From contig PLES01000074.1 in NCBI GenBank assembly GCA_003137075.1, positions 545-52,032 on the forward strand: a stretch of DNA of 51,488 nucleotides, in the 5' to 3' direction. The DNA comes from Solirubrobacterales bacterium (GTDB lineage Bacteria; Actinomycetota; Thermoleophilia; Solirubrobacterales; Solirubrobacteraceae). The stretch's first letter is position 1. Every line of letters starts with the position of its first letter. The notes beneath the pieces are model-generated. The model was not told the DNA's origin and did not search any database. It saw nothing but the letters and a program-made list of their open reading frames with translations. Shown piece after piece: positions 1 through 51,488 of this stretch. The position numbers and the translations under genes are program-made.

Positions 1-218
1 AGCCAGGGGACGGCGACGAAAACCACGGCCAAGCCGAGGTTGGCCATCGTCATGTAGACGACGAAGCCGGCGAACGTGCCGGCCAGCGACACGAGTCCGG
101 CGCGGCGCCCCTGGCTTAAGCTGCGCGAGACCAGGTACATCATGTTCGGCCCAGGGGTCAGCACCATCACGAGGTCCGTCAGCGCGATGCCGACCGCGGC
201 TGAGGTTCCGATCGGCAC
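1..218 (-). CDS. LysE/RhtB family amino-acid exporter, N-terminal part (cut by window edge)
   Basis: This is the first 72 codons of a membrane exporter of the LysE/RhtB family, which exports amino acids or related small metabolites across the cytoplasmic membrane. The translated N-terminus contains the family signature LTPGPNMMYLVSRSL, followed by a short basic loop (QGRRAG) and a second hydrophobic helix with SLAGTFAGF. The start is a GTG at 218, chosen because an AGAGGAG ribosome-binding site lies about 6 bases upstream and the next codons fit the family. It is absent from the ORF track because it runs off the left edge. It is transcribed away from the DUF1579-like gene. The substrate cannot be told from the sequence. 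Confidence 0.8.
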   Translation of the reverse strand, partial: MPIGTSAAVGIALTDLVMVLTPGPNMMYLVSRSLSQGRRAGLVSLAGTFAGFVVYMTMANLGLAVVFVAVPW

Positions 219-300
219 GACTCACTCCTCTCGGAGTTGCAGCAGCGGTACGAGCTGGCGTTGGGGGCGAGGCATCTACGTGGATGCTAAGGTACGGCAA

Positions 301-723
301 ATGATTGGTACTAGCAAACTATTGGCGTTATGCGGAACCTGGATCGGAAGTGAGCAACTGCTGGAGACGGCGTGGACACCGGCCGGGACTGCAGACGGGG
401 AGTTCGCGATCAGCGCCGCGCCCTCCGGCGTGATCGTGATCGACTACGCGGAGACACGCGATGGGTCGACCGCCCTCTCTGGGCACGGTGTCGTCGCGGG
501 CGACGGCTGGTGGTGGTTCGACTCGTATGGCTTCGTGCCCGCCGAGCCGGGAATCGCGCGTTGGGGCCAGGACACTCTCGAGCTGGAGCGGCGCAGCGAA
601 CGCGGCCGCACCGTCATGCGGCTTGGCCTCCGGGGGCAGACGCTCAGCTGCGAGATCGTGAGCGCGGTGCCAGCTGATGCTGAACTCGCGCTGATGCTGA
701 TCGGACGTTACGAGCGCTCCTGA
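301..723 (+). CDS. DUF1579-like small cytoplasmic protein
   Basis: A 140-residue protein of unknown function. The N-terminal GTWIGSEQLLETAW and the alternating short hydrophobic strands (WWWFDSYGFVPAEPG, RTVMRLGLRG) suggest a compact beta-barrel of the DUF1579 type. There is no signal peptide and no membrane segment. The ORF track extends the frame up to 76, but that part is low-complexity and antisense to the exporter. The ATG at 301 has AAGG about 8 bases upstream and begins just where the family-like sequence begins. It ends 19 bases before the methyltransferase and probably shares its transcript. Assignment rests on fold-like features only. Confidence 0.6.
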   Translation: MIGTSKLLALCGTWIGSEQLLETAWTPAGTADGEFAISAAPSGVIVIDYAETRDGSTALSGHGVVAGDGWWWFDSYGFVPAEPGIARWGQDTLELERRSERGRTVMRLGLRGQTLSCEIVSAVPADAELALMLIGRYERS

Positions 724-742
724 CGCGGAGGTCCGCAAGCTG

Positions 743-1372
743 ATGAACCCCTGGTATGAGGTCCCGCTCGAAGACTATGAGTCGCACATGGCACAGGCGA
801 GCGTCGGCCAGGCGACGATGCTCGCGGACGAGTTTGAGCATGCGGTCCGGGTCAGCCGCCCACGCAGCGTCGCGGTCCTTGGCTGTGCGGGCGGCAACGG
901 CTTCGAGCGGGCCGCTTCCGCGGATGTCCAGCGTCTGGTCGGCATCGATATCAACCAGAGTTATCTGACTAGAGCAGCGGAGCGGTTCACGGCCGAATTC
1001 CCCACGCTGGAACTGCAGTGCCTGGACCTGGGCGGCACGATGCCGTCGATGGCGCCGGTGGACCTCGTATACGGCGGCTTGGTCTTCGAGTATCTGGATG
1101 TGCGGATCGCCCTTGGGAACATTCGCGGGCTAAGCCGGCCAGGGAGCCGACTCGTAGCAGTCCTACAGCAGCCGTCCGCGAGCTTTGGCGCGCTCTCACC
1201 GACCCGGTTCGCCACGCTCGACGAGCTGGCAACGATTTTCACGTATGTCGACGCCGACGATTTCGTCGACGTCGCCAGTGCATATCGGTTTCAGGAACTC
1301 AACAGGCGGGTCGTTTCGCTCGCGTCGGGCAAAGCGTTTTCCGTCGTAACGCTTGTCGCGAATCCGGCCTGA
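743..1372 (+). CDS. class I SAM-dependent methyltransferase
   Basis: A 209-residue class I methyltransferase. The SAM-binding motif I is seen as VAVLGCAGGNGFE near residue 45, the acidic motif II as LVGIDINQSYL near residue 70, and the post-I motif as QCLDLGG near residue 96. A motif-IV-like stretch (VDLVYGGLVFEYL) is followed by helix ALGNIRGLSRPGSRLVAVLQ, typical of small-molecule methyltransferases. The substrate cannot be predicted. The ATG at 743 has GCGGAGG about 12 bases upstream, slightly far. It follows the DUF1579-like gene closely on the same strand. Downstream lies an MFS remnant, so any former transporter partner is gone. Confidence 0.8.
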   Translation: MNPWYEVPLEDYESHMAQASVGQATMLADEFEHAVRVSRPRSVAVLGCAGGNGFERAASADVQRLVGIDINQSYLTRAAERFTAEFPTLELQCLDLGGTMPSMAPVDLVYGGLVFEYLDVRIALGNIRGLSRPGSRLVAVLQQPSASFGALSPTRFATLDELATIFTYVDADDFVDVASAYRFQELNRRVVSLASGKAFSVVTLVANPA

Positions 1373-1443
1373 ACGCTCGGCTCTGGCGTCGCGGCCACAT
1401 CTCGCGACGGACTATTCGTGAGGCTCTGGATAGCCTCCCGCGG

Positions 1444-1575
1444 ATGATCGGGAAGGTCGAGGGTTCGTTCGAGTCCTACAGGCGGGTCCTCGCCAAGCGT
1501 GACGTCCGCCTGTTGTTCGGCGGATTGACGATTTCTGCGACGGGTACCTACGCATCCCGCCGCAGCGGTTGCTGA
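1444..1575 (+). pseudogene. remnant of an MFS transporter N-terminus
   Basis: A 43-codon stretch starting MIGKVEGSFESYRRVLAKRD continues as VRLLFGGLTISATGTYA. This matches the opening of a major facilitator superfamily permease: an amphipathic 'R-D-x-R-L-L' start followed by the first half of helix 1. It then diverges (SRRSGC) and stops, with no further transmembrane sequence in any frame before the nitroreductase. I read it as the front end of a deleted transporter gene. The rest of the 1373-1735 gap holds no other recognisable gene, only an AT-rich stretch and a 12-base palindrome (listed separately). A genuine small protein is a less likely alternative. Confidence 0.5.
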
Positions 1576-1638
1576 TGACCGGCTGGCGGAGAGGGACGCG
1601 GTCGGGACCTGGACCTCCGAGGGGTCTATGAACTGAAG

Positions 1639-1650
1639 TCAATCGATTGA
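1639..1650. promoter_or_regulatory. 12-bp perfect palindrome TCAATCGATTGA upstream of the nitroreductase
   Basis: A perfect palindrome lies in the only AT-rich stretch of the left region, about 86 bases before the nitroreductase start. A related half (AGATCGATTC) follows 13 bases later. It has the size of a MarR/TetR-class half-site array, but no regulator gene adjoins it and no convincing -35/-10 pair could be placed. It may be chance. Confidence 0.25.
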
Positions 1651-1735
1651 TTTGATGAACTTAGATCGATTCGGCGTTTTAAGAAAATGGGTTCGGGTAC
1701 TGCCCCGGCAGCACCCATCACGACTGGGAGGCAAG

Positions 1736-2377
1736 ATGACCCTCGATCTCACCCCTGATGAGCTGCTCTCGACTACCCGCGCGGTGCGGCGCCGGCTCGA
1801 CGTTGACCGACCGGTGGAACGTGCTGTGCTCGAGCAGTGCTTGCGGCTAGCCCAGCAGGCACCGAACAGTCGCAACTCACAGCCATGGCACTTCGTGGTG
1901 GTCACGGATCGAGATCAGGTCGCGCAGGTCGCGGGGGTGTACCAGCGCGCCAAGGCTGGCTTCCTCGAGCGACAGCGTGCCGAGGCCGAAGCGCTTCCGG
2001 CTGGTCCTGAGCGAGACGCCGCGAGCGCGACGTACCAGGGCCGGGTCGAGTTCAGCGAGAAGCTGGCGCGGATGCCCGCATTCATAGTTCCGTGCGTCGA
2101 TGCCTCCACCGATGCGGGAGATGGCACGACACCAGGGCCGTGGGGATCTGTGATCCAAGCGGCCTGGAGCTTCATGCTCGCTGCGCGTGCTCGTGGTCTT
2201 GGCACAGTCTGGACGACGATCACGCCGTTTCAGTCCGAGCTCGCCGAGATCATCGGCATTCCGCATCCTGACGTGCTGCAGGCCGCGTTGATCCCGGTCG
2301 CCTACACCAAGGGAACGAAGTTCCTGCCGGGGCCGCGCCCGCCGCTGGAAACCTTCGTGCACTGGGACCGCTGGTAG
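1736..2377 (+). CDS. nitroreductase family FMN oxidoreductase
   Basis: A 213-residue flavoprotein of the nitroreductase family, which uses NAD(P)H and FMN to reduce nitro, quinone or flavin-like compounds. Seen in order: the FMN-phosphate region TTRAVRRRLDVDRPV (residues ~14-28), the family signature QQAPNSRNSQPWHFVVV (~41-57), and the C-terminal FMN/dimer segment with SFMLAARARGLGTVWTT (~145-162). The ATG at 1736 follows GGGAGG by 4 bases. The ORF track starts 28 codons earlier in unlikely sequence. Substrate is unknown. It stands alone between a transporter remnant and the molybdoenzyme. Confidence 0.88.
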   Translation: MTLDLTPDELLSTTRAVRRRLDVDRPVERAVLEQCLRLAQQAPNSRNSQPWHFVVVTDRDQVAQVAGVYQRAKAGFLERQRAEAEALPAGPERDAASATYQGRVEFSEKLARMPAFIVPCVDASTDAGDGTTPGPWGSVIQAAWSFMLAARARGLGTVWTTITPFQSELAEIIGIPHPDVLQAALIPVAYTKGTKFLPGPRPPLETFVHWDRW

Positions 2378-2511
2378 CGACCGGGTCAACTCGCGCTCGT
2401 CGGCTCACGCGGTTTGAGCGCTTTAGTAGCCGAACAGGTCTCGCTCTACGCTGAGGTGATGGGTCTTCTACATAGACGCCAACCGACCGGGGGACTGGGC
2501 GGTGATGTGGG

Positions 2512-3252
2512 ATGACGCCTGACGGGCCTGGCCAGCAGCCCTTGGATAGTTTGCCGGCTGCGGTCTCCACGCGTCCAGTCCGCATGGGTCGGCGGGTGTT
2601 TCTGGGTATGGTTGCGCTCGGTGCGGGGGGTGTGGTCTTTGGCTCCGGGGTGCAGAAGATCATTGGGAGCGCGCTTGGGTCGGGGCTCGGCGGCCTTTTA
2701 CCCGGCGGCGATCGCTTTCGGATCTACACGATCACGGGATCGTTTCCCGTGATCTCTCGGGAGAAGTACCAGTTGCAGGTGACCGGCTTGGTAGACCGTC
2801 CGCTCGGTCTCAGCCTGGATGACATCGAGGCGATGCCGAGCACCAAACTCGTGAAAAACTTTCAGTGCGTCACTGGGTGGCGGGTTCCGGAAGTCCATTG
2901 GGAGGGCGTCAGGCTGTCCGATGTGCTCGACGCGGCGGGAGTGCAGTCCAGTGCCGGAGGGGTTGAGTTCGACTCCTACGACGGGGCTGATACTGAGAGT
3001 CTCACGCTTTACCAGGCTCGTCTTCCTGACGTGATCGTCGCCTATCGCATGCTCGGCGCCCCCGTCACGACTGCGCATGGTGGGCCGGTGCGGCTGTACG
3101 TCGCGCCGATGTACGGCTACAAGTCGCTCAAGTGGCTGCGGTCGATTCGTGTGGTTGAGCAGGCCGAGCCGGGCTATTGGGAGAAGAACGGCTACCCCGT
3201 TGATGCGTGGATCGGTGGGACCGAGGAGAGTGGCAATCAATCGGCCGGCTGA
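2512..3252 (+). CDS. TAT-exported sulfite-oxidase-like molybdopterin enzyme
   Basis: A 246-residue molybdopterin-dependent oxidoreductase of the sulfite oxidase/YedY (MsrP) fold. A twin-arginine signal is visible (GRRVFLGMVALGAGG, residues ~26-40), so it should fold in the cytoplasm and be anchored or released outside. The Moco-ligating cysteine sits in NFQCVTGWRVPEVHWEGV (Cys ~123), and the downstream strand PVRLYVAPMYGYKSLKWL is typical of the family. It is shorter than eukaryotic sulfite oxidases and has no haem or dimer domain. It overlaps the following cytochrome b gene, its probable electron partner. Physiological substrate is unknown. The start could also be the internal ATG at 2584, just before the RR motif. 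Confidence 0.88.
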   Translation: MTPDGPGQQPLDSLPAAVSTRPVRMGRRVFLGMVALGAGGVVFGSGVQKIIGSALGSGLGGLLPGGDRFRIYTITGSFPVISREKYQLQVTGLVDRPLGLSLDDIEAMPSTKLVKNFQCVTGWRVPEVHWEGVRLSDVLDAAGVQSSAGGVEFDSYDGADTESLTLYQARLPDVIVAYRMLGAPVTTAHGGPVRLYVAPMYGYKSLKWLRSIRVVEQAEPGYWEKNGYPVDAWIGGTEESGNQSAG

Positions 3253-3934
3253 CCAGCGCACCGGGCTTCGCTCAGACTCGAACCCGGGCGACGGACGCCT
3301 GCTGCGATTTGACCGCGTTGAGCGAGCCGCGCACTGGATCAACGCGCTGCTCTTCGCGATCCTCATGGTGACGGCGTTGCCTCTTTACTTCACGGGGGTG
3401 GAGGCGCTCGTGGGCCGCCGGGAGCTGATCGTCCAGATCCACACGTGGTCTGGGATCGCGCTCCCGGTGCCGCTCCTGATCTCGCTCGCTGGCTCCTGGG
3501 GCGCGCGGTTCCGTCGCGATGTACGCCGGTTCAACGTTTGGATGTCAGAAGAGACCCGCTGGTTGCGAGGGCTCGGGCGAGAACGGCTCCCCGAACTCGA
3601 CAAGTTCAACCCAGGGCAGAAGCTGAACGCCATCTTCATTGGCGGTTCGATCGCCGTGATGCTCGGGTCCGGGATCGTCTTGAAGTGGTTCCGGTTCTTT
3701 CCGCTCGACTGGCGGACCGGGGCGACCTTCGTCCATGACGTGCTCGCAGCAGCGATCTTCGTCGTGGTCTTCGGACACATCGCCTTCGCCGTGACCCATC
3801 GCGACGCGCTGCGATCGATGTTCAAAGGCTGGGTCACGGAGTCGTGGGCGGCTCGTCACGCCCCACGCTGGCTGCAGGAGGAGAAGGCAGCAGGGAGCGC
3901 ATCGGACTCGACGTCTCCCGAGAAGCTGACCTAA
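3230..3934 (+). CDS. cytochrome b561-type membrane subunit, partner of the molybdoenzyme
   Basis: A 234-residue membrane protein with about four transmembrane helices: NALLFAILMVTALPLYF, SGIALPVPLLISLAGSW, NAIFIGGSIAVMLGSGIVL and VLAAAIFVVVFGHIAFAV. Histidines at helix edges (RAAHWINALL, QIHTWSG, FVHDVL, GHIAFAVTH) are placed as di-haem ligands, as in formate dehydrogenase gamma/cytochrome b561 proteins. It should pass electrons between the quinone pool and the exported molybdoenzyme. The GTG at 3230 overlaps the molybdoenzyme end by 23 bases. A GTG at 3215 is an alternative. The ORF-track start at 3077 lies deep inside the upstream gene and is rejected. The arrangement parallels MsrP-MsrQ without clear homology to MsrQ. 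Confidence 0.82.
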   Translation: MAINRPADQRTGLRSDSNPGDGRLLRFDRVERAAHWINALLFAILMVTALPLYFTGVEALVGRRELIVQIHTWSGIALPVPLLISLAGSWGARFRRDVRRFNVWMSEETRWLRGLGRERLPELDKFNPGQKLNAIFIGGSIAVMLGSGIVLKWFRFFPLDWRTGATFVHDVLAAAIFVVVFGHIAFAVTHRDALRSMFKGWVTESWAARHAPRWLQEEKAAGSASDSTSPEKLT

Positions 3935-3936
3935 CG

Positions 3937-4160
3937 TCAGGTGTTGGCGAGCGCCGGCCGGGCGGCACCGAGGTAGCTGCCGGCGAATCCGCTGGCTCCC
4001 ATGAACGCGCCGACTGCCTGGTCGGGGTTATCGCGCCGCCATGTCTGAGCTGCAGGACGTGGTAGGTGGTGATCCCCGCGACTGAGGTCAGGAACGTCGC
4101 GACGAGTGTCGCCGGGACGAGTGTGGCCCGGGTGCGACCTCGTTGGCGCTGAACCCGGCG
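3937..4160 (-). pseudogene. frameshifted C-terminal remnant of a TauE/SafE permease
   Basis: The minus strand encodes ATLVPATLVATFLTSVAGITTY, a typical penultimate region of TauE/SafE (DUF81) sulfite/anion permeases. After a frame change near 4030, a second frame encodes GAFMGASGFAGSYLGA, the family's GG-x-x-GAYLGA-like tail, and ends at a TGA at 3937-3939. No upstream part of the permease exists; the region before 4160 belongs to other sequence. This is seen directly by joining two minus-strand frames. The family assignment is pattern recognition. A sulfur-related role next to a sulfite-oxidase-like gene is a tempting inference. Confidence 0.5.
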
Positions 4161-4183
4161 GCCATCAAGCAGGCTCCACGAAA

Positions 4184-4477
4184 TTGAGCCCTCTGACTGA
4201 AAACGCACCTCCGGTGTTTCGCGCTGAATGGGAGCGCACCGCTCTGGCCCGTGCCGTGGCCATCGCCATCGTTCGGTATCGAGGCGAGCACAGTCTCTCG
4301 CAGCGCGGGCTTGCTCAGCTGGTCGGCATCAGTCAGCCGCAGATCGCCCGCCTGGAGCCGGGGGAGTGCAACCCTCGCATGGAGACGCTGATGCGGCTCT
4401 CCTCCCGCCTCGGGCTGGAGTTCAAGATCGATATCCGACCTGAGGTTGAGCCCGAGCTGGTCGTATCCGCAGCGTGA
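4184..4477 (+). CDS. XRE-family HTH regulator, HigA-like antitoxin type
   Basis: A 97-residue DNA-binding protein. The segment FRAEWERTALARAVAIAIVRYR is the characteristic N-terminal helix of a group of small XRE regulators often paired with RelE/HigB toxins. The helix-turn-helix follows as LSQRGLAQLVGISQPQIARLEPGE (residues ~48-71), then the stabilising helices PRMETLMRLSSRLGLEF. The start is taken as TTG 4184, because the ORF-track extension to 4106 overlaps the TauE remnant and is not family-like. No toxin gene is seen on either side, so it is an orphan here. Regulatory target is unknown. Confidence 0.72.
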   Translation: MSPLTENAPPVFRAEWERTALARAVAIAIVRYRGEHSLSQRGLAQLVGISQPQIARLEPGECNPRMETLMRLSSRLGLEFKIDIRPEVEPELVVSAA

Positions 4478-4646
4478 GCGGGCCCCAGCGCAGAAGGCAT
4501 TGCGCGGCTGGTCAGTCGGCGCTCAGCAGATCGCCGATCGCTTCTTGAGCACTGGGCCGAGGATGAGGCCGGCCCGACCGGGATCGTCGGCGTGGCACGC
4601 ACGTGACAGATGATCTGGGTCGCGCGGTCCACGGACTCGGTCAGCG

Positions 4647-5069
4647 CTATCGCCGTTGGCTCTTGAGCGCCGTCGGCCAGCTGCGCGGGCGGCGGAGTGT
4701 GGCGAGCAGTGTTGGGAGCGGGTCGGAGTAGGAGCGGCGGGTGGTGATCTTGCCGTCTTGGATCGTGAATTGGTCGCAGACTTGGAAGCTGAGGGGTTTG
4801 CGGCCGAGCGTGGTTGTGCAGTCGGATTCGATGTAGACGTGGTTGGCGTCGACAGCTGTCGTGTGCGGGATGGCGGTCAGGTCTGGGAGCAGCGTGAATA
4901 GGCGGCGGAAGAGGCGCTCGATCTCGGCGTGGCCGTGAGCGGCTGGGAACATCGGTTGCGTGAAGGTGGCGTCGGGGTGGATCAGCGGCAGGAAGTAATC
5001 GAGGAACGGCTGGGGTTTGGGGAGCGTCCAGCCTTCGGTGAACAGTCGCGGGAATTCTTCTGGTGTCAT
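4647..5069 (-). CDS. SnoaL-like (NTF2-fold) protein
   Basis: A 140-residue protein of the SnoaL/NTF2-like fold. Seen: an N-terminal helical segment (FPRLFTEGWTLPKPQPFLDY), the strand-turn HPDATFTQPMFPAAHGHAEIERLF, and the beta-sheet core VYIESDCTTTLGRKPLSFQVCDQF followed by DGKITTRRSYSDPLP. The ATG at 5069 overlaps the stop of the upstream hydrolase as ATGA, so translation was probably coupled. The ORF track's earlier start lies inside that hydrolase. Members act as small-molecule isomerases, hydrolases or binders, and the substrate here is unknown. It survives while its operon partner is broken. Confidence 0.75.
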   Translation of the reverse strand: MTPEEFPRLFTEGWTLPKPQPFLDYFLPLIHPDATFTQPMFPAAHGHAEIERLFRRLFTLLPDLTAIPHTTAVDANHVYIESDCTTTLGRKPLSFQVCDQFTIQDGKITTRRSYSDPLPTLLATLRRPRSWPTALKSQRR

Positions 5070-5604
5070 TCGGTGGGTGCGGGGTCGAGGAAGTCGGTGA
5101 TCGGCTCGGCGAGCGCTTGGGGTTGGTCGCAGGGGATGAAGGTGCCGGACTCCTGGACGATCCTCAACAGGCCCTGTGGGAATGCGTTCGCCAGCCGCTC
5201 GCCGAGTGACGCTGGGAAGAGGCGGTCCTGCCCTGCCCATACGACGAGGACTCGGCGAGTACGAGCTGTGCGACGACTCCGCCGCTGTCGTTTCCGATCA
5301 GCACCGCAGTGGAAAGCGCGAGCGCGTCGAGGACCTCCATTACGAGACGCGCGAGGCGTGGCGGCGAGAGATTGGCGCCGGATCGCATCGGCTCGCTGTG
5401 CGCGCCGAACGGCCAGTCGACCGTGATGCATCGGTGCCGCTCACCAAGCGTCGCGACCACGCCGTCCCATGCGTTCGGACCGGTGAGGAGGCCTTGTAGG
5501 AACAGCAGTCGGGGGCGAGCGTCGTCGCGTCCTTTATCCCAGTAGCGGATCGATCCTATCGTCGTCTCCAAGTGCGCAAGACCAGTGGTCACTGACCGAC
5601 TCAT
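5066..5604 (-). pseudogene. alpha/beta hydrolase with internal deletion and frameshift
   Basis: The N-terminal half reads in one frame: PRLLFLQGLLTGPNAWDG (oxyanion region), then the nucleophile elbow GNDSGGVVAQLVLA. Near 5250 the family sequence jumps to another frame as RVLVVWAGQDRLFPASLGERL and runs to the stop at 5066. Intact relatives have roughly 100 residues (cap domain and core helices) between these motifs, and here they are missing. The joint lies at a CTCGCCGAGTCCTCG stretch. The original enzyme probably ran from the ATG at 5604 next to the TetR operator. It is unlikely to give an active hydrolase. A sequencing artefact would explain a frameshift but not the lost segment. Confidence 0.75.
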
Positions 5605-5620
5605 AGTCGGTGACTATGCT
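5592..5620 (+). promoter_or_regulatory. promoter of the TetR gene
   Basis: A -35-like CTGACC (5592-5597) is separated by 17 bases from a -10-like TATGCT (5615-5620). Transcription would begin near 5627, leaving only a few bases before the ATG at 5631, so the messenger may be nearly leaderless. The inverted-repeat operator lies inside the spacer and -10, as expected for autorepression. Confidence 0.45.
5602..5618. promoter_or_regulatory. TetR operator, CATAGTC-GGT-GACTATG
   Basis: A perfect 7-bp inverted repeat with a 3-base spacer lies between the divergent hydrolase pseudogene and tetR. It covers the hydrolase start codon and the tetR -10 region. Placement, symmetry and size all fit a TetR dimer operator controlling both directions. 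Confidence 0.65.
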
Positions 5621-5630
5621 CTAGGTCGAG

Positions 5631-6239
5631 ATGGCTGTCAAGGGCCGCCGTGAGGAATACAAGGAGCTGACCCGCGCCGCGATCCTGGAAGCGGCCGCCG
5701 AGCAGTTCTCTGAACGGGGCTTCAGCACGACGACGATTGACCAGGTGGCCCGCACCGCGAGGGTCAGCAAGGGCGCCGTCTACCATCACTTCGCCGACAA
5801 GGCGGAGCTGTTCGAAGCCGTGTTCCGCGACCGCCAGCAGCACCTGCTCGCGAGTGTCGCGACCGCGGCCGCAGGTCGCGCCGACCCCTGGGAACAGCTT
5901 GACGCAGCCTTGGCGGCGTACGTCGACGGCACGGTCGCAGACAACGTGCACCGATCCCTGCTCCAGCAGGCGCCGGCCGCGCTCGGTGCTGAACGCTGCC
6001 GCCAGATCGACCAGCAGCTTGGGCTGCCCGTGCTACTCGCGGCACTAGACACCCTTCACCGGACCGGAGAGCTCGCCCCCCAGCCAACAGAGATGCTCGC
6101 CCGTCTGTTGTTCAGCGCGCTCTGCGAGGCCGCGATGACGGCTGGCGCCGACTCGCAACCTTCCCGCGGGCGACGCCAAGCCGCCGCCGCTCTCCGAGCA
6201 ATCACGGCCGGCCTTCGCCGCCAACCACCAGCCGGATGA
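5631..6239 (+). CDS. TetR/AcrR family transcriptional regulator
   Basis: A 202-residue repressor. The N-terminal TetR helix-turn-helix is seen as FSERGFSTTTIDQVARTARVSKGAVYHHFADKAELF (residues ~26-61), followed by an all-helical ligand/dimer domain that cannot be assigned to a ligand. It is divergent from the hydrolase/SnoaL pair and probably represses it and itself through the palindrome at 5602-5618. The ATG at 5631 with AGGTCGAG just upstream is the likely start. The gene looks intact although its main target is broken. The nature of the inducer is unknown. Confidence 0.9.
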   Translation: MAVKGRREEYKELTRAAILEAAAEQFSERGFSTTTIDQVARTARVSKGAVYHHFADKAELFEAVFRDRQQHLLASVATAAAGRADPWEQLDAALAAYVDGTVADNVHRSLLQQAPAALGAERCRQIDQQLGLPVLLAALDTLHRTGELAPQPTEMLARLLFSALCEAAMTAGADSQPSRGRRQAAAALRAITAGLRRQPPAG

Positions 6240-6577
6240 CGAACTTCTGAGCACTTGGTGCTTTCACCACGCGCCGACGGCTGACCGCCGCCACGGCGGT
6301 GGCGACCAGCGGCAGCGCCAGCGGCGTGCCAAAGTGGCGCCGCGCGGGCAACGAACGCGCCGACCAACCGGCCCTGCATCCGTGGCGGCACGGGCATCTC
6401 GGAACGACCCTTCACAGACCCCCTCCGCGCGCAAAGCCCGTATCCAGACAGGCGCGTGGCAGACAGATGAACGTCGCCTGTTGGAGCACCGCGCGGGACG
6501 CAGCAGGCGATCAGGGGCGCTCCCGAGCCTCGGGGACTGGAACAAACTTGGAACAAAACCGCTCTTGCCTCTCATGT
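6240..6577. other. intergenic stretch with no recognised gene
   Basis: About 340 bases between tetR and the tRNA-Pro terminator. ORFs on both strands here have arginine/alanine-rich sequence typical of out-of-frame high-GC DNA. A minus-strand stretch RMQGRLVGAFVAR vaguely recalls an MFS loop, but nothing continues it. No RNA gene or repeat was recognised. Confidence 0.5.
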
Positions 6578-6615
6578 CCGGCAAAAGAAAAAGTCCCGCG
6601 TGTTAGCGGGACTTT
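6578..6615 (-). terminator. intrinsic terminator of tRNA-Pro
   Basis: A perfect 10-bp stem (AAAGTCCCGC/GCGGGACTTT, 6590-6599 and 6606-6615) with a 6-base loop. On the minus strand it is followed by a T-rich tract (CTTTTTCTTTT). It lies 7 bases beyond the tRNA-Pro 3' end and is a textbook rho-independent terminator. Confidence 0.8.
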
Positions 6616-6622
6616 CACTCAA

Positions 6623-6696
6623 TCGGGGAGACAGGATTTGAACCTGCGGCCGCCCGGCCCCCAGCCGGGTGCGCTACCAGACTGCGCCACTCCCCG
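6623..6696 (-). tRNA. tRNA-Pro (anticodon GGG)
   Basis: The minus strand folds as a complete cloverleaf of 74 bases. The acceptor stem is CGGGGAG/CTCCCCG, the T-arm carries GGTTCAAATCC, and the anticodon loop is CTGGGGG with anticodon GGG (decoding CCC/CCU). The 3' CCA is not encoded. A possible -10 (TATCAT, 6707-6712) lies about 11 bases upstream. The gene stands alone and ends in a strong terminator. Confidence 0.95.
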
Positions 6697-6792
6697 TGGT
6701 CGGTCGATGATAACCCGCTTGCTGCGACTCGCGAGGCCCGCCATTGAAGGCGGTGCTCCAGCGCGACTGGCCCGCGGCCGATAATCGTGGTC

Positions 6793-7572
6793 ATGGCTAT
6801 CGAGTGCGACCGGCGTGATGAGGCGACGGCTTACGTGTTGGGCGAGCTCGAGGGCACCGCGTTGGCCGAGTTCAAGCTTCACCTGCGCGGGTGCGCAGCC
6901 TGCGCCGAGGAGGTGGAGCTGCTCGAGTCAGCGGCAGAGGCAGTGCCGCTGCTTGCGACACGTCAGACGCCCCGTGAGCAGGAGCCGGTGAGTGAGCGAT
7001 CGAACGCAGCCTTCAAGCTTCAGCAGGCCACCGATCCGTTGCCGCGGCTGCGTGCGATCGCCGGCGGCGGCGGTGAGGACGGCGATGACGACGGTCGCGA
7101 GGCCCGCTACGACAAACCACGCCCCAAGCGTCGCCGCAGCGGCCGCATCCCAACCTCGGTGACGATCACGGTCGCTGCGCTCCTGGTGGTCGCGATGATG
7201 ACCTACATCCTCACCCGCGAGTCCAACTCGATCGCCTACATCCGCGCCGAAGCGGGATGGAAGGGCGGCGGGGCGGTGGTGAAGATTCAGGGCACCCGAG
7301 CAGAGCTGCTGGTCGCCGACATGCCGGCGCCGCCCAGCGGTGGCTACTACGAGGTGTGGCTGCGCTACAAGCACAGCTCGCATCTCACGGCCACGAACGC
7401 CAAGGTCGGCCTCAACATTCAGGGTGAGGCAGGCGTCGGGATCCCGGCCGACATCCAGAACGCGATCGTGCTGGCGGTCTACGAAGAGCGAAAGCACGGT
7501 CCGAGAACCACCAACTCCGGTGCTGTGATCGTCGCTGACCTGCGCCCCTACACCGAAACCACCGGCGCTTAG
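6793..7572 (+). CDS. membrane anti-sigma factor, zinc-finger plus RskA-like C-terminal domain
   Basis: A 259-residue single-pass membrane protein. The N-terminal cytoplasmic zinc-associated anti-sigma motif H-x3-C-x2-C is seen as HLRGCAAC (residues ~30-37), preceded by a helix typical of sigma binding (ATAYVLGELEGTALAEF). A charged linker with GGGGEDGDDDGRE follows, then one transmembrane helix (VTITVAALLVVAMMTYIL, ~125-142) and an extracytoplasmic anti-sigma-K-like domain with PSGGYYEVWLRY. It should hold an ECF sigma factor at the membrane. No sigma factor gene is adjacent, which is unusual. The start is taken as ATG 6793; GTG 6787 is possible. Confidence 0.82.
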   Translation: MAIECDRRDEATAYVLGELEGTALAEFKLHLRGCAACAEEVELLESAAEAVPLLATRQTPREQEPVSERSNAAFKLQQATDPLPRLRAIAGGGGEDGDDDGREARYDKPRPKRRRSGRIPTSVTITVAALLVVAMMTYILTRESNSIAYIRAEAGWKGGGAVVKIQGTRAELLVADMPAPPSGGYYEVWLRYKHSSHLTATNAKVGLNIQGEAGVGIPADIQNAIVLAVYEERKHGPRTTNSGAVIVADLRPYTETTGA

Positions 7573-7604
7573 CTGCCCAACAGGGAGCCGGGCGCGACCA
7601 GTAA

Positions 7605-8669
7605 TTACCCGGCAGCCCCACCGTTGCCAGTCAACCCGACATCCTCGGCGAGACTCGCCAGGGCTTCGACCAGCTCCCCGGGCCGCTCCAGCGGGCTCAT
7701 GTGCCCGGTCTGCGGCAGGATCTTCAACTCAACCGGGTTAGGCAACATCTCGGCCATCTGCTGTGAGAGCACCGGCGGGGTGAGTCGGTCCTGGGCTCCC
7801 GTAAGCACCAAGGTGGGCACGTTGAGTCGCGCAACACCCGCGGTCACGTCCAGCGTCGCCAGCGTCGTGCCGGCGGCGATCCGAACCGCTGCCGAGCACT
7901 CCCAGCTCATCCGCTCAAAGAACGCGATCTGTCCCTCCGTGGCGGTCGGGCCGAAGGCCGCGTAGCGCAGCAACGAGCGGCTCAAAGGGGTCGAAATAGG
8001 CGGGGGAGGAGCCGCACCGAGGACGAACTTCGCGCCGATCCGCTCGCGCGCCCCGGCGGGGATCCTGCCGGACAGCAGCGTGCTCGAGTCGACCAGCCCC
8101 ACCGAACCGGTGTTGAGCAGGCCGGCCGCGCGGACGCGATCCGCGACATCGAAGGCCGCCGCCCAGGCCATGATCGACATGCCGCCCATTGAATGCCCAG
8201 CGATGACCACGTCCTCGCGTCCGTCCGCGACCGCCGCCAGAACCGCCTCCACGTCCTCTCCGTAGCGCTCGATCGACTGGTCACCATCGACCGGGGCGCC
8301 GCTCTTTCCCTGCCCGCGCAGGTCGTAGCTGGCAACCCGGAATCCACGGTCGAGCAGCCTGCGCGTGACCAGATCAAATATCTGCAGCGTCTCCGTCCAG
8401 CCCGGAACCAACACGACCGTCGGCGCCTTGTCAGGCCCGAAGAGCTCGGCGTGGATCAACGTCCCGTCGCTTGAGGTAACTGGCACAGCCTCACCGCTCA
8501 GCGGAGTCGCGAGCACGCTTCTCAAGGGGTCCGAAGCCAGCCGTCGGCGATGGCGAAGCTCAACCGCGAGGCCGGCGCCGGTGAGGCCGAGCAGCACCAC
8601 TCCGCCCTCTATCAGACGGCGGCCTTTACGCCTCCTATGTCGTTCTTCACCGATGCTTGACGTCCTCAT
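7605..8669 (-). CDS. alpha/beta hydrolase, membrane-anchored
   Basis: A 354-residue alpha/beta hydrolase. The N-terminus has a basic stretch and one hydrophobic helix (IEGGVVLLGLTGAGLAVEL, residues ~20-38), so it is probably membrane-anchored. The catalytic triad is visible: nucleophile in GHSMGGMS (~168), acid in LTGAQDRLTPP (~295) and His in QTGHMSPLERP (~324). The oxyanion region is LVPGWTETLQIFD. Members include esterases, lipases and peroxidases, and the substrate is not predictable. It is divergent from transketolase with about 60 bases between, and convergent with the anti-sigma factor gene. Confidence 0.85.
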   Translation of the reverse strand: MRTSSIGEERHRRRKGRRLIEGGVVLLGLTGAGLAVELRHRRRLASDPLRSVLATPLSGEAVPVTSSDGTLIHAELFGPDKAPTVVLVPGWTETLQIFDLVTRRLLDRGFRVASYDLRGQGKSGAPVDGDQSIERYGEDVEAVLAAVADGREDVVIAGHSMGGMSIMAWAAAFDVADRVRAAGLLNTGSVGLVDSSTLLSGRIPAGARERIGAKFVLGAAPPPPISTPLSRSLLRYAAFGPTATEGQIAFFERMSWECSAAVRIAAGTTLATLDVTAGVARLNVPTLVLTGAQDRLTPPVLSQQMAEMLPNPVELKILPQTGHMSPLERPGELVEALASLAEDVGLTGNGGAAG

Positions 8670-8729
8670 AGGCGGGAGAGTTTATGCTGAGGCTTAGTAA
8701 CAATTCCAGCAGCAAAAGGAGCCGATACA

Positions 8730-10760
8730 TTGACCGCGACCGAGGACCGTCTTTCGCTTGACGAGCTGTGCATCGACACCATCCGTACGCTCGCAATGGA
8801 CGCTGTCCAGAAGCCCAACCAGGGCCATCCTGGGGCACCGATGGGGCTCGCTCCGGTCGCGTACACGCTCTACACGCGACTGATGCGGCACAACCCCGCC
8901 GATCCCGACTGGATCGATCGTGACCGGTTCATCCTCTCAGCGGGCCACGCCTCAATGCTGCTGTACTCGACTTTGTTCCTCTCGGGCTACGGGATGACGC
9001 TTGAGGACATCGAGCACTTCCGCGTGCTCGGCTGGCCGACCGCTGGCCACCCGGAGCGCAACGACTCGCCGGGGATCGAGGCCACGACCGGCCCGCTTGG
9101 GCAGGGACTTTCAATGTCGGTCGGCCTGGCGCTGGCTGAGCACATGCTCGCCGCGCGCTTCAACGTCTCTGGCCACAACGTCGTTGACCACTACACCTGG
9201 GTGATCGCCTCCGACGGTGACATCCAGGAGGGCATCTCCTCCGAGGCCTCGTCGCTCGCCGGCCACCTTGGGCTCGGCAAGCTGATCGTCTTCTACGACG
9301 ACAACAAGATCCAGCTCGCGAGCCCGACCGAGCTGGTCTTCTCCGAAGAGGTCGCGGCGCGGTACGAGGCTTACGGCTGGCAGGTGATCGACGTCGGCGA
9401 GGACATCTCGCCCGACAACCTCGTCGAGGCCGCCAACCGCGCCAAGGACGCCGCCGACAAGCCGACCCTGATCATCTGCCGCACCCACATCGGCTACGGC
9501 AGCCCGAACAAACAGGACTCGATCAAGGCGCACGGCTCGGCACTCGGTGAGGAAGAGGTTCGCCTCACCAAAGAGGCCTACGGTTGGGACCCGGACAAGC
9601 ATTTCTATGTGCCGGATGAGGCGCTCGCGCATTGGCGCGCAGCCACCAAGGACCGCGCCCAGGCACAGACCGAGTGGGAGCGACGCTTCGAGGCGTACAC
9701 CGCCGCCGAGCCGGAGAAGGCCGCGGAACTGAAGCGGATCGTCGGCTTGGGCGGCCCTCCGCCCGGCTGGGACAGCGAGCCGATCAGCTTCAACCCCGAG
9801 AGCGACAAGCCGATGGCGACCCGCTCGGCCTCGGGCAAGACGCTGCAATGGGTTGCGAAGGGCGTACCGGAGTTGGCCGGCGGTTCGGCTGACCTCGCCA
9901 GCTCAAACAACACTGACCTCTCCGGCTACGGGGACGTCACGACTAACCAGTTCGCCGGCAGCAACATCCACTTCGGGGTGCGCGAGCACGGCATGGGGGC
10001 GATCGTCAACGGCCTCTCTCTGCACGGCTTCCGCGCCTTCGGTGCCACCTTCCTGACCTTCTCTGACTACATGCGCGGCGCGGTTCGGCTCTCAGCGCTG
10101 ATGCACCTGCCATCGGTATGGATCTGGACCCACGATTCGATCGGGCTCGGCTCCGACGGCCCGACGCATCAGCCGATAGAGCACATCCCGGCGTTGCGGG
10201 CGATGCCGAATCTCTCGGTGATCCGTCCCGCTGACGCCAATGAGACGGTGCTCGCCTGGAAGCATGCGATCAACTCGATGGACCACCCGTCGGCGCTGAT
10301 CCTCTCCCGCCAGGATCTTCCGATCCTCGAGCCGGGCTCGGTTCCCGCTGACGGTGTTGAGCGCGGGGCCTACGTGCTGCGTGACTCTGACGGGCAGCCG
10401 GACGTGATCGTGATCGCGACCGGCAGCGAGGTGCAGATCGCGCTCGCGGCCGCCGATGCGCTCACGCAGGAGGGCGTCAAGGTGCGCGTCGTCAGCATGC
10501 CCTGCATGGACCACTTCGAGCAGCAGCCCGACGACTACCGCGACCAGGTGTTGCCGCCGGCGGTGCGCGCACGCGTCTCAATCGAGGCCGCTGCGACCTT
10601 CGGCTGGCATCGCTGGGTCGGCGACCTCGGCGAGACGATCGGCATGCACAGCTTTGGTGCCTCCGGCTCGATCGAGGAGCTCTACCCACACTTTGGCTTT
10701 ACGTCTGAAAAAGTTGCCGACGCCGCACGCGCCACCATCAAGCGCGCCGCTGCCGTATAG
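8730..10760 (+). CDS. tkt: transketolase
   Basis: A 676-residue thiamine-diphosphate enzyme that moves two-carbon units between ketose and aldose phosphates in the non-oxidative pentose phosphate pathway. Seen in order: the N-terminal substrate loop KPNQGHPGAPMG, the ThDP/metal motif SDGDIQEGISSEA (residues ~155-167) with partner DDNKI, the phosphate-binding loop GYGSPNKQDSIKAHGS, the Pyr domain REHGMGAIVNG (~413), and SDGPTHQPIEHIPALR (~474-489). Length is normal. The start is TTG 8730, supported by AAAGGAG nine bases upstream. It heads a seven-gene operon of pentose-phosphate enzymes. A -10-like TATGCT lies at 8683-8688, without a well-spaced -35. Confidence 0.97.
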   Translation: MTATEDRLSLDELCIDTIRTLAMDAVQKPNQGHPGAPMGLAPVAYTLYTRLMRHNPADPDWIDRDRFILSAGHASMLLYSTLFLSGYGMTLEDIEHFRVLGWPTAGHPERNDSPGIEATTGPLGQGLSMSVGLALAEHMLAARFNVSGHNVVDHYTWVIASDGDIQEGISSEASSLAGHLGLGKLIVFYDDNKIQLASPTELVFSEEVAARYEAYGWQVIDVGEDISPDNLVEAANRAKDAADKPTLIICRTHIGYGSPNKQDSIKAHGSALGEEEVRLTKEAYGWDPDKHFYVPDEALAHWRAATKDRAQAQTEWERRFEAYTAAEPEKAAELKRIVGLGGPPPGWDSEPISFNPESDKPMATRSASGKTLQWVAKGVPELAGGSADLASSNNTDLSGYGDVTTNQFAGSNIHFGVREHGMGAIVNGLSLHGFRAFGATFLTFSDYMRGAVRLSALMHLPSVWIWTHDSIGLGSDGPTHQPIEHIPALRAMPNLSVIRPADANETVLAWKHAINSMDHPSALILSRQDLPILEPGSVPADGVERGAYVLRDSDGQPDVIVIATGSEVQIALAAADALTQEGVKVRVVSMPCMDHFEQQPDDYRDQVLPPAVRARVSIEAAATFGWHRWVGDLGETIGMHSFGASGSIEELYPHFGFTSEKVADAARATIKRAAAV

Positions 10761-10783
10761 AGAAACGAAAGAGGATCGATCCG

Positions 10784-13528
10784 ATGAGCACGCTCGCCGA
10801 TGTGAACCCACAACTGAAGGCACTCAGCGACGCTGGGGTCGCGGTCTGGCTCGACCAACTCGGCCGCTCGCTGGTCGCAGGCGGCGAACTCAAGCGCATG
10901 GTCGAGGAGGAGAGCCTGCACGGCGTCACCTCGAACCCGTCGATCTTTGAGAAGTCGATCCTCGGCACTTCCGATTACGACGACGCGATCGAGGAACTCG
11001 CGCGCGCAAACAAGGGTGCCAAGGAGATCTACGACACGCTTGCAGTCGCCGACGTACAGGCCGCGGCTGACGTGCTGGCGGTCGTGCACGAGCGCACCGG
11101 TGGCACCGACGGGTTCGTCTCGCTAGAGGTCGCTCCTGACCTTGCGCGTGACACCGAGGGCACCATCGCCTCGGCGCGCACCTACTGGAACGCGGTCAAC
11201 CGCGCCAACGTGATGATTAAGATCCCAGGCACGCACGAGGGCGTCAACGCGATCGAGCAGGCGATCTACGAGGGCATCAACGTCAACGTCACGCTGCTGT
11301 TCGCGGTCGAGGCATACGCGGAGGTCGCCGAGGCTTACATCAAGGGCCTCGAACGGCGCCACGCCGAGGGCAAGTCACTTGACGTGCATTCGGTCGCCTC
11401 GTTTTTCGTCTCGCGCGTCGACTCGCTGGTCGACAAGCAGCTCGACGCGATCGGCGGCGACGCCGTCAAGCTCAAGGGCAAGGCCGCGCTGGCCAACGCC
11501 CGCGCCGCCTATGCGCGCTTCATGGAGATCTTCGAGGGCGAGCGCTGGGACAAGCTCGCGGCCGCCGGCGCCTCCGTGCAGCGCCCGCTCTGGGCCTCGA
11601 CCGGCGTCAAGAACCCGGCCTACCCGGACACGCTCTATGTAGACCAGCTGATCGCGCCGTACACGGTCAACACGATGCCGCTGGCGACGCTCAACGCGGT
11701 CGCCGATCACGGAACCGTGCCGGGCGCCACGGCGCGCCTCGACGCGAGCGCCGACCTCGCCGCCCTGGCGGCGGCCGGGATCGACATGAAAGCGGTCACC
11801 GAGCAGCTGCTGACCGAGGGCATCACGCTGTTCGTGGATGCGATGGAGGGCCTGATCGCCGGAATCGACAAGTCGCGCCAGGCCGTCGTCACCTCACGCC
11901 CGCCGGCGATCGACGCGAGCCTGCCGCCGGAGTTCGAGGCGGCTGAGACCGCCCGCATCAAGCAGGCTGTTGCCGAGAACGTCGCCCAACGCGTTTGGAA
12001 GCACGACCAGGCGCTCTGGGGTGGCCCCGGCATCCCCGAGATTGAGAACCGGCTCGGCTGGCTTAACGTCGCCGACACGATGCTCGAGCAGGTCGGCGAG
12101 CTGACCGGCCTCGCCAAGCAGCTTCACGACGAGGGCTACACCGACGCGGTGCTGCTCGGGATGGGCGGCTCCTCGCTCGGCCCGGAAGTGATCCGCCAGT
12201 CATTCGGTGACCAGGCCGGCGCGCTCAAGCTGACCGTGCTCGACTCGACCCACCCCGACGCGGTGCTCGCGGTTGAGCACGCGATCGACCTCAATAAGAC
12301 CGTCTTCATCGTCTCCTCGAAGTCCGGCGGCACGATCGAGACGCTCTCCCACTACCGCTACTTCAAGGCCAAGGCGAAGCCCGAGCAGTTTGTGGTCGTA
12401 ACGGACCCGGGCAGCCCGCTGGCTGCCCTTGCGGAGACCGACGGCCTACGCAAGACCTTCCTCAACACGCCGGAGATCGGCGGGCGCTACTCAGTGCTCT
12501 CGTACTTCGGCATGGTTCCGGCGGCGCTCGCCGGGGTGCCGATTGAGGCGCTGCTGAAGTCTTCGCAGGTCGGTGAGCAGGGCTGCTCGCACTTCAACTC
12601 GGCCGAAGAGAACTCGGGCCTCTGGCTCGGCGCGACGATCGGCGAGCTGGCCAAGCACGGCCGCGACAAGCTGACCTTCATCGTCTCGCAGCCGATCGAC
12701 AGCTTCGGCCTCTGGGTCGAGCAGCTGGTCGCGGAGTCGACCGGTAAGCAGGGCAAGGGCATCCTGCCGGTTGCCGACGAGCCGATCGGCGATCCCGAGG
12801 TCTACGGCGATGACCGCGTGTTCGTCTACCTGCGCAACGTGGATAGCCCCGATCAGGACCTCGACGCCGCCGTTGAGAAGCTCACCGGCGCCGGTCACCC
12901 GACCCTGACCGTGAGCACCCATGACGCGACTGACCTCGGACGGCTCTTCTTCATCGCCGAGTTCGCCGTGGCTGTCGCCGGCTGGGCGCTTGAGATCAAC
13001 CCGTTCGACCAGCCCAACGTGCAGGAGGCCAAGGACAACACCAGCAAGGTGCTGAACTCGGGCTCGCTGCCGGAGCTCGCTTCAGCGGACGACGCCACGC
13101 TGAAGGCGCTGATCGGCGACGCAAAGCCGCCGCACTACGTGGCGATCCTCGCCTACCTGCCGACGCACGGGGCTCAGAACGAGGGCATCGACGAGGCCGT
13201 CACCGAGCTGCGCGAGCTGATCAGGGACAAGACCGGAGTCGCCACGACCTTCGGTTACGGCCCGCGCTTCCAGCACTCGACCGGCCAGGAGCACAGCGGC
13301 GGCGCCCCCAACGGCCGCTTCCTGCAGCTCGTCAACACACCGGACGCGAGCGTCGCGATCCCCGGCGAGTCGTACGACTTCACGACGCTGATCGACTCGG
13401 CCTCCGCCGGCAACCTGCAGACACTGCGCTCGCACGACCTGCCCGCTGAACGGGTCGCGCTGGAAGGCAAGCCCGCCGAGGCGATCCGGGCGCTGACTGC
13501 GCGCATCAGTGCGCTGCTGGAGGGCTAA
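10784..13528 (+). CDS. bifunctional transaldolase/glucose-6-phosphate isomerase
   Basis: A 914-residue fusion. Residues ~1-370 are transaldolase: GVTSNPSIFEKSI and the Schiff-base lysine in NVMIKIPGTHEG (Lys146), with the late signature RPLWASTGVKNP. Residues ~385-914 are phosphoglucose isomerase: VLLGMGGSSLGPEV, IVSSKSGGTIET and the C-terminal HSTGQEHSGG region. The enzyme converts sedoheptulose-7-P plus glyceraldehyde-3-P to erythrose-4-P and fructose-6-P, then isomerises F6P to G6P, the substrate of the next gene product (Zwf). The ATG at 10784 has AGAGGA upstream, and the gap to tkt is 23 bases. Such fusions are known in several bacterial lineages. Confidence 0.95.
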   Translation: MSTLADVNPQLKALSDAGVAVWLDQLGRSLVAGGELKRMVEEESLHGVTSNPSIFEKSILGTSDYDDAIEELARANKGAKEIYDTLAVADVQAAADVLAVVHERTGGTDGFVSLEVAPDLARDTEGTIASARTYWNAVNRANVMIKIPGTHEGVNAIEQAIYEGINVNVTLLFAVEAYAEVAEAYIKGLERRHAEGKSLDVHSVASFFVSRVDSLVDKQLDAIGGDAVKLKGKAALANARAAYARFMEIFEGERWDKLAAAGASVQRPLWASTGVKNPAYPDTLYVDQLIAPYTVNTMPLATLNAVADHGTVPGATARLDASADLAALAAAGIDMKAVTEQLLTEGITLFVDAMEGLIAGIDKSRQAVVTSRPPAIDASLPPEFEAAETARIKQAVAENVAQRVWKHDQALWGGPGIPEIENRLGWLNVADTMLEQVGELTGLAKQLHDEGYTDAVLLGMGGSSLGPEVIRQSFGDQAGALKLTVLDSTHPDAVLAVEHAIDLNKTVFIVSSKSGGTIETLSHYRYFKAKAKPEQFVVVTDPGSPLAALAETDGLRKTFLNTPEIGGRYSVLSYFGMVPAALAGVPIEALLKSSQVGEQGCSHFNSAEENSGLWLGATIGELAKHGRDKLTFIVSQPIDSFGLWVEQLVAESTGKQGKGILPVADEPIGDPEVYGDDRVFVYLRNVDSPDQDLDAAVEKLTGAGHPTLTVSTHDATDLGRLFFIAEFAVAVAGWALEINPFDQPNVQEAKDNTSKVLNSGSLPELASADDATLKALIGDAKPPHYVAILAYLPTHGAQNEGIDEAVTELRELIRDKTGVATTFGYGPRFQHSTGQEHSGGAPNGRFLQLVNTPDASVAIPGESYDFTTLIDSASAGNLQTLRSHDLPAERVALEGKPAEAIRALTARISALLEG

Positions 13529-13540
13529 GCCCTGAGCGCC

Positions 13541-15073
13541 GTGGAGTCGGACTACCAGTTGTCGGAGAACCCGCTGGTCGAGGGCCTTGAGCGGCTACCT
13601 GTGCGCTCGACGGTGCTCGTGATCTTCGGGGCGATGGGTGACCTCGCGAGCCGCAAGCTGCTGCCCGCGATCTACAACCTCGCGCACGAAGGCGCTTTGC
13701 CGGAGCGGATCGAACTGATCGGCATCTCGCGCGGCGAGAGCACTGACGAGAAGTTCCGTGAGCACGTACGTGAGTCGGTCGACCGCTTCTCGCGCCGGCG
13801 CCCGAACGCCGACGTGCTCAACGGTCTGCTTGAGACCGTGCACTACATCAGGGGGGCGTTTGACGACGCCGACCTCTACGCCCGCCTGCGCGAAGCCGTG
13901 GAGGGTCTGGACGAGAAGTTCGGCACGCCGCTGAACCGCGTCTTCTATCTCTCCACGGCGCCCGAGTTCTTCCCGGTGATCGTCGAGAACCTCGGCGAGG
14001 CGGGTCTGAACACCGCCGAGGAGGCCGATGTCAGGGTCGTGATCGAGAAGCCGATCGGTTACGACCTCGCCTCCGCGCGACTTCAGAACGAGGCGGTGCG
14101 CAACCACTTCGACGAGTCACAGGTCTTCCGCATCGACCACTACCTCGGTAAGGAGACGGTCCAGAACCTGATGGCGCTGCGCTTCGCCAACGCGCTGTTC
14201 GAGCCGGTCTGGAACCGCAACTTCATCGACTACGTGCAGATCACCGCCTCCGAGGACATCGGCGTCGGCACCCGTGCCGGTTACTACGAAGGTTCGGGAG
14301 CGCTGCGCGACCTCGTGCAGAACCACATGCTGCAGCTGCTGGCGCTGCTGACGATGGAGCCGCCGACCTCGTTCGAGGCCAACCGCCTGCGCGACGAGAA
14401 GGTCAAGGTGCTCGAGGCGATCGTGCCGCCGCGGCTCGACGAGGTCGCACTGATGGCGGTACGGGCCCAGTACGGCCCGGGTGTCGTCTCCGGCGGCGAG
14501 ACCGTCGGCTACCTGGAGGAGCCGGGTGTCGCCGAGGGATCGCGCACCGAGACCTACGCCGCGCTGAAGCTCTATGTCTCCAACTGGCGCTGGGCGGGCG
14601 TGCCGTTCTACCTGCGTACCGGCAAGCGCCTATCACGCAAGCTGACCGAGATCGCGGTGACGCTGCGTCCGGTACCGCACCTCGCCTTCCAGAGCAGCGG
14701 CTCGCTCGGCGTGCAGCCGAACCAGATCATCCTGACCGTGCAGCCCGATGAGGGCGTCTCGGTCTCGCTCGGAGCCAAGATCCCCGGTACGAAGATGCAG
14801 ATCCGGCCGGTGAACATGGAGTTCCACTACGGCACCTCGTTCATGTCGGAGTCGCCCGAGGCTTACGAGCGCCTGATCATGGACGCGATGCGCGGTGACG
14901 CGACGCTGTTCACGCGTAACGACGAGATCGAGGCGCTGTGGGGGATCATCGATCCGATCCTGTCGGCCTGGGGGGCCGACACGACCTCGCCGATCCCGCA
15001 GTACCCCTCCGGCTCGGCCGGCCCGAATGAGGCCGACGCGCTGCTGGAAGGCTGCGCCTGGCGGCGACTGTGA
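13541..15073 (+). CDS. zwf: glucose-6-phosphate 1-dehydrogenase
   Basis: A 510-residue NADP-dependent enzyme that oxidises G6P to 6-phosphogluconolactone, the entry and NADPH-making step of the oxidative pentose phosphate pathway. Seen: the Rossmann motif VIFGAMGDLASRKLLPAIYNL (residues ~28-48), the conserved EKPIGYDLASA, and the substrate/catalytic motif RIDHYLGKETVQNL (~197-210). The coordinates use GTG 13541. However, an in-frame CTG at 13532 lies 7 bases after GGAGGG, and the GTG lies 16 bases after it, so CTG may be the true start. It follows Tal-Pgi by only a few bases and overlaps opcA as GTGA. Confidence 0.96.
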   Translation: MESDYQLSENPLVEGLERLPVRSTVLVIFGAMGDLASRKLLPAIYNLAHEGALPERIELIGISRGESTDEKFREHVRESVDRFSRRRPNADVLNGLLETVHYIRGAFDDADLYARLREAVEGLDEKFGTPLNRVFYLSTAPEFFPVIVENLGEAGLNTAEEADVRVVIEKPIGYDLASARLQNEAVRNHFDESQVFRIDHYLGKETVQNLMALRFANALFEPVWNRNFIDYVQITASEDIGVGTRAGYYEGSGALRDLVQNHMLQLLALLTMEPPTSFEANRLRDEKVKVLEAIVPPRLDEVALMAVRAQYGPGVVSGGETVGYLEEPGVAEGSRTETYAALKLYVSNWRWAGVPFYLRTGKRLSRKLTEIAVTLRPVPHLAFQSSGSLGVQPNQIILTVQPDEGVSVSLGAKIPGTKMQIRPVNMEFHYGTSFMSESPEAYERLIMDAMRGDATLFTRNDEIEALWGIIDPILSAWGADTTSPIPQYPSGSAGPNEADALLEGCAWRRL

Positions 15074-16137
15074 GCGAAGCGCGCTGGTCTGAAGCTGATA
15101 CGACGCCTGAGCACATAGAGGCGGCGCTGCGCGAGCTGCTGCGCGAGCAGCACGCGGCCGACGAGAATCTCGTTCCCGCACGCGTGCTCAACCTGGTGGT
15201 TGTGGCCGACCGCGAATGGCGCGGTGAGGTCGTCAACCGGCTTGAGCGCCTCGGTGAGTACCACCCTTCGCGCACGATCCTCTGCACCGTCGAGGAGGGT
15301 CGAAAGCACCTGGACGCGACCGCCACAGTCTCCGGTGACGGCGCCGGCGAAGGGCGCGTCGGCGTCCTGCGGGAGAGCGTCGAGATCGAGATGGGGCGGG
15401 AGCACATGGGCCGCGTCGACACGATCATCGACCCCGTGATCGTCTCCGAGCTGCCGACGGTGCTGTGGTCGCCGCACAGCTTTGATGAGGCCGTCGAGTC
15501 GCTGCTCGGGCTGGTCGACGTGATCCTGATCGACACCGACGACCCGGTCTACTTCGACGGTCCCGGAGCCGCGCTGACGCGCGCTGCAGAGCTTTCCGAC
15601 TCAAGCGTGTACGTGGTGGACCTCGCCTGGCTGCGCACCGTGCCATGGCGCGAGCGCCTGGCCGGTAGCTTCGAAAACCCGAGCCGCCGCGAGGCCTTGC
15701 AGTCGCTGAAGCGCATCTACGTGCGCTACAACCCCGCCTCGGTCGTCTCCGCGGTGCTGCTGATCGGCTGGCTCGCCTCGCGCATCGGTTGGCAGCCGGG
15801 CGCGCTGGAACCGGCTCCAGGCGGTGCCTTGCGGGGCACCGCCAAGAAAGCAGGCGGTGGTTCGATCAGCCTTGAGTTCAACCCGGTCCCGCAGGCGACA
15901 CGCGGTATCGCAGGCGTGACCGTCACCGGTGACGCCGGCTTTTCACTCTCGCTGGACCGCGGTCCCGGCGGCCTGCTTGCGCGTGAGCAGCGCGCGGGCG
16001 TGCGGCCCCAGCAGTGGCGCATGTTTGGGACATCGCGTGGTGAGGGAGGAATTCTCGGGGACGGCGTACGCCAAGCACTGCTGCGCGACGCGACTTACAG
16101 ACCGGCATTAGAGGCAGCAAGGAGTCTCACACCATGA
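15070..16137 (+). CDS. opcA: glucose-6-phosphate dehydrogenase assembly protein OpcA
   Basis: A 355-residue OpcA family protein. In actinobacteria and cyanobacteria OpcA is needed for assembly or allosteric activation of Zwf. Seen: RVLNLVVVADREW and PSRTILCTVEEG in the N-terminal domain, VDTIIDPVIVSELPTVLWSP in the middle (residues ~117-137), and the conserved LAWLRTVPWRERLAGSF followed by RIYVRYNP. The C-terminal part is less conserved and holds SISLEFNPVPQ. The GTG at 15070 overlaps the zwf stop (GTGA), and the gene ends in an ATGA overlap with pgl, so zwf-opcA-pgl are translationally coupled. It has no catalytic motif of its own. Confidence 0.93.
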   Translation: MSEARWSEADTTPEHIEAALRELLREQHAADENLVPARVLNLVVVADREWRGEVVNRLERLGEYHPSRTILCTVEEGRKHLDATATVSGDGAGEGRVGVLRESVEIEMGREHMGRVDTIIDPVIVSELPTVLWSPHSFDEAVESLLGLVDVILIDTDDPVYFDGPGAALTRAAELSDSSVYVVDLAWLRTVPWRERLAGSFENPSRREALQSLKRIYVRYNPASVVSAVLLIGWLASRIGWQPGALEPAPGGALRGTAKKAGGGSISLEFNPVPQATRGIAGVTVTGDAGFSLSLDRGPGGLLAREQRAGVRPQQWRMFGTSRGEGGILGDGVRQALLRDATYRPALEAARSLTP

Positions 16138-16844
16138 CCATCGATATTCAGGTCGTAGACAACCCGGCGCAGGTCTGCGCCGACATGCTCACGGCGGCGG
16201 CGGCGACCGGAGAGGACCTGGTGCTCACCGGCGGTTCTAACCCGAAGCACTCGTACGAGCTGGCCGCGACCGGCTCCCCGGAGCAGTGGGCCGGCGCGAA
16301 GCTCTGGTTCACCGACGACCGCTGTGTCGAGCCGACCGACCCGCTCTCCAATTACGGGATGATCAAGGCGGCGCTGCTCGACCCGTTGGTCGCCGCTGGG
16401 GTGCAGGTCGACTACTGCCGGCGCATCCTCGGTGAGCGCGGCTATGAGCAGGGCGCGCTTGAGTACGAGCGCGAGCTTGAGCACGTCGGCGGCGGACCGG
16501 GTGCGATCCGCTTCGGCTTGGTGCTGCTCGGGATCGGCCCCGACACCCATATCTGCTCGATGTTCCCGGGCCAGGAATCCTTGAACGAACGTTCGCGCAT
16601 GGTCGTCGGTGTGCCGGTCGCCGGCATGGAGCCGTTCGTGCCACGCGTGACGCTCACCTTCGCGGCGCTGAGCCGCGCCTCGCGGGTGCTGATGATGGCG
16701 ACCGGACTTGAGAAGGCCGACGCGATCTCCGCCGCCTTCGCGGACGACGCACCCTCGACCAATGACGTTCCGGCTTCGCTACTCAAGGAGCACTGCGAGG
16801 AGATCACCGTGCTGCTGGATGAGGCGGCTGCGTCCCGACTATGA
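16134..16844 (+). CDS. pgl: 6-phosphogluconolactonase
   Basis: A 236-residue enzyme of the DevB/Pgl family that hydrolyses 6-phosphogluconolactone made by Zwf. Seen: LVLTGGSNPKHSYEL (residues ~29-43), LWFTDDRCVEPTDPLSNYGM (~61-80), and the phosphate/catalytic region LGIGPDTHICSMFPG (~130-144), close to the usual GxGxDGHxASLFP with Asp-Thr-His in place of Asp-Gly-His. Length is normal. The ATG at 16134 has AAGGAG nine bases upstream and overlaps the opcA stop. It overlaps the glucokinase start by ATGA. It belongs to the pentose-phosphate operon. Confidence 0.94.
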   Translation: MTIDIQVVDNPAQVCADMLTAAAATGEDLVLTGGSNPKHSYELAATGSPEQWAGAKLWFTDDRCVEPTDPLSNYGMIKAALLDPLVAAGVQVDYCRRILGERGYEQGALEYERELEHVGGGPGAIRFGLVLLGIGPDTHICSMFPGQESLNERSRMVVGVPVAGMEPFVPRVTLTFAALSRASRVLMMATGLEKADAISAAFADDAPSTNDVPASLLKEHCEEITVLLDEAAASRL

Positions 16845-17809
16845 GCACAGTCATTGGGATCGACGTCGGCGGCACCAAGGTCGCCGCCGCGCTGCTGGGG
16901 CCTGACGGGCTAGGGGAGCACAAGCAACAGCCGACGCAACTGGAGAGCACCGAGGCGCTGATCGACCAGTTCGTCGAGCTGGTCGCGCAGGCGGCCGGCG
17001 GCAAGCCATACGACGCGGTCGGCATCGGCGTGCCCTCGATCGTGCGCTTTGAGACCGGGGAGATCGCGGCCTCGACCAACATCCCGCTGCAGGGAGTGGC
17101 GCTGCGCAAAGTGCTCGGTGAGCGCCTGGGCGTACCGGTCTTCGTTGACAACGACGCGACCGTCGCGGCCCTGGCCGAGGCCCACGACGAGAACCTCAAG
17201 CTGGTATCCCGCAACCTCGTGATCCTCACGGTCGGGACCGGTCTCGGTGGCGGCATCGTGATCGATGGGCGCATCTTCCGTGGCGGTAGCGGCGGCGCCG
17301 GCGAGCTCGGGATGACGATGATCGGACTCGCGACCGATGGAGACATTCCCTTTGCAGGCGAGCGCTTCCCGCAGCCCGGCTCGCTGGAGTCGCTCTCCGC
17401 CGGGCACGCGATCGACCACTCGGCTGCGGCGGCGGCCGCCGCCAACCCTGACTCGGCGCTCGGCAAGCTAGTCGCCGCCGGCCAGACGGTGCGTGGCGCC
17501 GACGCCGCCGGCGCCGCTCGCGCCGGTGACGAAGTGGCGGTGAAGGTGGTGCGCGCCTGGGCGCACGCGCTCGGGATCGGGATCGCCAACGCGGTCAACA
17601 CCTTCGACCCCGATGAGGTCGTGATCGGTGGTGGCGGCATCGCCGCCGGCGATCTGCTGATCGAACCGGCGCGTGAGATCGCGCTCGGCTACGCACACCC
17701 GGGTCTGCGTGGGCGCGCGAACGTGCGCTTCGCCCGTTGGGGCGCGACCGCCGGAGTGCTCGGCGCGTGTCTACTGGCCTCTCAAGAGCTGGAAGGACTT
17801 TCAAAATGA
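16841..17809 (+). CDS. ROK family glucokinase
   Basis: A 322-residue sugar kinase of the ROK family, likely ATP- or polyphosphate-dependent glucokinase making G6P for the operon. Seen: the phosphate-1 motif GIDVGGTKVAAALL at the N-terminus, the catalytic Asp in VFVDNDATVAALAEA (~Asp103), and TVGTGLGGGIVIDGRIFRG (~130-148) with GELGM following. The usual ROK zinc motif (C-x-C-G-x-x-G-C-x-E) is missing. The matching segment reads ERFPQPGSLESLSAGHAI with no cysteines. It overlaps pgl and the next gene through ATGA junctions. Glucokinase rather than regulator is inferred from the lack of an HTH domain and the context. Confidence 0.88.
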   Translation: MSTVIGIDVGGTKVAAALLGPDGLGEHKQQPTQLESTEALIDQFVELVAQAAGGKPYDAVGIGVPSIVRFETGEIAASTNIPLQGVALRKVLGERLGVPVFVDNDATVAALAEAHDENLKLVSRNLVILTVGTGLGGGIVIDGRIFRGGSGGAGELGMTMIGLATDGDIPFAGERFPQPGSLESLSAGHAIDHSAAAAAAANPDSALGKLVAAGQTVRGADAAGAARAGDEVAVKVVRAWAHALGIGIANAVNTFDPDEVVIGGGGIAAGDLLIEPAREIALGYAHPGLRGRANVRFARWGATAGVLGACLLASQELEGLSK

Positions 17810-18390
17810 GCGAGCCGGCCCTGGTGGTTGTGCGTCACGGCGCCACCGAGTGGAGCGAGAACGGACGGCATACGAGCGTCACCGACCTGCCGCTGTTGGC
17901 CGAGGGACGCGAGCGCGCTTCGGAGCTTCGCCGAGCCTTCGCCCGGGTCACGTTCGCGCGCGTGCTCTGCAGCCCGCTGCTGCGGGCGCGCGAGACCTGT
18001 GAGCTGGCCGGCTTCGGTGACCGCATGGAGATCTGCCCTGATCTGACCGAGTGGAACTACGGCGACTACGAGGGCCTCACCAGTCCGCAGATTCACGAGC
18101 AGAACCCCGATTGGAACCTCTGGCGCGACGGTTGCCCGGGCGGCGAGTCACCGGCTGAGGTTGCCGCCCGCGCCGACAAGGTGATCGCGCTCGCGGTGGG
18201 AGGCGGTGAGGGCGCGGGGGACACGATCGCGTTCGCGCACGGACATGTGCTGCGGGTCTTGACCGCGCGCTGGGTTGATTTGGAGGCGCGCGGGGGCGAG
18301 CGCTTCGCGCTCGCCCCCGCAGGGATCGCCAAGCTCGGCCACGAACACGCCACCCGCGTGATCGAGCGCTGGAACACCACCGCGCTGTAG
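17806..18390 (+). CDS. histidine phosphatase, Shb17-like candidate sedoheptulose-1,7-bisphosphatase
   Basis: A 194-residue histidine phosphatase (PGAM superfamily). Catalytic residues are seen in VVVRHGATEWSENGRHT (phospho-His near residue 10), CSPLLRARETC (second Arg), the acid region EWNYGDYEG and the second His in IAFAHGHVLR. The blocks TEWSENG..TDLPL, EWNYGDYEG, NLWRDGCPGGE and AFAHGHVLR recall yeast Shb17, a sedoheptulose-1,7-bisphosphatase. Position at the end of a transketolase/transaldolase operon strengthens that reading. A general sugar-phosphate or phosphoglycerate phosphatase remains possible. The ATG at 17806 follows GGAAGG and overlaps the glucokinase stop. The ORF-track start at 17737 is inside that gene. 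Confidence 0.85.
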   Translation: MSEPALVVVRHGATEWSENGRHTSVTDLPLLAEGRERASELRRAFARVTFARVLCSPLLRARETCELAGFGDRMEICPDLTEWNYGDYEGLTSPQIHEQNPDWNLWRDGCPGGESPAEVAARADKVIALAVGGGEGAGDTIAFAHGHVLRVLTARWVDLEARGGERFALAPAGIAKLGHEHATRVIERWNTTAL

Positions 18391-18437
18391 CCCGGCCCGA
18401 ATCGCACGGGAGACCCGCTCCGCGGCCACGAATCTCT

Positions 18438-18486
18438 CACTCTGGGGGAGAAACCCGGCCGTAGACCGAGTTTCTCCCCCAGAGTG
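18438..18486. terminator. 49-bp hairpin between convergent operons
   Basis: A perfect 17-bp inverted repeat, CACTCTGGGGGAGAAAC and its complement (18470-18486), with a 15-base centre that can pair three more bases. It lies between the end of the pentose-phosphate operon and the convergent ABC permease gene. No T-tract follows on either strand. It may act as a bidirectional terminator or RNA-stabilising structure, or may be a copy of a dispersed palindromic repeat. Confidence 0.6.
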
Positions 18487-18527
18487 GCGTGACGGCGCCC
18501 GCGGCCCCGGCGGACCGGCGAGAACCG

Positions 18528-19259
18528 TTAGGCCTTGCCGGTGTCTCGCCGGTAGGCCCAGAAAGCAGCGGCGCTGAGGATCACGGTCCAGGCGGCGACC
18601 GTGATCCAGCCGCGGGCGCCCCAACTGTGCCCGTCGAGCGCGACGGTGCGGGCTTGGACCAGCCACCAGGAGGGCAGGAACTGCCCGAAGGCGTGCAGGA
18701 AGCCGCTGTTGATCGCGAACCAGGTGCCGCTCAGGAAGGCGAGGATCGAGACCAGGCCGCCCATCAGCGGGCCGACAGCGTCGGTGTTGACCAGGTGGCC
18801 GACGAGCACACCGAGCGCTGCGAACGGCAGCAGGCCGACGATAATCAGTCCGGTCATCTCGAGCCAGCGCCCGGCCGGCAGGCTGACGCCGAGCAGCGCG
18901 CCCGAGATGTAGAGCAGCACCAGGCTCAGCAGTGCCATCGCGTATCCGGTCAGGACCTTGGCGCGGAAGTAGGAGCGCACCGACAGTGGGCTGATCCGCA
19001 GCTGCCGGGTCCATCCGGCCTGGCGCTCACCGGCGATTCGCGCACCGGTTGAGATCATCGACATCATCGTCCCGAACGAGGCCAGCGAGACCATGTAGTA
19101 GGCGGCGTAGGTGAGACCGGTGCCCGGGATGATCTTGTTGTGCTGCGGCGAGGCGATCAGCCAGAAGAAGATCAGCGGGAAACCGAGCGAGAAGAACCAG
19201 AAGCGACGGTTGCGGAAGGTGCGCAGCAGCTCGAAGCGCGTGTAAACGAGTCCGCTCAT
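18528..19259 (-). CDS. ABC-2 type transporter permease
   Basis: A 243-residue integral membrane protein with about six transmembrane helices: FWFFSLGFPLIFFWLIA, TYAAYYMVSLASFGTMMSMI, VLTGYAMALLSLVLLYISGALLG, EMTGLIIVGLLPFAALGVLVGHL, LMGGLVSILAFLSGTWF and WITVAAWTVILSAAAFWAY. The motif GERQAGWTRQLRISPL after helix 2 is the typical ABC-2 coupling region. It forms an exporter with the ATPase encoded upstream, whose stop it overlaps as ATGA. Drug, lipid or polysaccharide export are all possible. No regulator or sensor gene adjoins the pair. Confidence 0.9.
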   Translation of the reverse strand: MSGLVYTRFELLRTFRNRRFWFFSLGFPLIFFWLIASPQHNKIIPGTGLTYAAYYMVSLASFGTMMSMISTGARIAGERQAGWTRQLRISPLSVRSYFRAKVLTGYAMALLSLVLLYISGALLGVSLPAGRWLEMTGLIIVGLLPFAALGVLVGHLVNTDAVGPLMGGLVSILAFLSGTWFAINSGFLHAFGQFLPSWWLVQARTVALDGHSWGARGWITVAAWTVILSAAAFWAYRRDTGKA

Positions 19260-20185
19260 GGCACCGTCACCTCTGCGTCCTCGAGGTCGGGCTCGCCGGT
19301 CAGTTCGAGGAACGCGGCCTCGAGCCCGGCGCCGACGATCTCAATGTCCTTGGCTTCTGGGTAAGCCTGGAGCAGCGCCCGGATCGTCTGGTCAGAATCA
19401 GAGCAGCTGAGGGTCACGGCGTCGCCGTGGCGCTCGCTGGAGGCGACCCCGGGCAACTGCGCAAGCGTCGCCGGATCTATCGCCGGCAGCGTCGCGCGCA
19501 GCGTCCGGCGCCCGACCCGCGCCTTGATCTCGGTCGTCGGGCCGTCAGCGACGATGCGGCCGTGCGCCATCAGGATCGCGCGGTCGGCGTTGGCGTCGGC
19601 CTCTTCCAGGTAGTGCGTGGCGAACAGCACCGTCTTACCGCGCGAGGCGAACTCGCGCATGATGTTCCAGAACTCGCGCCGGCCCTCCACGTCCATCGCG
19701 ACCGTCGGCTCATCGAGCACCAGCAGGTCGGGATTGCAGACGATCGCGATGGCAAAGCGCACGCGCTGCGTCTGGCCGCCGGAGAGCTTGTGGGTGCGCT
19801 GGCTCGCGATCGCCCCGATCCCCGTGAGCTCGAGCGTCTCGTTGACGTCCATCGGGTCCGGATAGAGGCCCGCCATCATCGTCACGAGCTCGCGCACCGA
19901 AAGGTCACGGATCAGGTTGCCGGTCTGCAGCATCGCGCCGACGAGGCCGGCGTCGACCGCCTCTCGCGCAGAGCGGCCAAAGACCGAAACCTGGCCCGCG
20001 TCGGGCTTCGCGAGGCCGAGCATCATGTCGATCGTCGTCGACTTGCCGGCGCCGTTGGGGCCCAGCAACGCCGCGGTCTCACCTGCCGCGATCGAGAGAT
20101 CGATCCCGCGTACCGCCCGGATCGGACCGGTCGGGCCACGGAACGACTTCTCCAACCCCTCGAGTCGAACCCCGGAACTCATCAT
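19256..20185 (-). CDS. ABC transporter ATP-binding protein (ABC-2 exporter ATPase)
   Basis: A 309-residue ATPase. Walker A is ALLGPNGAGKSTTIDMM (residues ~40-56), the Q-loop region ML-QTGNLIRDLSV follows, the ABC signature is LSGGQTQRVRFA (~135), Walker B is LLVLDEPTVAMD (~153-164), and the H-loop is LFATHYLEEAD. The C-terminal ~80 residues form the extra domain usual in DrrA-like ATPases. It should drive the permease encoded next in the same operon. ATG 20185 is taken as the start, and a TTG at 20191 and an ATG at 20182 are equal possibilities because no clear ribosome-binding site separates them. Confidence 0.92.
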   Translation of the reverse strand: MMSSGVRLEGLEKSFRGPTGPIRAVRGIDLSIAAGETAALLGPNGAGKSTTIDMMLGLAKPDAGQVSVFGRSAREAVDAGLVGAMLQTGNLIRDLSVRELVTMMAGLYPDPMDVNETLELTGIGAIASQRTHKLSGGQTQRVRFAIAIVCNPDLLVLDEPTVAMDVEGRREFWNIMREFASRGKTVLFATHYLEEADANADRAILMAHGRIVADGPTTEIKARVGRRTLRATLPAIDPATLAQLPGVASSERHGDAVTLSCSDSDQTIRALLQAYPEAKDIEIVGAGLEAAFLELTGEPDLEDAEVTVP

Positions 20186-20226
20186 GCGCAAGCTTATTGA
20201 TCGGCCTCAGAACTAGCCGCGCCGAC

Positions 20227-20253
20227 TCAAGTTTGGTCTGTAAGCGCCGATCC
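20227..20253 (+). promoter_or_regulatory. sigma-28/FliA-type promoter of the chemoreceptor gene
   Basis: TCAA (20227-20230), exactly 15 bases, then GCCGATCC (20246-20253). This closely matches the flagellar sigma-28/WhiG consensus TAAA-N15-GCCGATAA. It lies about 40 bases before the chemoreceptor start with a plausible short leader and an AGGAG site. Function is inferred from consensus and from the product. Confidence 0.6.
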
Positions 20254-20294
20254 AAGGCGTACACGGAGGCTTCGGAACTAACAGGAGTTATGGG

Positions 20295-22130
20295 ATGACG
20301 TTGATCAGGAATTTGTTGGGGAACATGTCGGTTCGGGCGAAGCTGCTTTCAGGCTTCGGGGTCGTACTCGTGCTCACCGCGATCATGGGGATCGTGCTGC
20401 TCACGCAGCTCGCCAGCGTGAACGCGGGCGGAGATCGCATCGGCGCTAACGCGCTGCCAAGCTTGCACACGATCGACCTGATCTCTGAACAGGCGTCCGG
20501 CATGAACGGCGCCGCCGACGCATACCCTGAGTTCCCGGCGAAGATCCAGACAGAGATCATCGGCCTTGAGCAGGGCGACGCAGCGCAGGTCAAGAAGCTG
20601 CTGCACACGTACGCCGGCTTCGTCGACGGTCCCACCGACCAGCATTACCTCTCGCTCGCGACAGCCCAGTGGGCAGCCTATGAGGCACAGCCGCTGAAGA
20701 TCGCGACGGCAGCCAAGCAGGGCGCAACAGCTGTAGACGCGCTGCTTTCCAAGACTTACACGAGCTACACCGCGCTTCAGACCACGCTCGGCAAGTGGTC
20801 GGCCCTGCAGCTCAAGCAGGCTCAGGCCGAGCTCAAGAGCAACCACTCCAAGTACAACACCGCGCGAACGATCGGGATCATCCTGCTGGTATTGGCGATC
20901 CTGATCGGCATCGGCATCGCGGTCACGCTTTCACGCTCGATCAAGGGTCGGCTCGACCTGGTCTTCAACCGGATCCGTTCACTGCAGGAGAAGGACGTCA
21001 GCTTCGTACGCGACGGCATGCAGGCCTTCGCGGCCGGCGACCTGACCCAACGCTATGAGTCGGAGACCGAGCGTATCGAGCAGGCCGGCACCGATGAGAT
21101 CGGCGCCGTGCTTGAAGCCGTCAACGACATCCGCGACAGCATCGTCGAGACGATCGCCGACTACAACAGCACCGCTGAGGCGCTCAGCCAGGCGATCGGG
21201 CACGTGGTCAGCACCGCGGGCGTCGTGCGCGCGTCAAGCCAGGAGATGGCAGCGACCTCTGAGGAGACCGGCAAGGCCACCGGTGAGATCGCCCGCGCGG
21301 TCAGTGACGTCGCCGGAGGCGCCGAGCGCCAGGTCAAGATGATTGAGGAGGTCCGCCGCTCCGCACAGGAGGTCGCGAGCGCCGTGGCCGACTCCGCCGA
21401 GCAGGCGCAGCGTGCGTCCGAGGTCGCCCAGCAGGCACGGGATCTGGCCCAGACCGGTGTCGAGGCGGCCGGCGAGGCGAACGAGGCGATGCGCTCAGTG
21501 CGCGACTCCTCAGATCGGGTCACGACCGCGATCACCGAGCTGGCAGCGAAGTCTGAGCAGATCGGCGCGATCGTGCAGACGATCACCGGGATCGCGGCAC
21601 AGACGAACTTGCTGGCGCTGAATGCCGCGATTGAGGCGGCGCGTGCCGGCGAGCAGGGCAGGGGCTTCGCGGTTGTGGCTGAGGAGGTCCGCAAGCTTGC
21701 GGAAGAGTCAGAGCACGCAGCCCAGGAGATCTCCGGCCTGATCGACTCGATCCAGACTGAAACCGGACACTCGGTGACGGTCGTCGAGGAAGGCGCGAAG
21801 CGCACGCTCGAGGGAGCCACTGTCGTTGAGCGCACCCGTGAGACCTTCGAGCAGATCGACGCGTCGGTCGCTGAGATGAGCGAGCAGATCCGCCAGATCG
21901 CTGCGACAGCCCAGCTGGTCACGGCGAGCGCGGAGAACATGCAGGTCAACATGAACGAGGTCGCGATCGTCGCCGAGGAGTCCTCGGCCTCGACTGAGCA
22001 GGTTTCGGCCTCGACCGAGCAGACCTCGGCATCGGCCCAGGAGATCGCAGCCTCGGCCCAGCAGCTCTCGGCCACAGCCCACGAACTCAACGAGCTGGTC
22101 CAGCAGTTCCAGACGACCGCGCTCGTCTAA
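20295..22130 (+). CDS. methyl-accepting chemotaxis protein
   Basis: A 611-residue transmembrane chemoreceptor. Helix 1 is [20 protein letters not shown] (residues ~17-36), followed by a ~155-residue external four-helix-bundle-like sensor domain. Helix 2 is [19 protein letters not shown] (~194-212), then a HAMP-like linker and a long cytoplasmic coiled coil. The signalling hairpin [22 protein letters not shown] (~437-458) binds CheA/CheW. The alanine/serine-rich C-terminus ([17 protein letters not shown]) has no CheR-tethering pentapeptide. The ATG at 20295 follows AGGAG by 7 bases. The ligand is unknown. No other chemotaxis gene is in the window. The sigma-28-type promoter upstream places it in a motility regulon. 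Confidence 0.95.
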
Positions 22131-22158
22131 CAAGGCTCTCCTCCAAAGAACCCCAGGC

Positions 22159-22188
22159 CGGCCACGGCAAGATCTCATGTCGTGGCCG
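22159..22188. terminator. possible bidirectional terminator
   Basis: An 8-bp stem CGGCCACG/CGTGGCCG with a 14-base loop lies between the convergent chemoreceptor and GT4 genes. Rightwards, a TTTT follows after nine bases; leftwards, GGTTCTTT follows. The structure is modest, and the rest of the gap holds nothing else. Confidence 0.35.
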
Positions 22189-22237
22189 ACCGAAGGTTTT
22201 AAGTGGGTCTGAGCTGAAACAGCTCGCTACGCAGCGT

Positions 22238-23437
22238 CTAAGTGGTGCTGGCAGCTTGCTGCGGCGCCATCGCTTCGTAGACCGAGCGCGTGGTGCGCGC
22301 GACCTCGACCCAGTCAAACGCGAGCACGTGCTCCCGGGCCTCGGCCACCAGCCGCGAGCGCTCGCCGTCGTCCTCAAGCACGCGTTCGAGCAGCACCCGC
22401 AGTGCGTCCGCGTCGCGGGCCGGGAAGCGCAGGCCGACGGTCTCGTCGCCTGGTACGACCTCGCGCAGGCCGCCGGTGTCGGCGACGATGCAGAGGCAGC
22501 CGGAGGCCATCGCCTCAAGCGCGACGATCCCGAACGGCTCGTAGATCGAGGGCACGATGCAGAGGTCGGCGGCGCGGTACAGCGAGTGCAGCATGTCGTC
22601 GCCGACCCAGCCCAGAAAGCTGCCGCGGCCGCCAAGCCGCAGCCGTTTCGCCTGGCGCTTGAGCTCGGTTTCGGCGCTGCCGGTTCCGGCCACGACGAAG
22701 CGAACCTTGCCGCGACGGTGGATCACGGGCGCGAGCGCATCGAGTGCCAGATGGAAACCCTTCTCGTAGACCAGCCGTCCGACCAGCAGTACAAGCAGCT
22801 CATCTTCGGCGGCGAAACGCGCGCGCAGCGCGCCGATGTCGGTGCCCGTGGGTCCCTCGAGTTCACTCGGATCGACGCCATTGGGGATCACTGTGATCTT
22901 TGAGGTTCGCACGCCAAATATGCGTGCGACGTGTCCGCGCATGTACTGCGAGCAGGTGATCAGCGAGTCAGCGTCGCGCGCCATCTCGCCCTCAAGCGCG
23001 TGAATACCGGACTGCGGCGGCTTCTGGACCCAGCCCTGATGGCGGCCGTACTCGGTCGCGTGGATCGTCACCAGCCACGGCAGTCCCTGGTGGCGGGCGA
23101 TGCGGCGAGCCGCGTCGGCGACCAGCCAGTCGTGCGAGTGCACCAGGTCGAACCCGCGGCCGCCCGTGAGTTCCAGCCCGAGCGCGGCCATATCGTCGTT
23201 CATGTCCTGCACCCAGAGCAGGAAGCGGTCGACATCGAGCGGGAAGCGGGGCTCGCTCACCCGATGCACGCTGACACCGTGACGGATCTCGTGGGCCGGC
23301 AGTTGACCGCCGCCACGGGTCAGCACGTGAACCTCGGTGCCCTGATCCGCGAGCTGCTCGGCGAGCTTGCGCACGTGACGTCCGAGCCCTCCCTCAATCA
23401 CCGGCGGGTACTCCCAGGAGATCAGCAGGACGCGCAT
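22238..23437 (-). CDS. GT4 alpha-glucan glycosyltransferase, Rv3032-like
   Basis: A 399-residue GT-B glycosyltransferase of family GT4. The N-terminus MRVLLISWEYPPVIEGGLGRH and the blocks VTIHATEYGRHQGWV and SDSLITCSQYM resemble mycobacterial Rv3032, an alpha-1,4-glucosyltransferase for polymethylated or capsular glucans. The nucleotide-sugar motif is IYEPFGIVALEA (E-x7-E, residues ~307-318). It is the last gene of the glgE-led operon, its start overlapping the treY stop by one base. It may elongate alpha-glucan from ADP- or UDP-glucose or make maltose-1-phosphate as GlgM does. The sequence fits the Rv3032 type better. No glgC is present nearby. Confidence 0.85.
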   Translation of the reverse strand: MRVLLISWEYPPVIEGGLGRHVRKLAEQLADQGTEVHVLTRGGGQLPAHEIRHGVSVHRVSEPRFPLDVDRFLLWVQDMNDDMAALGLELTGGRGFDLVHSHDWLVADAARRIARHQGLPWLVTIHATEYGRHQGWVQKPPQSGIHALEGEMARDADSLITCSQYMRGHVARIFGVRTSKITVIPNGVDPSELEGPTGTDIGALRARFAAEDELLVLLVGRLVYEKGFHLALDALAPVIHRRGKVRFVVAGTGSAETELKRQAKRLRLGGRGSFLGWVGDDMLHSLYRAADLCIVPSIYEPFGIVALEAMASGCLCIVADTGGLREVVPGDETVGLRFPARDADALRVLLERVLEDDGERSRLVAEAREHVLAFDWVEVARTTRSVYEAMAPQQAASTT

Positions 23438-25509
23438 CAGACGCGCTCGTAGACCGCGAACCCCTGCTCAGAGACCAGCTCCGCGAGCGGTTGCGCCTGC
23501 GCGAAGGAACGCTCGGCGCCGGTGAGCACGTCACGCCAGCGCCCGGCGGGCGGGTCACGTAGCGTCGCGACCCCGTCGAAATCGGCCCGCGGCAGCTGCA
23601 CGAGCGTCAGGACCTGCCCGCCGCGCACAAAGGCGCAGCCGGCGGGACCGGCATCGAGCGGCTCATACGTCCCCGCGAAGGCGTCAGGCCGCTCGGCCCG
23701 CAAACGCAGCAGGCGCGTGATCAGATCAAGTTTCAAGGTGGAGGCGTCGACCGAGCCGCCGCTGCGCAGCCCGGCAAGCAACGACTGACGCGAGCTCCAG
23801 GCGACCGGCCGGCGGTTGTCAGGGTCGACCAGCGCTCGGTACTCGAGCTCGTCACCCTGGTAGATGTCGGGGACCCCGGGCGCCGTCAGCTTGAGCGCCA
23901 GCTGCCCGAGCGCGGAGCGCCGGCCGAGCGCGGTGACCTGGTCCAGAAAGACCCCAAACTTGCGCTCAAACCACTGTTCGTCCATGACCCGTTCACAGAA
24001 CTGGCTGACCGCGGCCTCCCAGGTCTCGTTCTGCTCGATCCATGAGCTGTTGCGCTTGGCTTCGCGCAGCGCTTTCTCCATGTAGCCCTGGACTCGGTCA
24101 GTCTCGATTGGCCAGGCGCCGAGCAGCGTCTGGAAGATGAAGTACCGCTCAACGTCGTCCGGAGCACCGCCTGCGCGGAACTGCTCGGTGAGCGACGCGA
24201 ACCGGGCCCACTGCGCCGCGGTCTGCGCGGGCAGCGAAGCCAGCGTGCCGATGCGGGCGCGCACGTCGGACGAGCGCTTGGCGTCGTGCGTCATCGTCGT
24301 CAAAAGGTTCTCCGGGAAGCGTTCAGCGCGCTCCTGATTGCCGGCGTGGAAGCGTTCGACCCCGACACCGAAGCGCGACGGATCGCCGCCCACGTCGCAG
24401 AGCGCGAGCAGCCGGCAGTAGCGGTAGAAGCTGGTGTCCTCAACGCCCTTGGCCATGATCGCCGGCGTCGTCTGCTGAAAGCGCGTGACGAACTCGTGCG
24501 GTGCCTCGATCTCAAGCAGCAGTCGCTGTGCGACGGCGATCCGCATCTGCGAGCGCTCGATCGCGTCACGATCGGGCGCCTCGTACACGACCGCCGCGGG
24601 GTCGATGTAGGTGCGGTAGACCGGCAGCGAAGCGAGCGCGTGGGCCAGCTCGTCAAGGCCGCCCAGCGGGGCGGCCGCGGTTTCAGCATCGCGCCCCGGT
24701 GCGAGCGTGCGGGCCAGGCGCTCGAGCTCGGGCCTGAACGGGCCGGTCACCTGCTCGAGCTTGGCCTGATGGGCCAGCTCCTCAAAGGCGCGCTCGTCGT
24801 CGCTGACCCGCGTCCACAGCTGCGTCATCGCCTGCTCGCCGGCGGGATCGATGAACAGGCCGGCCACGTCGTTGAGGAACTCGTAGCCGACGGTGCCCGA
24901 GACGGCCCAGTCACGCAGGTGCTCGCCGGGATCGAGGATCTTCTCGACCCAGACCCGCTGCGCGCCCCCAGCGCGCAGCCCCTCCAGATAGGCGGCCGGG
25001 TCGGCGAGGCCGTCGGGGTGGTCGACTCGCAGGCCGTCGACCAGGCCATCACGCACGAGCGACAGCACAAAACCCATCGTCGCGGTGAAGACCTGCGGGT
25101 CCTCCTGGCGCACCGAGGCGAGCTCATCGATGTCGAAGAAGCGGCGGTGCCGGCCGGTAACCGGGTCGACGTCGAAGAACTGCTCGCGCAGCTTCGGATC
25201 GGTCCAGAAGCGGTTGTGCTCATCGGTCGCCATGTGGTTGGGGACGACGTCGAGCACGATGCCCATTCCGGCTTCGGCGCTCTCGGCGGCCAGCAGCTTG
25301 AACTCAGTCATGCCGCCGAGTGCGTCCGAGAGCTTGCCGGGGTCGATCACGTCGTAGCCGTGCGTCGAGCCCTCCCGGGCCTGGAACGAGGGGGAGAGGT
25401 AGAGGTGGGAGATCCCGAGATCACGCAGGTAAGGGACCAGCTCGCGGGCCGCGGCGAAGCCGAAGGATGGCGTCAGCTGCAGGCGGTAGGTCGCGCGAAG
25501 CTCGGGCAC
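23437..25509 (-). CDS. treY: malto-oligosyltrehalose synthase
   Basis: A 690-residue GH13 enzyme that converts the reducing-end linkage of malto-oligosaccharides into a terminal trehalose unit, the first step of the TreY/TreZ route. Seen: TYRLQLTPSFGFAAARELVPYLRDLGISHLYLSPSF at the N-terminus, the conserved VLDVVPNHMA, the nucleophile region DGLRVDHPDGLADP (~165-178), the acid in VWVEKILDPGE (~190), and the late PGVPDIYQGDELEYRALVDPDNRR. It is slightly shorter than many homologues (700-800 residues) but has all motifs. The start is GTG 25509. It lies 53 bases after glgX and overlaps the GT4 gene. Confidence 0.95.
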   Translation of the reverse strand: MPELRATYRLQLTPSFGFAAARELVPYLRDLGISHLYLSPSFQAREGSTHGYDVIDPGKLSDALGGMTEFKLLAAESAEAGMGIVLDVVPNHMATDEHNRFWTDPKLREQFFDVDPVTGRHRRFFDIDELASVRQEDPQVFTATMGFVLSLVRDGLVDGLRVDHPDGLADPAAYLEGLRAGGAQRVWVEKILDPGEHLRDWAVSGTVGYEFLNDVAGLFIDPAGEQAMTQLWTRVSDDERAFEELAHQAKLEQVTGPFRPELERLARTLAPGRDAETAAAPLGGLDELAHALASLPVYRTYIDPAAVVYEAPDRDAIERSQMRIAVAQRLLLEIEAPHEFVTRFQQTTPAIMAKGVEDTSFYRYCRLLALCDVGGDPSRFGVGVERFHAGNQERAERFPENLLTTMTHDAKRSSDVRARIGTLASLPAQTAAQWARFASLTEQFRAGGAPDDVERYFIFQTLLGAWPIETDRVQGYMEKALREAKRNSSWIEQNETWEAAVSQFCERVMDEQWFERKFGVFLDQVTALGRRSALGQLALKLTAPGVPDIYQGDELEYRALVDPDNRRPVAWSSRQSLLAGLRSGGSVDASTLKLDLITRLLRLRAERPDAFAGTYEPLDAGPAGCAFVRGGQVLTLVQLPRADFDGVATLRDPPAGRWRDVLTGAERSFAQAQPLAELVSEQGFAVYERV

Positions 25510-25562
25510 TAGGAATTCCGTGGGCGGTGCACTGACTCTGACGCTACCCGGTATCTACCGCT

Positions 25563-27695
25563 TCAATGCGCGGGGTCGGCCCGCTTGAGCACGACCATCG
25601 AATGGTCGGGCAGAGTCAGCGTCTCACGCGCGGCGTGGGTCGAGCTGCCGGGTTCCGCGTCGGGATCCGCGGTCGCGAACTCAAGCGTCCAGCTCACGCC
25701 GAAGTGCTGGCGCGGCAGCATGATCGTGCGTTCCTCGCCGTGGGCGTTGAACAGCAGCAGGAAGGAGTCGTCACGGATCCGCTCTCCGTGCGGGCCCGGG
25801 TTCGGGATCTCGTCGCCGTTGAGGAAGAGGCCGAGCACCGGTTCGCCGTCGTCCCAGTCAGATTTGGTCATCTTGCGCCCGTCGGTGCGGAACCACCAGG
25901 CGTCGGGCAGGCGATCGGTCTCGCCCTCCTCACTGCCGATCAGGAAGCTCTCGCGCCGGAATACCGGGTGTTGACGGCGCAACGCGATCAGCCGGCGTGT
26001 GAACAGACGCAGCTTCTCGTCGGCGCTCTCCCAGTCATACCAGGAGATCTCGTCGTCCTGGCACCAGGCGTTGTTGTTGCCCTTCTGGGTGCGGCCGATC
26101 TCGTCGCCGCCCAGCAGCATCGGCGTGCCCTGGGAGAGCAGCAGTGTCGCCAGCAGGCTGCGATGGCGACGCCCTCGCAGCGCCAGCACTTCGGGGTCGT
26201 CGGTATCGCCCTCGGCGCCGCCGTTCCAGGAGCGGTTGTCGTCGGTGCCGTCGGCGTTGTCCTCGAGGTTGTCCTCGTTGTGCTTCTCGTTGTAGGAGAC
26301 GAGGTCACGCATCGTGAAACCGTCGTGCGCGGTGATGAAGTTGATCGACGCGAACGGGTCGCGGCCATCGGCCTGGTAGAGGTCCGAGGACCCGGAGAGG
26401 CGCAGCGCAAACTCGCCGCGCTTGCACTGCTGACGCCAGAAGTCGCGCATCGAGTCGCGGTAGATTCCGTTCCACTCAGACCAGAGGATCGGGAAGTTCC
26501 CGACCTGATAGCCGCCGGGGCCGACGTCCCACGGCTCGGCGATCAGCTTCACCTGGGAGAGCACCGGGTCCTGGTGGATCACGTCGAAGAACGCCGAAAG
26601 CCGGTCGACCTCGAACAGCTCACGGGCGAGCGCCGACGCCAGGTCAAAACGGAAGCCGTCGACGTGACACTGGACCACCCAGTAGCGCAGCGAATCCATG
26701 ATCAGGCGCAGCACACTCGGGTGCACCGGGTTCAGTGAGTTGCCGGTACCGGTGAAGTCGACGTAGAAGCGCGGGTCCTCGGCCGAGAGCCGGTAGTAGG
26801 CGGCGTTGTCGACGCCCTTGAACGACAGCATCGGACCGAGATGGTTGCCCTCGGCCGTGTGGTTGTAGACGACGTCGAGGATTACCTCGATGCCCTCCTT
26901 GTGCAGCGCCTTGACCATGCCCTTGAACTCGGTCACCTGCTCGCCGGCGCGGCCGGTGGCCGCGTACTCGGAGTGTGGCGCGAGGTAGCCGATCGTGCTG
27001 TAACCCCAGTAGTTGGTGAGACCGCGCTCGGCCAGAAATGACTCGCTGGAGTTGTGGTGCACGGGCAGCAGCTCGACGGCTGTGATGCCCAGATCCTTGA
27101 GGTAGCCGATCGCCGGCTCAGACGCGAGCCCGGCGTAGGTGCCGCGCAGGTCCTCACGGACCTCCGGGTGAGTGGCTGTGAAGCCCTTCACGTGGGTCTC
27201 GTAGATCACGGTGTCGGCGAACGGGACGTTCGGCGGCGCGTCGTCCTCCCAGTCAAAGGCGTCGTCGATCACGATCGACTTTGGCACCGCCGCGGCGTCG
27301 TCCTCGTCGTCGGGCTCGAGGTCGGCGTCAGCGGTGCCGTTGGGCACGTAGGGCAGCACGTTCGCGTCGTGCGCCCAGTCGACAACGCCCTCGATCGATT
27401 TCGCGTAGGGATCGATCAGCAGCTTGGCGGGGTTGAAGCGGTGGCCCTCATCGGGCGCGAACGGGCCGAACACGCGGAAGCCGTAGCGCTGACCGGGGCC
27501 GACGCCGGGCAGGTACACATGCCAGTTCAGCGCCCGCCGCATCGGCATCTCGACGGGGGTCTCCTCGCCGTTCTCGTCAAACAGGCAAAGCTGCACGCGC
27601 TCGGCGTGCTCTGCGAAGAGGGCGAAATTGGTGCCGTGGCCGTCCCAGCAAGCGCCTAGCGGGAACGGCCGACCGGGCCATGTTTCAAGACTCAT
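25563..27695 (-). CDS. glgX: glycogen debranching enzyme GlgX (isoamylase type)
   Basis: A 710-residue GH13 debranching enzyme that cleaves alpha-1,6 branches of glycogen. An N-terminal CBM48 region (RPFPLGACWDGHGTNFALFAEHAERVQLCLFD) is followed by the (beta/alpha)8 domain. Motifs seen: VVYNHTAEGN, the nucleophile in GFRFDLASALAR, the acid in KLIAEPWDVGPGGY, and FITAHDGFTMRDLVSY. The aspartate/asparagine-rich loop NADGTDDNRSWNGGAEG is characteristic of GlgX. It lies 15 bases after treZ in the same operon, with no clear ribosome-binding site at its ATG. Its products feed TreY/TreZ and MalQ. Confidence 0.96.
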   Translation of the reverse strand: MSLETWPGRPFPLGACWDGHGTNFALFAEHAERVQLCLFDENGEETPVEMPMRRALNWHVYLPGVGPGQRYGFRVFGPFAPDEGHRFNPAKLLIDPYAKSIEGVVDWAHDANVLPYVPNGTADADLEPDDEDDAAAVPKSIVIDDAFDWEDDAPPNVPFADTVIYETHVKGFTATHPEVREDLRGTYAGLASEPAIGYLKDLGITAVELLPVHHNSSESFLAERGLTNYWGYSTIGYLAPHSEYAATGRAGEQVTEFKGMVKALHKEGIEVILDVVYNHTAEGNHLGPMLSFKGVDNAAYYRLSAEDPRFYVDFTGTGNSLNPVHPSVLRLIMDSLRYWVVQCHVDGFRFDLASALARELFEVDRLSAFFDVIHQDPVLSQVKLIAEPWDVGPGGYQVGNFPILWSEWNGIYRDSMRDFWRQQCKRGEFALRLSGSSDLYQADGRDPFASINFITAHDGFTMRDLVSYNEKHNEDNLEDNADGTDDNRSWNGGAEGDTDDPEVLALRGRRHRSLLATLLLSQGTPMLLGGDEIGRTQKGNNNAWCQDDEISWYDWESADEKLRLFTRRLIALRRQHPVFRRESFLIGSEEGETDRLPDAWWFRTDGRKMTKSDWDDGEPVLGLFLNGDEIPNPGPHGERIRDDSFLLLFNAHGEERTIMLPRQHFGVSWTLEFATADPDAEPGSSTHAARETLTLPDHSMVVLKRADPAH

Positions 27696-27710
27696 GAAAG
27701 AAACAGCCTG

Positions 27711-29459
27711 TCACACAGCGCCGATTCGAAGCAACACCCCCGACAACGGCTGAAGCTCGATCCAGCCGAGCTCAGGGTGGGGCGCCAGCCGGTGTGTGCT
27801 CAGCAGCAACTCGGTCCCCGGTGCAAGCTCGAACGAGGTCGGCTGGTCCGCGAACGACGCCAGCAGCTCAAACGCGCCGCGCCGCACACGCAGCCAGCGA
27901 GCGGCCTCGTCGAAGACGATCTCATCGGCATCACCGGGCGGCAGCTGCCCGCGGAGCTCGATCAGCTGCGCGTAGAGCTGGGCCAGTTCAGGGTCGCGCA
28001 CCCGCGTCAGCTTCGAGTTCTCGAAGGTCTCGAGCGCTTGGGGATCGGGCACGTCGTGACCGAACGAGGCGAAGGCGGCGAACTCCTCGCGGCGGCCGGT
28101 GCGGGTCGCGTCGGCGACCTTCGGGTCGATGTGATCAGAGAAGAACTGAAACGGAGCGCTCTCGCCGTACTCCTCGCCCATGAACAGCATCGGTGTGAAC
28201 GGCGAGAGCAGCGTCATGAACGCCGCGAGCGGGCGCGCCTGCGGCGGCAGCCGGTCGCCGAAGGCGCGGTTTCCGACCTGATCGTGGTCCTGGCAGAAGA
28301 CCACGAAGCGCTCGGGTGCGACGTCCTGGGCGGGCGCCCCGAAACGGCGTTTGCGGAAGCTCGAGTAGCCGCCGTCGTGCACGTAGGGGCGGTTGAACGC
28401 CTTGGCGAGCAGCTCGATGCGCCCGAACTCCGCGTAGTAACCGTCGCGCTCGTCGGTGATCAGGGTCCGCAGGGCGTGGTGGAAGTCGTCGGCCCAGGCG
28501 GCGTCAGCGCCCCAGCCGCCGACATCGCGCGGGCGGATCACGTTGGCGTCGTTGAGCCCGCTCTCGAGGATCACGATGGCCTGCGGATCGGCGGCGTGTA
28601 CGCGGCGCGTGATCGCGGCGACGATGTGTTCGGGGCTCGAGTCGTGGATCGCGTGTATGGCGTCGAGTCGCAGCCCATCGATCCCGTACTCCCGGATCCA
28701 GCCTTCGGCCGACTGAATCGCCCATTCGCGCACCGGGTCGCAGAGCTCATCGTCGTAGTTCATCGCCTTGCCCCACGGGGTCCCGTACTTGCCCGTGAAA
28801 TAAGGGCCGAAGGCGTTGAGTGCGTCGACTCCGGAAACGCCGACGTGGTTGTAGACGACGTCCAGGATCACCGCGATGCCGCGCTCATGCGCGGCGCCGA
28901 TCAGCTCGAGGAACTGCCCCGGGCCGCCGTAGGAAGATTGAGCCGCGGATATGTAGACACCGTCATAGCCCCAGCCGCGCGCGCCTGGGAACTCGGCGAC
29001 GGGCATCACCTCGATCGCGTTGACGCCGAGCTGCGCGAGCTCATCGAGATGCTGAATCGCCCCGCGGAAGGTGCCCTCCTGCGAGAACGTGCCGATGTGC
29101 AGCTCGAGAATCACCAGCTGATCGAGGCTCAGCCGCTGCGAGAGTGGCGCCGCCGGCTCGGCGGCGAACACCCGCGAGGCCCCGCGCAGGCCGTGCGGCT
29201 GCGAGCGCGAAGCAGGGTCGGGCACCGGAACGCCATCGGCCACGAACCAGTAGTCGGTCCCTGCCGAAGCGCTCGTGATCGTGCTGAAGATGCCGTAACC
29301 CTCGTCAGCGAGCGGCATCTCGCTGTCACCGATCCGCAACGCGAGCTGGTCCGCGTTCGGCGCCCAGACGCGGAACTCGGTGCGGTCGTGATCGAGCGGC
29401 CGTGCGCCGAGCGCCTGCTGCCACGGGAATCGGGTCGCCCCGAGCGGATCAGCGGTCAT
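27711..29459 (-). CDS. treZ: malto-oligosyltrehalose trehalohydrolase
   Basis: A 582-residue GH13 enzyme that releases free trehalose from the maltooligosyltrehalose made by TreY. Seen: the N-terminal beta-domain FRVWAPNADQLALRIGD, then LHIGTFSQEGTFRGAI, the conserved VMPVAEFPGARGWGYDGV, VVYNHVGVSG, the nucleophile in GLRLDAIHAIHDSSP, the acid in VILESGLNDAN, and QDHDQVGNRAFGDR. Length is normal. The ATG at 29459 overlaps the glgB stop (ATGA). The gene sits between glgB and glgX, two genes before treY, so the TreY/TreZ pair is split by the debranching gene. Confidence 0.95.
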   Translation of the reverse strand: MTADPLGATRFPWQQALGARPLDHDRTEFRVWAPNADQLALRIGDSEMPLADEGYGIFSTITSASAGTDYWFVADGVPVPDPASRSQPHGLRGASRVFAAEPAAPLSQRLSLDQLVILELHIGTFSQEGTFRGAIQHLDELAQLGVNAIEVMPVAEFPGARGWGYDGVYISAAQSSYGGPGQFLELIGAAHERGIAVILDVVYNHVGVSGVDALNAFGPYFTGKYGTPWGKAMNYDDELCDPVREWAIQSAEGWIREYGIDGLRLDAIHAIHDSSPEHIVAAITRRVHAADPQAIVILESGLNDANVIRPRDVGGWGADAAWADDFHHALRTLITDERDGYYAEFGRIELLAKAFNRPYVHDGGYSSFRKRRFGAPAQDVAPERFVVFCQDHDQVGNRAFGDRLPPQARPLAAFMTLLSPFTPMLFMGEEYGESAPFQFFSDHIDPKVADATRTGRREEFAAFASFGHDVPDPQALETFENSKLTRVRDPELAQLYAQLIELRGQLPPGDADEIVFDEAARWLRVRRGAFELLASFADQPTSFELAPGTELLLSTHRLAPHPELGWIELQPLSGVLLRIGAV

Positions 29460-31678
29460 TCGGCCGGCACTAGCCAGAGTGCGCCGAGCGGCGGCAAGGT
29501 CAGTGCGGCGGAGAACGGCTGGCCGCCCCAGGGCAGCTCGTCGGCCTCGATCGTGCCGAAGTTCCCGACGTTGCCGCCGCCGTAGATCTCAGCGTCGGTG
29601 TTGATCGCTTCGCGCCAGGCGCCGGCGCGCGGCAGTCCGACCCGGTACATCTCGCGTGGCAACGGCGAGAGGTTCATGATGCAGGCGATCACACGCTCGC
29701 CGTGCTTGCTGGTGCGGGCAAAGGCGAGCACGTTGTTGTCGGCGTCGTTGGACTCGAGCCAGTAGAAGCCGGCCGGGTCCGAGTCGACCTCCCAGAGCGC
29801 AGGTTCAGCGCCGTAGACGCGGTTCAGCTCGCGCACGAGCGTCTGCATACCCGCGTGATCTGGCTGCTCGAGCAGATGCCAGTCCAGCGAGTGGTGGTGC
29901 GACCACTCGTCGACCTGCGCGAACTCCTGTCCCATGAACAGCAGGTTCTTGCCCGGATGAGCCCACATGTAGGCGTAGAGCGTGCGCAGGTTCGCGAGCT
30001 TCTGCCAGTGGTCGCCGGCCATCTTCGTATAGAGGCTGCCCTTGCCGTGCACGACCTCGTCGTGAGAGAGCGGCAGGATGAAGTTCTCGCTGAACGCGTA
30101 GACGAGGCTGAAGGTCAGGTCCTGATGGTGAAAGCGCCGGTAGATCGGGTCGAGCTCGAAGTATTCGAGCGAGTCGTGCATCCAGCCCATGTTCCACTTG
30201 AAGCCGAAGCCGAGGCCACCGATGTAGGTCGGACGCGAAACCCCCGGCCAAGCGGTTGACTCCTCCGCGGCTGAGATGACCCCGGGCTCCTGGGCGTGCA
30301 TAAGCGTGTTGAGGTCCTTGAGGAAGGAGACGGCGTCAAGGTCCTCACGGCCACCGAACTCGTTCGGCACCCACTCACCGGCTTTGCGGGAGTAGTCGAG
30401 GTAGAGCATCGAGGCCACGGCGTCGACGCGGATGCCGTCGGCGTGGTACTCGCGCAGCCAGAAGAGCGCGTTGGAGGTCAGGAAGTTCCTGACCTCGTGG
30501 CGGGCGAAGTTGAAGACCAACGTTCCCCAGTCCGGATGCTCACCGCGTCGCGGGTCGGCGTGTTCGTAGAGCGCCGTGCCGTCAAAACGGGCGAGCCCGA
30601 AGTCATCGCGCGGGAAGTGCGCCGGAACCCAGTCGAGGATCACGCCGACGCCGTGCTCATGCATGCGCTCGATGAACAGCCGCAAGTCGTCCGGCGATCC
30701 GAACACGGGGGATGGGGCGTAGTAACCGGTGACCTGGTAACCCCAGGAGCCGGAGAAGGGATGGTGCATCACGGGCAGCAGCTCGACGTGCGTGAAGCCC
30801 ATGTCCTGAACGTAGGAGGCGAGCTCGTCCGCGAGCTCGCGGTAGCTCAGCAGCCGCTCGGGGTCGTGCGGATCTCGGCGCCACGATCCGAGATGGACCT
30901 CGTAGATCGAGACCGGCTGGTCGAAGGGCTGGTGCTCGCGGCGAGCGCGCTGGTAGGCGGCTTCGCGTGCGCCCCACTCGTGGTGGCTGGCGCTGACGAT
31001 TGATGCCGTGTTCGGCGGAACCTCAGCCTGCTGCGCGTACGGGTCGGCTTTCAGCAGCAGCTCGCCGCCGGCGGCGAGGATCTCAAACTTGTAGTGAGCG
31101 CCCTCACCGACACCAGGGAGGAAGAGCTCCCAGATCCCGCTTGAACCGAGTGAGCGCATCGCGTTGAGGCGACCGTCCCAGCCGTTGAAGTCGCCGACGA
31201 CGCTGACCGCGCGGGCCGAAGGCGCCCACACCGCGAAGGCTGTCCCGGTGACGCCCTGGTGCTCGCGTGGATGCGCGCCGAGCACCTCATAGATGCGCTC
31301 GTGGCGACCCTCGGTGATCAGGTGCAGGTCGAGGTCGCCGAGCGTCGGCGCGAACGCGTAGGGGTCGTCGATCGTGAATGAGTTTTTGCGGTCGTAGTCG
31401 ACCTTGAGCTGGTAGCGCAGCGGCTCGTCGACACCCGCCACTTCACCCTCGAAGACGCCGCCGACGTGAACCTGGTGGAGCTTTTCGGTCTTGCCGTCGG
31501 CGAGCAGAACGGTGATCGAGCGCGCGTCCGGCCGCAGCGCACGGATGACGGTGGCGCCGGCCGCGGTCGGGTGCGCGCCCAGCACCGAGTGCGGACTTGA
31601 ATGTTCGCGTCTTACAAGTGCGTCCAGCTCGGCAGTGTCGATCGCGGTCACAGCTCCACCGGCTTTGATGACGGTCAT
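29456..31678 (-). CDS. glgB: 1,4-alpha-glucan branching enzyme
   Basis: A 740-residue GH13 branching enzyme that introduces alpha-1,6 branches into glucan. It has the long bacterial form with two N-terminal modules: an N1 domain starting DALVRREHSSPHSVLGAHP and a CBM48 with FAVWAPSARAVSVVGDFNGWDG (~150-171). In the catalytic barrel: VILDWVPAHFP, the nucleophile in GIRVDAVASMLYLDYSR, the acid in ISAAEESTAWPGVSRP, and LPLSHDEVVHGKGS. The ATG at 31678 overlaps the maltokinase stop, and the gene ends overlapping treZ. In the GlgE pathway it branches the linear glucan made from maltose-1-phosphate. Confidence 0.97.
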   Translation of the reverse strand: MTVIKAGGAVTAIDTAELDALVRREHSSPHSVLGAHPTAAGATVIRALRPDARSITVLLADGKTEKLHQVHVGGVFEGEVAGVDEPLRYQLKVDYDRKNSFTIDDPYAFAPTLGDLDLHLITEGRHERIYEVLGAHPREHQGVTGTAFAVWAPSARAVSVVGDFNGWDGRLNAMRSLGSSGIWELFLPGVGEGAHYKFEILAAGGELLLKADPYAQQAEVPPNTASIVSASHHEWGAREAAYQRARREHQPFDQPVSIYEVHLGSWRRDPHDPERLLSYRELADELASYVQDMGFTHVELLPVMHHPFSGSWGYQVTGYYAPSPVFGSPDDLRLFIERMHEHGVGVILDWVPAHFPRDDFGLARFDGTALYEHADPRRGEHPDWGTLVFNFARHEVRNFLTSNALFWLREYHADGIRVDAVASMLYLDYSRKAGEWVPNEFGGREDLDAVSFLKDLNTLMHAQEPGVISAAEESTAWPGVSRPTYIGGLGFGFKWNMGWMHDSLEYFELDPIYRRFHHQDLTFSLVYAFSENFILPLSHDEVVHGKGSLYTKMAGDHWQKLANLRTLYAYMWAHPGKNLLFMGQEFAQVDEWSHHHSLDWHLLEQPDHAGMQTLVRELNRVYGAEPALWEVDSDPAGFYWLESNDADNNVLAFARTSKHGERVIACIMNLSPLPREMYRVGLPRAGAWREAINTDAEIYGGGNVGNFGTIEADELPWGGQPFSAALTLPPLGALWLVPAE

Positions 31679-33069
31679 GCGGCTTCAAGTAGCCGGCGGA
31701 TGCCGGCTACAGGGATAGCTACCCAATCAGGGCGGTTGTTGAGCTCGTACTGCAGCTCGTACACGGCTTTCTCGAGCTCGAAGATCGCGAGGATGTTCAT
31801 GATCGCGGAGCGACCGCCGGGCAGCAGCGAGGGGTCGACATCGGCCAGATAGCCGTTGAGGAACTCGTCGCGCATCTGCTGCTCGTAGTCCTCAGGGGCC
31901 TTGTGGCCGCGTTGCAACTCGACCGCTGAGGTGACGTAGGCGAACGAGCGCAGCATGCCCGCCACGTCCTTCAGCGGCGAGCTCTTCTGGCGTCGCTGCG
32001 GAAGCGGGCGCGCGGGCTCGCCTTCGAAGTCGAGGATCACCCAGCCACGGTCGGTGTCGAGCGTCTGTCCGAGGTGGTAGTCGCCGTGGATCCGGATCTG
32101 TTTGCCACCGGCGCTGATCTGGGCGCGGGCGGCGAGCTTCGCCCGCACGTCCTCACCGCAGCCGTAGATCGGCGCGACCACGTCCGTGTCGGGAAGCCGC
32201 ATGAACATGCGATCGATGTCCTCGTCGAGTGAGGCGGTGAGCAGCGCCAGTGACTCGCTGCTCGGATCCTGGGGTGAGAACGCGGGGTCGCTGGCGTCGG
32301 AGGCGAGCACCGTGTGCATCTGTCCGGTGATCTGGCCGAGGCTGTGGATCCGCTTCAGCAGCTGCTCGGGGTCCGAGACGATCTCTTCAAGCGCGAGCTC
32401 CCAGCCGTCGCGGGCGTTGGGGATGAACGCCTGGGCGATCCCGAGCGTTGACGCCAGCGAGCTGCCTTCGTACTCGTACCAGCCCTCGAGCGGCGCGATG
32501 TGCTCGAAGCCGCGCGCGGTCAGGAAGCGCAACAGCTCGAGCTCAGGGCTGATCCCGGACTCGACCCGGCGGATCATCTTCAGCGAGACACGGTCGTCGA
32601 TCACGAACGAGGAGTTCGACTGCTCGGCGCCCATCGCGCGGACCACTGAGTGCTCGCTCGGGCGGTAGGCCCCGTCAACGTGGCGGAAGGCGAAGTGGCC
32701 GGAATCTGTCTGGATATCGGCGTCCTCGAGCACCAGCCGCAGCAGGTTCAGCACGTGGCGTGGCTCGGTCAGAGCTGAGAACGCCTCGAGCTCGGCGCTT
32801 CGGGCGATCGGCTCAAAACCGATCGGGCTCGAGCCCGCAGGCCGCGTGATCAGCAGCAGTTGGTAGACGTCGTGGGCTCCGGTTGCGACTCGCGCCTGCA
32901 CCAGCGCCAGATAGATGTCCTCCACGACCATCACGTGCTCGATCGGCTCGATGCCGCTGATGCCGCGCGACTTCGCGGCGTACCAGCGCTGTTTGCCCAT
33001 CCAGTCGCGCAGCGACTCACTCTCGAGCAGCGCCGTGATCTCTTGTGTCTGTCCGGCTTGCTCAGGCAT
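31675..33069 (-). CDS. mak: maltokinase
   Basis: A 464-residue ATP-dependent kinase that makes maltose-1-phosphate for GlgE. The N-terminal cap domain has [18 protein letters not shown], a hallmark of Mak/Pep2. The kinase catalytic loop is [13 protein letters not shown] (HxDxH-like), and the metal motif is [34 protein letters not shown]. The start is taken as ATG 33069, which has GGAGAG nine bases upstream and overlaps the treS end by 8 bases. The ORF track starts eight codons earlier. Here Mak is a separate protein directly after treS; in some actinobacteria the two are fused. Confidence 0.95.
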
Positions 33070-34807
33070 CTGTTGCGCTCTCCGCATCCTCACTTAGCTC
33101 AAACCAGTAGAAACCGCGGGGCGCAAACGTCAGCAGGTAGGGCAATTCGCCGATTCGCGGGAACTGCGAGCGGCCAAGCATCTCAAGTGGGTGGCGTCCT
33201 TGGAACTGACTGAGATCGAGTTCGACCGCCTGCGCGGTTCGAGCGAGGTTGTGAACGCAGAGCACCACGTCGTCCTCGAAACGCCTGATCAGCGCGAAGA
33301 TGCGCCGGTTGGTGGTGCGGATCGGCTCGTACGTTCCGAACCCGAAAACGGGGTGTTCCTTGCGCAGCGCGATGAAGCGGTGCATCCAGCGCAGCAGCGA
33401 GCTCGAGGTCCGCAGCTGCGCTTCGACGTTGACGGCCTGATAGCCGTAAACCGGGTCCATCAGCGGCGGCGCGTAAAGCTGCGCGAAATCCGCGCGCGAG
33501 AACCCGCCGTTGCGGTCAGGGGTCCACTGCATCGGTGTGCGCACGCCGTCACGGTCCCCGAGGAACACGTTGTCTCCCATTGCGATCTCGTCACCGTAGT
33601 ACAGGACGGGTGATCCAGGCAAAGAGAACTGGATCGCCGTCATCAGTTCTATGTCGTCGCGGCTGTTGTCGAGCAGCGGCGCCAGGCGACGGCGGATCCC
33701 GAGGTTCAGCTTCATACGCGGGTCCTTGGCGTACTCGGCGTACATGTAGTCGCGCTCCTCGTCGGTGACCATCTCCAGCGTCAGCTCGTCGTGGTTTCGC
33801 AGGAAGAGGCCCCACTGACAGTTGGGCGGGATCTCCGGCGTGCTCTCAAGGATCTCGTAGATCGGCGCCGCCTCCTCACGGCGCACGGCCATGAACATGC
33901 GCGGCATCACCGGGAAGTGGAAGGCCATCTGGCACTCGTCGCCTTCGGGCCCGAAGTACTCGACGACGTCCTCCGGCCACTGATTGGCTTCGGCCAGCAA
34001 CACCCGGTCCGGGTAGGCGCCTTCGATCTCCCGGCGCACGCGTTTGAGGTAGTCGTGGGTCTCGGGCAGGTTCTCGCAGATCGTTGCGTCGCGCTCGAAC
34101 AGGTAGGGCACGGCGTCGAGTCGGAAGCCGTCGAAGCCGAGGTCGAGCCAGAAGCGCAGCACGTCGAGCATCGCCGTCTGAACCTCAGGGTTGTCGTAGT
34201 TGAGGTCGGGCTGATGCGAGAAGAAGCGGTGCCAGTAGTACTGGCCGGCGACCGGGTCCCAGGTCCAGTTAGACGACTCGGTGTCGATGAAGATGATGCG
34301 TGCGTCCTGGTAGCGCTCGGCCGTGTCGGACCACACGTACCAGTCGCGCTTGGGGTTGTCAGGACTCGAGCGTGACTCCTGAAACCAGGGATGCTCGCTT
34401 GAGGTGTGGTTCATCACGAGGTCGGCGATCACACGGATCCGCCGCGCGTGCGCCGCTTCCACGAGGCGTTTGACGTCTTCGACGTTGCCGTAGTCCGGAT
34501 GGACCTTGTTGAAGTCCGAGATGTCGTAGCCGCCGTCTTTCAGCGGTGACTCGTAGAACGGCAGCAGCCAGATGCAGTCGATCCCGAGCCATTGCAGATA
34601 GTCGAGCTTCTCAGTGAGCCCGCGGAAGTCGCCGGAGCCGTCACCGTTGTCATCAAAGAAGCCGCGGATGTGGATCTCATAGAAGACCGCGCGCTTGTAC
34701 CAGAGCGGCTCCGACTCAAACCACTGGCTGGTCTGCGCGAAGGAAGGCGCCGGCTGCGGCGCCGCCGTGAGCTCGGTCCCGACCTCGTCTGATTCGGCGG
34801 TGCTCAC
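33062..34807 (-). CDS. treS: trehalose synthase (maltose glucosylmutase)
   Basis: A 581-residue GH13 enzyme that interconverts trehalose and maltose; with Mak it feeds GlgE. Seen: [58 protein letters not shown], the nucleophile in [17 protein letters not shown], the acid in [19 protein letters not shown], and [39 protein letters not shown] is typical of TreS rather than other amylases. The start GTG 34807 overlaps the glgE stop as GTGA. The upstream ORF-track start lies in glgE. It has no fused maltokinase domain. Confidence 0.96.
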
Positions 34808-36738
34808 GCCGGCCCCACCGCCAGCATGTGGGCCTGGCGGACCCCCGGTTCGAGCCGCACGTAGTTGGGGCCGATGCGCCACTGGAAGGACTCGTCGCTG
34901 AGCAGGTCATGCACGGTGAACACAGGGGGGAGGCCGAGATGCGCCGGGATGATCGTCAGGCCCTCCTGGGTGCTGTGCGGATCGACGTTCACGACCGTGA
35001 TCACAAGATCGCCGTCGCGCTGCTTCGCGTATGCGATCAGCGCCTCGTTCTCGGTCTCAAGGAAGGTGATGTTCGAAAGCCGCTGCAGCGCGGGGTGCGC
35101 GCGGCGGGCGAGGTTGATCGTGCGGATCATCGGCAGCAGCGGCCCGTCGAGCGCGCGCTCGTGCAGTTCGAACTTCTCGGAGTGCAGGTACTCCTCGGAG
35201 CCCTCACTCGCGGGGATGTTCTCAAACTGCTCGAAGCCCGAGTAGATGCCGTAGCTCGGGCTCAGCGTCGCCGCCAGCACGAGCCGCGCCTCAAAGGCCG
35301 GACGCCCGCCGTCCTGTAGGTATTCGTGCAGGATGTCCGGGGTGTTGGCGAAGAAGTTCGGGCGGAAATACTCCTGCTCGCCCGAGTAGGCGAGTTCCGA
35401 GACGTACTCGGTCAGGTCCCAGCGCGAGTTTTTCCAGGTGAAGTACGTGTAGGACTGGCTGAAGCCGATCTTCGCGAGGTGGCGCATGACCGCGCGGCGG
35501 GTGAAGGCCTCGGCCAGGAAGATCACGTCCGGGTTCTGGCGGTGCACCCGCTCGATCAGCCACTGCCAGAACGCGGCCGGCTTGGTGTGCGGGTTGTCGA
35601 CGCGGAAGACGGTTACGCCGCAGTCGACCCACTGCAGCACGACCTCGAGCAGCGCATCCCAGAGCCCGCGCCAGTCGCGCGAGTCCCAGTTGACGTTGTA
35701 GATGTCCTGGTACTTCTTAGGCGGGTTCTCGGCGTATTTCAGCGTGCCGTCGGGGCGACGGTGAAACCACTCGGGATGCTCGGTCAGCCAGGGGTGGTCG
35801 GCAGAGCATTGGATCGCGAAGTCGAGCGCGATCTCAAGCTTGTGGACGCCCGCCGCTGCTGTCAGCGAACGCAGATCGTCGACAGTTCCGAGGTCTGCGT
35901 GAATCGTGTCGTGGCCTCCGGTCCAGTCACCGATAGCCCACGGCGAGCCGGGATCGCCCGGCGCGGCGGTCAGCGTGTTGTCACGGCCCTTGCGGTTCGT
36001 ATGGCCGATCGGATGGATCGGCGGCAGGTAGATCACGTCAAAGCCAAGTTCGGCCAGCGCCGGCAGCTGGGCCTCAACCCCGCGCAGGCCGCCCCAGGAG
36101 CGCGGGAAGAGCTCATACCAGCTGCCAAAGCAGGCGAGTTCACGCGCGACATCAAGCTCCAGCGGGTGCTCGAGGTTGGTTGCGTCGAGCCGCGGCTGCT
36201 CAAGTTCCGCGAGCTCGTAGAGGTCGTGCTGCAGTGCGATCTGACAGCGGAGCTCCTGGTCGAGTTCGGCGTCAGCGAGGATCGTGAGGTCGCGCTCAAT
36301 CAGTTTGCGTGACTTCTTGGAGGCTCCGGCGGCGATCTCCTGCAGCATCAGCACGCCTTCAGAGAGCTCGCCTGCAAGGTCGGGCTGCTCGGCCGCCACC
36401 TTGCGCCGCAGCTCCTCCCTCCAGGTTCCGAAGCGATCGGTCCAGGCCTCGACGTCGTAGAGCCAGAGGCCCGCGTGATCGACCGCGAAGCTCCCTGCCC
36501 AGCGGACCCCGTCGATCTGCGCGTCAACCTGTGTGAGCTCGGCTTCCCGCCATTTCCGCGATCCCGGCTCGCGGTAGCGAACGGTCGCGCGCAGCAGGTC
36601 GTGGCCGTCCCGAAAGATGTCGACGGAGAAGTCAACGGTGTCGCCGACACAGCGTTTGATCGCGTAGCTACCGCCGTCAACAACGGGTTCGGGATGCTGG
36701 ATTACGATGCGCGACGGTGGCGAGCTCTTAGGAGTCAC
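34804..36738 (-). CDS. glgE: alpha-1,4-glucan:maltose-1-phosphate maltosyltransferase
   Basis: A 644-residue GH13 subfamily 3 enzyme that adds maltosyl units from maltose-1-phosphate to alpha-glucan. An N-terminal beta-sandwich ([26 protein letters not shown]) and helical bundle precede the barrel. Seen: [40 protein letters not shown], the nucleophile in [17 protein letters not shown] (Asp ~381), the acid in [12 protein letters not shown], and [16 protein letters not shown] 36738 is taken as the start, because sequence upstream is antisense to malQ and not family-like. Its ribosome-binding site is weak. It is the first gene of the eight-gene operon, divergent from malQ across 45 bases. Confidence 0.96.
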
Positions 36739-36783
36739 TGCTCTGAGGCTAACCCGACACCCCCTTCGGGTAAACAACCCTTC

Positions 36784-38043
36784 ATGCAAGTTCACAATCG
36801 CACCAGCGGTGTCCAGCTGCATATCACCTCGCTGCCGGCCCATACGCTCGGCCGCGACGCCTACCGTTTCGTCGACTGGTTGCACGAGGCGGGGCAGAGC
36901 TGGTGGCAGGTGCTGCCGCTGGGACCGCCGGATCGCTACCGCTCGCCGTACAAGGCGCAATCTGCGTTTGCCGCCTGGCCCGGCCTGCTTGCGGATCGCC
37001 GCGCGCCGGTCAGCAGCGCTGAGATATCCGAGTTCCGCGAGCGTGAGCGGTTCTGGATCGGTGACTGGCAGCGCTTCGCCGGTCGCGGCGCGGTTGAGGA
37101 TCAGGTGCGCTTCGACCGTGAGTGGCGGGCCTTGCGTGAGTACGCTGCCGAGCGCGGCGTGCGGCTCTACGGGGATCTCGCGATCTACGTCTCACCCGGT
37201 GGCGCCGATCACCGCTCGCACCCCCAGCTCTTCCGCCCAGGGGTGCAGGCAGGCGTGCCGCCCGACGCGTTCGCGTCGACCGGGCAGCTGTGGGGGAACC
37301 CGCTCTACGACTGGCCACGCCTGCAGCGCAGCGGCTACCGCTGGTGGGTGCAACGCCTGGCTCGCACAACCGCGCTGTTCGACCTCGCGCGGCTCGATCA
37401 CTTCCGCGGCTTCGTGGCCTTCTGGGAGGTTCCGGCAGGGGCGCGCACCGCGGCCAACGGGCGTTGGCGCCGCGGTCCCGGCCGAGCCCTGTTCGACGCT
37501 GCAGAGCGGGCGCTGGGTTCAGGCAGCTCGGCTGCGCAGGGCACAACGCTCGCGCTGGTCGCTGAGGACCTCGGTGTGATCACGCCGGCGGTGGAGCATC
37601 TGCGCGACGAGCTCAAGTTGCCGGGGATGATCGTGCTGCAGTTCGGCTTCGATCCGGGACGCGACGACAGCCCGCACCGCTTCGCCAACCATCTCGAAGA
37701 CCGCGTCGTCTACACCGGCACCCACGACCACGACACCGCCCGCGGCTGGTATGAGTCGCTCGACGCCGGGCGACGCAGCGAAGTGACCGGGCTCCTGGAC
37801 ACGCTGGAGATCACCGAGCGTGACCCGTCATGGGCGCTGATCGAACTCACGCTGAAGTCAGCGGCGCGGACGGCGATCATCCAGGCGCAGGACGTGCTCA
37901 GCCTCGGCAGCGAAGCGCGCATGAACGCGCCGGGAACCGCCGGTGGCGCCTGGCGGTGGGCGCTTGAGCGGATCCCTCCTCGCTCGCGCGCTAGCAGGCT
38001 GCGCGAGCTTACGCAGGCGGCGGGCCGGCTCAGCGGCGGCTGA
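36784..38043 (+). CDS. malQ: 4-alpha-glucanotransferase (amylomaltase), compact form
   Basis: A 419-residue GH77 enzyme that disproportionates malto-oligosaccharides. Catalytic motifs are present: the nucleophile in ARLDHFRGFVAFWEVPAG, the acid/base in LVAEDLGVITPAVEHLR and the third Asp in YTGTHDHDTARGW. The front matches LHITSLPAHTLGRDAYRFVDWLHEAGQSWWQVLPLGP. Usual bacterial MalQ is about 500 residues or more. Here the stretch between WPGLLADRR and GDLAIYVSPGGADHRSH is strongly shortened, so a subdomain is reduced. ATG 36784 is the start; the ORF-track extension is antisense to glgE. It is divergent from glgE and its end overlaps the next gene by 14 bases. Confidence 0.92.
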   Translation: MQVHNRTSGVQLHITSLPAHTLGRDAYRFVDWLHEAGQSWWQVLPLGPPDRYRSPYKAQSAFAAWPGLLADRRAPVSSAEISEFRERERFWIGDWQRFAGRGAVEDQVRFDREWRALREYAAERGVRLYGDLAIYVSPGGADHRSHPQLFRPGVQAGVPPDAFASTGQLWGNPLYDWPRLQRSGYRWWVQRLARTTALFDLARLDHFRGFVAFWEVPAGARTAANGRWRRGPGRALFDAAERALGSGSSAAQGTTLALVAEDLGVITPAVEHLRDELKLPGMIVLQFGFDPGRDDSPHRFANHLEDRVVYTGTHDHDTARGWYESLDAGRRSEVTGLLDTLEITERDPSWALIELTLKSAARTAIIQAQDVLSLGSEARMNAPGTAGGAWRWALERIPPRSRASRLRELTQAAGRLSGG

Positions 38044-38755
38044 GACGCGAGTAGATCGCGATGCGCAGGCTCTGCTTCGCTGAGCGCCAGGCGTAGGTGA
38101 GGACCGCGCGAGCGCGCGATTTGGGGCCGTCGTGAGGGTTGGCGAGAGCGCGTGGCTGGGTTCTCGCGGGCAGTCCATTCGCCTTCAGGACGTCAAGCGC
38201 GCGCGTGGCTATCTCGATCTGCCCCATCGCGGTGGGGTGGACGTGATCGGACATCAGGAACTCGCGGCCGGCGAAGTCTCGGAGGTCAAGCAGCAGGGAG
38301 TTGGTCTGCTTTGCCTGACGTTCGATCGCGGCGTTGGCGTCGCGGACTTTGGCGCCGGCCCGCGGCCGGCCGAGGTCGAGCGGGATCAGGACCGTGAGCA
38401 CGCGCTCGCAGAGCCCGTGCAGGTAGCTCAGCGCCTGCGTCAGATCGCGCTCGTAGCTGGCCGCGTCCCACTCCAGCGAGCGCACGTCGTTCACCCCGAT
38501 GTAGAGACAGCCGAGCTGGTAGCGCGGCTCACCGACGGCGTTGAGGCTTTGATGCGCCGGTATCTGGCGCTCGATCACATCGCTGACCCGGGCGCCGTCT
38601 ACCGCGTAATTTGTGAACGGCAGCCCAAGCCCGCGTGAGAGCCACTGGACCCACGACTGCAGCGCGACGCCCCACTGCAACTCACCGCCGCCGTTGGTGA
38701 TCGAGTCGCCGAAGGCGAGCACACCCTGGTGGTCTGCGGTCGTCACGAACGTCAC
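38030..38755 (-). CDS. SGNH/GDSL-family hydrolase
   Basis: A 241-residue esterase-like hydrolase. Block I with the nucleophile is GVLAFGDSITNGGGE near the N-terminus, block III is CLYIGVNDVRS (GxND), and the catalytic Asp-His pair lies in SDHVHPTAMGQ. No signal peptide is seen if it starts at GTG 38755, which directly precedes the first family-like strand. GTG 38746 is an alternative, and the ORF-track start 36 codons upstream gives unlikely sequence. The C-terminus is basic and variable. Its 3' end overlaps malQ by 14 bases on the opposite strand. Substrate is unknown; lysophospholipid or carbohydrate esters are common in the family. Confidence 0.82.
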   Translation of the reverse strand: MTFVTTADHQGVLAFGDSITNGGGELQWGVALQSWVQWLSRGLGLPFTNYAVDGARVSDVIERQIPAHQSLNAVGEPRYQLGCLYIGVNDVRSLEWDAASYERDLTQALSYLHGLCERVLTVLIPLDLGRPRAGAKVRDANAAIERQAKQTNSLLLDLRDFAGREFLMSDHVHPTAMGQIEIATRALDVLKANGLPARTQPRALANPHDGPKSRARAVLTYAWRSAKQSLRIAIYSRLSRR

Positions 38756-38781
38756 GGTACCAGGAGAGAAGCTGCATGCAG

Positions 38782-38810
38782 TTGACGGTTCTGCACGCAT
38801 TCTGTAGCGT
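38782..38810 (+). promoter_or_regulatory. possible sigma-A-type promoter for the FAD oxidoreductase
   Basis: TTGACG (38782-38787) and TAGCGT (38805-38810) are separated by 17 bases. The -35 is good and the -10 is weak. It would give a leader of about 180 bases before the ATG at 38999. Confidence 0.35.
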
Positions 38811-38877
38811 TCATGACGATGATTGGTTGCATGATCTGGCACCGCGTCGTAGCGACGCTGCACTTAGCCGCCTAATA

Positions 38878-38990
38878 GGAGCGCTCGCGCTCCCGGCGTT
38901 TGCCCCCGGCACCCGCCCGCTCGTCGGCTCGGCTTGACCGCCTGCGCGGTCAGCTCACGTACCCCCCCCAATTCATCTCTCCTAAGGAGA
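38878..38990 (+). promoter_or_regulatory. structured 5' leader with three hairpins
   Basis: Three inverted repeats follow one another before the oxidoreductase: GGAGCG-CTCG-CGCTCC (38878-38893), TGACCGC-CTGC-GCGGTCA (38935-38952), and TCTCCT-A-AGGAGA (38978-38990), whose right arm is the ribosome-binding site itself. The last could hide the ribosome-binding site. No known riboswitch class was recognised. Confidence 0.35.
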
Positions 38991-38998
38991 TCCACAAC

Positions 38999-40453
38999 AT
39001 GAGCAGTAGCTCGCTTCTTGACGTGTCCGCGCTTGCGGACTCCGTGTCCTGCCGAGTCATCGTGCCTGGCGACTCCGACTACGACTCCGCCCGCGCCGGT
39101 TTCAACGGCATGATTGACAAGCGCCCGGCGGCGATCGTGCTGATCGCTTCGGATGCCGATGCTGCGGCGGCGATTGCCTTTGCCCGGCAGCACGACCTGC
39201 CGCTCGCGATCCGTTCGGGCGGTCATTCGGCGCCTGGGCACGGCTGCTGTGATGACGGGATCGTGATCGACTGCCGCGACCTCCAGCTCGCGGAGGTCGA
39301 CGATAAGACCAACACGGTGAGGGTCGGCTCCGGTTTGACCTGGAAGCAGTTCGATGCCGCCACCCAGGCGCATGGGCTGGCGGTCACCGGCGGCCGGGTA
39401 TCTAGCACCGGCGTCACAGGACTGACGATCGGCAGCGGCAGCGGCTGGCTCGAGCGCGCAATGGGATTGACCTCGGACAGCTTGAGCGGCGCCCGCGTGG
39501 TCACGGCCGCAGGGGTCTCGCTCGACACCGACGACGATCCGGAGCTGCTGTGGGCGTTGCGCGGCGGTGGCGGCAACTTCGGGGTGGTGACCGAGTTGCG
39601 CTTCCAGCTGCGCCGACTCGGGCCGACCGTGCACGGCGGCAAGCGCTTCTATCCGATCGAGCGTGGTGTCGAGGTGCTGAGCGCCTTCAGGGACGTGATG
39701 ATGGCCGCGCCGAAGGAGCTCTGTGGCGGGCTCGCATTCCTGACTGCGCCGCCGGCGCCGTGGGTCCCTGAAGGGGTCAGGGGCAAGGCGGTCGTGGCGA
39801 TCATCGTGGTGTGGGCAGGCGACCCTAACGAAGGCACCGCGGCGATGGCGAAGTTGGAGGCACTTGGCGAGCCGCTCGTCGACCACATCGGTCAGGTCGA
39901 CTACGCCGAGCTGCAGCAGGTAATGGACCCCGGCGCCCCGGCGGGTCACCGGGACTACTTCAAGGGTGGGTTCATGCACAACCTGAGCGACGAGGCTGTG
40001 CGGGAGATCGTCGCGCTCGGTGAGGACATGCGCGCGCCTCTGACGCAGATCATCTGCGCCCCGCTCGGTGCTCACACAACCTATGCGACGGTCGGTGAAG
40101 ACCACTCCGCGATCGGGCACCGCGACGAAGAGTGGTCGTTTCAGGTGCTTTCACTCTGGGCTGACGCCGCCCAGGACGCAGAGCAGAAGGGCTGGACCAG
40201 GGCGGCGGCAGAGCGCATGTCCTCATACAGCGACATGGTCTCCTACCCGAACTTCCTGACCGCCGACGAGGCAGCCGACGTTGAGGCCGCCTACAGCCCT
40301 ACGGCGATGGCGCGGCTGCGCGCCGTCAAGGATCGGCTCGACCCAGACAACGTGTTCCGGATCAACAACAACATCGCGCCAAGCGGATCCCTGACCCGCG
40401 GTGACGTCCCGCCGGCGGCTGGATCGCCGGATTCTTACGCCGTATCTGCCTGA
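38999..40453 (+). CDS. FAD-binding oxidoreductase, berberine-bridge-enzyme-like
   Basis: A 484-residue FAD-linked oxidase of the BBE/PCMH-type fold. The FAD-attaching histidine lies in AIRSGGHSAPGHGCCDDGIVID (residues ~76-97). The second FAD loop is GGRVSSTGVTGLTIGSGSGWLERAMGLTSD, without the cysteine that bicovalent enzymes use, so attachment is probably through one histidine. RGGGGNFGVVTELRFQL and the C-terminal BBE motif YSPTAMARLRAVKDRLDPDNVFRINNNI complete the pattern. The ATG at 38999 follows AAGGAG by nine bases. There is no signal peptide. It stands alone between a divergent hydrolase and a terminator. Substrate is unknown; sugars and phenolics are typical. Confidence 0.9.
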   Translation: MSSSSLLDVSALADSVSCRVIVPGDSDYDSARAGFNGMIDKRPAAIVLIASDADAAAAIAFARQHDLPLAIRSGGHSAPGHGCCDDGIVIDCRDLQLAEVDDKTNTVRVGSGLTWKQFDAATQAHGLAVTGGRVSSTGVTGLTIGSGSGWLERAMGLTSDSLSGARVVTAAGVSLDTDDDPELLWALRGGGGNFGVVTELRFQLRRLGPTVHGGKRFYPIERGVEVLSAFRDVMMAAPKELCGGLAFLTAPPAPWVPEGVRGKAVVAIIVVWAGDPNEGTAAMAKLEALGEPLVDHIGQVDYAELQQVMDPGAPAGHRDYFKGGFMHNLSDEAVREIVALGEDMRAPLTQIICAPLGAHTTYATVGEDHSAIGHRDEEWSFQVLSLWADAAQDAEQKGWTRAAAERMSSYSDMVSYPNFLTADEAADVEAAYSPTAMARLRAVKDRLDPDNVFRINNNIAPSGSLTRGDVPPAAGSPDSYAVSA

Positions 40454-40458
40454 AACCA

Positions 40459-40493
40459 CGAACCCCCGGAGAGCTCTGCTTTCCGGGGGTTCG
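40459..40493. terminator. strong hairpin terminator between oxidoreductase and tRNA-Leu
   Basis: A perfect 12-bp stem CGAACCCCCGGA/TCCGGGGGTTCG with an 11-base loop, 5 bases after the oxidoreductase stop and 14 bases beyond the tRNA-Leu 3' end. It can serve both convergent units. T-tracts are short (leftwards GGTTTC). Confidence 0.7.
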
Positions 40494-40507
40494 CGCTAAA
40501 GAAAGAT

Positions 40508-40594
40508 TGGTGCGGCTGAAGGGAGTCGAACCCCCACGCCCTTGCGAGCACAGCGACCTGAACGCTGCGTGTCTACCAGTTCCACCACAGCCGC
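40508..40594 (-). tRNA. tRNA-Leu (anticodon CAG)
   Basis: The minus strand folds as a class II tRNA of 87 bases with a long variable arm. The acceptor stem is GCGGCTG/CAGCCGC, the D-arm contains GGAACTGGTAGACAC, the anticodon loop is TTCAGGT (CAG, decoding CUG), and the T-arm has GGGTTCGACTCCC. The 3' CCA is encoded, unlike in the tRNA-Pro of this window. Confidence 0.96.
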
Positions 40595-40648
40595 AGTGGA
40601 CGCCAGAAGTTAGCAACTGCAGACAAAAGCCGCCGGACGCATGGCCGT

Positions 40649-41071
40649 CTACTGCAGTTCCGGTGGCAGCGCCTTGGGGCCGTCCGGGTAGAGCCGCGTG
40701 ATCAGCTCCGGTGTCATCGCCAGCGTGTTGGCTGCCTCAACTGGAGCACCGACTATCAGCCAGAGCGCGTCGGCGTCGGTGTCGTTGAAGACCTGCCGCA
40801 GCGAATCCGGTTCAACGAGCAGTGTTGAGAGCGGGGAGAGTGTCAGCAGCTCCTCATCTACCCGCACGCGCCCGGTGCCCTCGAGCACCACGTAAAGCTC
40901 ATGCTGGGCAACGTGGCGGTGGCGCGTCGAGGCCTGCCCGGGCTTCAGGCGCCAGAGTCTCGCGCCCAGTGTTTCGGCGCCGACCTGGTCGGCCAGGTTG
41001 GTGTTGTCGACCCCCATCTGGTTGGACGGTCGCCAGAACGCATCCTGAGCGTGGAGCACGCGGAACCCCAT
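40649..41071 (-). CDS. cupin-domain protein
   Basis: A 140-residue single-domain cupin. Motif 1 with the metal-binding histidines and glutamate is RHRHVAQHELYVVLEGTGRVRVD (residues ~50-72), and motif 2 is LVEPDSLRQVFNDTDADALWLIVG (~86-109), in which the usual C-terminal histidine is not obvious. It has no signal peptide. ATG 41071 is the start, with no clear ribosome-binding site. The perfect palindrome ATTTGCGCAAAT overlaps the start codon. It is divergent from the DJ-1/TetR operon and may share its control region. Function (metal enzyme or sugar/effector binder) is unknown. Confidence 0.85.
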   Translation of the reverse strand: MGFRVLHAQDAFWRPSNQMGVDNTNLADQVGAETLGARLWRLKPGQASTRHRHVAQHELYVVLEGTGRVRVDEELLTLSPLSTLLVEPDSLRQVFNDTDADALWLIVGAPVEAANTLAMTPELITRLYPDGPKALPPELQ

Positions 41072-41081
41072 TTGCGCAAAT
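41070..41081. promoter_or_regulatory. 12-bp palindrome ATTTGCGCAAAT at the cupin start
   Basis: A perfect palindrome that overlaps the cupin start codon and has operator-like dimensions. It could be the binding site of the neighbouring TetR or another factor, or chance. Confidence 0.3.
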
Positions 41082-41128
41082 CATATGCCTGCGCCTGGCG
41101 TTCAAGCCTTTGTCGAGGCACTGATAAC

Positions 41129-41162
41129 CTGACGTTCTGTATTCAAAATGTCAGTACGTCAG
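41129..41162. promoter_or_regulatory. long dyad operator CTGACGTtCTG-N12-CAGtACGTCAG
   Basis: Two 11-base arms match as inverted repeats in 10 of 11 positions around an AT-rich 12-base centre (TATTCAAAATGT). The dyad ends 18 bases before the DJ-1-like gene start, and its right half also contains the direct repeat GTCAG-TAC-GTCAG. It is the natural operator candidate for the TetR encoded as second gene of that operon. Confidence 0.55.
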
Positions 41163-41180
41163 TTAGATCAAGGAGTTCGT

Positions 41181-41879
41181 ATGAGCAACAAGATCCTTTT
41201 CGTCGTCACAGGAGCGCGGAACTGGACGCTTTCCGATGGCAGCAAGCATCCGACCGGTTACTGGGCTGAGGAGCTCGTGGCGCCGTACAAGACGTTCACA
41301 GAGGCCGGTTATGAGGTTGAGTTCACGACGCCTGGCGGAGTTACGCCGGTGGTCGACCAGGCGAGCCTCGCACCCGATGTCAACGGCGGGCAGGAGCAGG
41401 CCGACGCGATCGCCGCGGAGCTTGAAGGTATCGCCGGTCTCAAAGCCCCGCGCAAGCTCGAGGATGTCGCGCTTGCTGACTACGCCTCGGTCTTCTACCC
41501 GGGCGGGCACGGACCGATGGAGGATCTGGCCGTCAACGCTGATTCGGCGAGGCTGCTGGTCGAAACTCTGCAGTCTGGGCGTCCGCTGGGCATCGTCTGC
41601 CACGCTCCGGCTGCGCTCTTGGCGACCGAGTCCGACGGCGCTTCGCCGTTCGCTGGTTACCGGCTGACCGGGTTCAGCAACGCCGAAGAGCGGCAGGCCG
41701 GGCTTGCCGATAAAGCCAAGTGGCTGTTGGAGGACAGATTGGTGAAGCTCGGGACGAAGTTCGAGTCGGGCGAGCCGTGGCAGCCGAAGACTGTGGTCGA
41801 CCGCAACCTCTACACAGGCCAGAATCCTGCGTCCTCAGCACCGCTGAGCCGCCTGATCGTGGAGGCGCTCGCGAAGTGA
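41181..41879 (+). CDS. DJ-1/PfpI family protein, Hsp31/glyoxalase-III-like
   Basis: A 232-residue class-I glutamine-amidotransferase-like protein. The catalytic cysteine lies in the nucleophile elbow GIVCHAPAALLA (~Cys135). The conserved GYWAEELVAPYKTF supplies the nearby glutamate, and EFTTPGG and FYPGGHGPMEDL are typical of the Hsp31/glyoxalase III branch. Members protect against methylglyoxal and misfolded or glycated proteins. The ATG at 41181 has AAGGAG five bases upstream. It overlaps tetR by GTGA, and an upstream dyad suggests inducible expression. The precise activity is inference. Confidence 0.88.
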   Translation: MSNKILFVVTGARNWTLSDGSKHPTGYWAEELVAPYKTFTEAGYEVEFTTPGGVTPVVDQASLAPDVNGGQEQADAIAAELEGIAGLKAPRKLEDVALADYASVFYPGGHGPMEDLAVNADSARLLVETLQSGRPLGIVCHAPAALLATESDGASPFAGYRLTGFSNAEERQAGLADKAKWLLEDRLVKLGTKFESGEPWQPKTVVDRNLYTGQNPASSAPLSRLIVEALAK

Positions 41880-42421
41880 GCAGAGACCGACGGGGTGAGG
41901 TGCTCGACGGCACGTACGAGTGCCTCACCCGGTATGGCGTGCGCCGCACGACGATGGACGACATCGCGTCGGCGGTGGGGATATCGCGCGCCGCCGTCTA
42001 CCAGTACGTCCGCAATAAGGACGACGCCTTCCGTCAGCTCGCGATCCGCCTGCACGACGAGGCGCTGCAGAACGCGCGTGCCGCGGCTAACGGCGGTGGC
42101 ACGGCACAGCAACGGATTCACGGCGTTCTCAATGCGAAGCTGCAGCTCGTACTCGGGATGCTCAACGACTCACCCCACACGTCCGAGCTGCTCGACCAAA
42201 AGGCACGGCTGTTCGGCGACATCTGCACGCAGTTCACCGCTGCCATCGCCGTCATGCTCGCCGGGCTCTTCACCGAAGCTGGGATCACAGCCGTGGCTCC
42301 GCGTCAGGCGGCGGACATCTGCGTGGCGCTGGTGATCGGCCTGGAGGGCCGGCCCGACGCCGCCGAGCTGCTGCAGCCTGCTGCTGACGCGATCGTCGAC
42401 GGCCTCCTGCGCCGGCAGTGA
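41876..42421 (+). CDS. TetR/AcrR family regulator of the DJ-1 operon
   Basis: A 181-residue TetR-type repressor. The helix-turn-helix is GVRRTTMDDIASAVGISRAAVYQYVRNKDDAF (residues ~20-51), followed by a helical effector domain (QRIHGVLNAKLQLVLGML and later). The GTG start overlaps the DJ-1-like stop, so the two are made together. Autoregulation through the dyad at 41129-41162 is likely. The ORF-track start at 41720 lies inside the upstream gene. It ends 31 bases before the convergent CoA-binding protein gene. The inducer is unknown. Confidence 0.88.
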   Translation: MSRDRRGEVLDGTYECLTRYGVRRTTMDDIASAVGISRAAVYQYVRNKDDAFRQLAIRLHDEALQNARAAANGGGTAQQRIHGVLNAKLQLVLGMLNDSPHTSELLDQKARLFGDICTQFTAAIAVMLAGLFTEAGITAVAPRQAADICVALVIGLEGRPDAAELLQPAADAIVDGLLRRQ

Positions 42422-42452
42422 GGACCTGACGCGGCCGGGGGAGGGGCTGCGC

Positions 42453-42935
42453 CTACTGCAGTCCGGTGCGCACCGAGCTGATCTGCTCAGTGTTGAACCC
42501 GAGCCAGTGCATGCGCCCGATATAGCGGGCGTGCTCGATCTTCAGGCAGCGGTCGACGATCGCTGTGAGGCCGCCCTGCTCCGCGATCTCGATGCCCTCT
42601 TCACTGATCACGCCGAATTGACACCAGAGCACCTTGGCGCCGATCTTCACTGCTTCCTGGGCGATCGCGGGTACCGCGTCCGGTGTGCGGAAGATGTCGA
42701 CGACATCAATCGGCTCAGGGACCTCGCTGAGGCTCGGGTAACACTTCTCGCCGAGGATCTCGCTCTCGCGCGGGTTGACCGGGATCATCCGGTAGCCGTG
42801 ACGTTTGATGTACGCGCCGACGAAGTTGCTGGCGCGCAGCTCGTTTGCTGAGAGCCCGACGACCGCGATCGTGCGCGAGTTGTGCAGCACGCTCTGGATC
42901 ACCAGCGGGTCCTGGTAGCGCTCCAGATCGATCAT
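42453..42935 (-). CDS. CoA-binding (YccU-type) protein
   Basis: A 160-residue single-domain Rossmann protein of the CoA_binding_2 family. Seen: the nucleotide loop TIAVVGLSANELRASNFVGAYIKRHGYRMIPVNP (residues ~22-55), ILGEKCYPSLSEVPEPIDVVDIFRTP, and the C-terminal TAIVDRCLKIEHARYIG with a conserved cysteine. It binds CoA through homology with the succinyl-CoA synthetase alpha domain. The biochemical role is not established. Its start overlaps the metY stop (ATGA), so it is the third gene of the metX-metY operon, which suggests a role linked to acetyl-CoA or sulfur transfer. Confidence 0.87.
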   Translation of the reverse strand: MIDLERYQDPLVIQSVLHNSRTIAVVGLSANELRASNFVGAYIKRHGYRMIPVNPRESEILGEKCYPSLSEVPEPIDVVDIFRTPDAVPAIAQEAVKIGAKVLWCQFGVISEEGIEIAEQGGLTAIVDRCLKIEHARYIGRMHWLGFNTEQISSVRTGLQ

Positions 42936-44260
42936 GAGGCGGCCGCCTTCCGCTGCCCTGTGGCCACGAGCGCGAAGGCCTGCTCCAGATCCCAGATCAG
43001 ATCCTTGACCGACTCGGTCCCGACCGAGAGCCTGACCGTGCCCGGCCCGACTCCGGCGGCGGCGAGTTCAGCATCGCCGAGCTGGCGATGCGTGGTGCTG
43101 GCGGGGTGGATCACGAGGCTCTTCGCGTCGCCAACGTTCGCCAGGTGAGACCAGAGCGTGAGCCCGCGGATCAGCTCCTGGCCGGCTTCCCGCCCGCCGG
43201 CGCAGTCAAATGAGAAGACGGCGCCGGCCCCCCGCGGCAGGTACTTGTCGACGAGCGGCCGGTAACGACTTCCCGGCAGGCCCGGGTAGGTCACGTTCGA
43301 GACCAGCTCATGCGCTTCCAGGAACTCGGCAACGGCCGCGGCGTTCTGCACATGGCGGTCCATGCGCAGTGACAGCGTTTCGAGTCCCTGCAGGAAGAGG
43401 AACGCATTCAGCGGGGCGAGCGCGGCGCCGAGATCACGCAGCGTCTCGGCACGCAGCTTCATCAGATAGCCGTAGAGGCCGAAGGTCTCGTGGAACTGCA
43501 GGCCGTGGTAGGCAGGGGAGGGGTCGGCGACCGCCGGGAAGCGGCCGTTCGACCAGTCGAACTTGCCGGATTCGACGACCACCCCGCCGATGCTGGTGCC
43601 GTGGCCGCCGATGAACTTCGTCGCCGAGTGGACCACGATGTCGGCGCCCCACTCGATCGGACGGCAGAGGTAAGGGCTCGCGAACGTGTTGTCGACGATC
43701 AGTGGCAGCTCGTGTTCATGGGCGATCGCCGCCAACGTCTCGATGTCCAGCACGTTGCCGCCGGGGTTGCCGATCGTCTCACCGAAGAACGCCTTGGTGT
43801 TGGGGCGCACCGCCGCGCGCCAGGCGTCGGTTTGATCGGGATCGACCCAGCTCACCTCGACGCTCATCTTGCGCAACAGGTGCTTGAACTGGTTGACCGT
43901 GCCGCCGTAGAGCGCCGAGGAGGAGACGATGTGATCCCCGGGCTCGAGCAGCGTGAACAGTGCCGCCGCCTGCGCGGCGATGCCGCTCGCGAAAGCGACG
44001 CCGCCGGCTCCGCCTTCAAGGTTCGCGATGCGCTCCTCGAACACAGCGGTGGTCGGATTCATGATCCGGGAGTACGTGTTGCCGTACTCCTGCAGGTTGA
44101 AGTACGCGGCTGCTGACTCCGGGTCCTCAAAGACGTAGCTGGCCGTTTGGAAGATCGGCACGGCGCGCGCGCCCGTGTTCGGGTCGGGCCGCTGCCCGGC
44201 GTGAAGCTGGCGGGTTTCGAACCCGAACTCGTGCGGCTGCTTGAAGCGGCTGTCGCTCAC
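42932..44260 (-). CDS. metY: O-acetylhomoserine aminocarboxypropyltransferase (sulfhydrylase)
   Basis: A 442-residue PLP enzyme of the Cys/Met metabolism family that makes homocysteine from O-acetylhomoserine and sulfide. Seen: FETRQLHAGQRPDPNTGARAVPIFQTASYVF at the N-terminus, YSRIMNPTTAVFEERIANLEGG, the PLP lysine in VVHSATKFIGGHGTSIGG (~Lys210), and WSHLANVGDAKSLVIHPASTTH, which is typical of MetY rather than MetB. The GTG at 44260 lies 2 bases after metX and has AAGGGG six bases upstream. The ORF-track start 21 codons earlier is in metX. It is the second gene of the direct-sulfhydrylation methionine operon. Confidence 0.94.
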   Translation of the reverse strand: MSDSRFKQPHEFGFETRQLHAGQRPDPNTGARAVPIFQTASYVFEDPESAAAYFNLQEYGNTYSRIMNPTTAVFEERIANLEGGAGGVAFASGIAAQAAALFTLLEPGDHIVSSSALYGGTVNQFKHLLRKMSVEVSWVDPDQTDAWRAAVRPNTKAFFGETIGNPGGNVLDIETLAAIAHEHELPLIVDNTFASPYLCRPIEWGADIVVHSATKFIGGHGTSIGGVVVESGKFDWSNGRFPAVADPSPAYHGLQFHETFGLYGYLMKLRAETLRDLGAALAPLNAFLFLQGLETLSLRMDRHVQNAAAVAEFLEAHELVSNVTYPGLPGSRYRPLVDKYLPRGAGAVFSFDCAGGREAGQELIRGLTLWSHLANVGDAKSLVIHPASTTHRQLGDAELAAAGVGPGTVRLSVGTESVKDLIWDLEQAFALVATGQRKAAAS

Positions 44261-44262
44261 AA

Positions 44263-45471
44263 CTACCCCTTGAGAAAGCGCTGGATGATCGGAGTCTGAC
44301 GCGCTTCCTCGAGCAGGAAGCAATCGTGGCCGTAGGGCGCATCGATCACGTGAAACTCAACCGGTTTACCCGCCGCCTGCAGCGCACGCTCGATCTGCTC
44401 TGATCCAGACGGAGGGTACAGCCAGTCAGAGCTGAAGGCGATCAGCAGGGTGCGGGCGCCGATGCCCTCGAGCGCACGCCCAAGCGACCCGTCGCCGTGG
44501 CTCTGGGCGAGGTCGAAATAGGTCAGTGCGCGCGAGGTGAAGAGGTAGGTGTTGGCGTCGAAGCGCCGTACAAACGCGTCGGCCTGGTGGCGCAGGTAGC
44601 TCTCGATCTGGAACTCGGGTTCCGTGATCGTGTAGCTGAGCTCGTCCGCTGACTGCAGCCGGCGCCCGAAGCGTTCGGCGAGCCCCGGGGCCGAGAGATA
44701 GGTGATGTGGCCGACCATGCGCGCGACGCCCATGCCCGCATCCGGGGCGCGCCCACTGCCGTAGTAGTCACCGCCCTGCCAGTCAGCGTCGCGCATGATC
44801 GATTCACGCGCGATTGCGTTCCAGGCCATGCCCTGCGGGCTCAGCGCATGGGTGCTGGCGATCGATATCACCGCGCCGACCTGATCCGGATAGGTGATCG
44901 CCCACTCGAACGCCTGCATGCCTCCGAGCGAACCGCCGGCGACAGCTGCGAGCTGGTGGATCCCGAGCTCGTGCAGCGCCGCCCGCTGAGTCCTGACCAT
45001 GTCGGCGACCGTGACGACCGGGAAGTCTGAGCCGTACGGTCGCTCGGTCACAGGATCGATCGAGGACGGGCCGGTGGTGCCGCCGCAGCCACCCAGCAGG
45101 TTGGTCGAGACGATGAAGAAGCGATCGGTATCGAAGGCCTTGCCGGGGCCGATCATGCCGTCCCACCACCCCAGTGCCTTGCCGTCAGCGCCGTCACGGT
45201 CCTCGGCCCCGAAGCCGTCGCGCGTGCCCTGTTCGGTCGCGGCCGTCGAAAGCCCCGCCGCATGGGCGTTGCCGCTGAGTGCGTGACAGACGAGGATGAC
45301 GTTGTCGCGCTGCGCGGAGAGCGTGCCGTAGGTCTCGTAGGCGACGCGGACCGGGTGCAGTTCGCGCCCGCAATCAAGCCGGACCGGGTCTGGGAGCTCC
45401 AGGTACTGGGTTTCGACGAAGCCGACCGAGCCGGTCGCCTGTGAGTCTGGTGTTGCCGAAGAGGCGGTCAT
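44263..45471 (-). CDS. metX: homoserine O-acetyltransferase
   Basis: A 402-residue alpha/beta-hydrolase-fold acyltransferase that activates homoserine with acetyl-CoA. Seen: LVCHALSGNAHAAG, STNLLGGCGGTTGPSSIDP, the nucleophile elbow in AVAGGSLGGMQAFEW (~Ser170), the Asp in IAFSSDWLYPP (~346) and the His in APYGHDCFLLEEA (~379). The long insert WWDGMIGPGKAFDTDRFF is normal for MetX. ATG 45471 is the start; residues 1-20 are variable. Acetyl rather than succinyl specificity is inferred from the family and from pairing with metY. It is divergent from the OsmC-like gene across 72 bases, in which no SAM riboswitch was recognised. Confidence 0.95.
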   Translation of the reverse strand: MTASSATPDSQATGSVGFVETQYLELPDPVRLDCGRELHPVRVAYETYGTLSAQRDNVILVCHALSGNAHAAGLSTAATEQGTRDGFGAEDRDGADGKALGWWDGMIGPGKAFDTDRFFIVSTNLLGGCGGTTGPSSIDPVTERPYGSDFPVVTVADMVRTQRAALHELGIHQLAAVAGGSLGGMQAFEWAITYPDQVGAVISIASTHALSPQGMAWNAIARESIMRDADWQGGDYYGSGRAPDAGMGVARMVGHITYLSAPGLAERFGRRLQSADELSYTITEPEFQIESYLRHQADAFVRRFDANTYLFTSRALTYFDLAQSHGDGSLGRALEGIGARTLLIAFSSDWLYPPSGSEQIERALQAAGKPVEFHVIDAPYGHDCFLLEEARQTPIIQRFLKG

Positions 45472-45543
45472 CTTGAGTACGGCGCTCGGCCGGGGATATA
45501 GTCCACTGGTCTTGTTGGGAAACTAGCCTACGGGAGGTCACAA

Positions 45544-46095
45544 GTGTCGGCAACAATTGACAACGGGGTCAACGTCCAGGCGCTGCTTGACGCGCGCGGG
45601 GTGCTGGCAGGCGCACCGGATGCGGCACAGTTCACCTGGAGGGCGTCTTCGTCGTGGCAGCGCGGTGTTCACAGCACCACGACGATCGAGAACTTCTTCG
45701 GGCTCGGCGAGGAGCAGAGCCACAAGACGCGCACGGTCTTCGACGCCGACCATCCGGCGGTGTTCGCGGCTGAGGACAACGGCATCACGCCGATCGAGTA
45801 CCTGCTGGTCGGGCTCGCCAGCTGCCTCACGGCCGGCGTCGCCTCGGTCGCCCAGAACCGCGGCATCCAGCTGCGTTCGGTGGAGTCGACGGTTGAGGGC
45901 AACCACGACATCCGCGGCATCCTCGGCGTCGACAGCGACGTGCGTAACGGGTTCAACGACATCAAGATCACCTTCAACATCGATGCGGATGCGACCCAGC
46001 AGGAGATAGAGGCGCTCGTGGCCCAGTCCCAGAAGCGCTCGGCGGTATTCGACGCGCTGACCAACCCGACCGACGTAACCGTCGTCGTCGCCTGA
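45544..46095 (+). CDS. OsmC family protein with a single cysteine
   Basis: A 183-residue OsmC-fold protein. The central helix with the first cysteine is YLLVGLASCLTAGVASVAQNRGI (Cys ~98). The second, resolving cysteine of Ohr/OsmC peroxidases is replaced: the usual C-P-x region reads KRSAVFDALTNPTDVTV. It is therefore probably not a classic thiol peroxidase and resembles the YhfA-like branch of unknown role. The GTG at 45544 follows GGGAGGT. It is divergent from metX, and the flavin monooxygenase starts about 10 bases after its stop. The pairing suggests a redox or sulfur-related function. Confidence 0.86.
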   Translation: MSATIDNGVNVQALLDARGVLAGAPDAAQFTWRASSSWQRGVHSTTTIENFFGLGEEQSHKTRTVFDADHPAVFAAEDNGITPIEYLLVGLASCLTAGVASVAQNRGIQLRSVESTVEGNHDIRGILGVDSDVRNGFNDIKITFNIDADATQQEIEALVAQSQKRSAVFDALTNPTDVTVVVA

Positions 46096-46105
46096 GGCTC
46101 AAGCG

Positions 46106-47341
46106 ATCGACCAGACCACCGCGGTAGTCATCGGCGCGGGCCACGCCGGCCTGGCCGCGAGCTACTTCCTCAGTCAGCGGTCGATCGATCACGTCGTCCT
46201 CGAGCGCGGTGAGGTCGCGAACTCCTGGAAGCGCGAGCGTTGGGAGTCGCTGCGGCTGCTGACACCGAACTGGCAGAGCCGGCTTCCGGGCCTTCCGTAC
46301 GAAGGCCCGGATCCCGACGGCTACATGTCGGCGGCTGAGGTGGCCGAGATGATCGGTCGCTTCGCCTCGAGCTTCGGTGCGCCTGTTCGCAGCGGCGTCA
46401 CCGTGACGTCGCTGCAGGCTGCTGAGGGCGGCTACGCCGTGGTCAGCGACCAGGGCGAGATCCGTGCGCGCGCGGTGGTGATCGCCAGCGGCGCCTGCAA
46501 CCGGCCGACGGTCCCGCCGATCGCGGCAGCGATAACGGCGCAGATAGCGCAGTTCACGCCTTTCAGTTACCGCAATCCAGATGACCTACCCGAGGGCGGC
46601 GTGCTGGTGGTCGGGGCGTCTGCCACCGGCGTGCAGCTGGCCGCGGAGCTGCAGAGATCCGGCCGGTCGGTGCTGCTTTCGGTTGGCGAACACACGCGAC
46701 TGCCGCGCACCTACCGCGGCCGTGACGTGCTCTGGTGGATGCATGAAGCGGGCATCTGGGAGCAGCGCTACGACGAGGTTGAGGACCTCACACGCGCCCG
46801 CCGCCTGCCCTCACCGCAGCTGGTCGGAACACCCGAGCGGCTGACGCTCGACCTCAACGCCCTGACTGGGCTGGGCGTTGAGCTGACCGGCCGGGCCGCG
46901 GCTGTACGCGACGACCGACTGCTCTTCTCCGGCGGTCTGCGCAACGTGCTCGCGCTCGCCGATCTGAAGCTCGAGCGGCTGCTCGACACCTTTGACGAGT
47001 GGGCGCGAGTCCAGGGACGCGAGCATGAGGTCGGGGCGGTTGAGCGCTTTGCGCCGACCGTGCTGCCCGGTCCGAGCCGCCTGCACGTCGACCTCGGCGG
47101 CGGTGAGATCCAGTCGATCCTCTGGGCGACCGGCTTCCAGCCCGACTACCAGTGGCTCGATCTGCCGGTGCTCGATCAGAAGGGCCGGCTACGCCACGAC
47201 GGAGGCGTTGTCGACGGCGCCGGTCTCTACGCGCTCGGGCTGCCGGTGCTGAGGCGCCGCAAGTCGACCTTCATCCACGGGATCGAGGACGACGCGCGCG
47301 AAGTGGTCGAGCATCTCGCGGGCTTTCTCGGTTCGAGCTAG
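46106..47341 (+). CDS. flavin-dependent monooxygenase/NAD(P)-binding oxidoreductase, non-canonical start
   Basis: A ~411-residue protein of the flavin-containing monooxygenase-like family. The FAD Rossmann motif is AVVIGAGHAGLAASYFL, followed by HVVLERGEVANSWKRERWESLRLLTPNW and GPDPDGYM. The second (NADPH) Rossmann motif is GVLVVGASATGVQLAAEL, and the late ATGFQPDYQWL motif is present. The ORF track starts at ATG 46325, which would remove the FAD motif. The open frame begins at 46079, and before 46325 it has no ATG, GTG or TTG. The best start is ATC 46106, 8 bases after TGAGG. Substrate unknown. It follows the OsmC gene and is probably translationally coupled to it. Confidence 0.82.
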   Translation: MDQTTAVVIGAGHAGLAASYFLSQRSIDHVVLERGEVANSWKRERWESLRLLTPNWQSRLPGLPYEGPDPDGYMSAAEVAEMIGRFASSFGAPVRSGVTVTSLQAAEGGYAVVSDQGEIRARAVVIASGACNRPTVPPIAAAITAQIAQFTPFSYRNPDDLPEGGVLVVGASATGVQLAAELQRSGRSVLLSVGEHTRLPRTYRGRDVLWWMHEAGIWEQRYDEVEDLTRARRLPSPQLVGTPERLTLDLNALTGLGVELTGRAAAVRDDRLLFSGGLRNVLALADLKLERLLDTFDEWARVQGREHEVGAVERFAPTVLPGPSRLHVDLGGGEIQSILWATGFQPDYQWLDLPVLDQKGRLRHDGGVVDGAGLYALGLPVLRRRKSTFIHGIEDDAREVVEHLAGFLGSS

Positions 47342-47468
47342 CCGCGTCACGTCTCCCCATTTGGGATGAGCCCGGCTGCCAGAAGTTCCTCCTGAAGCGG
47401 GAGGTTGTCACTGCCCTGCGGTCATAGCGTGCTGGTCACTGAACTTGCACATGACCAAGGGGGCCAGC

Positions 47469-48005
47469 ATGTTGAACGTCGTATTCAGAAGCAAGCTTTA
47501 CCGAACGGTTGCCTTCAGGCGTATGCCCATAGTCGCGCTCGCCGCCACGGTGGTTGTGGCAGCGGGCGCCGCGTCCGCCGGGGCCGCAGGCCCGAAGCGC
47601 GAGACGCTGCGCTTCTACCAGGTCGGTGGCCAGGCCCAGTTCTACAACGCGGCCGGCAAGAAGATCGATCTGAACCCGCCGGCGACGCTGCCAAAGCCGG
47701 GCGACAGCTTCGATGAGGTCGACGTGGACTATCCCGGCACGCCTAAACACCACGCGCTGCACTGGACTGCAACCGACCACCTGACGTGCACGTTCACCGA
47801 TCACAACACGGGTTTGTGTAACTCCCAGATCGCGATCGGCGGCTCATTGTTGCTGAGCAACAACTTCAGGATGAAGTTCGGACCGTCCAATGCGCCGGTA
47901 CCGATCAACGAAGCCACGGGCGTTTTCAGTGGCATGCACGGCGCTTTGACCGACGAGGACCTGCCGAAGTCAAACAACGCGACCTTGGTGATTCACCTGT
48001 CGTAG
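47469..48005 (+). CDS. secreted allene-oxide-cyclase/dirigent-like barrel protein
   Basis: A 178-residue exported protein. The signal peptide is FRRMPIVALAATVVVAAGAASAGAA (residues ~13-38) with a likely cut after an Ala-x-Ala. The mature part contains alternating strands with GDSFDEVDVDY, two cysteines (LTCTFTDHNTGLCNSQ) that could form a disulfide, and INEATGVFSGMHGALTDEDLP. The order recalls actinobacterial allene-oxide-cyclase/dirigent barrel proteins. ATG 47469 is chosen because AAGGGGG lies 5 bases upstream; ATG 47451 is possible. No enzyme function is claimed. It ends before a strong hairpin shared with the convergent response regulator. Confidence 0.7.
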   Translation: MLNVVFRSKLYRTVAFRRMPIVALAATVVVAAGAASAGAAGPKRETLRFYQVGGQAQFYNAAGKKIDLNPPATLPKPGDSFDEVDVDYPGTPKHHALHWTATDHLTCTFTDHNTGLCNSQIAIGGSLLLSNNFRMKFGPSNAPVPINEATGVFSGMHGALTDEDLPKSNNATLVIHLS

Positions 48006-48013
48006 CGATCGCG

Positions 48014-48058
48014 CGGACCTGCTCGCGTCTGGCCGCGGTCAGCGGCCGAGCAGGTCCG
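48014..48058. terminator. two-part hairpin between convergent genes, embedding a stop codon
   Basis: An 11-bp outer stem (CGGACCTGCTC/GAGCAGGTCCG) and a 6-bp inner stem GGCCGC/GCGGCC, with a 6-base bulge on one side. The loop GGTCA contains the response regulator's stop codon, and the right arm is inside its coding end. It can end transcription from the secreted-protein gene. No T-tract is present. Confidence 0.5.
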
Positions 48059-48728
48059 GCGTGACGAATCCGCACTCGTAGGCCAAGACCACCGCCTGCA
48101 CCCGATCACGCAATTCGAGCTTCGTAAGGACCCGTGCCACATGGCTCTTCACCGTCGACTCCTCAATCACCAGGTCCGCCGCGATTTCGGCGTTGGAACG
48201 CCCACGCGCGATCAGACGCAGAACATCAAGTTCCCGGGCGGTCAGCTCCTTGAGCCGGTCGGGCGTGGTTTCACTCGACCCGGCGGCGGCCGCGAAACGC
48301 AGGATCATGCGCCGCGTCACCGCCGGGTCGATCAGCGCGTTGCCGGCGGCGACGTTACGGATCGCCCAACAGAGCTGCTCCGGCGGCGTGTCCTTGAGCA
48401 GGAAGCCACTGGCTCCGGCGCGCAGGCCTTCAAACACGTACTCATCCGTGTCGAAGGTGGTCAGCAGAATCACACGGCTGTTGGTCTCGGCCAGGATCCG
48501 GCGCGACGCGGTAAGCCCGTCCATCGCCGGCATGCGGATGTCGAGCAGGACCACATCCGGGGCGCGCTTGCGCGCGAGATCAAGTGCTTGCAGACCGTCC
48601 TGCGCCTCGCCCACGACCCGCATGTCGGGTTCGCCGTTGACGATCAGCGCGAGGCCCGCACGGACCAGCTGCTGGTCGTCCGCGACCAGCAGCGTGATCT
48701 CAGCTTTTGCGGGTGTTTCGGATTCCAC
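48039..48728 (-). CDS. NarL/FixJ-type response regulator
   Basis: A 229-residue two-component regulator. The receiver domain shows the acidic pair in LLVADDQQLVRAGL (residues ~13-26), the phospho-acceptor Asp in DVVLLDIRMPAMDG (~60), the switch Thr in VILLTTFDTDEY and the Lys in GFLLKDTPPEQL. After a linker comes the LuxR-type HTH LTARELDVLRLIARGRSNAEIAADLVIEESTVKSHVARVLTKL (~165-207). GTG 48728 is the start, judged by where family-like sequence begins. It is divergent from the kinase pair across about 60 bases and is their obvious partner. Targets are unknown. Confidence 0.93.
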   Translation of the reverse strand: MESETPAKAEITLLVADDQQLVRAGLALIVNGEPDMRVVGEAQDGLQALDLARKRAPDVVLLDIRMPAMDGLTASRRILAETNSRVILLTTFDTDEYVFEGLRAGASGFLLKDTPPEQLCWAIRNVAAGNALIDPAVTRRMILRFAAAAGSSETTPDRLKELTARELDVLRLIARGRSNAEIAADLVIEESTVKSHVARVLTKLELRDRVQAVVLAYECGFVTPDLLGR

Positions 48729-48736
48729 GCGGTTAC

Positions 48737-48765
48737 TTGCGATGAGGGTCAGCAGGCTAGACAAT
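48737..48765 (+). promoter_or_regulatory. possible promoter of the kinase operon
   Basis: TTGCGA (48737-48742), 17 bases, then GACAAT (48760-48765). Each hexamer matches the sigma-A consensus in four of six positions. It would start transcription about 15 bases before the ATG at 48788, leaving room for the AAAGGGGA ribosome-binding site. Confidence 0.3.
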
Positions 48766-48787
48766 TCCAAACAGAAAGGGGACTCCA

Positions 48788-49939
48788 ATGCCTGTAAAGG
48801 TGAAGGAGTGGGTATGGGGCGCACCGCTGGGTCAGCGGGCGTTGACTCGGTTGGACACGCTTCTGGCGTTGCTGGTGAGTGTCGCGGCGGTCATCGCCGT
48901 CAGCGGGAACGGAAATCACAGCGACCCGAAGGGCGGGGTGTTCGCCTGCGTGGCGGTGCTGTTGATGACGGTGCCCGTTGCCTGGCGCCGCGCACATCCG
49001 CTCGGAGCTGTCGCCACGATGGCGGTCGGTGCATTGTTCAACGCGATCGTGATCGGCACGTTCGTGCGCTGCGGCGGCGCGCTGCCGGCGTTGATCCTGG
49101 TCACGTACTCGGTCGGTGCGCGGCTGCAGCTGCGGCCGGCCGTTGCCGGAGCTGTGCTGACGGTCGTCGCGGTCGTGGCACAGGCGCATAGCGATCCGCA
49201 ACTCAAGGGCTTCTCGGTCGGAGGCAGCGTCTTCCTGCTGGCAATGTGGGGCGTTGGGCGACTCGTGCGCTCACGTGAGGGCATGGTCGCGGTGCTGCGC
49301 TCACGGACCGACGCGCTGCATGAGCAGCGCGACCGCACGGCGAAGCTGGCGGTCGAGGCCGACCGTGCGCGCGTGGCCGAGAGTCTCGACGGTTTGGTCG
49401 GTGAGCGGATCGGCAAGCTCGCAGCGCAAGCCGCTGTTGCCAGCGCAGCGATTGACAGTGAACCGGAAGCCGCGCGCGAGTCCCTGGCAGCGATCGAGCA
49501 GGAGGGACGCCGGACGCTGACCGACATGCGTCAGCTCGTCGGCGCTCTCTACGAGACCGCGGACGGTCCGCAGCCATCACTGAAGGATCTGGACGGGTTT
49601 CTGCGGCGCGCACTCGCGAATCCGGCGCAGCTGACGGTCGACGGTGATCGCTGCTCGCTTCCCGCCGGCGTCGAGCTTTCGGCCTTCCGGATCGTCGAGC
49701 GGTTGCTTGAGCCGTTGGAGGACCGCGCCGATGAGCGCGTGCAGGTGACTCTGCGCTACGAGCCCGATGCGCTGGAGGTGGCGGTGCGAGGCCGGGTCAG
49801 AACCGGCTGCGACCTGCAGACGACGCTGGTCACCGCGCGTGAGTGGGTCTCGCTGCACGCTGGAACGCTCGAGTCTCAGCTGCGCTCGGGTGTCTCGCAG
49901 ACCAAGGTGCGGTTACCGCTGGTAACCGCGCATGCATGA
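48788..49939 (+). CDS. degenerate (pseudo) sensor histidine kinase
   Basis: A 383-residue membrane protein built like a NarX/DesK-type kinase. About five to six transmembrane helices fill residues 20-160, followed by a coiled-coil linker and a dimerisation helix. The phospho-accepting region that should read R-x-A-R-x-L-H-D is ADRARVAESLDGLVGE, with Asp201 in place of His. In the ATPase domain the N-box is replaced by VERLLEPLEDRADER, and no G-box is visible. It should be unable to phosphorylate itself. ATG 48788 follows AAAGGGGA. It overlaps the intact kinase by 8 bases. Likely role: sensory partner in a heteromeric kinase or modulator of signalling. Confidence 0.82.
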   Translation: MPVKVKEWVWGAPLGQRALTRLDTLLALLVSVAAVIAVSGNGNHSDPKGGVFACVAVLLMTVPVAWRRAHPLGAVATMAVGALFNAIVIGTFVRCGGALPALILVTYSVGARLQLRPAVAGAVLTVVAVVAQAHSDPQLKGFSVGGSVFLLAMWGVGRLVRSREGMVAVLRSRTDALHEQRDRTAKLAVEADRARVAESLDGLVGERIGKLAAQAAVASAAIDSEPEAARESLAAIEQEGRRTLTDMRQLVGALYETADGPQPSLKDLDGFLRRALANPAQLTVDGDRCSLPAGVELSAFRIVERLLEPLEDRADERVQVTLRYEPDALEVAVRGRVRTGCDLQTTLVTAREWVSLHAGTLESQLRSGVSQTKVRLPLVTAHA

Positions 49940-51122
49940 ACCGGTGAAACGACTGGCCGACATGGCCAGTCGTTGGTTTGACCCGGCGGCGGCGCTGGTG
50001 ATCGTTGGCTTCTGCCTGGTTCAGCTCATCAGCGCGCCGCCGCGCGGCGCCGGACTGACCGCGGGGATCGCGGCGCTGACTGCGCTCGCGTGCATCGGGG
50101 TGTGGGTCCGCCGCCGCTACCCGCGCGCTGTGACGTTTGTCTTCGCGCTGGCGCTATTCGTTCCTGGAGTCTTGATCGGCGCGCGTTGGCAGAACGGGCT
50201 GCCGGCCACGCTGCTGCTCGCGTTCGTGATCATGGCTTACACCGCCGGGGCGGAACTCGACTGGAGCTGGTCGCTGGCAGGGCTGGTCGCCTTGGCGGTC
50301 GCAAACACGACCGGAGATCTCACGGGCGACCTCGTGTCAGTGGTCGTCTTCACCGTGCCGCTGTGGACCGCCGGCAGAGTAGTGCGCTCACGCAACAAGG
50401 TCGCCGCACAACTCGACGCCCGCGCGCAGGAGCTCGAGTTGGAGCAGGAGGCCTACGTGCGTGAGGCCGTGCGGTTTGAGCGCGCGCGCATCGCCCGTGA
50501 CCTGCATGACATCGTCGCGCACAACCTCAGCATGATCGTCGTCCAGGCCGGCGCCGGAAGGCGCGCAATTGACTCGAGCCCCGAGACGGCAACGCAGTCT
50601 CTGGCTCACATATCGGCCGGTGCCCGCCAGGCCGAGCTCGAGATCGAATCGCTGATGGGCCTTGTCGCCCGGCAGGACCTGAACGGCGACAGCCCCGGGC
50701 TACAGATGCTCGACGAGCTGGTTCAGCGTGCAGCTGCGACCGGCCTGTCGGTCACCTATCGCCTCAACGGAGCCCACGACGCGGTACCGCCGGAGCTCGC
50801 GCAAGCCGCCTATCACGTCACCCAGGAGGGCATCACCAACGCGCTCAAGCACGCGCCTGGCGCAGCGATCACGGTCGCGGTCGACGCCAGTGCACGGAGC
50901 TTGAAGGTCCTCGTAGAGAACGGGCCTACCGCCGATCCTGATCGCTGTGATGCCGGATTACGGGACACGGGCGGGGGGTACGGGATCGCTGGTTTGCGGC
51001 GCCGACTCGAAGCGATCGGTGGATTGCTGAACGCCGGCCCGAGTGCTGGTGGGGGATGGCGAATCGAGGCAGACCTACCTCGATTCGGTTTCCCGGCGCA
51101 GCCGGGAAGTGCCGTCCGGTGA
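49932..51122 (+). CDS. sensor histidine kinase (NarX/DesK-like)
   Basis: A 396-residue membrane histidine kinase. N-terminal helices span residues ~18-150 (ALVIVGFCLVQLI, GIAALTALACIGVW, AVTFVFALALFVPGVLI, LLLAFVIMAYTAG, VSVVVFTVPLWTAG). The HisKA_3 motif RFERARIARDLHDIVAHNLSMIVVQAG carries the phospho-His (His192). The ATPase domain has the N-box QEGITNALKHAPG and the G-box GGGYGIAGLRRRLEAIGG. It therefore looks fully active and should phosphorylate the divergent NarL-type regulator. Its start overlaps the pseudokinase gene, and its stop overlaps the GNAT gene by GTGA. The signal is unknown; there is no large external domain. Confidence 0.93.
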   Translation: MHEPVKRLADMASRWFDPAAALVIVGFCLVQLISAPPRGAGLTAGIAALTALACIGVWVRRRYPRAVTFVFALALFVPGVLIGARWQNGLPATLLLAFVIMAYTAGAELDWSWSLAGLVALAVANTTGDLTGDLVSVVVFTVPLWTAGRVVRSRNKVAAQLDARAQELELEQEAYVREAVRFERARIARDLHDIVAHNLSMIVVQAGAGRRAIDSSPETATQSLAHISAGARQAELEIESLMGLVARQDLNGDSPGLQMLDELVQRAAATGLSVTYRLNGAHDAVPPELAQAAYHVTQEGITNALKHAPGAAITVAVDASARSLKVLVENGPTADPDRCDAGLRDTGGGYGIAGLRRRLEAIGGLLNAGPSAGGGWRIEADLPRFGFPAQPGSAVR

Positions 51123-51488
51123 GTAGCGGCGTCGTGATCCGCCGCGGAGTTGAGCGCGACGCGGTGGCGTTGCTGTCGATGTGGGATCGGGCGGTCGCGT
51201 GGCTGGTCGCGCGCGGGCAGACGATGCAGTGGGGTACCGAGCCTGTCTCAGCGCGGCCTGGCTCCCACGAGCGGGCGCTCGCGTGGGCGACAAGCTCAGA
51301 CCTTCGCGTCGCTGAGATTGACGGGCAGGCGGTCGGAATCAGCCTCATAGGCGACACCCCTCCAAGCCACGTGCCGGCGACCGCGTTGCCCGAGAGCTAC
51401 CTGCACTTCCTGCTCACGGATCGAGACCACGCCGGCAAGGGCATCGGCACCGATCTGGTCCGCCGCGCGGTCGCTGACGCCCGCGAGG
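51119..51488 (+). CDS. GNAT N-acetyltransferase, N-terminal part (cut by window edge)
   Basis: The first 123 codons of a GNAT-family acetyltransferase. The N-terminal strand and helix VVIRRGVERDAVALLSMWDRAVAWLVARGQ are followed by RVAEIDGQAVGISLIGD. The acetyl-CoA pyrophosphate loop is HFLLTDRDHAGKGIGTDLVRRAV (the R/Q-x-x-G-x-G/A-type motif). The GTG at 51119 overlaps the kinase stop as GTGA, so it is probably cotranslated with the two-component genes. It was not in the ORF track in this frame because it runs off the edge. Substrate is unknown. Confidence 0.8.
   Translation, partial: MSSGVVIRRGVERDAVALLSMWDRAVAWLVARGQTMQWGTEPVSARPGSHERALAWATSSDLRVAEIDGQAVGISLIGDTPPSHVPATALPESYLHFLLTDRDHAGKGIGTDLVRRAVADARE

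What the first reader, a model, noticed from the sequence alone, without database searches (positions are those of the whole stretch)
48788..51122. Tandem pseudokinase and active histidine kinase with divergent regulator
Two homologous membrane kinases overlap by 8 bases. The first has Asp instead of the phospho-His and lacks a normal N-box and G-box; the second has all motifs. Retained length and an intact frame argue against simple decay. A heteromeric sensor, in which the dead subunit gives signal input or restrains the active one, is an inference.
Basis: partly seen in the sequence, partly recalled or inferred. Interest (0 to 1): 0.6.

Follow-up and report, generated by a model that had tools for sequence, protein, structure and literature searches.

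The report
Dead and live sensor-kinase pair
A soil-type actinobacterium carries, back to back, a membrane sensor kinase that has lost all its catalytic parts and a normal one, and the same mismatched pair is kept together in at least ten related genomes, which suggests the dead protein is a working, probably signal-sensing, half of a two-part sensor.

Summary
P0001 (48788-49939) is a DUF7134-HisKA_3 protein with Asp201 in place of the phospho-His and no N-, G1- or G2-box. P0002 (49932-51122, 8-base overlap) is a normal HisKA_3 kinase, apart from Asn for Asp in the G1 box. A NarL-type regulator is divergent.

The pseudokinase is not decaying. I found 12 loci with the same H->D type, from Solirubrobacteraceae and other Thermoleophilia to Paractinoplanes. 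All have pseudokinase first, intact kinase second and a regulator beside them. Pseudokinase and kinase distances correlate at 0.91. Among 399 class genomes the strongest hits to each were the same 8 loci. Pseudokinase dN/dS (about 0.4-0.5) resembles the kinase's.

Its membrane part is the better conserved one and carries an Arg-Cys (R94-C95) invariant in D-type pseudokinases (11/11), with no such preference in 96 active kinases. Other asymmetric pairs are common in the same order, eight fused in one chain; 34 of 35 tandem pairs examined are asymmetric (biased sample).

Best reading: a heteromeric sensor with the pseudokinase as input/allosteric subunit. It works like RocA-CovS or FasBC but is an unrelated, apparently undescribed family. 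Heterodimerisation itself is inferred, not shown.

The parts
48039..48728 (-). NarL-type response regulator P0003 (REC plus LuxR/GerE); the ORF stays open to 48824, the likely start is GTG at 48728
   Evidence: Response_reg 93.5 bits and GerE 66.9 bits; orthologous regulators next to all other D-type pairs
48729..48787 (.). 59-base divergent intergenic region, probably a shared promoter region
   Evidence: Sequence; no sigma-70-type consensus found
48788..49939 (+). Pseudo-histidine kinase P0001, 383 aa (DUF7134 membrane domain, degenerate DHp, degenerate CA)
   Evidence: orthologues in 11 further loci
48848..49258 (+). Membrane sensor part of P0001 (six predicted helices, residues 21-157)
   Evidence: AlphaFold2 model; DUF7134 match 18-164
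49067..49072 (+). Arg94-Cys95, invariant in D-type pseudokinases, in a predicted outward loop
   Evidence: R and C in 11 of 11 D-type pseudokinases, no such preference in 96 active kinases
49388..49390 (+). Asp201 codon at the phospho-His position
49571..49936 (+). Degenerate CA domain: no N-box, no G1/G2 box, ATP lid reduced
   Evidence: No HATPase_c match; motif table; model
49932..49939 (+). 8-base overlap of the two genes (likely translational coupling)
   Evidence: similar spacing of start and stop in other loci
49932..51122 (+). Active histidine kinase P0002, 396 aa
   Evidence: HisKA_3 and HATPase_c over cut-off
50505..50507 (+). Phospho-acceptor His192 codon of P0002
   Evidence: Alignment
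50838..50840 (+). N-box Asn303 codon of P0002
   Evidence: Alignment
50967..50981 (+). G2 box GGGYG of P0002
   Evidence: Alignment

Best explanation
The three genes form one sensory module. P0001 and P0002 are co-translated and assemble in the membrane through their signalling helices and DHp bundles, most likely as a heterodimer. P0001 has no phospho-acceptor and no ATP site, so it does no chemistry. It acts as the input/allosteric subunit: its conserved membrane region, with an Arg-Cys in a predicted outward loop, perceives the signal and changes the helical bundle shared with P0002. P0002 is the only enzyme: it autophosphorylates His192 and passes the phosphate to the NarL-type regulator P0003. 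Because P0001 has neither His nor an ATP site, a productive 1:1 heterodimer requires P0002 to phosphorylate itself in cis; otherwise P0001 would act as a switchable brake on P0002. Shown here: catalytic residues absent, conserved pair, co-inheritance, constraint, distinctive conserved membrane motif. Inferred: physical heterodimer, direction of the effect, nature of the signal.
For: 12 loci with the same H->D pseudokinase directly upstream of an intact kinase and beside an orthologous regulator. Same 8 loci are the top hits for pseudokinase and partner profiles in 399 class genomes. Parallel clades; distance correlation 0.91 against 0.53 and 0.62 with the regulator. dN/dS like the partner's. 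Natural single-chain fusions of asymmetric pairs, 8 loci. Pseudokinase membrane region better conserved than the kinase's (34% with 5 invariant columns; 26% with none), with R94-C95 invariant. One D-type pseudokinase (L278) has only membrane part and DHp, so the CA domain is dispensable there. DesK-like DHp fold predicted. Precedents for pseudokinase-kinase interaction: RocA-CovS (PMC7028121), FasB-FasC (PMC12675982).
Against: No complex was modelled or measured. Co-inheritance and fusion show functional linkage, not necessarily a mixed DHp dimer. No signal is known. The module is patchy: not found in the other genomes of the same genus that were searched. Conservation of the pseudokinase CA region in most loci suggests it does something beyond sensing. 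The better conservation of the pseudokinase membrane part depends partly on start-codon choice in three of the kinases.
Confidence: 0.62

Rival explanations
1. P0001 is a brake. The mixed dimer is inactive because P0002 autophosphorylates in trans, or the Asp201 subunit holds P0002 in a phosphatase-like state; signal perceived by P0001 releases P0002 to form active homodimers.
For: P0001 lacks both acceptor and ATP site, so a trans-acting kinase would be silenced by it. In the DesK family an acidic substitution of the acceptor (H188E) is used as a phosphomimetic (PMC5231405), so Asp201 could bias the bundle.
Against: Pairs in the same order that keep the His but lose the ATP site (L053, L062, L243-L246) are not obviously built as brakes; single-chain fusions would leave P0002-like halves only other fusion chains to pair with.
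Confidence: 0.2
2. Two separate homodimers. P0002 is an ordinary kinase; P0001 homodimerises and modulates the pathway by another route, for example by binding the regulator as a decoy or titrating a ligand or lipid, without a mixed kinase dimer.
For: Nothing here proves a physical dimer; BIN45 has two pseudokinases for one kinase (L126).
Against: Tight pair-specific co-evolution (0.91), overlapping or abutting genes and fusions point to fixed stoichiometry.
Confidence: 0.13
3. Decay: a tandem duplicate on its way to becoming a pseudogene.
For: Loss of every catalytic motif; absence from the other genomes searched in the same genus.
Against: Conserved across genera, families and at least two classes, with shared replacement motifs and invariant residues, dN/dS similar to the active partner, and open frames throughout, including complete genomes.
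Confidence: 0.02

Closest known systems
RocA-CovS of group A Streptococcus (PMC7028121)
   Same: Six-helix membrane pseudokinase whose acceptor His and CA domain are dispensable; it binds and modulates an active membrane kinase
   Different: RocA is an accessory to a separate TCS and keeps a His; different sequence family. Here the pair is encoded together, and the D-type has no His
FasB-FasC-FasA of group A Streptococcus (PMC12675982)
   Same: Two kinase-like genes with one regulator; two-hybrid data show a heterodimer of a kinase and a proposed pseudokinase
   Different: FasC supplies the phospho-acceptor His246; here the D-type pseudokinase has no acceptor. Regulator type and sequence family differ
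ChrS pseudokinase with HrrS, Corynebacterium glutamicum (PMC9491836)
   Same: A kinase made inactive boosts signalling through a paralogous kinase; native versions heterodimerise by two-hybrid; actinobacterial
   Different: Arose in laboratory evolution by a frameshift; genes not an overlapping tandem pair; the truncated form showed no interaction in two-hybrid
DivL-CckA of Caulobacter (cited in PMC9491836 and PMC12189002)
   Same: Naturally conserved pseudo-histidine kinase that controls an active kinase
   Different: Different domain make-up, unlinked genes, phosphorelay output; Tyr at the acceptor position (own knowledge)
DesK-DesR of Bacillus subtilis
   Same: Closest solved fold for both proteins and closest PDB sequences; polytopic membrane kinase
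   Different: A single active kinase working with its own copies; no pseudokinase partner

Membership tests
HisKA_3 (DesK-type) histidine kinase: P0002 | HisKA_3 DHp domain with phospho-His | tested here: met
   53.1 bits against a cut-off of 24; LHDIV
HisKA_3 (DesK-type) histidine kinase: P0002 | HATPase_c with N, G1 and G2 boxes | tested here: met
   HATPase_c 29.5 bits against 26.4; N and G2 boxes intact, G1 Asp is Asn
HisKA_3 (DesK-type) histidine kinase: P0001 | HisKA_3 domain by sequence | tested here: met
   32 bits against a cut-off of 24
HisKA_3 (DesK-type) histidine kinase: P0001 | Phospho-acceptor His | tested here: not met
   Asp201; Asp in all D-type orthologues
HisKA_3 (DesK-type) histidine kinase: P0001 | ATP-binding CA domain | tested here: not met
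   No HATPase_c match, no N/G boxes, lid reduced
NarL-type response regulator: P0003 | REC plus LuxR/GerE HTH | tested here: met
   93.5 and 66.9 bits
Pseudokinase-kinase heterodimer (RocA-CovS / FasBC-like mechanism) | Catalytically dead kinase homologue genetically tied to an active kinase | tested here: met
   12 loci, same top 8 loci for both profiles
Pseudokinase-kinase heterodimer (RocA-CovS / FasBC-like mechanism) | Direct physical interaction | not testable with these tools
   Only single chains could be predicted
FasBC-type transphosphorylated pair | Pseudokinase supplies the phospho-acceptor His | tested here: not met
   D-type has no His; other pairs such as L053 and L062 do keep it

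The most novel reading that the evidence does not exclude
Thermoleophilia use a standing architecture of obligate asymmetric histidine kinases, split or fused. One paralogue is specialised for sensing (in the D-type through an outward Arg-Cys site) and the other for catalysis. In most D-type systems the regulator also carries a degenerate class III cyclase domain, so the module stacks a pseudokinase input, a kinase and a pseudocyclase-bearing transcription factor.
Probability: 0.3. Interest if true: 0.75.

Novelty: new variant of a known kind. Interest (0 to 1): 0.56.

Why it matters
Naturally paired pseudo/active histidine kinases are known from a few isolated cases. A conserved actinobacterial family with H->D, H->N, H->Q, His-kept, CA-less and fused versions side by side lets one ask what a dead subunit needs: acceptor, ATP fold, or only membrane part and DHp. 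It also gives a natural test of cis against trans autophosphorylation, because the acceptor-less pairs can work as 1:1 dimers only in cis. A species with a complete genome (Paraconexibacter antarcticus) carries the pair.

Tried and rejected
Decay: rejected. Assembly frameshift artefact: rejected for the D-type because single-contig genomes carry it; some other pairs (L058, L070, L083) do show frame breaks in draft assemblies and were read only as fragments. Counting origins of pseudokinases: the free tree puts D, N, Q and His-kept types in separate clades, but a single pseudokinase clade is not rejected (p-AU 0.40), so one ancient or several origins stays open. Other conserved neighbours that might reveal the regulon: none besides the regulator matched among window ORFs from about 44 kb on. 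Promoter and terminator scan: nothing. Literature searches for tandem or heterodimeric DesK-type kinases and for Solirubrobacter kinases gave nothing on this family. The split-kinase idea (one subunit donates His, the other ATP) is excluded for the D-type because P0001 has neither. The M. tuberculosis HK1/HK2 system was searched for but gave no usable paper.

Full report
Observation. The two ORFs, the 8-base overlap and the divergent regulator are as described. P0001 matches DUF7134 and HisKA_3 but not HATPase_c; P0002 matches HisKA_3 and HATPase_c. The two are paralogues (1e-24). Aligned with about 80 related kinase ORFs, P0001 has Asp for the acceptor His, no N-box and no G2 box; P0002 is canonical except for Asn in place of the G1 Asp.

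Structure. AlphaFold2 on an alignment of window and the search for related loci sequences gives P0001 a mean pLDDT of 82: six membrane helices, a long signalling helix running into a DHp hairpin, and a reduced CA sheet in which the ATP lid is cut to a few residues. Its best PDB matches are DesK structures, as for P0002 (pLDDT 75). By sequence profile, P0002 relatives match DesK, DevS, DosT and VraS kinase domains; P0001 relatives match credibly only the DHp of DesK.

Conservation of the pair. Searching 60 relatives, then the whole order (232 genomes), then 399 class genomes and a named genome collection gave 12 loci with an H->D pseudokinase. They are the window; MAGs AVDCRST_MAG53, MAG67 (two loci) and MAG79, G112, BIN45 and G151; Paraconexibacter antarcticus; Solirubrobacter soli; G330; and Paractinoplanes tereljensis, which is in another class. 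BIN45 has pseudokinase-kinase-pseudokinase. In all 12 the kinase follows the pseudokinase, with start and stop codons within a few bases of each other in those measured, and an orthologous regulator sits beside them, divergent in 11 and convergent downstream in G151. In the class survey the eight best loci for the pseudokinase profile and for the active-partner profile are the same eight, with a gap to all others; the ninth active hit (G151) is itself the CA-less D-type pair. The class searches scored only the top five candidates per genome, so absence is weaker evidence than presence. An even sample of 397 genomes of the phylum gave a D-type hit in only two, the window's genome and G034. None of the 27 other genomes of the window's genus gave a D-type hit, and none of those in the class survey gave an active-partner hit at that level, so the module is patchy and is gained or lost whole.

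Not decay. Nine aligned D-type pseudokinases have more than 40 invariant columns, including D201. The CA region, though catalytically dead, is as conserved as the DHp (53% and 50% mean identity). NG86 dN/dS is 0.40-0.54 for the four closer pseudokinase pairs and 0.33-0.53 for three kinase pairs; dS is high, so these are rough. The trees of pseudokinases and partners are parallel clades, and their distance correlation of 0.91 exceeds that of either with the regulator (0.53 and 0.62).

Division of labour. Across 11 loci the pseudokinase membrane region is better conserved than the kinase's (34% with 5 invariant columns, 26% with none); start-codon choice may shorten three of the kinases. R94-C95-G96, in the loop between helices 3 and 4, is specific to D-type pseudokinases: R and C in 11 of 11, while the commonest residues at those columns in 96 active kinases are E/Y/D/T and P/G/S/A. 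With Arg/Lys-rich segments at the N-terminus, after helix 2 and after helix 6, this loop is predicted to face outward (inference). That makes the pseudokinase the likelier sensor. The CA-less pseudokinase of G151 is an exception to the motif: its loop reads FDQFRVIV, with Arg but no Cys. Thiol, metal or redox sensing is a guess.

Wider pattern. The order holds other asymmetric pairs: H->N (L050, L058), H->Q (L055/L057, L081, L253, L279 and fused L250), and His kept with a dead or missing CA (L042, L066, L053, L062, L243-L246, L247, L098, L280). Some have the dead partner first, some second. Eight are single chains carrying two units. Of 35 tandem or fused pairs seen, only L252 has two clearly intact kinases; a few are fragmentary in draft assemblies. 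The sample is biased because the query was a pseudokinase. In six well-assembled genomes scanned with the HisKA_3 family, tandem pairs are rare: two among 66 hits, both asymmetric, plus the Paraconexibacter pair whose pseudokinase the family model misses. Whether the pseudokinases arose once or several times is unresolved (p-AU 0.40).

Regulator. In eight of the other D-type loci the regulator has an N-terminal class III cyclase-homology segment before REC-LuxR; Pfam Guanylate_cyc passes its cut-off in the four best tested. The transition-state Asn of the VNxAAR motif is replaced, so it may be a pseudocyclase. The window, L145 and L149 lack it. A survey of actinobacterial LuxR proteins lists CHD+LuxR and REC+LuxR but not all three together in the passages read (PMC3466318).

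Mechanism and known systems. The arrangement works like RocA-CovS (PMC7028121) and FasB-FasC (PMC12675982), where a membrane pseudokinase binds an active kinase, and like the laboratory-evolved ChrS pseudokinase (PMC9491836). It is not a member of those families: different sequence family, constant gene pairing and, for the D-type, no acceptor His. A 1:1 dimer of P0001 and P0002 can autophosphorylate only in cis. If this family phosphorylates in trans, the mixed dimer is inactive and P0001 is a brake. That single experiment separates the two main models.

Noticed in passing
L142:3599-4948, L144:2962-4821, L278:2143-3363, L146:3702-4817 (also L143, L147, L148, L124): Response regulators with an N-terminal class III cyclase-homology domain before REC-LuxR, next to the D-type kinase pairs; the catalytic Asn is replaced, so possibly a nucleotide-binding pseudocyclase.
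   Followed up: partly
L278:262-1032: A D-type pseudokinase of 257 aa with membrane part and DHp but no CA domain at all, overlapping the start of its active partner; its loop lacks the Cys.
   Followed up: partly
L042, L066, L098, L243-L246, L250: Single ORFs of about 736-937 aa carrying two kinase units, one intact and one degenerate.
   Followed up: partly
L126:4409-7939: Triple array pseudokinase-kinase-pseudokinase.
   Followed up: no
window 51119-51488: GNAT acetyltransferase whose start overlaps the stop of P0002; no counterpart found at the other D-type loci.
   Followed up: partly
window 47469-48005: Likely secreted protein of about 178 aa without any Pfam match, convergent with the regulator gene.
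   Followed up: no
window 45544-47341: OsmC-like protein and a flavin oxidoreductase upstream; a redox flavour, but not conserved with the kinase pair.
   Followed up: no
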